Positions 1 through 56,683 of a stretch of DNA of 56,683 nucleotides are shown in pieces. The notes under the pieces were generated by a model. That model saw only the letters and a list, made by a program, of their open reading frames with translations. It did no database searches and was not told the DNA's origin. The position numbers and the translations under genes were made by a program. Source of the DNA: Halothiobacillus sp. (GTDB taxonomy: Bacteria; Pseudomonadota; Gammaproteobacteria; JAAZVP01); assembly GCA_018623495.1 (NCBI GenBank), contig JAAZVP010000013.1:1-56683 (forward strand). The letters are read 5' to 3'. Numbering within the stretch: position 1 is the stretch's first letter; each line of letters starts with the position of its first letter.

Positions 1-204
1 GCGACGAACGGATTGAAGCCGACACGTCTTAATCCCTTCTTCTTCAGGTCAGGTATTCGGGCGACCATCCAAGAAGAAATCAAGACCGCAATCTCGGTCT
101 TAATCCCTTCTTCTTCAGGTCAGGTATTCGGGCGGAGGAGCTGGAGAAAGCGTCTCGCCTCTTGGGGGTCTTAATCCCTTCTTCTTCAGGTCAGGTATTC
201 GGGC
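1..204 (-). CRISPR. CRISPR array, leader-proximal end (3 repeats, runs off left edge)
   Basis: Three identical 37-bp repeats lie at 26-62, 97-133 and 168-204, separated by two 34-bp spacers (63-96, 134-167). Positions 1-25 are the end of a third spacer, so the array continues to the left. Read on the minus strand the repeat ends in GGATTAAGAC, which would give an 8-nt crRNA 5' tag ATTAAGAC, typical of Cas6-processed type III arrays. The leader (205-363) and the cas operon lie to the right and point leftwards, so transcription is on the minus strand. The repeat has little internal dyad symmetry, as is common for Cas6-bound type III repeats. The newest spacer should be 134-167. Confidence 0.97.
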
Positions 205-363
205 TCCTCGTCGCTGAAAGCGCTGTTTGATCAAGCACTTGTGGAGGGGGTTGCCGTGATCCAGGGGCGTCAAGAAGTTTACGCATTGGCAGCCTGTATT
301 GGAGGTTGTCAAAGAGCATCGCGCATGGTCAGTCTAGCGCCTGCGGGGCGCGCGGCCCAAGGG
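205..363 (-). promoter_or_regulatory. CRISPR leader
   Basis: This 159-bp non-coding stretch lies between the cmr6 stop and the first repeat, where a leader is expected. On the minus strand it carries a TTGACA hexamer (312-307) that could be a -35 element. No convincing -10 lies at the standard spacing, so the array may be read from a weaker promoter or by read-through from cmr6. No open frame here resembles a gene. Confidence 0.6.
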
Positions 364-1731
364 TCATTCGCCCTTGAGCCGGCGCACGGCGTCCTTGAGG
401 GTCTTGCGCTTTTTCTTGCTCGCGCCCCAGTTGTTGCTGAAGCTGGCATCGAGGGCCTCGGCGGCCTCGCGGCGCAGTCCGTCGTCCTCCCAGCCGTCGG
501 CGGCCTGGATGAAGTCGTTGCGTTGCTGGTCGAAGGTGTCGCCAGGGGTGTAGCCCTCTTCACGCGCGGTCTCGGTGGCCGCGCGGAAGCGTTGGATGGT
601 CTCGCGGGCCTCGTATCGGGCACGCTCTTCGGGCGAGAGGTTTTCCAGTTCGCGCTGGCGCCGGGCCGCCTGGTCCTGTTCGGCGCGTTGCCGAGCCTTT
701 TCCTCGCGGGCCCGCGCGGCGCGCTGGTCGGGTTCCATGGCACCGTAGCCGAGGCTGGTCTTGGCGCCGAAGCCGAGCCACTCGAAGGCATGCCGGAAGG
801 CGGCTCCCGCGAGGGCCTGCCACTGTTGGCCCAGCTCCCGCTCGAGGCCCAGGACCCGCAGACGGGCGCGGTCGATGCGCAGGTGGAAGGTGAAACCGCT
901 GCCTGCCGGGACGGCGAGGAAGCTGATGGGGTTGGGCTGACCGGAGTCGTGGGGGCTGGCCTTGCCCTCGTAGTAGTCCTTCTGGTGGGGGGTCATGATC
1001 TCCACCATGAGGCGATCGCCGCGAACCTGGGGGAAGACATCCCAGGCCTGGAGGAGGCCGCGGAAGAGGGTGGCGCCGACTCGCTGGCCCTTTTCCGGGT
1101 CGTGACCGAAGAGCAGCTCGATGGCGGAGAAGGTCTCGTAGTCGCCGACGTCGACGGCGAACTCCCGGTCCCAACCGTGCGTATCACCCCATTCGCCGCT
1201 GGCCAGTTCCTCGGCGGCGGTTCGGAGCACGCCCTTGACGCCGCTGGCCGGCAGGTAGGGCAGGCCGTGGGGGTCGAGGAAGGCGAAGCCGTTTTCCAGC
1301 GGGTGCTCGTTGCCCATGCCGGTGACGAAGGGGGCGATGCCCACGCCGTCGACCGTGAGCCGGTCGGCTTCCGGGACGGCGGCGATGAGCGCGTCCTGGC
1401 GCTCGGCCAGGGCGGTCATGCGCTGCCGGTCACTCGCATTGAGCGGGGTGATGGTATCCCAGGCATTGCGCGCGGCGGAGTCGTTCTTTTCCCAGAGGGT
1501 TTCCTTGGCGAAGCGGTCGATGGCCGCGTCCATGCCCTGCGCGTCGAGGGTCGCGCTCACGTCCTGGGCCTTTGGGCTCCTGCGGGAAGCCATCTTTTCA
1601 ACGGCCTGTTCCTGGTCCCGGCGCGCGGTCCAGATGGGCAGGTACATGCCGAAGCGCATGCCGGGGGAGGCTTCCTGCAGGAGGGGGCCGAAGTGCTTGC
1701 CGAGGTAGTCGGGTACGGCGGCTCGGGGCAT
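364..1731 (-). CDS. cmr6: Type III-B CRISPR RAMP protein Cmr6, with C-terminal extension
   Basis: The 455-aa protein is the RAMP subunit at the head of the Cmr effector backbone. The RAMP signature region SGVKGVLR is near residues 163-170 and the Gly-rich loop GFGAKTSLGYG near 320-330. The family fold appears to end at about residue 333. Residues 334-455 form a charged Glu/Arg/Ala-rich, probably helical extension ending in a Lys/Arg-rich stretch, which makes the protein long for the family. The ATG at 1731 was chosen because only one base separates it from the cmr5 stop, and upstream codons of this frame are a shadow of cmr5. It is the last gene of the operon, next to the leader. Confidence 0.93.
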   Translation of the reverse strand: MPRAAVPDYLGKHFGPLLQEASPGMRFGMYLPIWTARRDQEQAVEKMASRRSPKAQDVSATLDAQGMDAAIDRFAKETLWEKNDSAARNAWDTITPLNASDRQRMTALAERQDALIAAVPEADRLTVDGVGIAPFVTGMGNEHPLENGFAFLDPHGLPYLPASGVKGVLRTAAEELASGEWGDTHGWDREFAVDVGDYETFSAIELLFGHDPEKGQRVGATLFRGLLQAWDVFPQVRGDRLMVEIMTPHQKDYYEGKASPHDSGQPNPISFLAVPAGSGFTFHLRIDRARLRVLGLERELGQQWQALAGAAFRHAFEWLGFGAKTSLGYGAMEPDQRAARAREEKARQRAEQDQAARRQRELENLSPEERARYEARETIQRFRAATETAREEGYTPGDTFDQQRNDFIQAADGWEDDGLRREAAEALDASFSNNWGASKKKRKTLKDAVRRLKGE

Positions 1732-1732
1732 G

Positions 1733-2086
1733 TCACGCTCCTCCCTTTTCGCGGGCCGGGGCCACCTGGCGCAGCCACTTGAGCCAGGCGAAGGCCTCGC
1801 GGTTGACGTCGCGGAACTGGGCCGGGGTGGCGGCGAGCAGGCTTTCCATGAAGGGCTCGAAGTGCGCGCTCTCGATCCAGTCGAATCGGCCGTCCAGCCA
1901 GCGGCGCAGCTGCCGGGCAACGTCCTCGCTTTCCCGCCCCTTGTCATGGCAGAAGGCGAGGACCTGCATCAGGCCGCTGTTGCTGATCAGCGCGGGCAGG
2001 GCCTTGGCGGCCTTGACGTGGGCGTCGGTGTAACCGTTGGCGGCGTCCCAGGCGTTCCTGGCGCGTTTCTGGTCGATGGTTTCCAT
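1733..2086 (-). CDS. cmr5: Type III-B CRISPR small subunit Cmr5
   Basis: The 117-aa, mainly helical protein fits Cmr5, the small subunit that lines the target-RNA side of the Cmr complex. The family-like N-terminus (METIDQKRARNAW, then an Ala/Lys-rich helix) and the LISNSGLMQVLAF segment, comparable to the conserved IxxNGLxxTLAF region, support the call. It sits between cmr4 and cmr6, the canonical order. The ATG at 2086 lies 14 bp after the cmr4 stop with GGAGA-like sequence before it. Small size and operon position make other identities unlikely. Confidence 0.92.
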   Translation of the reverse strand: METIDQKRARNAWDAANGYTDAHVKAAKALPALISNSGLMQVLAFCHDKGRESEDVARQLRRWLDGRFDWIESAHFEPFMESLLAATPAQFRDVNREAFAWLKWLRQVAPAREKGGA

Positions 2087-2100
2087 GGCGGTGTTTCTCC

Positions 2101-4143
<2,043 letters not shown>

Positions 4144-4151
<8 letters not shown>

Positions 4152-7128
4152 CGGTGGTCTCTCCTTGTTCGCTCTGCTGTTTGGGGCGGTCGTCGGCGCG
4201 GCCTTCGCGGGCGAGGAATTCGGCGGTCGACAGCAGGTTGGCCAGCCGGTCGAGGGGGTGGTCGTCTGCGAGGACGAATGTGGCCAGCTTGTCGGTCAGG
4301 ACGGGGATTTTGTGGGCATCGTGGGCGGTTTTGCGCTCGTACTGGCGGTCGAACTGGTAAGCCAGCAGCCCGGCGAGCATGTCGGCCGGCGGGCGGTCGG
4401 GCAGGGTGCCCAGCCAGTGCAGGCTGTGGTAGACGGCGCGCCGGGAGACGGCCGGGTCGGCGAGGAACGCGACCAGCTGTTCCAGCAACGGCATGGCATC
4501 CCACTTGGCCGTGAACTCGAGGTCACCGCCGCTGCGCTTGACGATCGCCAGGGTGAAGGCATCCCGCCCGGCGTTCTTGGCGGCCTTTTCGGCGGCGTCC
4601 AGCGCCCGGCGCACGGCGTTGAGCGGCGCCTGGTGGTGGGCGATGACGGCGCCGGCGGAGGCGGTGGCGTTCTCGCCCATCATCCGCATCAGTTGCCCGC
4701 GCAAAAAGGCGAAGCCGTTGGCCAGGGCCAGTTTCCGCTCACGGGTGACCGTCTTCCAGTCGCTCACTTTGCCGCGGCCGCTGTAGGCCTCGCGCAGGCG
4801 GGCCATGGCGGGCAGCAGGTGCGTTACCGGCAGCATGGCGAGCACGTCGTCGCCGCCGGCGTAGAGCAGGCGGCCGGGGTGCTCGCGTTCGATGACCTCG
4901 GGTACCACGTGCAGGGTGAAGTCGTTGAGGGCCGCGGAGATGGCCATGTGCCGGCCGGGCGAGAGGGCGCGCTTCTGTTCGCCGTAGGCGTGGATGGCGG
5001 CGTGGCCCTCGGCCAGCCGGTCGAAACCGGCCTGGACGTCCGGGTGGAAGCTCTCGCGGTAGGTGATGGCGTGCGCCGGGTCGCCGCCGAGGATGCGGCC
5101 CATGTGGTCGCCGTCCAGCATCAGCAGGGCGTAGTAGGCCTCGGGTTGCTCGCCGAGCAGGCCCTTTACGCTGTCGCGGGCCTGGTCGAGGGCGCTTTCG
5201 TCGTCCGATTCGGCGGCGGCTTCGAGCAGGCCGGGCAGGCGGCGGACGGTGTCGAAGTCGCCGCGGTTGCGCGCCAGGTGGGCCAGTCGGCGCGGCAGGG
5301 GGACGGTGTTCGCCTTGGCGAGCTGGGCGTCCAGCGACCCTTCGATGCGGTTGTCGGCGTCCTCGAGCCAGCCCTCGAGCTGGCCCGCCAGGGCCATGGT
5401 GTGGGTGGAGACGACGAAGCGGGGCACGGTGTTCTTGTCCATGCCCAGTGCCTCGGCCACCTCGGCGGCGAACAGGCTCGGCCAGAGCCGCTTGAGGGCG
5501 GGCAGGGCGGCGAGGTGCTCGCCGGGCCTGGCCCAGGCCGGGCGCCTGGCCGCCACGCGGTTCCAGAGGGTGTCGGCGTCCTTGCCGGGGTAGGCGTGCA
5601 GGTCCTCGTCGTCCAGGGCCAGGCGCTCGGCCTCGCCGGTCAGCGAGCAACGCCAGCCCTCCTCGCGCACCTGGGCGAAGGGGCGTGCGGCCTTGGCAGC
5701 GGCCAGCACCCGGTCGGCCAGGTCATGCACGGCCGGGTAGAGCACGCCGGGGTTGGGCGAAAAGAAGCGCAGGCCGTCGAGCTCGATCTCGTCGGAGAGC
5801 GCCTGCCACGCCGGGGTGGCGAGAAAGCCCGGCTCGCCATCATCGGCGAAAAACGACCGCATGGCCTCGGAGAGTGCCGTGGTGTCGAGGTCGGTGTCGC
5901 GGGCGCGGTTGTTCGCCCGGACCAGGGAGAACGGCACGGCCGCCCAGTGGACCTCGGGAAAGCCGTCGAGCTGGGTGCGCATCTGGCGATAGGCCCGCGC
6001 GCCGGGGTCGTCGTCGCCGATTTCCTCGAGCAGGGTTTCCACGACCCGCTCGCCCTGGTCTTGCAGCCATTCGCGCACCCGGTCGCGGGCCTTTTCGGCC
6101 AGTTCGGCGGCCCGGTCGGCGGGCACGGCGGCGACGAAGCGGTTGGGCAGGGCGCCGGAGAAGAGCGGGTTGGCGTCGGTCTCGCGGCTGGCCCATTCCT
6201 CGTGCCCGAACCAGTCGGCGGGCAGCCCCATTTCGTCGCGCAGCCAGAGGTCGACCTGGGGGATGCCGCGCAGGCGGGGGAAGAGGATGGCGTCGGGGCC
6301 GAGCTCCTCGCAGACCACGCACATGGTTTCCCAGGCGAGCCGCGAGAGCAGGTGGGAGCCGGCCCAGAGGTCAGAGGTGGAGCGGGCGGCGCTGATGAAG
6401 GTCTGCACCGGGCCGATGCTCATGGCCAGCAGGGCGGCCTCGCCGTTTTCGTCCCCGGCGAAGGCGCCGGCAAAGGCGGAGGTCAGGTCGAGGTGGTCCC
6501 AGATGGAGTGGTCGGGCACGCGGGTATCGGCGGGCAGCAACGGCCAGAGCAGGCCCAGCGTGCCGTTGTCCTTCTCTTCCTTCAGTTCCGGGCCGAAGCG
6601 CCAGTAGGCGAGCAGGCTGCGTTTCCAGTCGGTGTTGCCGTTGTCACCCCTGATGGTCAGCGAGCGGAAATGCTCGCGGCTGCGCTGCTTGATGTCGCCG
6701 ATCTCGGTTTCGGCCAGGCTTCCCAGGTTGAACTCCTGGCCGGTGAGCGGGTGGCGAATGAGCGGGCGTTTCGTCCAGCGCACCTGGGCGTAGTCGGCCA
6801 CGGCCAGGGTCTTTTCCTTGCCGTTACGGGTGGTGATCTCGATTTCCTGCAGTGGCCACTGCGGCCGGTCGGCGGCGGCCGCCCACCAGTCGGCGCGCTT
6901 GACGGTGCGGTGGATGGCCGCGGCGATCCGGTCGAAGGCGACGCGATCGAGGGCATCTTCACCCGGGGCGAGGTCGTCGTCGCTGCGCTCGAGCCCGAGG
7001 TCCTGGCGCAGCACCCGGGAGGTGCCGCCCTCGTGCCCGGCGGGGTCGCGCAGGAGCACCAGGGCCTTTTCCGCGGGGTCGTGCAGGCGGGCGGCGAGCT
7101 TGGTTTGCCAGAGGGGGGTCGATTCCAT
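4144..7128 (-). CDS. cas10: Type III-B Cas10/Cmr2 with HD and GGDD motifs
   Basis: The 994-aa large subunit of the Cmr complex is expected to make cyclic oligoadenylate and possibly to cut DNA when target RNA is bound. The N-terminal LHDPAEKAL (about residues 14-22) is the HD nuclease motif of Cmr2. The second Palm domain has YAGGDDVLAM with GGDD at residues 758-761, so the cyclase site is intact. A CSLTGE segment before it occupies the place of the usual zinc-finger CxxCGE but has one Cys only. The start at 7128 is chosen because AGGAGA lies 6 bases upstream; an in-frame ATG at 7146, overlapping the cmr1 stop as ATGA, is the alternative. Confidence 0.96.
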
Positions 7129-7142
7129 CGTTGTCTCCTGGG

Positions 7143-8210
7143 TCATGCCGAGGTGCGATCCAGTCCTTCTGCGTGGTCGAGGTGCGCATGAACGGTTTGC
7201 CATACCTCGCGGATGGCTCGGTCATCGGGCCGGAAGTTGCTCGTCGGGCGGACCGGCATGTGGTAGACCAGTCCACGCAACCGGCCGGCCTCGTCTTCGG
7301 TCGCGGTGAAGCGCAGGCTGTTGGGCAGTCTCAGGTTGCGCCATCCCCTCACGTCGTGGTTCGTGACGGGGTAACTGAGCCAGTGCCGGGCCTCCGGACG
7401 CGGCGCGCCTCGGCCAGTGGTAAAGCGGAACCGGGTCCGGAAGTCGATCTTCAGCTTGGCCATTGCCTGCATCAGCGCGTGCCAGTCCTCGAAGGGCTTG
7501 GTCTGCCAGACGAGTGCGCCACGCTCGTCCGCACCGATGGCATGTGCCCAGTCGGCGACGAGGGCATCCTGCCAGTCGCGCAACGGAAGGTCGGTCGATG
7601 TGCTCGAGGCGGGTTCGCCCTGCGGAACGAGCCGGAATGCGCCCCAGCCGTTACGACTCCGTCCGCCCAGCGCACCGAAGCGGTCGATCCAGGCGACCAC
7701 CCGGTCCAGCCGCTCGATCTCCCCGGCGGGTGCCGCGATGCGCAGGGTGGCGGATTCGCCGGGCTGGATGGCGGCATTGGCTTTCAGGCCGGTGCCTCGG
7801 GCCTGGCGGTCGTAGTTCAGCGGGCCATAGCCGAGGTACAGTTCGGCACCCACGGGCATGCCATTCCCGCCTTTTCCGACTTCCGGATGAAACGCCTTGG
7901 CCTCCCGGGAGCTTTCCCAGGTGGTCAGTCGACCGGTCTGCCAGCTGTCAAGACGAAGGCGAATCCTCGACCGCCGGTGGCCGCCGTCACGTTCGCCAAG
8001 CCAGGCGTTGCCGAACAGTCGGCCTTCCGCGGCGCGCATGTCGTCGATGCCGCCCGGGTCGGTGCGAAAGCCGTGTTTCTGCATCCAGGCCACCCTCCAC
8101 CACTCGCGCAGCAGATGCTTGATGGGCGGGGTGCGCCAGCGGGCGTTCTGCTCGGCGTCACCGAGGAAGGCGGGGGTGAGGAAGGTGAGTCGGTAGCTAC
8201 GCGTTTCCAT
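7143..8210 (-). CDS. cmr1: Type III-B CRISPR RAMP protein Cmr1
   Basis: The 355-aa RAMP protein is the Cas7-group subunit that, with Cmr6, binds the 3' region of the crRNA. The N-terminal FLTPAFLGDAEQNARWRTPPIKHLLREWW is family-typical: a RAMP strand followed by a helix, given here in two parts, FLTPAFLGDAE and RTPPIKHLLREWWR. The FGALGGRSRNGWGAF segment near residue 200 is the G-rich loop. The stop overlaps an upstream in-frame ATG of cas10 as ATGA. The 75-bp gap to the upstream csx1 gene is the second-largest in the operon. Length is normal. Confidence 0.94.
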   Translation of the reverse strand: METRSYRLTFLTPAFLGDAEQNARWRTPPIKHLLREWWRVAWMQKHGFRTDPGGIDDMRAAEGRLFGNAWLGERDGGHRRSRIRLRLDSWQTGRLTTWESSREAKAFHPEVGKGGNGMPVGAELYLGYGPLNYDRQARGTGLKANAAIQPGESATLRIAAPAGEIERLDRVVAWIDRFGALGGRSRNGWGAFRLVPQGEPASSTSTDLPLRDWQDALVADWAHAIGADERGALVWQTKPFEDWHALMQAMAKLKIDFRTRFRFTTGRGAPRPEARHWLSYPVTNHDVRGWRNLRLPNSLRFTATEDEAGRLRGLVYHMPVRPTSNFRPDDRAIREVWQTVHAHLDHAEGLDRTSA

Positions 8211-8285
8211 GTCGTTCTTCCGTCCGGGTCGAGTCGGTTGTCAGGGTGGCACGCGGGTCGAGGCCGTTGGCCACCGGCAAGCTTG

Positions 8286-9494
8286 TCAGTTTCCCAGGTG
8301 GTCGAGTGCTTCCCGCAGGGTGCGGGTCAGCCGGTCAGGATTCTTCATGACGTTCTGCAGGGGGCGGTAGTTGGGGGGTGTGCCGTGGGCCAGGGCATTG
8401 CGCAACTGGTTGAGCGTGCGGAAGGCCTGGCTCCGGCGGTCGGGGAGGCGCTCACTCCGGCTGTTCTCTCGCAGTTGCTCGGCGATGGCCTGCCGGGTCC
8501 GCTGGTCGAGGGCGTCTTCGTGGTCGTCCTCGCAGGCGCGGGTGACCAGGGCCTCGTAACCGAGGGTGGCGCTGCGCTGGTAGTCGCCCCGTTCCAGGGC
8601 CAGGATCGCCAGCCTCCGTTGCTGGCTCGAGAGGGGGCCGCGGCGGGCCCACTGGAGTCGGTCCAGCAGCCGCCGGCGGAACAGTTCGCTGGCATCGGCG
8701 AGCGGGCGTTCCAGTTCGGGCAGCAGCGTCTGCAACTGGCGAACGGCGTCGGGGATGTTCATGGTCGCTTCGAAGAAAGCCGCGCGGCGCAGGCAGTCGG
8801 CCTTGTCGGCGGGTAGCCCGTCGGCTTCCAGCAGCGGGGCGAAGATGCCGTAGTCGCCACTGGCATCGAAGCGTTCCAGGGCGGTGACCCAGGCGTGCAC
8901 CGCGTGCAGGCCGTCGAGGCGCAGGACCGGGGTGGTCCCGTCGCGGGTCATGTCGAGGGCGCCGTACCAGAGGCCGTCGACTTCCAGGCGCTCGATGCCT
9001 TCGAGCATGAAGGCGGAGAGGAAGCCGATCATGCCGAGGTGGCGGAATCCGTGGGTGAGGTCGAGGCTGACCCGCCGAGAGCTCCCGGTTTCCGCCGCCA
9101 TGGTCTCGAGGATGTCGATCTGTTCGTCGACGTCGCGGGCGAAGGGGATGAGGTGGGCGCTCACCCGGCTGCCGAGGGCGCGGGCGAGCACCTCGCCGAT
9201 CCGGTCGACCAGGTCCTGGTCCACGGTGCCGGCGATTTCCGCTTCCATTACCTCGAGGCGCAGGGCCTCTTCTTCGTTGGCCTCGACGTGGTTCTCCAGC
9301 AACACGCCCCACATGCTGCCGGCGGTGCCGAGGACCACCAGGCTGTCGGGGGCGAGGTAATCGGCCAGGGCGAGGCCGAAGAAGGGCGTGAGTCGCTCGC
9401 TGTCGTCGGGGAAGTGGTAGGTCGCGGGCCGATAGCCGGCGTCGAGGTGGGGCAGGCCGCGGCCCAGGAAGGTGATCAGCGTGTGGTTGGTCAT
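8286..9494 (-). CDS. csx1: CARF-HEPN ribonuclease, Csx1/TM1812 family
   Basis: The 402-aa protein has an N-terminal CARF domain with the DxTHGFR signature (DLTHGFR, residues 145-151), which binds cyclic oligoadenylate. Its C-terminal HEPN domain has the R-x4-H catalytic motif (RNALAH, residues 365-370). Family knowledge: such proteins are non-specific RNases switched on by the second messenger made by Cas10. Both the sensor signature and the RNase motif are intact. It lies within the cmr operon, 83 bp after cas6 and 75 bp before cmr1, so it should be co-expressed with the effector. The ATG at 9494 begins a normal Rossmann-type strand (LITFLGRG). Confidence 0.93.
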   Translation of the reverse strand: MTNHTLITFLGRGLPHLDAGYRPATYHFPDDSERLTPFFGLALADYLAPDSLVVLGTAGSMWGVLLENHVEANEEEALRLEVMEAEIAGTVDQDLVDRIGEVLARALGSRVSAHLIPFARDVDEQIDILETMAAETGSSRRVSLDLTHGFRHLGMIGFLSAFMLEGIERLEVDGLWYGALDMTRDGTTPVLRLDGLHAVHAWVTALERFDASGDYGIFAPLLEADGLPADKADCLRRAAFFEATMNIPDAVRQLQTLLPELERPLADASELFRRRLLDRLQWARRGPLSSQQRRLAILALERGDYQRSATLGYEALVTRACEDDHEDALDQRTRQAIAEQLRENSRSERLPDRRSQAFRTLNQLRNALAHGTPPNYRPLQNVMKNPDRLTRTLREALDHLGN

Positions 9495-9577
9495 CGGTCC
9501 TCCGCCGTCACGGAATCGGTCCGTCGTTGGTGTTACGCCCCGGAGGGGCATGTCCCTGTCCGCGGAAAGGCGCGGAT

Positions 9578-10552
9578 CTAGCGGGTTTCGATCAGCCGGT
9601 ACTGCCCGAGCCCCATGGTGGCGTTGGCGCCGGCGTGGACCCACTGGCCGATCCAGAGATAGGGCCAGAGGGTTTCCAGGTCCGGGTGCTCGAGCTGCAT
9701 CCACCCCACGACGCCGCCGGCCTTGAGTTTCCGTCGCTGGCGGGCGGAGTAGCGGGTCTGCTCCTGCCAGTCCAGGTCGCCTTGCGCGGGGATTTCCCGG
9801 GCGAGGGCGTTGAGCGACTTGAAGTCGCGCTCGAGCTCGGTTTCCCCGTGAAAGTAGGTGAGCAGCGACAGCCTTCGGAGGAGGTTGGCGAACAGGTCGC
9901 CGGGCCCGAATTCGGCCGGGCCCAGCAGGCGCCCCTGGCGTTTTACCCGGACCGGGGTTTGCAGGTGGAGGAGCACGCTGCCGGGCGCCGGGGGCGGCTC
10001 GGGCACGCGGGCCGGAATCGCTCGGGGGCGTGTTCCGCCGGTGGCGATCGTCTGCCAGTCGGGGGTGCCCGGGTCGAGGCACTGCTTCAGCTCGTTGAGC
10101 TGGTATCGATGCCCGCCGATGCCCCGGCGCCCGGCGGCTGCCCTCGACAAGGCGTTACTGAAAATATCGAGGTGATGAGTGGCGCGGCCGACCAGGGTAA
10201 AGGCCAGTTCCACCGGTTCGCCGGCACGCAACTCGCCCGGCCCCGGCCGCAGCACGAATGGGTGCGGCGCGTTGGGGTATTTGCGCATCCGTGTGGCGCC
10301 GGGCGGTGGCGGGGTCTCGAAGAAGTAAGGGTAGAGACACCGGTGCAGCAGCGGGCAGCCCGCGCACTGCGGCTGGCCGGTGACGCAGACGGCGTCGCGC
10401 AGTGCCTTGCCGAGTGCCCCGCGCCAGGCAGAGCCCGGGAACGCCAGGTTCCCTCGACCCGCCCTGATCGGCTGAAAGTCGGCCCGGTAATGGCCAATGG
10501 CGAGGGGGATTGAGGCGGCGTCGAGGCTCATCCGTGTGTCGTCGCGTTCCAT
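9578..10552 (-). CDS. cas6: CRISPR pre-crRNA endoribonuclease Cas6
   Basis: The 324-aa protein would cut the 37-base repeat to leave the ATTAAGAC tag. It belongs to the Cas6 group with an N-terminal Cys cluster (C56, C63, C66, C72, then LYPYFFE). It ends with the RAMP Gly-rich loop in GANATMGLGQYRL. It is the first gene of the cas operon. The ATG at 10552 was chosen as the first in frame; a second ATG at 10531 is possible, and neither has a clear Shine-Dalgarno sequence. The 217-bp region upstream separates it from a divergent gene and should hold the operon promoter. Confidence 0.92.
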   Translation of the reverse strand: MERDDTRMSLDAASIPLAIGHYRADFQPIRAGRGNLAFPGSAWRGALGKALRDAVCVTGQPQCAGCPLLHRCLYPYFFETPPPPGATRMRKYPNAPHPFVLRPGPGELRAGEPVELAFTLVGRATHHLDIFSNALSRAAAGRRGIGGHRYQLNELKQCLDPGTPDWQTIATGGTRPRAIPARVPEPPPAPGSVLLHLQTPVRVKRQGRLLGPAEFGPGDLFANLLRRLSLLTYFHGETELERDFKSLNALAREIPAQGDLDWQEQTRYSARQRRKLKAGGVVGWMQLEHPDLETLWPYLWIGQWVHAGANATMGLGQYRLIETR

Positions 10553-10769
10553 GTTTGCGGTCCGATTGAAGTTAACACAAGAATTCGTGACGTTGGGATG
10601 ACCCTCGCCTTCACGATGACCAACGCGGTGCAGGGGGTGTCGATCGGCAAGCTTGCGAGCCCCCGATCGCGCCCCTGGACCCGATGGGCGCAATACCCCG
10701 AGCCTGCCAATGAGCGGGCAAACTGGTAGACTGGGGCCCCTTTCCAAGCCTCTTTCGAGAAACGTCGTC

Positions 10770-11111
10770 ATGGCAGATCCCGTCAAGCGCGTCGAGTCCC
10801 TCGACACCCCCGTACTGGATACGGCAACCCAGGACCTGGTCGCCCTGGGTGCAGCGATCTCGATGGGTTGTTCGTCGATGACCCACGAGCTGGTCAGTGC
10901 CCTGCGGGCGCGCGGGCTCACCGAGGAGCAGATCCTCGAGGTGGTCGACGTGGCCCAGAACGTGCGGGACGAGGCGGCGCAGCGCTCCCAGGCGCTGATC
11001 GCCGCGGCGGTTCGCTGCGAGTCGGAGTCCTGTTGCCTGCAGGAGCGGGTGAACAAGGCGCGCGAGGGCAGTGGTTGCGGTGATTCGGGGGGCTGCTGCG
11101 GCGGGTCCTGA
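10770..11111 (+). CDS. Small AhpD/carboxymuconolactone decarboxylase-like protein with Cys-rich tail
   Basis: The 113-aa protein has a helical core (DLVALGAAISMGCSSMTHEL, then GLTEEQILEVVDVAQ) resembling the CMD/AhpD fold, in which a CxxC...H unit does thiol redox chemistry. Here only the first Cys of that unit is kept (CSSM). The last 40 residues add six further Cys in CESESCC and a CGDSGGCCGGS tail, suggesting metal or metalloid binding; this is inference. It is divergent from the cas operon and stands alone, with 199 bp before the next gene. It is not recognised as part of CRISPR. Function is unassigned. Confidence 0.65.
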   Translation: MADPVKRVESLDTPVLDTATQDLVALGAAISMGCSSMTHELVSALRARGLTEEQILEVVDVAQNVRDEAAQRSQALIAAAVRCESESCCLQERVNKAREGSGCGDSGGCCGGS

Positions 11112-11310
11112 TCCCGCATCCCGAGGCGCGCGGGCATCGCTGGCGGTCGGGCCGGCGGTGAGCCGGGCATCCCTCCCGGGCCGGAGTCCGGGGGTGGGCG
11201 TTGCCCCGGTTTCCGGGTTCCCGCGCGACCACTCCCGGGCGGTTCGCTTGCGGTAGCGTCTCCGGTTCGTCTCCTGCCCGTTCCGGTCTCCCGTCGCGGT
11301 GGATTCCAAC

Positions 11311-13278
11311 ATGCCTTTTTCCCACGGTTTTCGGCTTTTCTGGTTGCTGGCCCTTGCGGGCCTGGTGCAGGCGCAGGCGTCGCCCGGTGGTGGCGGTGGC
11401 GCGGGCCTGGGCGTGATGACGGCGGCGGACTTCGACCCGGTCGAGTCGGTCTCGGTGTGCCCGGTGGCCTCGTGTGTCACGTCGGTGATTACCAAGGACA
11501 TGATCCGCGCCTCGGGGATGCGCAAGCTGGCCGATGTCTTCCGGCTGGTGCCGGGGTTCACGGTGGGTTCCAAGAGCCGGCATTTCCAGACGGTGACCTA
11601 CAACGGCATGGCCGACGAGTACTCGCGTCGTCTCCAGGTGCTGGTCAACGGCCGCTCGATCTACAACGCGGGGCCGGGCAATGTCTTCTGGGGCAGCTTG
11701 CCGGTGAAGCTGGCCGATATCGAGCGCATCGAGGTGATTCGCGGGGCCTCCGGGGCGCTGCACGGCACCAATGCCTTCCTGGCGACGATCAACATCATCA
11801 CGCCGCGGGCCACGGAGGTGACCGGCACCACCGCCGAGACCCGCGTGGGCAGCAACGGGGTGCGGGACCTGTATCTCCAGCACGGCCAGTGGCTGGACGA
11901 GCGCAGTGCCTTGTCGGTCTCGCTGCACCGGATGGCGGATGACGGCTATGCCGGGATGGACGATGGTGCCGACGCGCGTTCGCTGCTGTTGCGCTGGGAC
12001 GCGCAGGTGGCCGCCACGGATCGCGTGGCCCTGGAAATGGGGCTGTCGAAGACCGATCTCGAGCTGGATTTCGGCGAGGGGGATGCCCGCAACCGGGAGA
12101 TGGCCGACGAGTCCTACTTCTACCACGGCCTGTGGGAACGCGAGCTGGATAACGGCCGTCTTTCGCTGAGGGGGCATTTCAAGCGCGCGGTCTGGAACGA
12201 CGACGGCTACCTGGAGCAGTACCAGGGGGTGCCACTGCAGGTGGAGAAGGGGGCGCGCGCCGACCGCTACGACATCGAGCTGCGACACCGTTGGCGACTG
12301 GCTCGTGACCTGCGGTTGAACTGGGGGCTCGGCCAGCGCCACGACGAGGTGGTCTCGGATGCCTTCTTCCACGACACGGGCGAGATGGACCGGGACCTCG
12401 CCCGGGTGTTTGCCAATCTCGAGTGGCAGCTGGCGGCGCGCACCGACCTGGCGCTGGGCGTGATGCACGAGCGTTTCAGCGGCGATCTCGACCCGGTCAC
12501 CTCGCCGCTCGTGAGCCTCCGGCAGGGACTGGCGCCGGGCCACGACCTGCTCTTCTCCCTGGGCACCGGCTCGCGTGCGCCCCTGGCCTACGAGACCGAC
12601 GGTCTCCTGGTGGCCGAGATCCCGGGAACCGGCCTGGGCTTCACCCAGGTGGAGGCCACCGGCGACGTGACGGTGGAGAGCGCCACCTCGGTGTCGGCGG
12701 CCTATCGCTGGCGCAGCGGGCCCAAGCGCTACCTCGCCCTGCGGGTCTTCCGCGATCGCTTCAGCGACCTGGTGACGGCCTACTACCGGCCCGTGGAGCG
12801 CGTCGACCCGGTCACCGGCAACACCTTTCCCGGCGAGGTGATGGATTTTGTCACCGCCGAGGACGAGGTGGTGGTGCGCGGCGTGGAGCTCGACGGCCGC
12901 TGGGACCTCACCCGCGACGACTGGCTGGCCTTCGCGGTGGCCAGCAGCGATATCGATGCCGACCCGTCGCCCACCAACTACGGTTACGAGCGCACGGCGC
13001 CGGATCACACCCTGTCGCTGCTCTACACGCATCGCTTTTCGCCCGCCGTCGAGGGTTCGCTCAACTACATTCACGTCGGTGACATGCGCTGGTACATCGA
13101 CAGCGACCTCGAGGCCTACGAGATTCTCAACGCCCGCATCGGTCGCACCATCGACCTCGGCGCGCGCGACGTCGAGGTCGAGCTGATCGGCCAGAATCTC
13201 CTGGGCGACTACGCGGATTACCTGCCCGGCCGCCGTTGGGATCGTGAAGTGATGCTGCGTGTCAGCGGCTATTTCTGA
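11311..13278 (+). CDS. TonB-dependent outer-membrane receptor
   Basis: The 655-aa protein has a signal peptide (hydrophobic FRLFWLLALAGLVQAQA). A plug domain follows (SVITKDMIRASGMRKLADVF ... VLVNGRSIYN ... IERIEVIRGASGALHGTNAFLATINI), and a C-terminal barrel ends in an aromatic residue (VSGYF), as outer-membrane barrels do. Substrate is not readable from sequence; the receptor is of the shorter FecA/BtuB-like type. ATG at 11311 is preferred over an in-frame GTG at 11299. It is followed after 40 bp by a periplasmic substrate-binding-type protein, so the two probably work together. Confidence 0.9.
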   Translation: MPFSHGFRLFWLLALAGLVQAQASPGGGGGAGLGVMTAADFDPVESVSVCPVASCVTSVITKDMIRASGMRKLADVFRLVPGFTVGSKSRHFQTVTYNGMADEYSRRLQVLVNGRSIYNAGPGNVFWGSLPVKLADIERIEVIRGASGALHGTNAFLATINIITPRATEVTGTTAETRVGSNGVRDLYLQHGQWLDERSALSVSLHRMADDGYAGMDDGADARSLLLRWDAQVAATDRVALEMGLSKTDLELDFGEGDARNREMADESYFYHGLWERELDNGRLSLRGHFKRAVWNDDGYLEQYQGVPLQVEKGARADRYDIELRHRWRLARDLRLNWGLGQRHDEVVSDAFFHDTGEMDRDLARVFANLEWQLAARTDLALGVMHERFSGDLDPVTSPLVSLRQGLAPGHDLLFSLGTGSRAPLAYETDGLLVAEIPGTGLGFTQVEATGDVTVESATSVSAAYRWRSGPKRYLALRVFRDRFSDLVTAYYRPVERVDPVTGNTFPGEVMDFVTAEDEVVVRGVELDGRWDLTRDDWLAFAVASSDIDADPSPTNYGYERTAPDHTLSLLYTHRFSPAVEGSLNYIHVGDMRWYIDSDLEAYEILNARIGRTIDLGARDVEVELIGQNLLGDYADYLPGRRWDREVMLRVSGYF

Positions 13279-13318
13279 ACCGGCCCCGGGCCCTGCGGAA
13301 ACAAGGGACTTTTCCGAC

Positions 13319-14206
13319 ATGCTGTGGCGATCCATCCGGACCATACTGTTTGCCGGCGTGCTGCTGGCCGTGGGCATCCCGGAGGCACCGGCCGGCCCCG
13401 GCCCGGTCCTGGTGGTGCTCTCGGCGGACAACGCCGAATACCGGGCCATCGGCGAGTCGCTGGAGCGCGAGCTGAGCGGGGTGACGCTGGAAGTCGCCGC
13501 CCTGCGCGAGTCGCGGGCGCTGTCCGGGGGCGTCTGCGCCCACGGGGTGGCCGTCATCGCCGTGGGCTTTCGCGCCCACCGCTGGTCGGGGCGGCATTGC
13601 GCGGGACCCCGGCTGACGCTGCTGGTGACCCGTGCCTGGCTGGCGGAAGGGGGCGGCCGCCGGCAGGGGACGTCGATGGAGGCCGCCCTCTACCTGGAGT
13701 GTGATCCCGTCGAGACACTCCGGCTGATCCACCGCACCCTGCCGGGTGCGGCGCGGGTCGGGGTGGTTCACAGCCCGCACTCGGCGCCCCAGCTGGCGCG
13801 GTTGCGCGAGGTCGCCGACTCCCTCGACATGGAGATCCTGGCGCAATCCGCCGAGGCGCCGATTCCCGCCATCCGGCGATTCCGGTTCCTGAGCTCGCGG
13901 GTGGACGCCTTCCTGGTGCTGGCCGACCGCAACGTGCTCGATGGCACCAACATCAAGCCGGTGGTGATGCTCTCGGTGCGCCAGGGGGTGCCGCTGTTCG
14001 GCGGGACCACGCCGGCCTACGTCCGCGCGGGCATCGTCGCCGGCCTCTATCCCCGGGCCGGGGAGAATGCCCGGGTCGCCGCACGCCGTTTCCTGGCCGC
14101 GGTGGAGCAGGGGGGCGAGGGCTTCGCCATGTATGGCGACGGGCTTCGCCTGGAGGTCAATCACAAGGTGGCCGACCACCTCGGCATCCGCCCCCCAGGC
14201 CCCTGA
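13319..14206 (+). CDS. Periplasmic ABC-type substrate-binding protein (PF04392-like)
   Basis: The 295-aa protein has a signal peptide (RSIRTILFAGVLLAVGIPEAPA) and a two-lobed periplasmic-binding pattern. VLVVLSADNAEYRAIGESLE opens lobe one. ARVGVVHSPHSAPQLARL and FLVLADRNVLDG fit lobe two of the ABC_sub_bind family. No ABC permease or ATPase is nearby, so it may serve as a sensor or partner of the TonB receptor just upstream rather than as part of a classical importer. The stop overlaps the next start as TGATG, implying translational coupling. Confidence 0.72.
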   Translation: MLWRSIRTILFAGVLLAVGIPEAPAGPGPVLVVLSADNAEYRAIGESLERELSGVTLEVAALRESRALSGGVCAHGVAVIAVGFRAHRWSGRHCAGPRLTLLVTRAWLAEGGGRRQGTSMEAALYLECDPVETLRLIHRTLPGAARVGVVHSPHSAPQLARLREVADSLDMEILAQSAEAPIPAIRRFRFLSSRVDAFLVLADRNVLDGTNIKPVVMLSVRQGVPLFGGTTPAYVRAGIVAGLYPRAGENARVAARRFLAAVEQGGEGFAMYGDGLRLEVNHKVADHLGIRPPGP

Positions 14207-15045
14207 TGGCGGCCGCGCTGACCACCGCGCTGCTGGTGTCGGCCTTCGTGCTGGCGGCGCTGCGCTGGCGGCCCCACCCCCTGCTGGACTGGCGCCGGGT
14301 GGGGTTTGCGGCGATGGCCGCCGGGGCCCTGGCGGGCCTGCTGGAATGGCCGGCCTGGCTGGCACTGGGCGCCTTCGCCCTGCTGGTCGGGTGGCTGGGC
14401 TCGCGCCCGGCGTCCGGGGTGGCGTTTGTCGCGGTGTTCGCGGCCGGGCTGGTCCTGGGTTTCGGCCTGTGGCCGGGTTTTGCCGAGCTCACGCTGGCCG
14501 AGGTCGGCCCGCGGGAGGCCGGGGCGGAGGGGTACGCGGCCCGGCTGCGCCTCGACAAGTACGGCGCCGGGCTCATCCTGCTGGGGGCCCTGGCGGCCGG
14601 GGCCGACCGGCGCCGGCTTGCCTCCCTGGGACTGGCGGCGGTCGCCCTGCCGGTGCTGGCGGGGGTGGTCTTCGCCCTGGGCCTGCTCAGCGGGGTGGTG
14701 GCCTGGTCGCCCGGCGGCCTGGAGGCGCTGCCCCTATTTCTGCCGGTGCAGGTGCTGGTGGTGGGCTCGGAGACGGCCTTCTTCCAGCTGCTGCTCCAGG
14801 ACCGGCTCCACCGGCACTGGCCGGGACGGCCGGTCGGGGTGGTCCTGGCCACCGGGGTCGTCTTCGGCCTGGTCCATCTCGGCGGGGGACTGCCCTGGGC
14901 GGCGCTTGCCGCCGCGGCCGGCGTCGGTTACGCGTGGGTCTACCATCGCAGCCGGGATCCGCTGGCGCCGATGGCCTTGCACTGGGGTCTGAACACCCTC
15001 CACTGGCTGCTGTTGACCGATCCCGGGCCGGCGACGGCGGCCTGA
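14206..15045 (+). CDS. CPBP-family intramembrane protease-like membrane protein
   Basis: The 279-aa protein has about eight hydrophobic segments and the CPBP/Abi motif series: SETAFFQ in place of EExxxR, FGLVHLG (FxxxH) and HWGLN (HxxxN). Both histidines expected to hold the metal are kept, but the second Glu and the Arg of motif 1 are replaced by Thr and Gln. Activity as a protease is therefore uncertain. Translation is coupled to the upstream binding protein through a TGATG overlap. Confidence 0.75.
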   Translation: MAAALTTALLVSAFVLAALRWRPHPLLDWRRVGFAAMAAGALAGLLEWPAWLALGAFALLVGWLGSRPASGVAFVAVFAAGLVLGFGLWPGFAELTLAEVGPREAGAEGYAARLRLDKYGAGLILLGALAAGADRRRLASLGLAAVALPVLAGVVFALGLLSGVVAWSPGGLEALPLFLPVQVLVVGSETAFFQLLLQDRLHRHWPGRPVGVVLATGVVFGLVHLGGGLPWAALAAAAGVGYAWVYHRSRDPLAPMALHWGLNTLHWLLLTDPGPATAA

Positions 15046-15108
15046 CCTGCCCAAGGCGGGCCGATTCTGGTACAAATGGCGCCTTTGAACAGACACTCGG
15101 AGTCGCGC

Positions 15109-15594
15109 ATGGAGCCCCTTGTCGGCGTCATCATGGGGTCGCGGTCGGACTGGCCGACGATGAAGAAGGCGGTGGAAATCCTCGACGAGCTGGCGGTGCC
15201 CCACGAGGCGGAGATCGTCTCGGCCCACCGCACGCCGGACCGGATGTTCGCGTATGCCGAGGGCGCCGAGGGGCGCGGGCTCAAGGTGATCATCGCCGGT
15301 GCCGGCGGGGCCGCGCACCTGCCCGGGATGGTGGCGGCCAAGACCGTCCTGCCGGTGCTCGGCGTGCCGGTGCAGTCGCGTGCGCTCTCGGGCCAGGACT
15401 CGCTGCTCTCCATCGTCCAGATGCCCGGCGGGGTGCCGGTGGGGACCCTGGCCATCGGCGAGTCGGGCGCCCGGAACGCCGGCCTGCTGGCGGCCCAGAT
15501 CGTCGCCAACGAGAACCCCGAGCTGCGCCAGGCGCTGCATGCCTTCCGCACCCGCCAGGCGGAGCAGGCGCTGGCCGGCGGACCGCTGGAGTGA
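15109..15594 (+). CDS. purE: N5-carboxyaminoimidazole ribonucleotide mutase PurE
   Basis: The 161-aa enzyme converts N5-CAIR to CAIR in purine synthesis. Family motifs are complete: [16 protein letters not shown] at the N-terminus, [10 protein letters not shown] around residue 44, [13 protein letters not shown], and [20 protein letters not shown] followed by [10 protein letters not shown]. The ATG at 15109 is preceded by a CGGAG ribosome-binding site. purK follows after 14 bp, the usual purEK operon. Confidence 0.97.
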
Positions 15595-15608
15595 GCGGAG
15601 GGCCGGGC

Positions 15609-16712
15609 ATGACCCCCATCAGCAGGCACATCGGCGTTCTCGGGGCGGGCCAACTGGGCCGCATGCTGGCCATCTCGGGCTATCCGCTGGGGCAGAAGTT
15701 CGGCTTTCTCGGGGCCGGCCCGGGGGATCCCTCGGCGCTGCTCGGCCACATGCACGGCGCGGTGGACGACGCGCGCTCGGTGGAGGCGCTGTTGCGTTTC
15801 GCCGACGTGATCACCTACGAGAGCGAGAACACCGACGTCGAGCTGGTGCGCCGGCTGGCGCGGGAGGTGCCGGTCTATCCCGGCGCGGCGTCGCTCTACC
15901 ATGCCCAGCACCGGGGCCGGGAAAAGGGACTCTTCGACCGCCTCGGCATCCCCTGTGCCCCGTACCGCCGGGTCGCCGAGCGCGCCGCCCTCGACGGTGC
16001 CGTCGCCGAGCTGGGCCTGCCGGCGGTGCTCAAGACCGCCACCGAGGGCTACGACGGCAAGGGCCAGTACCTGGTCCGCGAACCGGGCGAGCTGGACGCC
16101 GCCTGGGCGGCGATGGCCGGGCGTGAGGCGGTCCTCGAGGGCTTCGTCGCGTTTCGCCGGGAGCTGTCCATCATCGCCGTGCGCAACGCGGCCGACGAGC
16201 ACGTCTACTACCCGCTGGTGGAGAACCGTCACCACGACGGGATCCTGCGCACCACCATCGCCCCGGCGCCGGCCGTGGAACCGGCGGTCCAGCAAAAGGC
16301 GGAGGGCTACATGCGGGCCCTGCTCGACGAGATGGACCACGTGGGCTGCCTGGCCCTGGAGCTCTTCGAGACCGAGGACGGCCTGCTGGCCAACGAGATG
16401 GCCCCGCGGGTGCACAACTCGGGGCACTGGAGCATCGAGGGCGCACAGACCTCGCAGTTCGAGAACCACGTGCGTGCCATCACCGGCCTGCCGCTGGGCG
16501 AGACCACGCCGCGCCAGCCCTGGGCGGCGATGGTCAACATCATCGGCGAGACGGGACCGGTGGAGGAGGTGCTGCGCATGCCCGGTTGTCATCTGCATCT
16601 CTACGACAAGGCCGAGCGACCGGGACGCAAGCTGGGCCACGTCAACGTGCTCGCCGACACCCGCGAGGCCCTCGACGCGGCCCTCGCGCGGCTCGCGCCG
16701 TTTCTGCCCTGA
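15609..16712 (+). CDS. purK: N5-carboxyaminoimidazole ribonucleotide synthetase PurK
   Basis: The 367-aa ATP-grasp enzyme makes N5-CAIR from AIR, bicarbonate and ATP, feeding PurE just upstream. It opens with the [13 protein letters not shown] pre-grasp motif. [12 protein letters not shown] is the ATP-binding Gly-rich loop near residue 140. [24 protein letters not shown] carries the metal-binding and catalytic residues; it is cited here as [13 protein letters not shown] followed by TSQFENH. Length matches the family. The gene ends 7 bp before a convergent PAS gene, and no terminator hairpin was seen between them. Confidence 0.97.
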
Positions 16713-16719
16713 GCGCGGA

Positions 16720-17238
16720 TCAGAGGCTGCGCAGCATCCAGCTCTTGTAGTCCGGCACGCCCTGCTTGCGCAGCCACTTGTTCAGCCACTGGCGGCTGAC
16801 CCGGCACTGGTCGCGGGTGGGCGTCTTTTCTTCCAGTGCCCGCATGCGCTGGTAGTGGCCGGCCCACAACTCCACCATCTCCCGTTGCGGAACCCGGCGA
16901 AACGACCGGTAGCCCAGCAGCTCGCCGCCACGGTGTTCGGGCTTGACGTAGGCGAAGGCCCAGTAGTGGTCGCCGTTCTTGCAGCGGTTCTTCATGAAGC
17001 CGTAGAAGGCGTCACCCGAGCGCAGTGTCTCCCACATCAGTTCGAAGATGCCCCGGGGCATGTCCGGGTGGCGGAGGATGTTGTGCTGGCTGCCGAGGAG
17101 CTCGTCCTCGCGGTAGCCGGTGACCTCGAGCAGGGTGGCGTTGACCTGGGTGATGATGCCGCGCGGGTCGGACTTGGAGACGATGAAGGTGCGCGGGTCG
17201 AAAAAGACTTCGTTGCCGGTGACGTCGCTGCGTTTCAT
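16720..17238 (-). CDS. Stand-alone PAS-domain protein (Aer-type PAS)
   Basis: The 172-aa protein is mostly one PAS domain. The run of SQHNILRHPDMPRGIFELMW, then FMKNRCKNGDHYWAFAYVKP, is characteristic of the FAD- or ligand-binding PAS of aerotaxis receptors. No methyl-accepting, kinase or GGDEF output follows. About 40 basic and aromatic residues at the C-terminus (ending WMLRSL) are all that remain. It is likely an adaptor or single-domain sensor, partner unknown. The ATG at 17238 follows GGGATGGCCC-type sequence with a weak ribosome-binding site. Confidence 0.85.
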   Translation of the reverse strand: MKRSDVTGNEVFFDPRTFIVSKSDPRGIITQVNATLLEVTGYREDELLGSQHNILRHPDMPRGIFELMWETLRSGDAFYGFMKNRCKNGDHYWAFAYVKPEHRGGELLGYRSFRRVPQREMVELWAGHYQRMRALEEKTPTRDQCRVSRQWLNKWLRKQGVPDYKSWMLRSL

Positions 17239-17396
17239 GGGCCATCCCTTGCCGGGTCGTTGTTCGGGGCAATCCCCCCTTTCCGGGCGGGGGAATTCCG
17301 TTATACCACACAGCCGGCCGGGAAAATATGCCGCGGCCCCGCCCGCGGGCATTGCCTATACTCCCCTCGCGTCCACCCGCACACGGGAGTCTTTCC

Positions 17397-18185
<789 letters not shown>

Positions 18186-18246
18186 GCATGGGCCGCGACC
18201 CGCGATGCCCGAGCGCCCTCCGGGGAACCCCGAAGGGCCTCTCCCG

Positions 18247-19593
18247 TCAGTCCAGCGGCCGGCCTTCCAGGAGGTCGTCCTCGATCCGCTGGCGGTGGAA
18301 ACGGCGGCCGAGCTGGCGGCAGATCTCGCCCGCGTCCCGGTAGGCGTTGCCCAGGCAGGTGGTGGCGCCGGGCGAGGGCGTGATGTTGAAGATCAACCGC
18401 TGGTCGGGCGGCTGGATGGTGGACTCGCCCAGGCTGAGCTTGCCGGCGGTCTTGTCGATGATCTGCGGTCGCAGGCCGCCGATCCGGTGGGCGAATTGCA
18501 GTTGCTCGCGGGTGATGTCGGGAACGATCCGCTGCACGTCGCGCTGGAAGAGGCGCTTGCGGATGCCGGGGATCTCGAAGGCGATGTTGCGCAGGATGTA
18601 GTTGCGGATGTCGCGGTCGCGGAACAGGCCGGCGAAGACCCGGACCACGGTGCCGTCGAGGCGCAGCGTGCGCCAGAAATCGAGGTAGGTGCCGCCGGTG
18701 TAGCGCTCCAGCTTGGGCAGGAGCAGGGCGGTGGGCCCGAAGCGCGTCTTGTCGGGCTCGACCAGGTCGGGATCGCCGTGCAGGGCGGCGAAGGGCAGCT
18801 TGGGGTTCTGCAGGGTATAGACCTTGCCGTTGAGGAGCCTGGGCGTGTGGTAGAAACTCCCCGCCACCGGGAGGATGGACTTGTCCAGGCCGTGTCCCAT
18901 GCGGTGGGCCATCAGCAGGCTGTGGGCGCCGGCGGCGGTGACCACGAAATCGGCCCGGTAGCGGCCCTGCGGGGTGTCGATGGCGTAGGGGCCGTCGGCG
19001 TCGCGCTCGATGGCTTCGGCCGGCGCGCGCAGGACCACCTCCAGGCCGGGGTTGGCCTGGTGGGCCGTGTGGACGAAGTGCTCGGTCAGGCGGCCGTAGT
19101 TGACCGCCGAGAAGTCCTCGGTGGTGCCCGAGGCGAGCAGGGGTTCGCTGCGCGGGTGGCCGCCGCGCAGCGCCACCGCGGGCTCGACCTCGGCGATGCG
19201 GCGGGCGTCCCAGCGCTGCATGTAGGGAAAGCCCTCGCGGAAGGTCTCGTGGCGCTCGGCGAGGGTCTCGCACTCGGCCTCGCCCACGGCCAGCACCATC
19301 TTGGGATAGCGGAACAGGAAGTCGTTCTCGCCGTGGATCCGGGCGTAGTGCTCGATCATCGACGCCTGGCGGCGCACGCGCAGGGCCTTTTCCAGGGTGT
19401 AGTTGGTCTCGATGTCGCCGCAGTGCAGCGTCTGGCTGTTGTTGCGGGCGCTGGAGTTGAGCGGCGCGAGGTGGTCGTATTTCTCCAGCAGGACGATGGA
19501 GCCGATGTCGGTGTAGCTGGAGAGGACGTGGGCGAGCGCGGCGCCGGAGATCCCGCCGCCGACGATGGCCACCTCGAAGTGCTTGTCGGACAT
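18247..19593 (-). CDS. mqo: Malate:quinone oxidoreductase, short (class II-like) form
   Basis: The 448-aa FAD protein oxidises malate to oxaloacetate and passes electrons to quinone at the membrane. The dinucleotide fold EVAIVGGGISGAALAHVL is at the N-terminus. NNSQTLHCGDIETNYTLEKA is the Mqo signature. The C-terminus has a second FAD contact (TPSPGATTCLGNA). It is about 100 residues shorter than the E. coli enzyme and closer in length to the short epsilonproteobacterial forms. ATG at 19593 places the Rossmann strand at the N-terminus. It is monocistronic as far as can be seen. Confidence 0.88.
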   Translation of the reverse strand: MSDKHFEVAIVGGGISGAALAHVLSSYTDIGSIVLLEKYDHLAPLNSSARNNSQTLHCGDIETNYTLEKALRVRRQASMIEHYARIHGENDFLFRYPKMVLAVGEAECETLAERHETFREGFPYMQRWDARRIAEVEPAVALRGGHPRSEPLLASGTTEDFSAVNYGRLTEHFVHTAHQANPGLEVVLRAPAEAIERDADGPYAIDTPQGRYRADFVVTAAGAHSLLMAHRMGHGLDKSILPVAGSFYHTPRLLNGKVYTLQNPKLPFAALHGDPDLVEPDKTRFGPTALLLPKLERYTGGTYLDFWRTLRLDGTVVRVFAGLFRDRDIRNYILRNIAFEIPGIRKRLFQRDVQRIVPDITREQLQFAHRIGGLRPQIIDKTAGKLSLGESTIQPPDQRLIFNITPSPGATTCLGNAYRDAGEICRQLGRRFHRQRIEDDLLEGRPLD

Positions 19594-19660
19594 GGTTCGC
19601 GTGCTCCCGGTTGCTGCCGACGATTGTACCGGCATTGGACGGGGCCTGTCCCCGCCCGGG

Positions 19661-21799
19661 TCACCCCCCGCCGAGCCGGCGCTGCATGGGCGGCAGGCTG
19701 TCGAGCATCTGCCGCCCGTAGGCGCGGGTGAGCAGCCGGGGGTCGAGGATGGACACGCGCCCGGTGTCGTCCTCGGTGCGGATCAGCCGGCCGGCGGCCT
19801 GAACCAGGCGGGTGGCGGCATCCGGGACCATCATCTCCATGAAGGGGTTGCGACCGAGCGACTTGAGCCATTCCTCGGTGGTCTTTTCCACCGGCGAGTC
19901 GGGGACCGGGAAGGGGATCTTGGCGATCACCACGTGCTCGCACAGCCGGCCCGGCAGGTCCACGCCCTCGGCCAGCGAGGCCACGCCGAAAAGGATGCTT
20001 CCCTCGCCGCGTTCCACGGCCCGTCGGTGCTCGGCGATCAGCGCCCCGCGGGGCATCTCCCCCTGCATGCGGATGCGCTGCTTCAACGATTGCGGCAGGT
20101 CCTGGCGGACCTCGCGCATCTGGCGGTAGGAGGAGAACAGGACCAGCGAGCCGATGGCCGGGTCGATCTCGCGTTCCAGCCACTCGGTCACGGCGCGGGT
20201 GTGGGCCGGCGGGTCGGCCGGGTCGGCGCCCAGGGCGGGGACCTCGAGCACGGCGTTGCGGGCGTAGTCGAACGGCGACTGGAGCTGCAGGAAGGCGGTG
20301 CGATCCCGGCCGTTGAGGCCGGCGAGACCGGCGAAGCGGTCGAAACGGCCCAGGGCGGTGACCGTGGCCGAGGTGAGCACCGCCCCGGCGCAGGTGTCCC
20401 ACAGGCGGGCGCGCAGCAGGCCGCCGGCGGAGATGGGGGAGGCGGCCACCAGGTAGTCGACGAAGCCCTCGCGCTCGGCACTGGTGATCCAGCGGGCCGC
20501 GGGCGGGCCATCCGCGGGATCGGCACGGAGCAGCAGTTCCCAGGTCTCGGCCAGGTTGGCGGCCCGCTGGGCGGTGAAGCCCAGCTCGGGCATCAGTTCC
20601 TCGGCGGTCCGGGCGGCGAGGTCGCCGTTGTCCAGGGCCTCGCGGACCAGTCCCTGGATGCGTTCGAGGCGCCGGGCGAGCTTCTCGGCGGGGGGATGGA
20701 TGGACCCGCCGATCTCGCGCAGCCACTCGGGGATCACCCCGTTCTCGAAACGCAGGGTGGCCTCGTCGCGCCGGGCGGTCCGGCGGTCGGGGCCGTTGTG
20801 GTCCAGCGCCTCGGCCAGCAGCCGCAGGCCGGCCTCCAGTTCGTCGATCAGCCCGGCGACATCGCCCTCGCGGTCCACCCGTCGCTGGAGGCCGTCGGGC
20901 AGGGCGAGCAGGGCCTGGGGCAGCTTGCGCCCGGCACCGGCAAGCCACTCCCGGGCACCGTGGACCCAGTGCTGGGAGGCGCCGTGGGCCAGCGCCTTGG
21001 CCGGCAGGTGGTGGCATTCGTCGACCACGTACAGGGTCTGCCCCGGGTCGGGCAGGACGACACCACCGCCGAGGGACAGGTCGGCGAGCAGCAGGTCCTG
21101 GTTGGCGACGATCAGCTCCGCCTGGTCCATGGCCTCCCGCGCGCGGAAGAACGGGCACTGCCGGAAGAAGGAGCAGTTGCGCCCGACGCAGCCGTGGCGG
21201 TCGGTGCTCACCTCCGTCCAGGCCTTCTCGGGGAGCGGTTCGTCCCAGCGGTCGCGGTCGCCGTCCCAGTCGCCGGACTCGAAGGCCGCGTCCAGGGCCT
21301 GGAAGAGGGCCGCGTGGTCACCGCCCCGGCCCGCCGGCGCGTGCTCCGCGGCGCCGAAGAGCGACTGGTTGGGGTCGGGCTCGTCGACGCGCTGCTTGAG
21401 CCGGCTGGGGCAGAGGTAGCGACGGCGGCCCTTGGCGATCACCGCGCGGAAATCGAGGCCGGAATGCGCCCGCACATGGGGCAGGTCGCGCTCGACCAGC
21501 TGCTGTTGCAGCGAGACGGTGGCCGTGGCCACCACCAGCTTCTTCTGGCGCGCCTTCGCCAGGGGAATGAGGGCGAGCAGATAGCCCCAGGTCTTGCCCA
21601 CGCCGGTGGGACCCTCGATCACGTGGACCGGGGCCCGGTAGTCCTCGGGCCGCTCGGCATCGCCGTAGACGCCGGCCATCTCGCGGGTGATGGCGGCGAT
21701 CATCTCGAGCTGGGCACGCCGGGGCGTGGAGCCCGGGGTGGCCTCGCGCAGGCGGTGATAGCCCGCCCGGATGCTCGCCTTGAGGGATTCCTCGATCAC
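19661..21799 (-). CDS. dinG: ATP-dependent DNA helicase DinG
   Basis: The 712-aa superfamily 2 XPD-like helicase unwinds DNA 5'-3' and is linked to resolving R-loops and forks. Walker A is EGPTGVGKTW near residue 62. Four cysteines fit the Fe-S cluster (RYLCPSRL, then CVGRNCSFFRQC). The Walker B box is VVDECHHL. C-terminal motifs include SILFGVASLAEGVDLPG and AAGRLIRTEDD. Length equals E. coli DinG. It starts with GTG at 21799, overlapping the stop of the DUF502 gene as GTGA, so the two are coupled. No SOS-type box was seen upstream of the pair. Confidence 0.95.
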   Translation of the reverse strand: MIEESLKASIRAGYHRLREATPGSTPRRAQLEMIAAITREMAGVYGDAERPEDYRAPVHVIEGPTGVGKTWGYLLALIPLAKARQKKLVVATATVSLQQQLVERDLPHVRAHSGLDFRAVIAKGRRRYLCPSRLKQRVDEPDPNQSLFGAAEHAPAGRGGDHAALFQALDAAFESGDWDGDRDRWDEPLPEKAWTEVSTDRHGCVGRNCSFFRQCPFFRAREAMDQAELIVANQDLLLADLSLGGGVVLPDPGQTLYVVDECHHLPAKALAHGASQHWVHGAREWLAGAGRKLPQALLALPDGLQRRVDREGDVAGLIDELEAGLRLLAEALDHNGPDRRTARRDEATLRFENGVIPEWLREIGGSIHPPAEKLARRLERIQGLVREALDNGDLAARTAEELMPELGFTAQRAANLAETWELLLRADPADGPPAARWITSAEREGFVDYLVAASPISAGGLLRARLWDTCAGAVLTSATVTALGRFDRFAGLAGLNGRDRTAFLQLQSPFDYARNAVLEVPALGADPADPPAHTRAVTEWLEREIDPAIGSLVLFSSYRQMREVRQDLPQSLKQRIRMQGEMPRGALIAEHRRAVERGEGSILFGVASLAEGVDLPGRLCEHVVIAKIPFPVPDSPVEKTTEEWLKSLGRNPFMEMMVPDAATRLVQAAGRLIRTEDDTGRVSILDPRLLTRAYGRQMLDSLPPMQRRLGGG

Positions 21800-22404
21800 C
21801 GGCCGCCGTTCCTCTCGCGCGAGCCGGAGAGCCCGGCGGTGAGGATGGTGCGCATGGCGTCCTCCACCGACATGTCGATGGAGCGGATCTGCGAGCGCGG
21901 CAGGTAGAGGGTGAAGCCGCCGATCTGGTAGCTCATGGGCAGGTATACCGCGACCCGGTCCTCCTCGCCGTCGAACCGTGCGGGGATGCTCGCCGGGTTC
22001 TGGGTCATGAAGCCGAGCAGTTCGGCCTCGCCGTCACCCAGGCTCACCAGGACCACGCTCTCCAGGTCCTGGCGTTCCTCGGCCATGTTGAAGTAGTTGA
22101 GGAAGTCGCGGATCGCGCCGTAGACCGACTTCACCAGCGGGATGCGCTCGAGCAGGTGCTCGGTGATCTCGAGGAGCTTGCGCACCACCCAGGCGTTGAC
22201 CGACAGGCCGATCGCGATCAGCACCGCGACGCCCGCCAGCAGGCCCATGCCGGGCCAGTAGTACTCCGCCGGCAGGACCCATTTCAGGGCCTTGCCCATG
22301 ACCAGCTCGGTGGAAACCCCCACCCAGTAGATCAGCGAAACCGTCAGCCCCAGGGGCAGGACGGCGCTCAGTCCCTTGAGAATGATCTTCCAGAGTGTGC
22401 TCAT
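21796..22404 (-). CDS. DUF502 family membrane protein
   Basis: The 202-aa protein belongs to the DUF502 family: two N-terminal transmembrane segments (GLSAVLPLGLTVSLIYWVGV and GMGLLAGVAVLIAIGLSV), then HLLERIPLVKSVYGAIRDFLNYF, the most conserved part of the family. A soluble beta-rich end follows, with VAVYLPMSYQIGGFTLYLP. Its role is unknown. It is the first gene of a two-gene unit with dinG (4-bp GTGA overlap). ATG at 22404 was chosen because it directly precedes the first hydrophobic helix. Confidence 0.93.
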   Translation of the reverse strand: MSTLWKIILKGLSAVLPLGLTVSLIYWVGVSTELVMGKALKWVLPAEYYWPGMGLLAGVAVLIAIGLSVNAWVVRKLLEITEHLLERIPLVKSVYGAIRDFLNYFNMAEERQDLESVVLVSLGDGEAELLGFMTQNPASIPARFDGEEDRVAVYLPMSYQIGGFTLYLPRSQIRSIDMSVEDAMRTILTAGLSGSRERNGGR

Positions 22405-22454
22405 CGGCTGCCTGCTCGCGGGGATCGGGTGGCGCGGATGCGCCCATTGTAACG

Positions 22455-22643
22455 TCAAGGCCGGCGGGCGGGGGGAGTCGACGAAAAGGGCCGGCGCCGA
22501 TCGGTCGCCGGTCGGATCACCCGCGGGGTGCCCCGGGTGGCGGTGGCGAACCGGGCCACCAGGACCACCCGGAGGGCCGCGGGGCCACCGACGACGTCCA
22601 TGGCCAACGGCCGGGGAACGCGCTTTTTCAGTGCGTTGCGCAT
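22455..22643 (-). CDS. Possible small basic protein (hypothetical)
   Basis: The 341-bp gap between the DUF502 and PsiE-like genes (22405-22746) holds no recognised gene. The only candidate is this 62-codon frame with a GGAGG ribosome-binding site before ATG 22643. Its product begins MRNALKKRVPRPLAMDVV, has one moderately hydrophobic stretch (ALRVVLVARFATAT) and a basic tail. No family is recognised, and in DNA this GC-rich such frames arise by chance. Confidence 0.25.
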   Translation of the reverse strand: MRNALKKRVPRPLAMDVVGGPAALRVVLVARFATATRGTPRVIRPATDRRRPFSSTPPARRP

Positions 22644-22746
22644 CGGACCTCCACCGGTTCGGGAGCTTGAGTTCCCGTCCCCGGGATTGGGGAGGCCAGG
22701 GGTCCGGCTCGACCGTCGAGGCCGCGCGTCGTTCACGGGTTGCCGG

Positions 22747-23148
22747 CTACTTGTCATCCGGCGGATAGGGGAACCGCAGGTGGCCGTAGCGGACAACCAG
22801 CACGGTCGCCGCCAGCACCAGCATGGTCAGGCCCACGGCGAGCATCTTCCAGGTATCGAGGTCCTTGACCTCGATGATCAGGTAGCGGGCCAGGGCGATG
22901 ATGGCGATGTAGATGGGGAAGCGCACCGGCAGCTTGCCGGATTCCATGTACACGGCCACCATCGCCAGTACCTCGAGGTAGAGGAACAGCAGCAGCAGGT
23001 CGGAGAGATTGACCTCCCGCATGGCGGCCATTTCCAGCACGTCCGTGCCGGCGGCGAAGAGGGTGGCCACCAGGATCACCAGCAGGCCGAACAGCTCCAG
23101 GAACTTGACGATGGAACGGACGGGGCCCGTGCCCGGCAGTTGGTTCAT
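22747..23148 (-). CDS. PsiE-like phosphate-starvation-inducible membrane protein
   Basis: The 133-aa protein has four predicted transmembrane segments: FLELFGLLVILVATLFAAG, LLLLFLYLEVLAMVAVYM, FPIYIAIIALARYLIIEV and LAVGLTMLVLAATVLVV. The PsiE-type motif LPVRFPIYIAIIALARYLI is clear. Family function is unknown beyond induction by phosphate limitation in E. coli. Start 23148 is preferred over an ATG 6 bases upstream because GGAG lies 7 bases away. Confidence 0.88.
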   Translation of the reverse strand: MNQLPGTGPVRSIVKFLELFGLLVILVATLFAAGTDVLEMAAMREVNLSDLLLLFLYLEVLAMVAVYMESGKLPVRFPIYIAIIALARYLIIEVKDLDTWKMLAVGLTMLVLAATVLVVRYGHLRFPYPPDDK

Positions 23149-23224
23149 GCGCATTCTCCGGTTTGTTGTGATGGGCACCTTGTTAACGCCTCGATCCGCC
23201 GCGAAGCAACCGTCGCCGGCGCCC

Positions 23225-23665
23225 TCAGGTGCCGGGGATGCCGCCGGCGGCCTGCATCAGCCACAGCAGGATGGCATAGCGCAGGCCCTTGCCGATGGCG
23301 GTGAGCAGAAGAAAGAGGTCGAAGCGCACCCGCATCACGCCGGCGATGAAGGTCAGCGCATCCCCGCCCACCGGCGCCCAGGCGAACAGCAGCGACCACA
23401 CGCCGTAGCGCTGGTACCAGCGCTGCACGCGGCCCAGGCGGTCGCGCCGGAAGGGGAACCAGCGCCGGTCCTCGAACCGCAGGAGAAAACGCCCCAGCAG
23501 CCAGTTCACGGCCGATCCCAGGGTGTTGCCCGCCGTGGCCCAGGCCCACAGCGCCCAGGGCGCGTGGCCGGCGGCCAGCAGCCCGGCGAACAGGATCTCG
23601 GAGTAGGCGGGCAGGACCGTGGCCGCCAGGAAGGCCGTGAGAAACAGGCCGAGCTGGGCCTCCAT
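23225..23665 (-). CDS. YqaA/DedA-type inner-membrane protein
   Basis: The 146-aa membrane protein has the YqaA signature: EILFAGLLAAG, then WATAGNTLGSAVNWLLGR, a basic loop, YGVWSLLFAWAPVGGDALTFIAGVMR and a closing helix. The SNARE-associated/DedA superfamily has been tied to envelope lipid handling, but this small form is uncharacterised. The ATG at 23665 starts the first hydrophobic helix. Its open frame extends upstream without a plausible start. 233 bp of intergenic DNA separates it from the divergent DUF302 gene. Confidence 0.85.
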   Translation of the reverse strand: MEAQLGLFLTAFLAATVLPAYSEILFAGLLAAGHAPWALWAWATAGNTLGSAVNWLLGRFLLRFEDRRWFPFRRDRLGRVQRWYQRYGVWSLLFAWAPVGGDALTFIAGVMRVRFDLFLLLTAIGKGLRYAILLWLMQAAGGIPGT

Positions 23666-23898
23666 GATCAGGCCGGGGTCTCCATGTCGGTCGGCGAATC
23701 GATGTCGTGCAGGATGCCCGGATCGTCCACGGGAATCCAGTGTCCCCGCCCGGGTGTGGGTCCGCAGGTCGATTCCGGGTGGCCTGGCGACGCTCGCAAG
23801 GGCGGCGCCGGGGGGGGGCGCCGGAAAGGGGCGCAGGGATCTGCCAGACTCCCGGTGACAGGCGCGCAATTTCACCCCATCCGCCTGGAGGTTTCGCC

Positions 23899-24297
23899 AT
23901 GTCCGACCTGCGCTACGGCTTCGGCAAGACCTTCGCCGGGGATTTCGAGTCGATCGTCGAGCGGGTGACCGCCGCCCTGGAAGGGCAGGGATTCGGTGTG
24001 CTCACCCGTATCGACGTCGCCGACACCCTCCAACGCAAGCTCGACCGCCAGCTTCGCCCCTACCGGATTCGGGGTGCCTGCAACCCGCCGCTCGCCGCCC
24101 GCGCCATCGACGCCGAGCCCGCCATCGGCCTGCTGCTGCCGTGCAACGTGGTGGTGCGCGAGATCGGCGACGGCACGATCCGGGTGGAGGCCATGGACCC
24201 CGAGGCCGTACTCGAGATCGTCGCCAATCCGCGGGTCACCGAGCTGGCCCACGAGGTGCGCGAACGCCTGCAGCGGATGCTCGACGCGCTCGATTGA
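23899..24297 (+). CDS. DUF302 domain protein
   Basis: The 132-aa soluble protein matches DUF302: an N-terminal FAGDFESIVERVTAALEGQGFGVL helix-strand unit (cited as FESIVERVTAALEGQGFGVL), YRIRGACNPPLAARAI, and LLLPCNVVVREIGDGTIRVE. The RGACNPPLA and LLPCNV segments are the family hallmarks. Role is unknown; such proteins often sit by metal or redox genes, and a copper ATPase follows after 60 bp. A GGAGG ribosome-binding site precedes ATG 23899. Confidence 0.92.
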   Translation: MSDLRYGFGKTFAGDFESIVERVTAALEGQGFGVLTRIDVADTLQRKLDRQLRPYRIRGACNPPLAARAIDAEPAIGLLLPCNVVVREIGDGTIRVEAMDPEAVLEIVANPRVTELAHEVRERLQRMLDALD

Positions 24298-24357
24298 TGC
24301 CGCCCGGGGCCCGCCGGGCAGCGAACCAGGCACGATCTCCGGGGCGAGGAGGCAACG

Positions 24358-26385
24358 ATGTCCGGGCAAGATCCGCACTCGCACCACGGGCACGGTCATC
24401 CCGGGCACGGCGGTCACGATCACGGCGCCATGATCCGGGACTTCCGCCGGCGCTTCTGGGTCTCGCTGGCGCTGACGGTGCCCATCCTCGCACTCTCGCC
24501 CATGATCCGGGGCGCGCTCGGCCTGGGCAGCGTCCTGGCGTTTCCCGGCGACGGCTTGCTTCTCTTGGGGTTGGCCACGCTGGTCTTCGTCTACGGGGGG
24601 CGGCCGTTTCTCGGCGGATTGCAGGAGGAGGTGGCCGCCCGCCAGCCGGGGATGATGACGCTGATCGGCCTGGCCATCACGGTGGCCTGGGCCTATTCCT
24701 CGGCGGTGGTGCTCGGCCTGCCCGGCAAGGTCTTCTTCTGGGAACTGGCAACGCTCATCGACGTGATGCTGCTCGGCCACTGGATCGAGATGCGCTCGGT
24801 TGCCGGGGCTGCCGGTGCCCTGGAAACCCTGGTGAGCCTGATGCCGCGCCAGGCCCAGCGGCTGCGCAGCGACGGCGAGGTGGAGACCGTCGAGGTGAGC
24901 GCGCTGCAGGCCGGCGACCGGGTGCGCGTGCCACCGGGCGAGCGGATCCCGGTGGATGGCAGGGTGGTCGATGGGCGTTCGGCGGTCGACCAGTCACTGG
25001 TGACCGGCGAATCGGTGCCCGTGGGCGTGACCGAGGGCGACACGGTGATCGGTGGCGCGGTCAACGGCGAAGGGGCGCTCACCGTCGAGGTCTCGAAAGC
25101 CGGCGAACAGGGTTACCTCGCCCAGGTGGTCCGGCTGGTGGAGGAGGCGCGGGAGTCGCGCTCGCGCAGCCAGGATCTGGCCAACCGCGCTGCCGGCTGG
25201 CTGACCTGGACCGCCCTCTCCGCGGGAGCGCTCACCCTGCTGGCGTGGCTGGTCTTCACCTCCAGGGCCTTCGATTTCGCCCTGGAACGGATGGTCACCG
25301 TCATGGTGGTGACCTGTCCCCACGCCCTGGGGCTGGCGGTACCGCTGGTGGTGGCGGTGAGCACGAGCATCGCGGCCCGCAACGGCCTGCTGATCCGCGA
25401 CCGTGCCGCCTTCGAGCGGGCCCGCAACCTCGACACCGTGATCTTCGACAAGACCGGCACGCTCACCGAGGGCCGGTTCGGCGTGCAGTCGGTGATCGCC
25501 TTCGGCGGGTATGACGAAGAGCGGGTGCTCGGGCGCGCGGCGGCGCTCGAGGCCCACTCGGAGCACCCCATCGCCCGCGGCATCACCGAGGCGGCCAGGG
25601 ATCGCGGCCTGGAACCGGGCGCCGTGGAGGAGGCGGCCAACCTCGGCGGCGAGGGGATCGAGGGCCGGCTGGACGGTGTCCGGTTGCGCGTGGTCAGCCC
25701 GGCCCGGTTCGAGCGCGAGGTGGGCGAACTGCCGGGGGACGAGCGCCTGCAGGCGGCGCTCGACAGCGCCAGGACGACGGTGATCGTGGTCGAGGAGGGG
25801 CGAGCCATCGGCGCCGTGACCCTCGCCGACGTCGTCCGCGAGACCTCGCGCGAGGCCATCCGCGCCCTGCGTTCCCGCGGTGTCGAATGCCTGATGCTCA
25901 CGGGCGACCATCGCGCCGTTGCCCAGGCAGTGGCCGAAGAGCTCGGGCTGGACGACTTCTTCGCCGGGGTGCTGCCGCACGAGAAGGCCGACAAGGTCGC
26001 CGAGGCCCGCCGGGCAGGCAAGCGCGTGGCGATGGTCGGCGACGGCGTCAACGATGCCCCGGCCCTGGCGGCCGCCGATCTCGGTATCGCCATCGGGGCC
26101 GGGACCGACGTGGCCGTGGAGGCCGGCGACGTGGTGCTGGTGAGCAGCGACCCGCGCGACGTGCTGGCCATCCTCGACCTGTCGCGGGCCACCTGGCGCA
26201 AGATGCTCGAGAACCTCTTCTGGGCGAGCGGTTACAACCTGGTTGCCATCCCGCTGGGTGCGGGCGTCGCCTACGGGGCCGGCGTGCTGCTGTCGCCGGC
26301 GCTGGGCGCGGCGCTGATGTCGCTGTCCACGGTGATCGTGGCGATCAACGCGCGCCTGCTGCGCCTCGCGCCGGCGTCGTCCTAG
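24358..26385 (+). CDS. copB: CopB-type copper-transporting P1B ATPase
   Basis: The 675-aa inner-membrane pump has a His-rich N-terminus (about nine His in the first 23 residues) instead of a CxxC domain. TCPHALGLA gives a CPH metal-site motif, the mark of P1B-3/CopB pumps that act on copper or silver. The phosphorylation motif is FDKTGTLTEG. HP and nucleotide-binding elements are EAHSEHPIA, MVGDGVNDAPAL and MLTGDH; TGESVPV lies in the actuator domain. Length is normal. It probably shares a transcript with the DUF302 gene 60 bp upstream. No copper-responsive repressor gene lies alongside. Confidence 0.93.
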   Translation: MSGQDPHSHHGHGHPGHGGHDHGAMIRDFRRRFWVSLALTVPILALSPMIRGALGLGSVLAFPGDGLLLLGLATLVFVYGGRPFLGGLQEEVAARQPGMMTLIGLAITVAWAYSSAVVLGLPGKVFFWELATLIDVMLLGHWIEMRSVAGAAGALETLVSLMPRQAQRLRSDGEVETVEVSALQAGDRVRVPPGERIPVDGRVVDGRSAVDQSLVTGESVPVGVTEGDTVIGGAVNGEGALTVEVSKAGEQGYLAQVVRLVEEARESRSRSQDLANRAAGWLTWTALSAGALTLLAWLVFTSRAFDFALERMVTVMVVTCPHALGLAVPLVVAVSTSIAARNGLLIRDRAAFERARNLDTVIFDKTGTLTEGRFGVQSVIAFGGYDEERVLGRAAALEAHSEHPIARGITEAARDRGLEPGAVEEAANLGGEGIEGRLDGVRLRVVSPARFEREVGELPGDERLQAALDSARTTVIVVEEGRAIGAVTLADVVRETSREAIRALRSRGVECLMLTGDHRAVAQAVAEELGLDDFFAGVLPHEKADKVAEARRAGKRVAMVGDGVNDAPALAAADLGIAIGAGTDVAVEAGDVVLVSSDPRDVLAILDLSRATWRKMLENLFWASGYNLVAIPLGAGVAYGAGVLLSPALGAALMSLSTVIVAINARLLRLAPASS

Positions 26386-26415
26386 GGGGCGGTCCCGCCC
26401 GTCGGCAAGCGCCCC

Positions 26416-26820
26416 TCAGGGCATGTGCAGCCCGCCTCCGGGGCCGCCCTGGCCACCCATTCCCCCCATTCCGCCCATGCCGCCGTCGGGAGTGACGATC
26501 TGCGAGGAGGCCTCGCGCTGCATGCGCTTGAGCTCCTCCATCGCCTCCTCGACCGCCTTCTGCGCGGCATCGCCGAACTGGCCGGCGGCGTCCTCGAGCG
26601 AGGGCCCCTCGAGCTCGAACGACAGGGGCAGCGAGCCCGCCGGCGTCATCACCTGGGTTTCGCCGACATAGCGAACCGGGCGTTGGCTGTCCGGCTCGCC
26701 GGCGGCAGTGACCGGCTCCATGCGCCGGATGGTGCCGGTGCGCTGGTCGGTGAAGACCTCCTCGCGGTAGAGGCCGGAGGGGTCCATGCTGAAATCGGGC
26801 ATGCCTTGGGAGTCTGCCAT
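26416..26820 (-). CDS. Hypothetical protein with Gly/Met-rich C-terminus
   Basis: The 134-aa soluble protein is not recognised. It has an N-terminal beta-rich half (YREEVFTDQRTGTIRRM ... RPVRYVGETQVMTPAGSLPL) and an amphipathic helix (QFGDAAQKAVEEAMEELKRM). The flexible tail is made of repeated GGM units with Gln and Pro, ending LHMP. There is no signal peptide or membrane segment. It is convergent with copB (30-bp gap) and divergent from ydcH. The Met-rich tail could bind metal, but this is speculation. Confidence 0.75.
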   Translation of the reverse strand: MADSQGMPDFSMDPSGLYREEVFTDQRTGTIRRMEPVTAAGEPDSQRPVRYVGETQVMTPAGSLPLSFELEGPSLEDAAGQFGDAAQKAVEEAMEELKRMQREASSQIVTPDGGMGGMGGMGGQGGPGGGLHMP

Positions 26821-26969
26821 CGGAGAGTCACCGCTTGCTTGGGAAACGACACCCCAGAATAACAGGTCCCCGCCGCGTGGCGAGTACGGAGGAAACAGTT
26901 GGAGCACGCGCCTGCAGGTGCGAGAATCCCGGCAATCGCGAATTTCAACCGACCGAGAGGAGACCTCGC

Positions 26970-27206
26970 ATGCTGGGCGAACACCACGAGCTGCACCACG
27001 AGTTCCCGGAGCACTACGACCGCATCCACGACCTGAAGATGAACGATGCGCATTTCCGTCGACTCATGGAGGAGTACAACGAGCTGACCCGCGACATCGA
27101 AAACCTGGAGAAGCAGGGCGAGCCGGTCACCGACGAGCACATGGAAGAGCTCAAGAAGAAGCGCCTGAAACTCAAGGACGAACTCGCGCGCATGCTCAAC
27201 GCCTGA
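26970..27206 (+). CDS. YdcH family protein (DUF465)
   Basis: The 78-aa helical protein matches the YdcH/SlyX-like DUF465 family: EFPEHYDRIHDLKMNDAHF at the start, RLMEEYNELTRDIENLE in the middle, and a basic LKKKRLKLKDELARML end forming a coiled hairpin. Function is unknown. A strong ribosome-binding site (GAGAGGAGA) precedes ATG 26970, and a clear intrinsic terminator follows, so it is a single-gene unit. Confidence 0.93.
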   Translation: MLGEHHELHHEFPEHYDRIHDLKMNDAHFRRLMEEYNELTRDIENLEKQGEPVTDEHMEELKKKRLKLKDELARMLNA

Positions 27207-27228
27207 GCCCCGCCGGGTTCCGGTGCGA

Positions 27229-27251
27229 CCCGGCACCCGCCGGGTTTTTTT
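27229..27251 (+). terminator. Intrinsic terminator after ydcH
   Basis: A perfect 6-bp GC stem (CCCGGC at 27229-27234, GCCGGG at 27239-27244) with a 4-base loop is followed by seven T. It lies 22 bp after the ydcH stop. Confidence 0.92.
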
Positions 27252-27574
27252 GGTTCCGGGGGTTGACAGCCGCGGGCTTATTCACAATCCGGGACGGGGT
27301 GGCCCGGGTGTGGGGCGCAGGATGCCGGATAGCCGCAAAAGATCAAGCGCGGCTTCAGGAAACGGGCCCAACTGATTGTATTAAAAGGAAAAAACGGATT
27401 TGGTCAATATTTCACCAATTTGACCAAGGGAATGATCCTGCGCCGTCTGCCGCCCGATGAACCTAAATCCTCCACAGACTTATCCACAGATTCTGTGGAT
27501 AGCCGCGGAGACCCTCCGAGCGCGGGGATCCGGCGCGCGAGACGAGGCTTTCTGATGCACCAACGCGAGTGCCG
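27252..27574 (+). promoter_or_regulatory. AT-rich intergenic region with two inverted repeats, one DnaA-box-like
   Basis: This gene-free stretch lies between the ydcH terminator and the histidine kinase. It is notably AT-richer around 27370-27430 than anything else in the window. It holds an inverted repeat TTGGTCAA (27400-27407) / TTGACCAA (27420-27427). A perfect 21-bp palindrome (27481-27501) has 10-base arms TATCCACAGA / TCTGTGGATA around one T. The palindrome contains TTATCCACA (27480-27488), the consensus DnaA box, and CTATCCACA on the other strand (27502-27494), one mismatch from it. It may control the kinase gene or bind DnaA; no start signal for an unseen gene was found. Confidence 0.6.
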
Positions 27575-29476
27575 ATGAGCGGGCGTGCCGGTCGCGGTCG
27601 GGCCGGGGCCCGGGGGAGCGGGTGGGCGTCGTTGCTGGCGACGATACTCGGGGCCCTGCTGGCCCTCGGCCCGGCGAATGCGGGGGCGGTCTATCCCGTG
27701 CCGGCCGACCCGGGCCCGGCCGGTCTCGCCGGTCATGTCGAACGTTTGGTCGACCCGACCGGGGCGTTGCGACTGGCCGAGGTTCGCGAACGCCGCTTCC
27801 AGCCGATGGAGGCCTTCCACTCCGGCGGCTATGACCGGGACATTCACTGGTACCGGTTCGTCCTGCGGGAGACCGTCCCGGACCGCGAGCTCCTCCTGGC
27901 GTTCGAGCCCCTCTACCTGAACCGAATCGACGTCTACCTGTTGGGCCAAAACGCGCCGGCCTCCGGGGCTCGGCATTACCGGTTCGGTGACCATGCCGGG
28001 GCGGCGGAGCGATTCGGGCACCAGCGGGGGTACGTGCTTCCCCTCGATCTCGATCCCGGCGAGACCGTGGAGCTCTACGTCCGTGTGAGCTCCAACAGCG
28101 CGATGACCTTCAGGGTGCGGGCGTGGAATCAAGCGGACCACGAGCGTTCGACCTCCCTGCAGGAGGTGGCCTACGGGACCTACTTCGGGTTGTTGGCGGG
28201 GCTCGCGCTGGTTTTCTTGCCGCTGGCGGCCCTTTTGCGCCGGCCCGAGTACCTCGCCTTCGCGACCCTGACGCTGGCGCTGCTCACCACCTACCTGGGG
28301 GTTTTCGGCTATGTGCGCCTGCTCTGGCCGGGTGCCGAGGCATGGGTGCCCGACGTGTTCACCGGGGCCGGCACCCTGGGGATCACGCTGGGCGCTTCCC
28401 TGGTCTTCATCACGTTGCTGCGGCTCGCGCGGACCGCGCGCTGGCTCTATCGTGTCCTGCTGATCCAGGCCCTGGTCGCCGCCCTGGGGATTCCCTGGGT
28501 GACGACCCCGGTCTACGGGTATTTCGCGGTCGCCAGCCAGTTCCTGGGCGCGCTGACAGTACCGCTGGCCACGGCACTGGCGGCCCACCAGACCTTCATC
28601 ACCCGGGATTCGTCGCTCGCCTTCTATACCCTCGGTTTCCTGGTGAGCCTGCTGGGGGCCGGCGTCATGGTGCTCACCCTCCAGGGGGTGTTGCCGCTCA
28701 CCGGCTGGAGCCTGCATGCCTATTTCCTGGGCACCGTCCTGCAGATGGCCTTCCTGGCGATGGGCATGGGGATCGAGTGGCTGCGCAGTGTCCGGGCCCA
28801 GGCCACCTACCGGAGCTGGGCCGAGAGCGCGGAGGCGCGTGCCGCGGTGCTGCACAACACCACGCGCTTCCTCTCGCACGAGCTGATGAACCCACTGGCC
28901 GGTGCGCAACGGGCGCTGGAAATGATCCAGCGGCGCCCCGGTGGGATGGCCGAACGTCAGCTGGAGCGAGTGGCAAAGGCCCGCGGGCGCCTGGAAGAAA
29001 TCGAGGAGATCGCCCGGGTGTTTCTCGGCCGCCAATCGCGGGAAGGCGGTGTCTGCCCCCGCGACGTCGTCGAGGATGCCGTGTCGATGTCGAGTGCTCC
29101 CCGGGAGATCACGGTGGAACCGGAGGGGGCCGAAGGGGTGCGGATCCCCGGCTCGAGGACACTGATCACCCACGCCCTCCGCAACCTGATCGACAACGCC
29201 CTGACCCACGGGGGAGGGCACTGCCGTGTCGGGTTCAGCGTGGACCAGGGCTGGGCCCATTTCCTGGTCGAGGACGAGGGACCCGGCATGCCCGAGGCAT
29301 TGATCGAGCGGCTCAACGGGATGGGGGAGGTGAATCTCCCCGGTCGGCGAGGCGGTGTGTCCGGGCTGACGCTGGTGAAGTTCTTCGTGGAGCTGCACAA
29401 GGGGGTGCTCGACGTCGCCAACCGTCGTGATGGCGGGCTCTCCGTGGAGTTGATGTTGCCTGCGGGCCGGCGTTAG
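27575..29476 (+). CDS. 7TM-DISM sensor histidine kinase (orphan)
   Basis: The 633-aa protein has a signal-anchor, a periplasmic 7TMR-DISMED2-type beta domain (RDIHWYRFVL, ELLLAFEPLYLNRIDVYLLG), seven membrane helices from about residue 195 to 400, and a cytoplasmic kinase. The H-box is FLSHELMNPLAGAQ, the N-box NLIDNALTHG and the G1 box VEDEGPGMPEAL. The ATPase end (SGLTLVKFFVELHKG) is short but complete. No response regulator gene lies in the window, so its partner is elsewhere. ATG 27575 is favoured over a GTG 6 bases earlier. The inverted repeats just upstream may regulate it. Confidence 0.88.
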   Translation: MSGRAGRGRAGARGSGWASLLATILGALLALGPANAGAVYPVPADPGPAGLAGHVERLVDPTGALRLAEVRERRFQPMEAFHSGGYDRDIHWYRFVLRETVPDRELLLAFEPLYLNRIDVYLLGQNAPASGARHYRFGDHAGAAERFGHQRGYVLPLDLDPGETVELYVRVSSNSAMTFRVRAWNQADHERSTSLQEVAYGTYFGLLAGLALVFLPLAALLRRPEYLAFATLTLALLTTYLGVFGYVRLLWPGAEAWVPDVFTGAGTLGITLGASLVFITLLRLARTARWLYRVLLIQALVAALGIPWVTTPVYGYFAVASQFLGALTVPLATALAAHQTFITRDSSLAFYTLGFLVSLLGAGVMVLTLQGVLPLTGWSLHAYFLGTVLQMAFLAMGMGIEWLRSVRAQATYRSWAESAEARAAVLHNTTRFLSHELMNPLAGAQRALEMIQRRPGGMAERQLERVAKARGRLEEIEEIARVFLGRQSREGGVCPRDVVEDAVSMSSAPREITVEPEGAEGVRIPGSRTLITHALRNLIDNALTHGGGHCRVGFSVDQGWAHFLVEDEGPGMPEALIERLNGMGEVNLPGRRGGVSGLTLVKFFVELHKGVLDVANRRDGGLSVELMLPAGRR

Positions 29477-29529
29477 CGCGTGCCCCTTGCTAGGATGAGG
29501 GGCCTGGCAATGTCGAGGGAGGAATGTCG

Positions 29530-30315
29530 ATGGGGTTCAAGGCCGAGCAGGTGTTGGTGACGGGCAACAGCTCGGGGCTCGGGCGCGGGTTCACCGAGCG
29601 ATTTCTCGAGGACGGCGCGGAGGTCTTCGGCTGCAGCCGGCGCGGTTGCGCGATCGACCACCCCCGCCTGCACGACACCCGCTGCGACCTGGCCGATTTC
29701 GCGGCCATCGGGCCGGCCCTGGATGGGCTGCTGGCCGACGCCGAGGGCCTGGACCGGGTGATCCTCAACGCGGGGATCATCGGCGAGATCCGGGAGATGA
29801 CCGAGACTCCGCTGGAAGACATACGGCGCGTGATGGACATCAACGTCTGGGCCAACAAGGTGATCCTGGACTGGCTGCATGCCTGGGGCCGGCCGGTGAA
29901 GCAGGTGGTGCTGATCTCCTCGGGTGCCTCGGTGCTCGGCAACAAGGGCTGGGGCAGCTACGCGCTCTCCAAGTCGGCGGTGAACATGCTCGCGCGGCTC
30001 TATTCCCACGAGCTCACGGAGACCCACGTGAGCGCGGTGGCCCCGGGGCTGATCGACTCGGCGATGATGGACTACCTCTGTGTCGAGCCGGACCCGGAAC
30101 GGTTCCCGGCCATGCAGCGGATCCGCGAGGCCCGGGGCACGGCGACGATGCCGGGACCGCGCGAGGCGGCCGACCGGGTGCTCGAGGCACTCCCCGGCAT
30201 CCGCGAATTCCCTTCCGGCAGCTTCGTCGACATCCGCCAGATCCTGGCGCCCGAGGAGTACCGCTCGCTGATGGAGATGCTGCCGAAGGGCGTGGCGGGC
30301 CTGTCAGGGAACTGA
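29530..30315 (+). CDS. Short-chain dehydrogenase/reductase
   Basis: The 261-aa Rossmann enzyme has all classical SDR motifs: VTGNSSGLGRGF (cofactor loop), LNAGI (NAG), ISSGAS (catalytic Ser) and YALSK (YxxxK). The final part, with FVDIRQILAPEEYRSL, is not family-diagnostic. Substrate is unknown. ATG 29530 was chosen over the one at 29524 because GGGAGG lies 7 bases upstream, whereas it is too close to the first. It follows the kinase gene by 53 bp and precedes a flavoprotein gene on the same strand. Confidence 0.9.
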   Translation: MGFKAEQVLVTGNSSGLGRGFTERFLEDGAEVFGCSRRGCAIDHPRLHDTRCDLADFAAIGPALDGLLADAEGLDRVILNAGIIGEIREMTETPLEDIRRVMDINVWANKVILDWLHAWGRPVKQVVLISSGASVLGNKGWGSYALSKSAVNMLARLYSHELTETHVSAVAPGLIDSAMMDYLCVEPDPERFPAMQRIREARGTATMPGPREAADRVLEALPGIREFPSGSFVDIRQILAPEEYRSLMEMLPKGVAGLSGN

Positions 30316-30381
30316 AATGTCCGCCGGGGCCTGCGCCTGCTAGATTCGATGGTGGGTTTGCCATCGTCCGGGGGGCGCGGG

Positions 30382-31653
30382 ATGAAGGGTCAGCGCATCG
30401 TCATCATCGGTGGTGGTTTCGGCGGCATCGCCGCGGCGCGGCGCCTGGAGAAGCGGTTGCCCGACCACGGGTCGATCACGCTGATCAGTGCCGAGAACCA
30501 CATCACCTACAGCCCCCTGCTGGCCGAGGTCGCGGGGGCGGCGGTGTTGCCGGGGCACGCGGTGGCCCCGCTGCGCCAGATGGTGCGGCGTACCCGCGTG
30601 CTGATGGGCGAGGTGGAACAGGTCGACCTCGAGGGCCGGGAGATCCGCTGTTTCGGCGGGGACGGTCCCATCGAATTCGACCAGCTGGTGCTGGCACCGG
30701 GCCGGGCGGCCAACGTCGACCTCCTGCCGGGGATGGCCGAGCATGCGCTGCCGCTCAAGACCCCGGGCGATGCCCTGCATGTCCGCAATCGGCTGATCGG
30801 CAACCTCGAGCGGGCCGAGTTCGAGGATGACGCCGACCGCTGCCACCGGCTGACCACCTTCGCCGTGATCGGCGGCGGCGCCAGTGGGGTCGAGGTGGCC
30901 GGCGCCATCCACGATTTCCTCGACCGTGCGCACCGCTACTACCAGGGGACCTCGGCCGAGGACTTCCGGGTGGTGCTCCTGCACGACGGCCCGCGCATCC
31001 TCCCGGAGCTCTCCGAGGAGCTGGGCCGCTACGCCGAGCGCAAGATGCGGGCCCGGGGCATCGAGATCCGGACCGGTTGCGCGGCCCGCTCGGTGTCGGC
31101 CGCCGGGGTCGAGCTGCCCGATGGCGAGATCCTGCGGGCGGGCACGGTGATCAGCACGGTGGGGACGCGTCCCCACCCGCTGGTCGAGCACATGGCGTTG
31201 CCCATGGAGGGGGGCAAGATCCGCGTCGCGGCGGACCTGGCCGTGCCCGGCCATCCCGGTGTCTGGGCCCTGGGGGACTGCGCCTCGATCCCCAACCGCC
31301 TGGATGGCGACCGCCCCTGTCCGCCCACGGCCCAGTTCGCCGATCGCCAGGGACGCTGGCTGGCGGACAACCTGGTCGCCCGTCTCCGGGGCGGTTCGAC
31401 CCGGCCGTTCGCCTTCGAGCCGCTGGGCCAGCTGGCGAGCATCGGCCATCACACGGCGGTGGCCGAGCTCCACGGCTGGCGCTTCTCGGGTTTCGTCGGC
31501 TGGCTGCTCTGGCGCGGCGTCTATCTCATGAAGATGCCCACGCTGGCGCGCAAGGTACGCGTCTTCGGCGAGTGGAACTGGAACATGCTCTTCCCGCCGG
31601 ACGTGGCCCGGCTGAGCCTGAGGCGCACCGGCGAGCCGGCGGAGCTGGACTGA
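30382..31653 (+). CDS. NDH-2-like NAD(P)/FAD-dependent oxidoreductase
   Basis: The 423-aa flavoprotein has an FAD fold (IVIIGGGFGGIAAARRL) and a second dinucleotide fold (FAVIGGGASGVEVAGAI). The ALGDCASIP motif closes the FAD site. The C-terminus (WLLWRGVYLMKMPTLARKVR, then WNWNMLFPPD) is the membrane-binding end seen in type II NADH:quinone reductases. It most likely oxidises NAD(P)H and reduces quinone without pumping ions; sulfide:quinone reductase is less likely because the essential Cys pattern is missing. A G-rich ribosome-binding site precedes ATG 30382. Confidence 0.88.
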   Translation: MKGQRIVIIGGGFGGIAAARRLEKRLPDHGSITLISAENHITYSPLLAEVAGAAVLPGHAVAPLRQMVRRTRVLMGEVEQVDLEGREIRCFGGDGPIEFDQLVLAPGRAANVDLLPGMAEHALPLKTPGDALHVRNRLIGNLERAEFEDDADRCHRLTTFAVIGGGASGVEVAGAIHDFLDRAHRYYQGTSAEDFRVVLLHDGPRILPELSEELGRYAERKMRARGIEIRTGCAARSVSAAGVELPDGEILRAGTVISTVGTRPHPLVEHMALPMEGGKIRVAADLAVPGHPGVWALGDCASIPNRLDGDRPCPPTAQFADRQGRWLADNLVARLRGGSTRPFAFEPLGQLASIGHHTAVAELHGWRFSGFVGWLLWRGVYLMKMPTLARKVRVFGEWNWNMLFPPDVARLSLRRTGEPAELD

Positions 31654-31657
31654 GGCC

Positions 31658-32812
31658 ATGCGGCCGGGCGGGAAGGGCGACGGGGTCGTGCGGCTCTTCC
31701 TGGCCGGCGACGTGATGTTCGGGCGCGGCATCGACCAGATCCTGCCGCACCCGGTCGACCCGTGGATCGACGAGCCCTGGGCCCGCTCGGCGCTGGACTA
31801 CGTGGGGCTCGCCGAGCGGGCGAGCGGGCCGATCGACCGGCCGGTGCCGTTCGCCTATCCCTGGGGCGATGCCCTGGAAATCCTCGGGCAGGCCCGCCCC
31901 GATCTGCGGCTGGTCAACCTGGAGACGGCGGTCACCGATCGCGGCGAGCCCTGGCCGGGCAAGGGCATCCAGTACCGGATGAGCCCCGGCAACCTGGGCG
32001 CCCTCACCGCCGCCGGCATCGACGGTTGCGTGCTCGCCAACAACCATGTCCTCGATTGGGGTTACGATGGGCTCGAGGACACCCTCGACGGCCTGGCGGA
32101 CGCGGGAATCGCCACCGCCGGCGCCGGCCGGGACGCGGATCGGGCGGCGGCCCCGGCGGTGTTCCCGGTCGGCGACGGTGGCCGGGTGCTGCTGTTCGCC
32201 TGGGGCGGGCCGGACTGCGGCATTCCCGAGAGCTGGAGCGCCCGCCCGGGCCGCTGCGGCGTCAACCGCCTGGCCGGCTTTTCCGCGGCCGAGGGGGCGG
32301 CCGTGGCGCGCCACATCCGCCAGTGGCGCCGGCCGGGGGATATCGTGGTCCTGTCGGTCCACTGGGGCGGCAACTGGGGCTACGGGATTCCCGGCGAGCG
32401 CCGGGCCTTCGCCCACTCGCTGATCGAGGCGGGCCTGGTGGACCTGGTCCACGGGCATTCCTCGCACCACCCCAAGGGCATCGAGATCCACCGGGGCCGG
32501 CCGATCCTCCACGGCTGCGGGGACCTGGTCAACGACTACGAGGGGATCCGCGGCCACGAGGCCTTCCGCCCGGAGCTCTCGCTGATGGTCTTCGCCGACA
32601 TCGATCGGCGCGACGGCTGCCTGGTGGACCTGTGGCTGGTGCCGATGCGCATCCGCCGGATGCGCCTCGAGCGGGCCGGGACGGCGGAGCGGGAATGGCT
32701 GGCCGGGCGGCTGGACCGGGAATGCGCCGGGCTGGGCTGCCGTCTGGCCCTCGAGGATGGGGTGTTGCGGCTCGGGGCCGTCGAGGGCGATCAGTCGCGC
32801 CCGCCGGGCTGA
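31658..32812 (+). CDS. CapA family protein (metallophosphatase-like)
   Basis: The 384-aa protein matches the CapA/PgsA family: LFLAGDVMFGRGID at the start, LVNLETAVTDRGEPWPGKGI, CVLANNHVLDWG and VVLSVHWGGNWG, then VHGHSSHHPKGIEIHRGRPI and GDLVNDYEG. These Asp, Asn and His residues form a dimetal site in the related phosphoesterase fold. There is no signal peptide or membrane anchor, unlike true capsule-synthesis CapA, and no capsule genes are nearby, so its substrate is unknown. It begins 4 bp after the flavoprotein stop and its end overlaps the convergent RCK_C gene by 22 bp. Confidence 0.88.
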   Translation: MRPGGKGDGVVRLFLAGDVMFGRGIDQILPHPVDPWIDEPWARSALDYVGLAERASGPIDRPVPFAYPWGDALEILGQARPDLRLVNLETAVTDRGEPWPGKGIQYRMSPGNLGALTAAGIDGCVLANNHVLDWGYDGLEDTLDGLADAGIATAGAGRDADRAAAPAVFPVGDGGRVLLFAWGGPDCGIPESWSARPGRCGVNRLAGFSAAEGAAVARHIRQWRRPGDIVVLSVHWGGNWGYGIPGERRAFAHSLIEAGLVDLVHGHSSHHPKGIEIHRGRPILHGCGDLVNDYEGIRGHEAFRPELSLMVFADIDRRDGCLVDLWLVPMRIRRMRLERAGTAEREWLAGRLDRECAGLGCRLALEDGVLRLGAVEGDQSRPPG

Positions 32813-33552
32813 CGACGGAGGGATGCTCGGTGGGCGGCCACGGCCGTCTCCCGGGCCTCGTCGCCGGTCTCGCCGGCCCGGCGGGTACCGAGTTCCGCCA
32901 GGCGCTCGCGCTGGCCGTAGACCACCAGCACGTCGTCCGGGCGCACCACCGTGTCGCCCTGGGGGGCGCCGACATAGGGACCGTCGGCGCGCTGGATGCC
33001 CAGCACCAGGCAGCCTTCCTCGGGCAGGTCCAGCTCGCTCAGGCTGCGATCGGCGAGCCAGTCGCCGTCGCGCACCGCGATCTCGGTGACGCGGTAGTCC
33101 TCGGCGAGATGCAGCAGGCTCAGGTAGTCGCGGGCCTCCAGCGAGCTCCAGCGTTCCAGCGCCCAGCCGATGACGCGCTGGAGCTGGTGCTCCACCCAGC
33201 GGCTGGAGGCGGCCACCCAGAGGACCGCCAGGCCGGCGGCCAGCATCAGCAGGCGGAGGAGGCCGTCCTGGCCCTGTTCGAGGTTGGTGAAGGAGAGGAT
33301 CAGCGAGGAGGTGGCGGTGACCAGGCCCGCGCTCTGCAGCAGCATCAGCAGGCTGACGATCCGTCGGCGCACCGGGTGGCGCACGATCATCTCCGCCTCG
33401 GCGGTGGTGAAGCCGGTGCCGGTGATCGCCGAGCGCGCCTGGAAGCGCGCCGCCTCCATCGACATCCCGGTGTAGACCAGCGCCACGGTGGCGATGCGCA
33501 CGATCAGAAGCGAGATCAACAGGATGATCAGAAACGAGGTGGCCGCTGCCAT
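32791..33552 (-). CDS. Membrane protein with TrkA-C (RCK_C) domain
   Basis: The 253-aa protein has an N-terminal membrane helix (FLIILLISLLIVRIATVALVY), two further hydrophobic helices (VSLLMLLQSAGLVTATSSLIL and LMLAAGLAVLWVAAS, cited in part), and a cytoplasmic RCK_C domain. That domain runs VTEIAVRDGDWLADRSLSEL, GCLVLGIQRADGPYVGAPQG, DVLVVYG. RCK_C domains bind small ligands such as c-di-AMP or nucleotides in transporters. There is no pore or transporter domain here, so a regulatory role is inferred. Its 3' end overlaps capA by 22 bp. Confidence 0.85.
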   Translation of the reverse strand: MAAATSFLIILLISLLIVRIATVALVYTGMSMEAARFQARSAITGTGFTTAEAEMIVRHPVRRRIVSLLMLLQSAGLVTATSSLILSFTNLEQGQDGLLRLLMLAAGLAVLWVAASSRWVEHQLQRVIGWALERWSSLEARDYLSLLHLAEDYRVTEIAVRDGDWLADRSLSELDLPEEGCLVLGIQRADGPYVGAPQGDTVVRPDDVLVVYGQRERLAELGTRRAGETGDEARETAVAAHRASLRRQPGGRD

Positions 33553-33683
33553 GGCTGCTCCGCTGTTGGCTGTTCACCGGCGCCCCCGGCGAGAACGAAC
33601 CTGGCCGGCAGGGGTGGCGAGTGGTTTAAGCTATGGATGGAAATCCCTGTCGCATACCCATTTCATCGATTTCGGGGAATGTC

Positions 33684-35858
<2,175 letters not shown>

Positions 35859-35859
35859 G

Positions 35860-36711
35860 GTGGTCGGCGGCAATGCCGGGATCGCCGAGCAACTGCGCGA
35901 GATCGGCGACCTGCTGGAACTGCAGGAGGCCAACCCCTTCCGCGTGAGCGCCTATCGCCGGGCGGCGGAGACGGTGGCGGGGCTCGACCGCCCGCTGGCG
36001 GCCATCGACGCCACCGAAGGCCGGGCGGGCCTCGAACGTCTGCCGGGCATCGGCAGCGGCATCGCCGGGGTGGTCCACGAGATCCTCGCCACCGGCCGTT
36101 CCAGCCGGCTGGAGAACCTGCGCGGCCAGCTCGAGCCGGAGCAGGTTTTCCAGGCCGTGCCCGGCATCGGCCCGGCGCTGGCCCGGCGGATCTTCGATCG
36201 GCTGCACGTGGAGAGCCTGGAGGGCCTGGAGGTGGCGGCCCACGACGGCCGGCTGGAGGCGGTCCCCGGGGTGGGTGCGCGGCGGGCGGAGGGCATCCGG
36301 CTGGCGCTGGAGCAGATGCTCGCCCGCCGGCCGCGGCTCCCCGGGGGAGGGGCCGGCGACGAGCCCGGGGTGGATACGCTGCTGGCGGTGGACCGCGAAT
36401 ACCGGCGACGGGCCGAGGCGGGCGAGCTGCCCACCATCGCCCCGCGGCGCTTCAACCCCGAGGGCCGCGCCTGGCTGCCGATCCTGCATGCCGACCGGGA
36501 TGGCTGGCATTTCACCGCGCTCTTCTCCAACAGTGCCCGCGCCCACGAGCTGGACCGCACCCACGACTGGGTGGTGATCTATTTCTACGACGAGGCCCAC
36601 CACGAGGGCCAGCGCACCGTGGTCACCGAGAACCGTGGCGTGCTCGCCGGCGAGCGGGTGGTGCGCGGCCGCGAGGCCGAATGCCGGCGGCGGGTGGAAG
36701 GGGGGGATTAG
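35860..36711 (+). CDS. Helix-hairpin-helix protein with PolX-like N-terminal domain
   Basis: The 283-aa protein has tandem HhH units like the 8-kDa domain of family X polymerases: LLELQEANPFRVSAYRRAAE, LPGIGSGIAGVVHEIL, VPGIGPALARRIF and VPGVGARRAEGIRL. It lacks a polymerase palm. The last 100 residues (NPEGRAWLPILHADRDGWHF, ELDRTHDWVVIYFYD) form a conserved domain of unknown function. DNA binding is a reasonable inference. It starts with GTG one base after the glgX stop, implying coupled translation. Confidence 0.82.
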   Translation: MVGGNAGIAEQLREIGDLLELQEANPFRVSAYRRAAETVAGLDRPLAAIDATEGRAGLERLPGIGSGIAGVVHEILATGRSSRLENLRGQLEPEQVFQAVPGIGPALARRIFDRLHVESLEGLEVAAHDGRLEAVPGVGARRAEGIRLALEQMLARRPRLPGGGAGDEPGVDTLLAVDREYRRRAEAGELPTIAPRRFNPEGRAWLPILHADRDGWHFTALFSNSARAHELDRTHDWVVIYFYDEAHHEGQRTVVTENRGVLAGERVVRGREAECRRRVEGGD

Positions 36712-36771
36712 CGGCCTCCCGGCCGCGAGCGGCGGGCCGGGGCGGTTGCGGCCGGGAGACGCCGGCGGGGG

Positions 36772-37197
36772 TCAGCGGCAGTCGCCGATGCGCCGGCCGC
36801 GCATTTCCATGGTCATCGTCCGGGGCTGGCCGTCGGGTCCCTGGATTTCCATCTCGGCCTCGCCCTCGTAGTGGTCGCCGTGGGTCTGCAGCCGGCCGCG
36901 CATGTCGGCGAGGCTTTCGCCGCTGCCACAGCGCACGTGCCAGCTGACCGCGTCGTCGCTCACCTCGTGCTCGAGGATCTCGCAGTCGGCCTCGTCCTCG
37001 ATGACGAACTTCTCCAGGTCGGCCTGGCGCACGCACTGCTGGCGGGTCTGGGCCGGCATCTGCCGGGGCATTCCGGGGATCTGCATGCGGTGCTCGTATT
37101 CCCAGAGGCCGGGTTCCAAGTTCATGGAGGCGGCCTGCACGGCGCTGGCCGCGGGCAGGGCGAGGAGGGTGGTCACAAGGGCGTGGTGCAGTTTCAT
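36772..37197 (-). CDS. DUF3617 family exported protein
   Basis: The 141-aa protein has a signal peptide (HHALVTTLLALPAASAVQA) and a mature part matching DUF3617: NLEPGLWEYEHRMQIPGMP, then QQCVRQADLEKFV, CEILEHEVSDDAVSWHVRC and EGEAEMEIQGPDGQPRTM. Four Cys could form disulfides in the periplasm. Function is unknown. It is 80 bp upstream, on the same strand, of nothing but intergenic DNA leading to the convergently placed HhH gene; dnaE2 reads towards it from the right. Confidence 0.88.
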   Translation of the reverse strand: MKLHHALVTTLLALPAASAVQAASMNLEPGLWEYEHRMQIPGMPRQMPAQTRQQCVRQADLEKFVIEDEADCEILEHEVSDDAVSWHVRCGSGESLADMRGRLQTHGDHYEGEAEMEIQGPDGQPRTMTMEMRGRRIGDCR

Positions 37198-37277
37198 GGT
37201 GTTCTCTCGGGCAGGAAGACGGGTCTTTCCAGTTAGGCCAGCGGCGGGGAAATGCCAGCACCCGTATGGGGGGGTGA

Positions 37278-40200
37278 TCAGCAGAAATCCCGCGAGCGGG
37301 TGTCCAGTTCGCCCAGAAGCGGGGTGAGATCCTCCAGCCGGGCGGCGATCACGTGCATGACCTCGCCCTCGCGCTGGAGGTGGCCGGTGACGCGCAGCAG
37401 TCGCCCGCCGAGGACCTCCCGGCGATGGCGCAGCGCGGTCTGCTCCCGGACGATGCAGTTGAGATGGCCGGTCTCGTCCTCGAGGGTCAGAAAGACCGTG
37501 CCGCTGGCCGAGCCCGGGCGCTGGCGGGTGATCACCAGCCCCGCGGTGCGCACGAAGCTGCGGTCCTTCTGGGACTGGACTATCGCCGCCGGCCGGCAGC
37601 GCAGCCGGCCCAGGCGGTCGCGCAGCAGGGCCAGCGGGTGGCGCCCGAGGGTCAGGCCCAGGCTGGCGTAGTCGGCCACCAGGGCCTGGCCCTCGCTGGG
37701 GGCGGGCAGGTCGGGTTTCGCCTCGGGCAGGGCGGCGTCGCCGAACAACGGCAGGGTGCCTTCGGCGCCCAGCACTTCCCAGCGCGCGGCATGGCGGTGG
37801 CCGGCGAGGCGTTCCAGGGCCCCGGATTCGGCCAGGGCCTCCAGGTCCCGGCGGGCGAGGCGGGCGCGGTGCTGCATCTCGGTGAAGTTGGCGAACCCGC
37901 GGGTCTCGCGCACCGCCGCCAGGCGCTGGCCGCCGTCCCTGGAAAGCCCGCGCACCATGCGCAGTCCCAGGCGCAGGGCGGGCTGTTCGCCGTCGCCGGC
38001 TTCCAGGGTGCAGTCCCAGGCGCTTTCCCGCACGTCCACCGGGCGTACCGTCACGCCCTGGCGGCGGGCCTCGCGCACCAGCTGGGCGGGGGCGTAGAAG
38101 CCCATGGGCTGGCTGTTGAGCAGCGCGCAGGCAAAGGCGGCCGGCTCATGGTGCTTGAGCCAGGCGGAGACGTAGACCAGCAGGGCGAAGCTGGCGGCAT
38201 GGGACTCGGGGAAGCCGTATTCGCCGAAGCCGTGGATCTGGCGATAGACCTGCTCGGCGAAGCGCTCGGGGTAGCCCCGGGCGCGCATGCCTTCCACCAC
38301 CCGCCGCTGGAAGCGCGCCAGCTGGTCGCGGCGACGCCAGGCGCCGATGGCGCGGCGCAGTTCGTCGGCCTCGCCGGCGGAGAAACCGGCGGCCACCATG
38401 GCCAGCTGGATCACCTGCTCCTGGAACAGCGGCACGCCCAGGGTGCGTGCCAAAACCGCCCGGACCGCCTCGCTGGGGTAGCGCACCGGCTCGATCCCCT
38501 GGCGGCGCTTGAGGTAGGGGTGGACCATGTCCCCCTGGATGGGGCCGGGACGCACCAGGGCCACCTCGATCACCAGGTCGTAGAAGGTGGCCGGTCGCAG
38601 CCGGGGGAGCATGGCCATCTGCGCCCGCGACTCGATCTGGAACACGCCCATGGTCTCGGCCCGCGAGATCATGGCGTAGACGGCCGGGTCCTCCGCCGGG
38701 ATGCCGGCCAGGTCGAGCGATCGCCCCCGGTGGCGGCGGACCAGGTCGAAGCAGCGGTGGATGGCGGTGAGCATGCCCAGCGCCAGGCAGTCCACCTTCA
38801 GCAGGCCCATGGCGTCCAGGTCGTCCTTGTCCCACTGGATCACCGTGCGGTCCTCCATGGCCGCGTTCTCCACCGGCACCAGGCGGTCCAGCCGGTCGCG
38901 GGCGATGACCATGCCGCCCACGTGCTGGGACAGGTGGCGGGGACTGCCGATGAGCTGGTTGACCAGCACCAGCAGGCGGTGGATGAGGGGGTTGCCCGGG
39001 TCGAAGCCGGCCTCGCGGATGGCGGCATCCGGCACCTGCCGGCGGCTGCCCCAGATCACCGCCCCGGCCAGGCGCTCGGCGCGGTCGGCGTCCAGGCCCA
39101 GGACCCGGGCGGTGTCGCGCAGGGCGCTCTTGGGGCGGTAGCAGATCACCGTGGCGGCGAGTGCCGCCCGGTGCCGCCCGTAGGTCGCGTAGACGTACTG
39201 CAGCACCTCCTCGCGGCGGTGGTGCTCGAAATCCACGTCGATGTCCGGCGGCTCGTTGCGCTCCCTGGAGACGAAGCGCTCGAAGAGCATCTCCATGCGC
39301 GAGGGGTCCACGGCGGTGATCCCCAGGCAGAAGCACACCGCCGAGTTGGCCGCCGATCCCCGCCCCTGGCAGAGGATGCCCCGGGAGCGGGCGAAGCGCA
39401 CGATGTCGTGCACCACCAGGAAGTAGGGCTCGTATTCCAGCTCGGCGATGATCGCCAGTTCGTGCTCCACCAGCCGGCGGACCCGTTCCGGGGCCCCCTC
39501 CGGCCAGTGCTCGCGCATGCCCGCCTCGGTGAGCCGGCGCAGGTGCTCGGCCGGCGAGCGGTCGTCGGGCAGGCAGTCGAGGGGATACTGGTAGCGCAGC
39601 TCGTCGAGGGAGAAGCGGCAGCGCCCGGCGATGGCCCGGCTCTCGGCGAGCAGGGCGGGGGGATGGATCCGCGCCAGGCGCTCCCGCGACCGCAGGTGGC
39701 GCTCGCCGTTGGCAAACAGGCGGTGGCCGGCCTCGGCCACCGGGCAGTTGTGGCGGATGGCGGTGACCAGGTCCTGCAGGGGGCGGCGGCTGCGCCGGTG
39801 CATGTGGACGTCGTTGGTCGCCACCCGGGGCAATGCCAGGCGCCCGGCCAGTTCCGCCGTGCGGTCGAGCCAGCCGGCGTCGTCGCCGTCGCCCAGGCAT
39901 TCCACGGCCAGCCAGGCCCGGCCGGGAAAGGTGGTGGCGAGCCAGTGGCCCTCGGCCTCGAGGGTTGCATCATCGCTGCCCCGGTCGGGCAGCCACAGGG
40001 CCAGGCAGCCGGGCACGCCGTCCTCCAGGTCGGCCCGTTCCAGGCGGTAGCTGCCCTTGTCCGCCCGGCGCCGCCCGCGGGTGATCCGCTGCGCGAGGTT
40101 GCCGTAGCCCTCGCGATCGGCGGCCAGCAGCACCAGCCCCGGGCCGTCGTCGAGGCGCAGCTCGCTGCCGATGACCAGGTGGATGCCGGCCGACCGGGCC

Positions 40201-40367
40201 GCCTGGTGGGCCCGTACCACCCCGGCCAGCGAGCACTCGTCGGTGAGGGCGAGGGCGGCATACCCCAGTTCCGCGGCCCGCTCGACCAGCTCCTCGGGAT
40301 GGGAGGCACCGCGCAGGAAGCTGAAGTTGCTCAGGCAGTGGAGTTCGGCGAAGGCGGGCGTGGCCAT
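37278..40367 (-). CDS. dnaE2: Error-prone DNA polymerase DnaE2 (ImuC)
   Basis: The 1029-aa family-C polymerase does translesion synthesis with ImuA and ImuB. The N-terminal PHP domain begins FAELHCLSNFSFLRGASHP. The catalytic Asp pair lies in NEPPDIDVDFEHHRREE, and GRGSAANSAVCFCLGIT, GFGEYGFPESHAASFALLVY and SQPMGFY mark the DnaE2 palm and fingers. Length fits DnaE2 rather than replicative DnaE1. Unusually it is not next to imuAB, which lie 3.3 kb away. A GTGT-N8-ACAC box (40390-40405) overlaps its probable -10, matching boxes at lexA. ATG 40367 has a weak ribosome-binding site. Confidence 0.96.
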   Translation of the reverse strand: MATPAFAELHCLSNFSFLRGASHPEELVERAAELGYAALALTDECSLAGVVRAHQAARSAGIHLVIGSELRLDDGPGLVLLAADREGYGNLAQRITRGRRRADKGSYRLERADLEDGVPGCLALWLPDRGSDDATLEAEGHWLATTFPGRAWLAVECLGDGDDAGWLDRTAELAGRLALPRVATNDVHMHRRSRRPLQDLVTAIRHNCPVAEAGHRLFANGERHLRSRERLARIHPPALLAESRAIAGRCRFSLDELRYQYPLDCLPDDRSPAEHLRRLTEAGMREHWPEGAPERVRRLVEHELAIIAELEYEPYFLVVHDIVRFARSRGILCQGRGSAANSAVCFCLGITAVDPSRMEMLFERFVSRERNEPPDIDVDFEHHRREEVLQYVYATYGRHRAALAATVICYRPKSALRDTARVLGLDADRAERLAGAVIWGSRRQVPDAAIREAGFDPGNPLIHRLLVLVNQLIGSPRHLSQHVGGMVIARDRLDRLVPVENAAMEDRTVIQWDKDDLDAMGLLKVDCLALGMLTAIHRCFDLVRRHRGRSLDLAGIPAEDPAVYAMISRAETMGVFQIESRAQMAMLPRLRPATFYDLVIEVALVRPGPIQGDMVHPYLKRRQGIEPVRYPSEAVRAVLARTLGVPLFQEQVIQLAMVAAGFSAGEADELRRAIGAWRRRDQLARFQRRVVEGMRARGYPERFAEQVYRQIHGFGEYGFPESHAASFALLVYVSAWLKHHEPAAFACALLNSQPMGFYAPAQLVREARRQGVTVRPVDVRESAWDCTLEAGDGEQPALRLGLRMVRGLSRDGGQRLAAVRETRGFANFTEMQHRARLARRDLEALAESGALERLAGHRHAARWEVLGAEGTLPLFGDAALPEAKPDLPAPSEGQALVADYASLGLTLGRHPLALLRDRLGRLRCRPAAIVQSQKDRSFVRTAGLVITRQRPGSASGTVFLTLEDETGHLNCIVREQTALRHRREVLGGRLLRVTGHLQREGEVMHVIAARLEDLTPLLGELDTRSRDFC

Positions 40368-40389
40368 GCAACGAAACCGGTCGGAGTAC

Positions 40390-40405
40390 GTGTATGAATA
40401 TACAC
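40390..40405. promoter_or_regulatory. Candidate SOS (LexA) box of dnaE2
   Basis: GTGTATGAATATACAC is a 16-bp inverted repeat (GTGTAT / ATACAC) centred 31 bp upstream of the dnaE2 start, with TGT-N8-ACA spacing as in classical gammaproteobacterial SOS boxes. On the minus strand a TATATT -10 candidate (40402-40397) lies inside it. It shares its GTGTATA half with both boxes at lexA. Confidence 0.75.
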
Positions 40406-40477
40406 CTTGGCGCCTGGCGGGGGAATGCCTCGTCCGCGTTACAATCCCGGAGAGTCCAAGCCGTCCGGGAGCCCGTG

Positions 40478-41308
40478 ATGAAACGTTGCCTGACCCTGCT
40501 GCCCTGGCTCGCCCTGCTGACCCTGGGCACGGCCCGGGCGGAATGGCCGATCTTCGATGCCCACCTGCATTACCACGCCGCGCATGCCGAAGCCTTCCCG
40601 CCGCCGGAGGTGATGGCGATCTTCGATCGCAACGGCATCACCCACGGGCTGATCACCAGCAACCCCACGCGCCACACCGAGCGCCTCCATGCCCATGCGC
40701 CCGGGCGCATCGTGCCGTTTCTGAGCGTCTACCGGAGCTACCGGGACAAGCGCGACTGGATGCACGACACCCGCCTGCCCGCGAAGGTGGAGTCGGCCCT
40801 GGAGAGCGGGGTCTACCGGGGTATCGGCGAACTCCACATCTTCGCCAAGGACCGCGAGAGTCCCGTCTTTCGCCGGATCGTGGAGATCGCCGACCAGCGC
40901 GACCTGATGCTTCTGATCCACGGCGATGCCGAGATCATCGACGAGATCTTTGCCATCGACCCCGGCGCCACCGTGCTCTGGGCGCATCTCGGCACCCGGC
41001 CCGAGCCGGCCTTTCTGCGCGGCGTCCTCGAGCGCCACCCCGAGCGGCTGTTCATCGACACCTCGGTGCGCGACGAGCGCTTCCTCCACCAGGGCCGACT
41101 GCGTCCCGAGTGGCGGCGGTTGTTCACCGACCACGCCGATCGCTTCCTGGTGGGCGTGGACACCTTCAGCGTCAATCGCTGGCGGCATTTCGACGCGGTG
41201 GTGGCCACCATGCGCCGCTGGCTGACCCAGTTGCCGCCGCCGGTAGCCCGGCGGCTGGCCTTCGAAAACGCCCGGGAACTCTTCGAGGTCGACCATGGCG
41301 ATCAGTGA
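40478..41308 (+). CDS. Amidohydrolase-family protein, exported
   Basis: The 276-aa TIM-barrel protein has a signal peptide (LTLLPWLALLTLGTARA). The amidohydrolase-2 metal motif FDAHLHYH comes right after it. Later barrel residues include GIGELHIFA, LLIHGDAE, VLWAHLG and FLVGVDTFS (metal Asp). The reaction is unknown; relatives include decarboxylases and lactonases. A CGGGAG ribosome-binding site precedes ATG 40478. It is divergent from dnaE2 with the candidate LexA box between them, so it too might respond to LexA. Its end overlaps the VIT-family gene by 14 bp. Confidence 0.87.
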   Translation: MKRCLTLLPWLALLTLGTARAEWPIFDAHLHYHAAHAEAFPPPEVMAIFDRNGITHGLITSNPTRHTERLHAHAPGRIVPFLSVYRSYRDKRDWMHDTRLPAKVESALESGVYRGIGELHIFAKDRESPVFRRIVEIADQRDLMLLIHGDAEIIDEIFAIDPGATVLWAHLGTRPEPAFLRGVLERHPERLFIDTSVRDERFLHQGRLRPEWRRLFTDHADRFLVGVDTFSVNRWRHFDAVVATMRRWLTQLPPPVARRLAFENARELFEVDHGDQ

Positions 41309-42176
41309 ATCCCTGCGCCAGCGGTTGCTGGTCTACCAGAGAAACGAAATCACCGAGCACCACATCTACCGGCGCCTGGCCGAGCGGGTGAAGTCGCCGG
41401 AGAACGCCGGGGTGCTGCGCGACATCGCCGACGAGGAAATGCGCCACTACGCGACCTGGCGGGCCCATACCGGCGAGGATGTCGCGCCCTGCCGCTGGCG
41501 CATCGCCTTCTACGTGCTGATCGGGGTGGTCTTCGGGGTGACCTTCGGCGTGCGACTGATGGAGCGCAACGAGGAAGATGTCCAGCGCCACTACGACGCC
41601 CTGGTGAGCGAATTGCCGGAGGACGAGGTGCGGGCGGTGATCGCCGACGAGCAGGAGCACGAGCAGGCGCTGCTCTCCATGCTCGACGAGCAGCGCCTGC
41701 GCTACATCGGTTCCATGGTGCTGGGCCTCAACGATGCCCTGGTGGAGCTCACCGGCGCGCTGGCCGGGCTGACGCTGGCGTTGCAGAACACGCACCTGAT
41801 CGCCCTCGCCGGGGCCATCACCGGCATCGCCGCGGCCATGTCCATGGCGGCCTCGGAGTATCTCTCCACCAAGTCCTCGCCCGATTCGGACAAGCACCCG
41901 GTGATCGCCGCGGTCTATACCGGCTCGGCCTACCTGGTCACGGTCCTGCTGTTGCTGTTGCCCTACCTGGTGTTCGAGGGCTACTACGCCGCGCTCGGGC
42001 TCACGCTGACCATCGCCGTGGGCATCATCGCGGTGTTCAACTTCTACATCGCGGTGGCCAGCGAGGAGTCCTTCCGCCGGCGCTTTACCGAGATGGCCGT
42101 GCTCAGCCTGAGCATCGCCGCGCTGAGCTTTCTGCTCGGCTACTTCCTGCGCACGACCTTCGGCGTGGAGGTCTGA
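41295..42176 (+). CDS. VIT1/CCC1-family membrane protein with ferritin-like N-terminal domain
   Basis: The 293-aa protein joins a rubrerythrin-type helical domain to a VIT-like membrane domain. The helical domain has diiron-type carboxylates and His in NEITEHHIYRRLAE, DEEMRHY and DEQEHEQAL. The membrane domain has IGSMVLGLNDALVELTGALAG and MSMAASEYLSTKS as VIT signatures, plus helices to the C-terminus. The family moves Fe or Mn out of the cytosol. A hydrophobic segment (FYVLIGVVFGVTFGV) splits the helical domain, which is unusual. Translation is coupled to the amidohydrolase by a 14-bp overlap. Confidence 0.85.
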   Translation: MAISESLRQRLLVYQRNEITEHHIYRRLAERVKSPENAGVLRDIADEEMRHYATWRAHTGEDVAPCRWRIAFYVLIGVVFGVTFGVRLMERNEEDVQRHYDALVSELPEDEVRAVIADEQEHEQALLSMLDEQRLRYIGSMVLGLNDALVELTGALAGLTLALQNTHLIALAGAITGIAAAMSMAASEYLSTKSSPDSDKHPVIAAVYTGSAYLVTVLLLLLPYLVFEGYYAALGLTLTIAVGIIAVFNFYIAVASEESFRRRFTEMAVLSLSIAALSFLLGYFLRTTFGVEV

Positions 42177-42308
42177 ACCTGCACACATGGCCCCCGAGTG
42201 CAATGGCCCGAACGGGTTATTGGGCGGCCATCCACAGGCGCCTAGGCTCACAGGCTGTCATGGCGGCGCTTGCTCGCGCGCCCGGATTCCAGTCGCAGGA
42301 GAGCCGAG

Positions 42309-43070
42309 ATGATTCCCAAGGCACGTCGTTTTCACACCCTGACCGCGGTCGCCGCCATCGCCCTGCTGGCGACCAGCGGCTGTGTTTCCAACCAGACCCG
42401 GATGGGCGGGGGTGGCACCGTGGCCACCGGCTCCGGCGGGGCCGCCGGCGCCCAGGACAACAGCCAGGAGCTGGTGCGCTGCGACCGGCCCATCGGCACC
42501 GCGGCACTGCTGGAGCCGCAGAACACCGGTTACGCCCAGTACGGCCTCAGCAGCCCGGTGCCGCTGGTCAAGCTGATGATGGCGCAGAGCGGCTGCTTCC
42601 AGGTGGTCAGCCGCGGGGCGACCTCCAGGGCCCTGCAGCGCGAGCGGGCACTGGCCTCCAAGGGCGAGCTGCGCGAGGGCAGCAACATGGGCGGCGGCCA
42701 GATGGTGGCGGCCGACTACATCATCGAGCCGGCCATCGTGCACAAGGACGAGGATGCCGGCGGTGCCGCCGGGATGATCGGCGGCCTGCTGCCGGGCATG
42801 GCCGGGGCCATCGCCGGTGGTCTCAAGACCAAGAACCTCGAGGCCCAGACCCTGCTGACGGTCACCAACGTCCGCAGCGGTGTCCAGGTAGCGGTGGCCG
42901 AGGGCAGCGCGAAAAAACGCGATATCGGCTTCGGCGGGGGCGGCTTCGCCGGCGTGGTCGGTGCCGCGGGCGGCGCCTACGAGGACACCGAGGTGGGCAA
43001 GATCACCGCCGCGGCCTTCATGGACGCCCACAACAAGCTGGTCACCCAGCTGCGCGCCATCAACCGCTGA
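42309..43070 (+). CDS. CsgG/HfaB-like outer-membrane lipoprotein
   Basis: The 253-aa lipoprotein has a signal ending in LLATSGC, with the Cys as lipid site. The mature part resembles CsgG-type proteins: a conserved PLVKLMMAQSGCFQVVSRG segment, AADYIIEPAIVHKD, and LLTVTNVRSGVQVAVAEGSA, with Gly-rich stretches. Curli-type secretion genes are absent, so it is better called CsgG-like than a curli exporter. A GGAGAG ribosome-binding site precedes ATG 42309. A strong terminator follows at 43093. Confidence 0.82.
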   Translation: MIPKARRFHTLTAVAAIALLATSGCVSNQTRMGGGGTVATGSGGAAGAQDNSQELVRCDRPIGTAALLEPQNTGYAQYGLSSPVPLVKLMMAQSGCFQVVSRGATSRALQRERALASKGELREGSNMGGGQMVAADYIIEPAIVHKDEDAGGAAGMIGGLLPGMAGAIAGGLKTKNLEAQTLLTVTNVRSGVQVAVAEGSAKKRDIGFGGGGFAGVVGAAGGAYEDTEVGKITAAAFMDAHNKLVTQLRAINR

Positions 43071-43092
43071 GCCGGCCGCGCAACCGCGACAG

Positions 43093-43126
43093 GGCCCCGG
43101 GCGCCGCAAGGCGCCGGGGCCTTTTT
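43093..43126 (+). terminator. Intrinsic terminator after the CsgG-like gene
   Basis: A long GC stem (GGCCCCGG-GCGCC paired with GGCGCCGGGGCC, one bulged G, GCAA tetraloop) is followed by five T at 43122-43126, 22 bp after the stop. Confidence 0.92.
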
Positions 43127-43203
43127 GCGTGCGCGATTGGTAGAACGGGGATGGATGCGGTAAAAGTCCCGGGTATTTCCCAAAGAGCGGCAAGAGAAAC
43201 GCG

Positions 43204-43653
43204 ATGCAAAAACCCGACGCCGAGACCCTCATGCAGTGGCTGGAACAGGCCGATGTCCCGTACTACCTCTGCGGCGAGTGCAGCGGGCTGCACCTGCCCG
43301 CCCTGCAGGAGCGCGAGGGCGTGCTGGAGAGCCGGCTGTTCGTGGAGGATTTCGGCCTGGCGCTGGTCACCGAACTGGACCTGCGGGCGACCGCGCTGCT
43401 GCCGGCGAGCGCCGATGTCGGCCCGTTGAACATGGAGTTCCCGCTGCTCAAGGTCTTCCCCGACGTGCTCGACGGCGAGCTGCCCCGGCTGGTGGCGGAG
43501 GGCGTGCTCCCCACCGGTGCCGGCGTGAGCCCCGAGCAGGTTCGGCACTTCCTCGCCGAAGTCATGCGCCAGACCGGCACGCTGGTGGATGTCTGCACCC
43601 AGCGCGAGTACCTCACCGGCACGGTCCCGGAGCCCGGTGCCAGCCTCCACTGA
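43204..43653 (+). CDS. YbjN domain protein
   Basis: The 149-aa acidic soluble protein matches the YbjN/type III secretion chaperone-like fold: an N-terminal helix (AETLMQWLEQADVPYYLC), central beta strands with SGLHLPALQ and ESRLFVEDFGLALVTELDL, and a C-terminal helical part (GVSPEQVRHFLAEVMRQTG). Function is unknown; E. coli YbjN affects motility and stress responses. It ends three bases before the convergent imuB stop. Confidence 0.85.
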   Translation: MQKPDAETLMQWLEQADVPYYLCGECSGLHLPALQEREGVLESRLFVEDFGLALVTELDLRATALLPASADVGPLNMEFPLLKVFPDVLDGELPRLVAEGVLPTGAGVSPEQVRHFLAEVMRQTGTLVDVCTQREYLTGTVPEPGASLH

Positions 43654-43656
43654 GGT

Positions 43657-45087
43657 TCAGGCGAACCAGCCCTGCAGGAACCACGTCCCCGAGCGCAGGT
43701 CGCGGTAGACCCAGGCCGTTGCGCCGCTCGGGGTGCGGGCGCGGAAGTAGTCGCGGGCGACATCGTCCCCGTCCCACCAGCCGCTCTCGATGCGCTCGGG
43801 GCCGGCCACCAGGGCCAGCGGTCCGTCCAGCTGCGGCCGCCCGTCGCGTTCGGCCAGCCGTCGCGGAGTTTCCAGCAACCAGGTGGGTCGCGGGGCCGGC
43901 CACTCGATGCGACGGTCGGGGGCGGCCGTGACGCTCGACCAGGCCCGCTCGGGGCGATGATCGGCGACGGCCCGCAGGGTGTCGACCGCGTCGTCGCCCA
44001 GGTGGGCACGCAGGCGCTCCACCAGCCGGGCCGTGTCGTCCTCCGCGGGGCCCTCGCGGCCGAACAGCCGGCGGTCGCGTGCCTCCAGGCGCACGAGGCG
44101 CTCGGCCTCCAGCGTCAGCCCGGTGACCGGTGCGCCGAGCGCGTGGCGCTCCAGGCGTTCGCCGAGGATGGCCTGGAGGTGCTCGGGGTCGCGGCTGGGG
44201 TGGACGAGTTCCAGCGCCACGACCGCGTCCCCGGCATCGCGGTGGTGCAGGATCAGCCGAGCCCCCTGGATGCCCGCGCCGCGGCCGCGCAGGAAGCCGC
44301 CGAGTTCCACCAGCAGCCGGCGGACGGCAAAGACCAGCGCACGGCTGTTTTCCACCTCGGCCGGCAGTTCGAGGTGGCTGCGGAAGCGTTCCGGCGGCTC
44401 GAACGGCGGGCGAGGATCGGGGCGCCGCCCCAGCAGCCGGTCGAGGTCGGCCGGCAGGGCCGGCCCCAGGCGGCGGGCCAGCTCGGCCCGGGGCAGGCGC
44501 AGGCACTCGGCCAGCGAGCGAATGCCCATGCCCTCCAGGGCCCGGCGGGTGTCGGCATCGAGTTCCAGGCGGGCCGGGGGCAGGGCGCCGAGGGTCGCCT
44601 GCAGGGTGGCGGGATCGGTGATCGCCACCTCCCCCCCGGCCCGTGCCAGCACCCAGGCCCCGCCGGGCGTGGGGGCCACGGCATGGCGGCAACGGTGGCC
44701 GAGGTCCTCCAGGCCCGCCAGCAGTCGTTCCCGCAGGGCCGCCAGGCCCCCGAAATAGCGCAGGCTGCCGGCCACTTCCAGCAGCAGTCCGCGACGGTCC
44801 TGGAGGCTGACGTGGTCGGTGAACTGGATGGCCCAGGTGGCCAGCGCCTGCAGGCGCTCGGCCTCGGCGGCCGGGTCGCGCTCGCGCAGGCACAGCCCCT
44901 CGCACAGGGAGAGGGCCGTCGAGGCCGACATGCCGGGACGGACCCCGGCCGCCGCGGCGACCGGGTTGCAGGCATGGATGCGGCGTCGGCCGGATCGCGG
45001 TTCCATCACCGCCAGCGGGGTCCGCGTCGACGGGGCGGCGAAGGCCTCCAGTGCCAGTCGGGGGCATTCGAGGGCGAGCCAGAGCAT
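43657..45087 (-). CDS. imuB: ImuB, Y-family polymerase-like mutasome protein
   Basis: The 476-aa protein has the Y-family fold but is catalytically inactive in known cases, acting as a hub that links DnaE2 to the beta clamp. It starts LWLALECPRLALEAF, where a true polymerase has the metal-binding DxD. ARARP-type and HhH segments follow (MGIRSLAECLRLPRAELARRLGP). The C-terminus ends DYFRARTPSGATAWVYRDL, then WFLQGWFA, the ImuB tail. The start lies 4 bp after the imuA stop. lexA and imuA precede it on the same strand. Confidence 0.93.
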   Translation of the reverse strand: MLWLALECPRLALEAFAAPSTRTPLAVMEPRSGRRRIHACNPVAAAAGVRPGMSASTALSLCEGLCLRERDPAAEAERLQALATWAIQFTDHVSLQDRRGLLLEVAGSLRYFGGLAALRERLLAGLEDLGHRCRHAVAPTPGGAWVLARAGGEVAITDPATLQATLGALPPARLELDADTRRALEGMGIRSLAECLRLPRAELARRLGPALPADLDRLLGRRPDPRPPFEPPERFRSHLELPAEVENSRALVFAVRRLLVELGGFLRGRGAGIQGARLILHHRDAGDAVVALELVHPSRDPEHLQAILGERLERHALGAPVTGLTLEAERLVRLEARDRRLFGREGPAEDDTARLVERLRAHLGDDAVDTLRAVADHRPERAWSSVTAAPDRRIEWPAPRPTWLLETPRRLAERDGRPQLDGPLALVAGPERIESGWWDGDDVARDYFRARTPSGATAWVYRDLRSGTWFLQGWFA

Positions 45088-45091
45088 GGTG

Positions 45092-45706
45092 TCAGCCGGC
45101 CAGGCGGATGGTCTCGCTGGTGCGGCCACCGCCGCGGGCCTTGAGGATGCGGATGGCGGGGACGGGATCGCCGCCGGCCAGGGTCAGCCGCAGGGCTGCC
45201 GGCGAGGCCTGGTCGGCCGCCGTTCGCGGGCGAAAGAGAAAGGCCAGGGCATTGCCGGTCTCGGCGGCCAGCTGCAGGCGTCTCAGGGCGGTGTTGTCGG
45301 GCTGGCGAGGCCAGCCGAGCACGGCACCGCAGGCCCCCGAGCGCAGCAGCTGTTCCAGCGCCCAGAGGGTGGCGGCGGCGTCTCCGGTGCGTACCCGCAG
45401 CAGGCGGCCGAGATCGAGGCCGGCCGCGGCCAGGCCCGGCGGGTAGGGGAGCAGGGGCGGGTCGACCCAGGCGACGAGGCGTTGGCGGCGGCCGGTATCC
45501 GCGAGGGCGGGCAGCACCAGCTGCAGCTCGCCGATGCCGGGTTCGTCGAGCAGGATCTCGGTGAGCGCCCCCAGCGGCCAGCCACGGCCGGGCAACCGGC
45601 GATCGAGTGCCCCGTGGCCGGTGGACACTGCCGGCATGCTCGCCGGCGAGGCGGTGGTGTCGCCTCGCCAGACCGCGCCGCGTTCGATCAGGGCTTGCAG
45701 GCTCAT
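45092..45706 (-). CDS. imuA: ImuA, RecA/SulA-like mutasome accessory protein
   Basis: The 204-aa protein resembles ImuA: GHGALDRRLPGRGWPLGALTEILL, where RecA-like proteins have their first strand (cited as GALDRRLPGRGWPLGALTE), then LVLPALA, VAWVDPP, CGAVLGWPRQPD and ALRRLQLAAETGNALAFLFRP. It lacks a good Walker A, as is usual for ImuA. It works with ImuB and DnaE2 in damage-induced mutagenesis. 318 bp of repeat-bearing DNA separates it from lexA upstream, and no separate SOS box was seen there, so it may be read from the lexA promoter. Confidence 0.9.
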   Translation of the reverse strand: MSLQALIERGAVWRGDTTASPASMPAVSTGHGALDRRLPGRGWPLGALTEILLDEPGIGELQLVLPALADTGRRQRLVAWVDPPLLPYPPGLAAAGLDLGRLLRVRTGDAAATLWALEQLLRSGACGAVLGWPRQPDNTALRRLQLAAETGNALAFLFRPRTAADQASPAALRLTLAGGDPVPAIRILKARGGGRTSETIRLAG

Positions 45707-46024
45707 GGGGCCTCGCTCTTCCAGGCTTGCTCGATTCTCCCCTCACCCCCGGCCCCTCTCCCGGTGGGAGAGGGGAGTGCACTCGTCCGTCGACACCTGG
45801 GCGAGCGCCGGGCCCTTCTCCCGGTGGGAGAGGGGAGCGCACTCGTCCGTCGACACCTGGGCGAGCGCCGAGCCCTTCTCCCGGTGGGAGAGGGGGCACT
45901 CGTCCGTCGACACCTGGGCGAGCGCCGGGCCGAGGGGCTTTGCCCGAGGCCGTGGGTGGCGCCGTCCGGGGCGTGGGTTCACGCCCGGTTTGCGGTTTCG
46001 GGTTCGCCGGGCTGCACGGTGGCG
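45707..46024. repeat. Tandem 60-bp REP-like repeats between lexA and imuA
   Basis: This gene-free 318-bp spacer holds three tandem copies at 45751-45810, 45811-45870 and 45871-45927, the last short by 3 bp. Copies differ at only a few positions. Each contains the palindrome CTCTCCC/CTTCTCCC-GGT-GGGAGAG, the core of a REP-like element, plus a 38-bp stretch with no symmetry. The first copy is preceded by CCTCACCCCC, which is also found in the right-end repeats. Outside the repeats (45707-45750, 45928-46024) nothing recognisable was seen. Hairpins here could modulate lexA-to-imuA read-through. Confidence 0.9.
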
Positions 46025-46648
46025 TCAATTCACCCCGGTTTCGTCAAACCCCCGCCGGATGACCCCCACGCCGAGGCCCTCGATCTCCAGGGGCTGGTGA
46101 CCCAGGTCGATCTCGATGGGCTCGAAATCGGGGTTCTCCGGCAGCAGCCAGACGTGGTCGGCCTCGCGCCGGAAGCGCTTGACCGTGACCTCGTCGTCGA
46201 TCCGCGCCACCACGATCTGGCCGTTGTGGATGTCCTGCGTGCGGTGCACGGCCAGCAGGTCGCCGTCGAGGATGCCGGCCTCGCGCATGCTCATGCCGTG
46301 GACCTGGAGCAGGTAGTCCGGCCGGGGCGAGAACATCGCCGGGTCGAGGCGGTAGCGGGCCTCGATGTATTCCTCGGCGAGGATGGGGTGGCCGGCCGCC
46401 ACCCGGCCCACCACGGGCAGCCCGGTCTCGTCGTCGGGCTCCAGCAGGCGGATGCCGCGGGAGGCCCCGGGCTGCATGGCGATGGCCCCCTTGCGCGCCA
46501 GGGCACGGAGGTGGTTCTCGGCGGCGTTGGCGGAACGGAAACCCAGCGCCCGGGCGATCTCCGCGCGGGTGGGCGGGATGCCGTTGGCATCGAGGTGTTC
46601 GCGGATCAGCTGCAGGACTTCGGTCTGGCGGGGCGTGAGCGATTCCAT
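46025..46648 (-). CDS. lexA: LexA repressor
   Basis: The 207-aa SOS repressor has a winged-helix N-terminus ([36 protein letters not shown]) and a self-cleaving C-terminal peptidase. The cleavage bond is Ala85-Gly86 (GRVAAGHPI), the nucleophile Ser120 (HGMSMREAG) and the base Lys157 (EVTVKRF), all one residue from the E. coli numbering. Two SOS-type boxes lie in its own promoter, so it is autoregulated. ATG 46648 is chosen; an in-frame ATG at 46690 lies inside the operator. imuA and imuB follow on the same strand. Confidence 0.97.
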
Positions 46649-46656
46649 GTCGGGGC

Positions 46657-46707
46657 CTGTCTCTGTATACACATGTGTGATTGTATACACATTCGTGGGC
46701 GGCGCAA
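46657..46707 (-). promoter_or_regulatory. lexA promoter with two candidate SOS boxes
   Basis: On the minus strand a -35 TTGCGC (46707-46702), a 16-bp spacer and a -10 TACAAT (46685-46680) form a good sigma-70 promoter. Two 16-bp boxes overlap or follow the -10: GTGTATACAATCACAC (46690-46675) and GTGTATACAGAGACAG (46672-46657), spaced 18 bp centre to centre. Both fit TGT-N8-ACA and share GTGTATA with the dnaE2 box. The divergent phosphatase-like gene at 46804 could be affected too. Confidence 0.78.
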
Positions 46708-46803
46708 TCCCGGTCGCGATTTCGCCCGCGCCCGGCGGGTGGTAACGTTGTGCCCCACGCCCGCCACGGCGGCTTGCCCAATCGATCCCCGGAGCCGGAG
46801 GAC

Positions 46804-47295
46804 ATGAGAAAAACGCCCTATAACGTCCTGTTCCTTTGCATGCACAATGCCGCTCGCAGCATCTTCGCCGAGTCGCTGCTCGATCACTGGGGTCACGGCC
46901 ATTTCCGTGCCTTCAGCGCCGGCAGCGAACCGAACGAGACGGTCCACCCGCAGGTACTGGAGGTGGTGGGGCACGCCGAGTTGCCCACCGAGGGATTGCA
47001 CAGCAAGCACTGGAGCGTGTTCGAGCAGGACGATGCCCCGGCCATGGATTTCGTCATCACGCTCTGCGATGACGTGCGCGAGGCCTGCCCCACCTGGCCG
47101 GGGCATGCCATCACCGCCCACTGGGGCATCCGGGATCCACTCGCCGGGGAGATGGACGCGGCCGAGCGCCTGCACGAGCTGCACCGGGTCTGGCGCGAGC
47201 TTTCCAACCGGGTGAAGCTGTTCACCGAGCTGCCGCTGGACTCGCTGGAGCGCCTCAAGCTCCAGGCGCGGGTGGAGGCCCTGGCCGAGGGCTGA
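46804..47295 (+). CDS. Low-molecular-weight phosphatase-fold protein, ArsC-like
   Basis: The 163-aa protein has the LMW-PTP/thioredoxin-linked arsenate reductase P-loop with C12 in [15 protein letters not shown] (CxxNxxRS) and a later HWGIRDP segment typical of the ArsC group, including the general-acid Asp. [18 protein letters not shown] carries two more Cys (near 82 and 89), as needed for the thiol relay of arsenate reductases. No other ars genes are adjacent. It is divergent from lexA and ends 14 bp from the convergent GGDEF gene. Confidence 0.88.
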
Positions 47296-47309
47296 CCCGG
47301 TCCGGAGCG

Positions 47310-48659
47310 CTACGGAATCTCGACGATCGTTCGATCCCGGCCGGCGGCCTTGGCCCGGTAGAGGTTGCGGTCGGCCGCGCCGAAAATCTCGAGCCCGCCC
47401 TCGGTGACGGCTGGATCGAAGACCGCACCGCCCACGCTCACCGTGATCGGCAGCTCGCCGGTACGGGTGTCGATGGGCTTTTGCGCGATGCCCCGGCGCA
47501 GGCGTTCGCCGACATCGCGGGCATGGCGGTGGGCGTCGATGAAGGCCAGCACCGCGAACTCCTCGCCACCCCAGCGATAGAGCCGGTCCTCGGCGCGTAT
47601 CAGCTGCCCCAGTCGGTGTGCCAGGCCCTCCAGGACCTCGTCGCCGATCGCGTGGCCGTGCCGGTCGTTGATCGTCTTGAAGTGGTCGATGTCGAGGATG
47701 AATAGGCCGAAGGGGAAGCCGCGCCGCCGGCTGAAGGCGATGCGGCGTTGCAGGTCGTTCTCGAAGGTGCGCCGGTTGTTCAGGCCGGTGAGCGGGTCCT
47801 GGGTGACCAGCTCGTGCATGGCACACTCGATGATCTCGCCGAGCACCTCGGTGATCTCCTCGGAGGCGCCTTCCACGTCCACCAGGTACTCGGCGATCCG
47901 CTGGGGCTGACCGTCGCGGGATTCCTCGATGGCCTGCGCCATCAGCCCGTGCAGCCGTTCGTGGGCGGCCTCGAAGCCGGGCCGAAAGGCCACGGGGATT
48001 TCCTCGATGCCGCCCTCTTGATAGAGCCATCGGCCCAGCCGGCATGCCCGCGGCGAACGGGCGTAGTTGTCGGGCAGCTCTTCTCGCCCCAGCGCCAGCG
48101 AATAGGCCGCGATCTTCCATTCCTGGTGGTCGATGTAGGCCTGGGCCGCGCTCTGCTGGCTCTGGCTGAGCAGGACCCCGCAGCCCTGTTGCATCCGCCG
48201 GATGTCGGTATTCGCCTCGTCCTCGAGGCGTTCCATCTGGTAGCCGAGGTGGTGGACCACGGCGTGGACCGCCTGGGCACTGTCGATCACCCGGCACAGG
48301 GCCCGCCCCAACGCCAGGGCCTCCCAGCGCTCGGCGTGTTCCACGAACAGTTGCCGCAGGCGGCTGAGTACCGTCAGGGCATGGCTGTTGCGCAGGTCAT
48401 GGCGACGCCAGAAGAGCGCCTGGTGGTATTGCACGGTGCTGAAGGATTCGCCGTACTCGCCGGCGATCAGCGAGGCCAGGCAGCCCTCGATGAAGGGAGA
48501 TTCCCCGAATGGCCACAGCCCGGTCTCGCGCATCCAGTCCTCGAGCGGCCCGCGGTGCTCCGCGAGGGCATCGGCGAGGGGCTGGTGGTGCGCCCGGATG
48601 AGGCGGCGGTCTTCGGCGCTGAGCCCGACCATCCGGGTGATGCGGTCGATGTGTTCCAC
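47310..48659 (-). CDS. Diguanylate cyclase with CZB zinc-sensing domain
   Basis: The 449-aa cytosolic protein has three parts. Residues 1-165 are helical and resemble a globin-coupled sensor (uncertain). Residues 175-245 are a CZB zinc-binding domain: HQEWK, CRLGRWL and HERLH supply the 3His/Cys ligands. Residues 285-449 are a GGDEF domain with RWGGEEF, so c-di-GMP synthesis is expected. An RxxD inhibitory site (RAED) lies five residues before it. The layout recalls the zinc-controlled cyclase DgcZ with an added N-terminal sensor. No membrane segments. Confidence 0.9.
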   Translation of the reverse strand: MEHIDRITRMVGLSAEDRRLIRAHHQPLADALAEHRGPLEDWMRETGLWPFGESPFIEGCLASLIAGEYGESFSTVQYHQALFWRRHDLRNSHALTVLSRLRQLFVEHAERWEALALGRALCRVIDSAQAVHAVVHHLGYQMERLEDEANTDIRRMQQGCGVLLSQSQQSAAQAYIDHQEWKIAAYSLALGREELPDNYARSPRACRLGRWLYQEGGIEEIPVAFRPGFEAAHERLHGLMAQAIEESRDGQPQRIAEYLVDVEGASEEITEVLGEIIECAMHELVTQDPLTGLNNRRTFENDLQRRIAFSRRRGFPFGLFILDIDHFKTINDRHGHAIGDEVLEGLAHRLGQLIRAEDRLYRWGGEEFAVLAFIDAHRHARDVGERLRRGIAQKPIDTRTGELPITVSVGGAVFDPAVTEGGLEIFGAADRNLYRAKAAGRDRTIVEIP

Positions 48660-48729
48660 GTGACCTCTCGTTGGCTGATCCCGTCATTCCATCGTAATTG
48701 TAACGGAAAGCGGCGTGGTCGACGGCCTT

Positions 48730-49644
48730 TCAGGTCGCCAACCGGGCGAGCAGCGGGTCGTGATCGCTGGCGCGGCGGACAAGCGGGGCGTCGGTGTTGA
48801 GGTGGTCGACGTGCAGCTCGGCGCCCGCCGCCAGGGCCGGGCTGGCCAGCACGTGGTCGAGCACCACCGGCCGGCCGCCGTGGCGGGCGGTGTAGCGCTG
48901 GCGCTTGGGCAGGGCGTCGTGGAGGTTGACCAGTTCCTCGCCGCGGACGATGGCCAGGGTCTTGGTGCCCGGGGTGTCGTTGAAGTCGCCGAGTACCAGC
49001 AGGCGGGCCTCGGCCCCGCGCTCGGCCAGCAGCCGGTCGACGAAGCCGCGGATGCGGCGGGCCTGGGCGTGGCGCTGCTTGCGGGCCGCCTCGCTGGCCC
49101 GGCGCGACTCGGCCTGCATGGACTTGAGGTGGACGTTGAGCACGACGAGCGGCTCCCCGGCGAGGTCGAATTCCGCGGCCAGTACCGGCCGGGCGGGGCG
49201 CCAGCCCGCCTCGGCGTCCCCGGCGAAGGCGGGATCGCGAGGGGCGAGCAGGCCCGGGTTCGGGCACAGGCGGCCTCGTTCCAGGGCCACCGGGGCGGTG
49301 ATCTCGGCATGCCCGGTCAGCGACAGCCGGCGGGGATCGTAGAGCAGCCCCGAGCGGATATTGAAGCCGGGCACGCCGCCGGTGGAATCCGCCTCCGGCG
49401 GGACTTCCAGCCAGGCGTAGGCGGGCCCGCCCCGGGCCGTGATCGCCTCCGCCAGGGCCGCGTAGACGGCATCCGCCGGCACGCGCCCGTCCCCGCCGGC
49501 CGGGCCGGGGGCCTTGATCTCCTGCAGGGCGACCAGCGCGGGGCCCCCGAGGCGTTCGGCGAGGTGTTCGGCGATGCGCTCGATGCGCCCGGGGCGGGCA
49601 TCGAGGCCGAGGTTGCAGAGGTTGTAGCTGGCCACGGCGAGCAT
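48730..49644 (-). CDS. Endonuclease/exonuclease/phosphatase family protein
   Basis: The 304-aa protein has the EEP fold: ASYNLCNLGLDARPGR at the start, VALQEIKAPG with the metal-binding Glu, VVLNVHLKS, LLVLGDFNDTPGTK and the closing RASDHDPLLARL. There is no signal peptide, so it acts in the cytoplasm. Substrates in this family range from DNA to phospholipids and cannot be told apart here. It lies 8 bp after the R3H ATPase gene on the same strand, so the two are probably co-transcribed. Confidence 0.88.
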   Translation of the reverse strand: MLAVASYNLCNLGLDARPGRIERIAEHLAERLGGPALVALQEIKAPGPAGGDGRVPADAVYAALAEAITARGGPAYAWLEVPPEADSTGGVPGFNIRSGLLYDPRRLSLTGHAEITAPVALERGRLCPNPGLLAPRDPAFAGDAEAGWRPARPVLAAEFDLAGEPLVVLNVHLKSMQAESRRASEAARKQRHAQARRIRGFVDRLLAERGAEARLLVLGDFNDTPGTKTLAIVRGEELVNLHDALPKRQRYTARHGGRPVVLDHVLASPALAAGAELHVDHLNTDAPLVRRASDHDPLLARLAT

Positions 49645-49652
49645 GGCCGGCC

Positions 49653-51146
49653 TCAGGGATGGACCCGCAGGTGTTTCCGCGGCTCGCTGCCGACGCTCTC
49701 GGCCACCATCCGCTCGCGCATGATGTAGCGCTGCTGGAGCTCGCGCAGGGCGGCCGGGCGCGGGGGCAGGGCCACCGTCACCGATTCGCGCCGGGCCCGC
49801 TCCACCGCCGCGCGGGCCTCGGCGAGGGCGGCGTCGATGTCGGCCCGGGGCACGCCGTGGAGGATGTGGAACTCGCGCTCGAGCAGCCGGCGCAGCTGCG
49901 AGGTGCTGTTCTTCTTCACCGTCAGCACCTCGGCGCCGGAGTCCTCGACGATCCGCTGGAGGCGCGGGTCGTCGGCCCGCGAGCGCAGGGTGAGGATGCG
50001 ATCGGCCCGTTCCGGGCGGGTCACCAGCCGGGCGTCGAGGTCGAGGGTGCGGATCACCCGCTCGACGTTGTCCCGGCCCAGGGCGTAGGGATAGAGCCGG
50101 ACGGTCTCGTGGGGCTCGCCGGCGGGCAGGCTCGGGGGCTCGGGACGGTCGGCCAGCGGTTCGCTCGTCGGTTCGCCGGCCGGGCCGCGGCGCACGCCGC
50201 CCGCCTTGCGCCCCCGCAGGAGGTTGTCCACCGCGCGGGCGGTGTCGTCGTGGACGATCAGCAGTTCGCGGTCGACGATCTCCACCACCGCTTCGAAGGT
50301 GGGTGCGGCCCGGCGCTCGCGGACGGTCTTCTGGGTGCCCCGCAAGCGGGCCTCCTCGTCGCCCAGGGTGACGGTCTGGATACCGCCCACGAGGTCGGAA
50401 AGGGTGGGGTTGGCCACCAGGTTCTCCAGGGTGTTGCCGTGGGCGGTGCCCACCAGCTGCACGCCCCGCTCGGCGATGGTGCGCGCGGCGAGGGCCTCGG
50501 CCTCGGTGCCGATCTCGTCGACGATGATCACCTCGGGCATGTGGTTCTCCACCGCCTCGATCATCACCGCGTGCTGGCGCTCGGGGGAGGCCACCTGCAT
50601 GCGCCGGGCGCCGCCGATGGCGGGGTGGGGAACGTCGCCGTCGCCGCCGATCTCGTTGGAGGTGTCGATGATCACCACGCGCTTGCCGAAGTCGTCGGCG
50701 AGCACCCGGGCCACCTCGCGCAGCTTGGTGGTCTTGCCCACCCCGGGGCGGCCGAGCAGCAGCAGGCCGGCGCCGGACTCCACCAGGTCGCGGATGGGGT
50801 CGATGGTACCCGCCACGGTGCGGCCCACGCGCAGGGTGAGGCCGACGATGTCGCCGGCGCGGTTGCGGATCGCCGAGATGCGGTGCAGGGTGCCCTCGAT
50901 GCCCGCGCGGTTGTCGCGGCCGAAACGACCCACGCGCGCCACCACCTCCTCGAGCGCCTCGCGGGTGACCGGCTCGGCGGCCAGGTCGATGGCGCGCTCG
51001 GGGGTGCGGGCCTGCGGTGTGCGGCCGAGATCGAGCACGATCTCGAGCAACTCGGCGGCGGGGATGGGGGCGAGCGCGGCCTGCAGGCCCGCGGGGAGGG
51101 CCTCGGTGAGCAGGCGCAGGTCGTCGATCTGGGTCTCGGGATTCAT
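49653..51146 (-). CDS. R3H-domain AAA ATPase (Ycf45/SpoIIIAA-like)
   Basis: The 497-aa protein has a P-loop ATPase core related to PilT/SpoIIIAA: Walker A LLGRPGVGKTTKLREVA, VIIDTSNEIGGDGD, Walker B VIIVDEIGTEAEA and GTAHGNTLENLVANPTL. A Pro/Gly linker follows near residue 325. The C-terminus has a winged or KH-like region (EVLTVKKNSTSQLRRLLE) and an R3H single-strand nucleic-acid domain ending EPRKHLRVHP. It resembles the plastid/cyanobacterial Ycf45 group, whose function is unknown. Nucleic-acid binding is inferred. Confidence 0.87.
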   Translation of the reverse strand: MNPETQIDDLRLLTEALPAGLQAALAPIPAAELLEIVLDLGRTPQARTPERAIDLAAEPVTREALEEVVARVGRFGRDNRAGIEGTLHRISAIRNRAGDIVGLTLRVGRTVAGTIDPIRDLVESGAGLLLLGRPGVGKTTKLREVARVLADDFGKRVVIIDTSNEIGGDGDVPHPAIGGARRMQVASPERQHAVMIEAVENHMPEVIIVDEIGTEAEALAARTIAERGVQLVGTAHGNTLENLVANPTLSDLVGGIQTVTLGDEEARLRGTQKTVRERRAAPTFEAVVEIVDRELLIVHDDTARAVDNLLRGRKAGGVRRGPAGEPTSEPLADRPEPPSLPAGEPHETVRLYPYALGRDNVERVIRTLDLDARLVTRPERADRILTLRSRADDPRLQRIVEDSGAEVLTVKKNSTSQLRRLLEREFHILHGVPRADIDAALAEARAAVERARRESVTVALPPRPAALRELQQRYIMRERMVAESVGSEPRKHLRVHP

Positions 51147-51267
51147 CGGTGCTCCATGTTCCAGCCGGATCGCGGCCGGGTGAGGCTGAGACGTCCGAGC
51201 GGGGCCGGGGTTCCGGCGGGTCGGCCACCGGGCGCTAGAATGGTGACAGGATCAAACGGGGAAGACC

Positions 51268-51843
51268 ATGAGCCAGGCCCGCGAGGAGATCTACGTCAGT
51301 ACCGACATCGAGGCCGACGGCCCGATCCCCGGGCGGCATTCCATGCTCAGCCTGGGATCGGCGGCCTACACGGCCGAGAAACAGCTGCTGGGCACGTTCT
51401 CGGTGAACCTGGAATGCCTGCCCGGGGCCGAGACCGATCCGCGCACCATGCGCTGGTGGGCGCAGTTTCCCGAGGCGTGGGCGGCCTGCCGGGCCGGAAC
51501 CCGGGACCCGCAGGCGGCGATGAACGACTACGCCGACTGGCTGGAGGCCCTGCCGGGCCGGCCGATCTTCGTCGGCTGGCCGGCGGGCTGGGACTTCATG
51601 TGGGTCTACTGGTACCTGTTGAATTTCACCGGCCGGCGCCCGTTCGCCGAGGCCGCCATCGACATCCGCTCCTACGCGATGGGGATGCGGCGCGAGACCT
51701 ACCGGCGCACGGGCAAGCCCTACCTGCCCGGGCGCTGGTTCGACGACCATCCCCACACCCACGTGGCGCTCGACGATGCCATCGAGCAGGGCAGCCTGTT
51801 TCTCAACATGCTGGGCGAGAACCGGGACCAGGGGAGGCGCTGA
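51268..51843 (+). CDS. DEDD-type 3'-5' exonuclease family protein
   Basis: The 191-aa protein has an RNase H-like exonuclease pattern: YVSTDIEADGPIPG gives the first Asp/Glu pair, FVGWPAGWDFMWVYWYL the second Asp region, and DDHPHTHVALDDAIEQG the His and last Asp of a DEDDh site. Its substrate is unknown. The stop is one base from the start of the quinone reductase gene, so they form a pair. ATG 51268 has GGGGAAG upstream. Confidence 0.82.
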   Translation: MSQAREEIYVSTDIEADGPIPGRHSMLSLGSAAYTAEKQLLGTFSVNLECLPGAETDPRTMRWWAQFPEAWAACRAGTRDPQAAMNDYADWLEALPGRPIFVGWPAGWDFMWVYWYLLNFTGRRPFAEAAIDIRSYAMGMRRETYRRTGKPYLPGRWFDDHPHTHVALDDAIEQGSLFLNMLGENRDQGRR

Positions 51844-51844
51844 C

Positions 51845-52843
51845 ATGCAGGCCATCGTGATGACCGGGACCGGCGGTCCCGAGGTGCTCCAGCTCCAGGA
51901 ACTGCCCGAACCGCGGCTCTGCCGGCCCGACCAGGTCAAGGTCCGCCTGCGGGCCGCGGGGGTCAATCCCATCGATACCAAGATCCGCCGCCGGGGGCCG
52001 TTCATCGACGGCGACGCCCCCCGGGTGCCGGGCCTCGACGGTGCCGGCGAGGTGGTCGAGGTGGGCAGCGCGGTGCAGGACCTGCGCCCGGGCGACGCGG
52101 TCTGGTTCTGCCACGGCGGGCTGGGTGGCGCCCCGGGGACCTATGCCCAGTACGCGGTGGTGGATGCCGCGGTGGTGCGGGCCAAGCCACCCTCGCTCTC
52201 CTTCGCCGAGGCCGCCGCGCTGCCGCTGGTGCTGATCACCGCCTGGGAGGCCCTCTACGAGCGTGCCCGCCTCGCCGAGGGGCAGGGCGTGCTGGTCCAC
52301 GGCGGGGCCGGGGGCGTGGGTCACGTCGCCATCCAGCTGGCCCGTCACCGCGGGGCCCGGGTGTTCACCACCGTGAGCTCGGCGGAGAAGGCGGAATTGG
52401 TGGAATCGCTCGGGGCCGTGGCGATCGACTACCGCGAGCGCGATTTCGCCGAGGCGGTCGTCGAGCTCACCGGCGGGCGCGGGGTGGATGTCGCCCTGGA
52501 CACGGTGGGCGGCGAGACCTTCCGCCGCACCATCGACGCCATGGCGGTCTACGGCGACCTGGTGACCCTGCTCGACCCGGGCGAGGGCGTGCGCTGGAAG
52601 GACGCCCGCCAGCGCAACCTGCGGGTCGGGTTCGAGCTGATGCTCACGCCCCTGCTGCGACCGGAAATGCACCAGGCCCGGGCCGCCCAGGGGGCCATCC
52701 TGTCCGCGGCCGCCGAATGGATCGAGCGTGACGCGCTGCAGGTGATCGTCGGCCGGCGACTGCGCCTGGAGCAGGCCGCCGAGGCCCACCGGCAGATCGA
52801 GGCCGGCGGCATGCACGGCAAGATCGTGCTGACCGTCGACTGA
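51845..52843 (+). CDS. Zinc-free quinone oxidoreductase (MDR family)
   Basis: The 332-aa medium-chain reductase has the GroES-like start (PDQVKVRLRAAGVNPIDTKI), a cofactor fold with VHGGAGGVGHVAIQLAR, and VDVALDTVGGE. It lacks the structural zinc Cys cluster of alcohol dehydrogenases, as expected for zeta-crystallin-type NADPH:quinone reductases. Substrate is unknown. It begins one base after the exonuclease stop. Confidence 0.92.
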   Translation: MQAIVMTGTGGPEVLQLQELPEPRLCRPDQVKVRLRAAGVNPIDTKIRRRGPFIDGDAPRVPGLDGAGEVVEVGSAVQDLRPGDAVWFCHGGLGGAPGTYAQYAVVDAAVVRAKPPSLSFAEAAALPLVLITAWEALYERARLAEGQGVLVHGGAGGVGHVAIQLARHRGARVFTTVSSAEKAELVESLGAVAIDYRERDFAEAVVELTGGRGVDVALDTVGGETFRRTIDAMAVYGDLVTLLDPGEGVRWKDARQRNLRVGFELMLTPLLRPEMHQARAAQGAILSAAAEWIERDALQVIVGRRLRLEQAAEAHRQIEAGGMHGKIVLTVD

Positions 52844-52869
52844 CCGCCCGCCCGTCGACGGGGTTCCCT

Positions 52870-52898
52870 TGGGCCGAGGCGACGTTTCGGTTACAATG
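52870..52898 (+). promoter_or_regulatory. Sigma-70 promoter of ffs
   Basis: TTGGGC (52870-52875) and TACAAT (52893-52898) are separated by 17 bp. The start would fall near 52905, giving a roughly 45-base 5' leader before the mature 4.5S RNA, to be removed by processing. Confidence 0.75.
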
Positions 52899-52949
52899 CG
52901 CCGCTCGACGCGGGACGGTGCCGTTCCGGCAACCGCCCGCCCGGTCGAT

Positions 52950-53061
52950 GGTGGCTCGCATCGGTCCCCCCGCGACGATAAACTGTGAACCCGGTCAGGC
53001 CCGGAAGGGAGCAGCCGTAGCAGTGGACTCGGGCGCCGGGGTGTGGCTGGTGCGGGCCGCC
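52950..53061 (+). ncRNA. ffs: Signal recognition particle 4.5S RNA
   Basis: This is the roughly 112-base bacterial SRP RNA, which binds Ffh and targets membrane proteins. The conserved core has the GTCAGGCCCGG stem side, the GGAA tetraloop and the GGGAGCAGCC side with the 5'-AGCAG internal loop (52993-53020). The ends pair for 12 positions (GGTGGCTCGCAT at 52950 with GTGCGGGCCGCC ending at 53061), defining the limits to within a few bases. A T-rich tract follows. Its place just before dnaX is common in gammaproteobacteria. An open frame across it is a shadow. Confidence 0.96.
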
Positions 53062-53128
53062 TCCTTTTCTCCCTCCCTGCCGTTGCCTCCGCCTTTCGGC
53101 GACAACCTCGAATCCTTGCGAGACCGCG

Positions 53129-54802
53129 ATGAGTTACCAGGCACTGGCGCGCAAATGGCGTCCCCGCCAGTTCGGCGAGATGGTAGGCCAGGAACACGTC
53201 CTGCGTGCCCTGACCAACGCGCTGGAGCAGCAGCGCCTGCACCATGCCTACCTGTTCTCGGGCACCCGCGGCGTGGGCAAGACCACCGTGGCACGCATCT
53301 TCGCCAAGGCGCTCAACTGCGAGCAGGGCGTGGGCGCCACGCCCTGCGGCCAGTGCAGCGCCTGCCGCGAGATCGACGAGGGCCGCTTCGTCGACCTGAT
53401 CGAGGTGGATGCCGCCTCGCGCACCAAGGTCGAGGACACCCGGGAGCTGATGGACAACGTCCAGTACGCCCCTACCCGCGGCCGTTTCAAGATCTATCTC
53501 ATCGACGAGGTCCACATGCTCTCCGGGCACAGCTTCAACGCCCTGTTGAAGACCCTGGAGGAGCCACCCCCGCACGTGAAGTTCCTGCTGGCCACCACCG
53601 AGCCGCAGAAGCTGCCCGTGACCATCCTCTCGCGCTGTCTCCAGTTCAACCTGCGGGCCATGCCCGAGACGATGATCGCCGATCACCTCGCCGCGGTCCT
53701 CGACCGCGAGGGCATCGGCTACCAGCCCGGCGCCCTGCGCCTGCTGGCCAAGGCCGCCGAGGGCAGCATGCGCGACGCCCTGAGCCTGCTCGACCAGGCC
53801 ATCGCCTTCGGCGAGGGCGAGCTCGCCGAGGGGCCGGTGGCCGACATGCTGGGGGTGGTGGGCAGCACCCAGTTGCTGGAGATGCTGGATGCGGTCAACC
53901 GACGTGACGGGGAGGCCCTGTTCGCCGGGGTGGACGGCCTGGCGGCGCGGGTGCCCGATTTCGCCGGCGTGCTGGCGGAACTGGTCTCGCTGATCCACCG
54001 CATCGCCATGGCCCAGGTGATGCCGGAGCGTGCCGAGGTGGGCGACGGCGAGGGCGAGCGGGTGGCGCAACTGGCCGCGGCCATCCCGCCGGCGGAGGTG
54101 CAGGTGCTCTACCAGATCGCCCTCGACGGGCGCCGCGACCTGGGCCACCACCCGGACCCGCGCAGTGGTTTCGAGATGATCCTGCTGCGCATGCTCGCCT
54201 TCGTCCCCGGGCACGCCGGGGAGGGCGAGGCAGCGCGCCCCCCCGAGCCCGGACCCGCTGCGCCGGCGGGCTCCACCGGCACCGCCCCGGCGGCGCCGTC
54301 CGCGGAGGCACCGGCGCCTCCCCGACCCCGTCCGCCCGCCGACGCGTCCCCGGGGGGCGCGACCCCGGCCGAGCCCCCTTCGGCCCGATCGGCGGCGGCC
54401 TCGTCCGCCGGTTCGGACTGGCATGCCCTGAGCAACCGCCTGGGCCTGCGCGGCATGGCCCAGCAGCTGGCGGCCCACTGCGAGCTCAAGTCGCGGGACG
54501 ACGGGCGCGTCGTGCTCACCCTCGCCAGCAGCCACGCCGCGCTCAAGACCGAGCGCAACGTCGAGCAGCTCGCCCGGGCCCTGGAACGCGAGCTGGGTGG
54601 GCGCGTGCGCCTGGAGATCGAGGTGGGCGAGGTCAATGCCGAGACACCCGCGGCACGGGCCGAGCGGACCAGCGAAGAGGCCCGCCGGGCCGCGGTCGAG
54701 GCCATGCAGGCCGACCCGGTGGTCCAGGGCCTGCAGGAACGCTTCGACGCCGAGCTGGTCGAGGAGTCGGTGAGGCCGGTCAGCGGGCAGGACACGGACT
54801 GA
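53129..54802 (+). CDS. dnaX: DNA polymerase III subunits gamma/tau
   Basis: The 557-aa AAA+ clamp-loader ATPase has an N-terminal SYQALARKWRPRQFGEMVGQ, Walker A SGTRGVGKTT (about 44-53), four zinc Cys between residues 64 and 80, YLIDEVHMLSGHSFNALLKT and the TILSRC sensor. A Pro/Ala-rich linker (about 370-425) and a tau C-terminal domain follow. No A-rich slippery heptamer of the E. coli kind was seen, so a frameshifted gamma form is not evident. It heads the usual dnaX-ybaB-recR cluster. Confidence 0.97.
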   Translation: MSYQALARKWRPRQFGEMVGQEHVLRALTNALEQQRLHHAYLFSGTRGVGKTTVARIFAKALNCEQGVGATPCGQCSACREIDEGRFVDLIEVDAASRTKVEDTRELMDNVQYAPTRGRFKIYLIDEVHMLSGHSFNALLKTLEEPPPHVKFLLATTEPQKLPVTILSRCLQFNLRAMPETMIADHLAAVLDREGIGYQPGALRLLAKAAEGSMRDALSLLDQAIAFGEGELAEGPVADMLGVVGSTQLLEMLDAVNRRDGEALFAGVDGLAARVPDFAGVLAELVSLIHRIAMAQVMPERAEVGDGEGERVAQLAAAIPPAEVQVLYQIALDGRRDLGHHPDPRSGFEMILLRMLAFVPGHAGEGEAARPPEPGPAAPAGSTGTAPAAPSAEAPAPPRPRPPADASPGGATPAEPPSARSAAASSAGSDWHALSNRLGLRGMAQQLAAHCELKSRDDGRVVLTLASSHAALKTERNVEQLARALERELGGRVRLEIEVGEVNAETPAARAERTSEEARRAAVEAMQADPVVQGLQERFDAELVEESVRPVSGQDTD

Positions 54803-54889
54803 AGGGCCGGGGGGCGTGCACCGGTGGTGCCCCCGGGGTCGACGATGCGATAATCCGCGCATCATCCGAAACCCAGTACAGAGGTGGCT

Positions 54890-55213
54890 ATGAAAGGCGG
54901 ACTCGGCAACCTGATGCGCCAGGCGCAGAAGATGCAGGAAGAGATGAAGAAGGCCCAGGAAGAGATGGCCAGTCTCGAGGTCACCGGCCAGTCGGGCGGC
55001 GGCATGGTCAGCGTGGTGATGACCGGCAAGCACGAGCTCAAGCGGGTCACCATCGACGACAGCCTGATGGAGGACGACAAGGAGATGCTCGAGGACCTCA
55101 TGGCCGCCGCGGTCAACGACGCGGTGCGCAAGGTCGAGCAGGAGATGCAGGAGCGCTTCTCCGGCATGGGCGCCGGCATGAACCTCCCCGAAGGCTTCAA
55201 GATGCCGTTCTGA
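54890..55213 (+). CDS. ybaB: YbaB/EbfC nucleoid-associated protein
   Basis: The 107-aa DNA-binding protein matches Yba[21 protein letters not shown] at the start, an amphipathic helix, [20 protein letters not shown], and an acidic helix [20 protein letters not shown] before a flexible Met/Gly-rich end. ATG 54890 is chosen, with GAGGTGG just upstream; an in-frame GTG at 54884 is less likely. It lies between dnaX and recR as in most gammaproteobacteria. Confidence 0.96.
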
Positions 55214-55313
55214 ACCCGGCTGACCGGTCGGGCCGCGGCGCGGCCCGGCCAGCCGGCCACCAGCGCCGGTGAGCCGGCCCGTTTCCCCAATCCCGATCGC
55301 GGGCACCCAGTCG

Positions 55314-55919
55314 ATGAGTCTCTCCCCCCTGCTGGAATCCCTGGTGGAGGCCTTCCAGGGCCTGCCGGGCGTCGGTCGCAAGACGGCCCAGCGCCTGGCG
55401 ATGCACGTCCTCGAGCGCGACCGCGAGGGCGGGCGTCGGCTCGCCGGCGCCCTGGAGGCGGCCATCGAGAACGTCGGCCACTGCCGGCGGTGCCGCAACC
55501 TCACCGAGGACGAACTCTGCCCCATCTGCGCCAATCCCCGGCGCGACCGCGAGGTGCTTTGCGTGGTGGAGACCCCCGCCGACGTGATGGCCATCGAGCA
55601 GGCGGGCATCTTCTCCGGCGTCTACCATGTGCTCATGGGCCACCTCTCGCCGCTGGACGGCATCGGCCCGGAGGAGCTGGGGCTCGGCCTGCTGGCCGAG
55701 CGGCTGGCGGGCGAGTCGGTCCGCGAGGTCATCCTGGCCACCAACTCCACCGTCGAGGGGGAGGCCACCGCCCAGTACATCAGCGAGATGGCCGGGGACG
55801 CCGGCGTGGAGGTCACGCGGATCGCCTACGGGATCCCCATGGGCGGGGAGCTCGAGTACGTGGACGGCAACACCCTGACCCACGCCTTCAACGGTCGCCG
55901 CGCCGTGGGCGACCGCTGA
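55314..55919 (+). CDS. recR: Recombination mediator RecR
   Basis: The 201-aa protein works with RecO and RecF to load RecA at gaps. An HhH motif ([17 protein letters not shown]) is followed by a four-Cys zinc finger ([17 protein letters not shown]), a Toprim domain ([17 protein letters not shown] ... [17 protein letters not shown]) and the Walker-like [15 protein letters not shown] end. Length equals E. coli RecR. ATG 55314 gives the conserved [13 protein letters not shown] start; an upstream GTG at 55269 is in frame but adds non-family residues. Confidence 0.97.
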
Positions 55920-56009
55920 CCGGGCCGGCGCCGCCGGGCGGCTTCGCGGCGCGGACGCCGCTCCCACGGCACCGGCACCTTCGTCGATTCGTGCAAGGGA
56001 GATTTGCAG

Positions 56010-56357
56010 GTGAGCGAGAAGACCCTCTTCCAGAAGATCATCGACCGGGAGATCCCCGCCGACATCGTCCACGAGGACGATCATGCCCTGGCCTTCCGGG
56101 ACATCAATCCCCAGGCCCCCGTGCACGTGCTGGTGATCCCGAAAAAGCCGATCCCCACGCTCAACGACCTCGAGGACGGGGACGGCGAGCTGATGGGGCA
56201 CCTGTTCGCCGTGGTGCGCAAGGTGGCCGAGCAGGAAGGAATCGCCGAGAGCGGCTACCGCACGGTGATCAACTGCAACGCCGGCGGCGGCCAGGAGGTC
56301 TACCACCTCCACGTCCACCTCCTCGGCGGTCGCCAGATGCAATGGCCACCCGGGTGA
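56010..56357 (+). CDS. HIT family nucleotide-binding protein
   Basis: The 115-aa histidine-triad hydrolase is of the HinT type: KTLFQKIIDREIPADIVHED at the start, HVLVIPKKPI, and the catalytic HLHVHLLGG near the C-terminus. It cleaves phosphoramidate bonds of nucleotides. GTG 56010 is chosen since AAGGGAGA lies 7 bases upstream; an in-frame TTG at 56004 is closer to that site. It is on the same strand as recR, 90 bp later. Confidence 0.94.
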   Translation: MSEKTLFQKIIDREIPADIVHEDDHALAFRDINPQAPVHVLVIPKKPIPTLNDLEDGDGELMGHLFAVVRKVAEQEGIAESGYRTVINCNAGGGQEVYHLHVHLLGGRQMQWPPG

Positions 56358-56683
56358 ACCCGGAAGGGCGTGCCTTGAATGGCACGCCGAATGCCCGGTA
56401 AACGCGAGCCAGGAGGGCGGGCCGGGACCACGCATGCACCCCTCACCCCGGCCCTCTCCCCGGCGGGGAGAGGGTGGCGCTCGAGCCGGGACCACGCGCC
56501 GGGGAAGGTTCCCGCCGTCAAGCCGGGACTGCTCCCCCTCACCCCGACACGCTCCCCGGCGGGGAAAGGGTGCTGTTCGGGCCGGAACCCCGCACCGGGG
56601 GAGGTTCCCGCCGCCAGGCCGGGACTGCGCCCCCTCACCCCGACCCGCTCCCCGGCGGGGAGAGGGTGCTGTTCGGGCCGGGA
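56358..56683. repeat. Tandem 96-bp REP-like repeats at right edge
   Basis: After the HIT gene no real gene is seen. CCTCACCCCG begins units at 56441, 56537 and 56633, an exact 96-bp period; the third copy runs off the window. Each unit has a palindrome of the form GCTCCCC/CTCTCCCC-GGC-GGGGAGAG and related GC-rich hairpins (GGTTCCCGCC). Copies differ at scattered positions. The core matches the REP-like element between lexA and imuA. 56358-56440 holds a degenerate lead-in only. Confidence 0.88.

Follow-up and report, generated by a model that had tools for sequence, protein, structure and literature searches.

What is the role of a perfect palindrome built from DnaA-box-like sequences in the intergenic region between a DUF465 gene and a 7TMR-DISM histidine kinase gene? 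The palindrome was noticed in a stretch of 56,683 nucleotides of a Halothiobacillus sp. genome, referred to here as the window, and the initial annotation proposed three roles for it: a DnaA-controlled promoter of the kinase gene, a DnaA titration site or part of an unusual replication origin. DnaA-reactivating sequences (DARS), knowledge of which comes mainly from two loci of E. coli, were not among these roles. A DARS fits the anatomy of the site in detail, and the element of about 130 bp described below is probably a compact DARS-type sequence, which would convert ADP-DnaA to ATP-DnaA.

The palindrome, TATCCACAGA-T-TCTGTGGATA at 27481-27501, is perfect (10+1+10) and consists, as claimed, of two head-to-head 9-mers, TTATCCACA and CTATCCACA. 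Both boxes were found as described, but a third one in tandem with box II had been missed (Table 1). Their identity as DnaA boxes is borne out by their sequence, and they are kept in relatives. The palindrome is one part of a larger conserved element and not the whole of it.

Table 1. Features of the intergenic region and its neighbours (window coordinates).
Feature	Position	Strand	Remarks
Upstream neighbour, DUF465 (YdcH-like) gene	26970..27206	+	Pfam PF04325, 64.5 bits
Terminator-like hairpin after DUF465 gene	27227-27246
Further predicted DnaA box, TTATTCACA	27278..27286	+	fits TTWTNCACA
Putative compact DARS-type module (IHF-like, Fis-like, three-box DnaA core)	27369..27502	+	R1 core 44.5 bits; upstream profile 33.8
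IHF-like site, CAACTGATTGTAT, imperfect	27369..27381	.	position -100; 2 mismatches to YAAnnnnTTGATW, 3 to published TAAnnnnTTGATW by eye
Fis-like site, GGTCAATATTTCACC	27402..27416	.	position -67; 1 mismatch to GnnYAnnnnnTRnnC by eye, 2 to longer form
Conserved CAATTTGAC	27416..27424	.	class consensus CAATTTaAC at -53..-45 (flank profile)
DnaA box III, TCCTCCACA	27468..27476	+	7/9 letters of TTATCCACA; tandem to box II, 3-bp gap
DnaA box II, TTATCCACA	27480..27488	+	sequence match
DnaA box I, CTATCCACA	27494..27502	-	inverted, 5-bp gap to box II; boxes II + I form the palindrome
Downstream neighbour, 7TMR-DISM histidine kinase gene	27575..29476	+	Pfam 7TMR-DISMED2, 7TMR-DISM_7TM, HATPase_c; start 72 bp past core

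A bare palindrome or a count of boxes would be weak evidence. Palindromes with arms of at least 10 and a spacer of at most 1 occurred three times in the window versus 0-1 times in each of eight Markov-1 shuffles, and TTATCCACA with at most one mismatch also occurred three times (shuffle average 1.7). The exact TTATCCACA was present five times in the whole genome, equal to the reversed-letter control; two of these five copies sit in the same three-box element. This element is not due to chance, because it is conserved across the class. The other perfect palindromes of the window, which are GC-rich, lie at 31158-31177 and 56452-56474 (arms of 10 and 11).

The region 27200-27580 was used as a BLASTN query against 56 genomes, this one and 55 others, none of them closer than class. 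Matches were obtained in 22 genomes, this one included; all matches listed for the other 21 lay inside 27462-27512, which corresponds to the three boxes. A second copy was detected in this genome on contig C60. A sequence-only model of the core, R1, was then built from 29 elements, with sites from 22 of 274 genomes. In the comparison with relatives suggested by the initial annotation, the three-box core proved to be kept: R1 matched 239 of the 274 class genomes at E ≤ 0.01 (217 of 252 without the 22 genomes that supplied the model), and reversed-letter R1 matched none of the 274. In a draw from the phylum, 221 of 299 genomes had a match, families outside the class among them. The present genome has five distinct R1 sites, C74:27469 (the window, 44.5 bits), C60:1071 (35.8), C50:52813 (29.5), C72:2729 (24.0) and C100:9962 (23.7).

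The numbers of R1 matches per genome include both strands of the palindrome and are therefore not copy numbers. With 14 and 16 matches at E ≤ 0.01, two genomes of family f42 (G041 and G181) stood far above most genomes, possibly due to expansion of the element. Genomes of family f191, outside the class (e.g. G306, G309 and G369), had 8-9 matches each. Two strong cores on the same strand, 380 bp apart, were seen at G232:C209:4937 and 5317.

For analysis of the flank, 126 non-redundant sites were aligned on the core and numbered with the base preceding TCCACA (27470 in the window) as position 1. Sites with more than two core mismatches and near-identical copies were left out of this profile (138 to 136 to 126); the 138 loci contain duplicates and represent 129 distinct sites, and successive flank analyses had 125, 123 and 119 training rows. 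Position-specific conservation extends about 100 bp upstream of the core and is alike at priA-linked and other sites. Upstream, conservation is strongest at two positions, -67 (G) and -53 (C), which anchor a 15-mer in agreement with the Fis consensus GnnYAnnnnnTRnnC; near -99, a 13-mer agrees with the IHF consensus TAAnnnnTTGATW (consensus strings from excerpts of PMC4245941 and PMC8682772). Exact Fis matches at -67 were found in 45 of 123 sites, compared with a mean of 0.41 per offset, and IHF matches with at most one mismatch in 30 of 123 at -99 and 25 of 123 at -100 (mean 0.57). These are candidate Fis and IHF sites, proposed from the consensus match. An AT-rich inverted repeat read as a repressor operator was set aside once -67..-53 coincided with the Fis consensus.

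The AT-rich stretch beside the palindrome is indeed the most AT-rich of the window, with 68% AT in the 60-mer starting at 27374 and 57% in the runner-up. The annotation rightly joined it to the boxes but overlooked the Fis-like and IHF-like sites inside it; from its sequence, this island would be the IHF/Fis part of the element. Scored against an upstream matrix from which every site of this genome was excluded, the window copy reached 33.8 (shuffles -13.8 ± 7.2; 0 of 5000 reached it) and its register was the best of 88. The score was reached by 3 of 5000 shuffles for the C60 copy, 3 for C72 and 22 for C100, so that four of the five cores have a clear upstream flank; the C50 copy has none (524 of 5000). 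The C60, C72 and C100 modules have a perfect YAAnnnnTTGATW in the same place within 2 bp. Own sites C74, C60, C72 and C100 were included in the matrix of the mismatch-count analysis. An inverted repeat, GGCGCAGGAT / ATCCTGCGCC, was read by eye at 27314-27323 and 27435-27444; its arms, about 110 bp apart, bracket the IHF-like and Fis-like part.

A scan of genome contigs with the core alone gave 61 held-out loci, where an earlier, stricter pattern had given none. They include loci of Thioalkalivibrio denitrificans, Thiohalobacter thiocyanaticus, Nitrosomonas oligotropha, Accumulibacter and a Mariprofundaceae bacterium. Filtering left 51 non-redundant loci with at least 160 bp upstream, and 40 of these showed no upstream similarity to the earlier sites. 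Among these 40, Fis matches with at most one mismatch were present at -67 in 17 (mean 0.47 per offset), and the corresponding IHF matches at -98 to -101 summed to 22 (mean 0.20 per offset). The weight matrix from the earlier sites scored 28 of the 40 above shuffles at p<0.01, and its best register was exactly the expected one in 25. Fourteen further single sites were scored: eight were in register with 0 of 5000 shuffles reaching the score, L241 was in register with 1 of 5000, the fit of L240 and L176 was weak and displaced by one base from the register, and the upstream matrix did not fit L243, L244 and L232. For loci of the f191 type, three of four (L239, L241 and L242) fit the upstream profile in register, unlike L240.

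All five cores of this genome have one orientation and lie 13-96 bp ahead of a start codon. The genes that follow are mutually unrelated, encoding the kinase, an MrpA-type antiporter subunit, a class-V aminotransferase (EgtE-like, yet below the cut-off), a flavodoxin-fold protein and an acyltransferase. The kinase has distant homologues only (25-27% identity), in 4 of 273 other genomes. Upstream, a stretch of 24 bp covering the terminator-like hairpin (27228-27251) is identical to C41:66729-66752. Gene contexts elsewhere were counted from simple ORF calls at loci of at most 55% GC. Of 66 such loci judged, two gave no call; 61 of the remaining 64 were intergenic and three had the core inside an ORF of at least 90 aa. 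Of the 61 classified contexts, 27 were tandem upstream of a gene, 13 divergent and seven convergent; in the other 14 the core points away from the nearest gene start.

One neighbour recurs and is the commonest in relatives. At 46 of 129 distinct sites priA is the next gene downstream and reads in the same direction, with its start nearly always 15-150 bp away, and it lies downstream at 15 of the 61 held-out loci. Thiohalobacter thiocyanaticus (L224), a cultured relative, has such a priA-linked copy. Two members of this protein family were tested and both were PriA by NCBIfam. Within the stretch, hemW was found at 11 and polA at four of the 129 distinct sites. In the present genome (110 contigs, 98.97% complete), the best priA candidate scored 54.9 bits versus a TIGR00595 cut-off of 230, which reflects either loss of the gene or an assembly gap, as draft gaps could hide it. 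A role of priA as required partner was rejected, because this genome has five cores without priA above the family cut-off.

Since its five cores lie so close to start codons, a transcriptional role is the main rival and may coexist with DARS activity. The element would then be a DnaA-dependent switch, aided by IHF and Fis, on the promoter or leader of the next gene, which is the kinase here and often priA in relatives. At its regulated promoters, E. coli DnaA binds tandem boxes separated by 3 bp (excerpt of PMC11317965), and the priA link and the position of the five own cores suit a promoter role as well as a DARS. Against it, the genes behind the own cores are unrelated, the E. coli polA, purH and nrdA sites match the tandem half of the core only, and no sigma-70-like promoter was found at 27200-27620. 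The seven convergent and 14 outward-pointing copies indicate that the element has no general tie to a promoter. Transcriptional switching is judged unlikely to be the function of the element, and a DnaA-controlled kinase promoter, although possible, is not the best account of a site of which 21 in 61 low-GC copies are convergent or point away.

Far less probable is DnaA titration or a datA-like inactivation site. Such a role would agree with the pairing of DnaA boxes with an IHF-like site, as datA likewise pairs DnaA boxes with IHF (excerpt of PMC5742627), and datA does match the tandem half of the core; what it lacks is an inverted third box at the spacing seen here. Little DnaA would be titrated by three or four boxes, and titration by box density was rejected, as exact boxes are not in excess in this genome. 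Titration follows from any DnaA site, and does not account for three boxes in a fixed geometry combined with Fis-like and IHF-like sites at constant distances. The idea of an unusual replication origin has hardly any credibility left. The boxes do adjoin the most AT-rich stretch of the window, and the rpmH-dnaA gap has just two boxes within one mismatch, but that AT-rich part contains the Fis-like and IHF-like sites, whose distances are fixed throughout the class. As the annotation had stated, dnaA is not nearby; it is located on contig C75. In the GC-skew check, cumulative skew rose through the window without a lasting turn, whereas on C75 the skew itself changed sign, plus to minus, near 8.0 kb, at rpmH-dnaA. 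An origin was rejected on this skew and on the number of cores, of which the genome has five, dispersed. The rpmH-dnaA gap (C75:8260-8290, L037), by skew the likely oriC, shows no strongly AT-rich stretch. An RNA element was also discarded: two Rfam matches were far below the gathering score, and a hairpin leaves the tandem box and the upstream flank unexplained.

The DARS reading is favoured by the box geometry, the spread of the core through the class, the dispersed and mostly intergenic copies, the conserved IHF-like and Fis-like positions and a flank that fits E. coli DARS1 in register. Counting against it are the imperfect IHF-like site of the window copy, the C50 copy without a clear flank, a Fis protein at the cut-off only, a layout unlike that of DARS2, and the lack in DARS1 of a Fis-like 15-mer at -67 and of a reported need for IHF or Fis. 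The genome encodes DnaA (contig C75), Hda (268 bits) and IHF-alpha (158 bits), and a Fis-like protein of borderline score (98.8 bits, 99 with neighbours, versus a family cut-off of 99). As Hda is encoded, ADP-DnaA is expected to be made and a recharging route would therefore be useful.

In E. coli, the AAA+ domains of ADP-DnaA on boxes I and II come into head-to-head contact, and ADP is released; at DARS2 this release needs IHF and Fis, at DARS1 it does not (excerpts of PMC8682772, PMC4245941 and PMC5742627). By analogy, boxes III, II and I would be loaded with ADP-DnaA produced by the Hda route after initiation, and the inverted pair I/II would place two AAA+ domains head to head, loosening the ADP. 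Apo-DnaA would then leave, take up ATP and be able to start replication again. The complex may be shaped or timed by Fis at -67 and by a bend that IHF introduces near -99, and the five copies could act jointly on the timing of initiation. The reaction would be that of E. coli, with the putative Fis and IHF sites confined to about 130 bp and their order reversed relative to DARS2.

More tentatively, the compact form (IHF at about -99, Fis at -67 and a three-box core in about 130 bp) may be the ancestral gammaproteobacterial DARS, found also outside the class, multicopy, and very often located at the priA promoter, where a single switch would serve both DnaA recharging and expression of the restart helicase. 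E. coli DARS1 could then be a worn descendant of it and DARS2 a longer derived version, a proposal judged less likely than not. If a compact DARS can be recognised by sequence, DnaA reactivation would become locatable and testable in non-model bacteria, and the nature of the poorly understood accessory region of DARS1 would be suggested. The recurrent priA neighbour would hint at a tie between initiation control and replication restart.

DARS-like sequences are reported for gamma- and beta-proteobacteria related to E. coli, for V. cholerae and for 'many proteobacterial species', and a class-wide form is not described in the excerpts concerned (PMC4245941, PMC8682772, PMC5742627, PMC10380432 and PMC6090056). 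Neither a priA-linked DARS nor this IHF-Fis-core layout turned up in searches of an open-access library, a scope beyond which subscription papers mostly lie.

The core common to E. coli DARS1 and DARS2 comprises three DnaA boxes, spaced alike in both, with box I in the orientation opposite to that of II and III (excerpt of PMC5742627). Box order, orientations and the 3-bp and 5-bp gaps of the window copy are identical to both. The site is also intergenic and away from oriC, with dnaA and the skew change on C75. The tandem boxes III and II, with their 3-bp gap, resemble in addition the double DnaA boxes of the E. coli DnaA regulon, a type with tandem boxes 2-3 bp apart; those of nrdA, polA and purH have the same 3-bp gap (excerpt of PMC11317965). 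R1 leaves the inverted box at 5 bp unmatched in these three. The datA locus, with boxes 2, 3, 4 and 7 in its arrangement, is like the element in combining DnaA boxes with an IHF site and unlike it in its match to R1, which is restricted to the tandem half.

DARS1, intergenic between bioD and uvrB, matched R1 from end to end (model positions 3 to 35, 15.9 bits). Its accessory flank lies, like that of the class profile, on the box III side and in the same register: against an upstream matrix without E. coli or own sites it scored 17.8 (shuffles -13.8 ± 7.3; 0 of 5000; best of 88 registers). It differs from the class element in lacking a Fis-like 15-mer at -67 (9 mismatches) and in its weak IHF-like site, and it is reported to be active without IHF or Fis (excerpt of PMC4245941). 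DARS2, between rppH/ygdT and mutH, shares the core geometry and both gaps and works with IHF and Fis, consensus sites for which occur in the class element. Its upstream sequence did not fit the matrix (2466 of 5000 shuffles reached its score), and its order and spacing of IHF and Fis were not found in the window, where both sites are present: DARS2 spans 455 bp with, from the core outwards, IHF and then a far-out Fis, whereas here Fis (-67) is followed by IHF (about -99) within about 130 bp. E. coli has two DARS and the present genome five cores. The new part, as read from the sequence, is the layout, in which the core and flank register of DARS1 appear joined with putative sites for the partners of DARS2.
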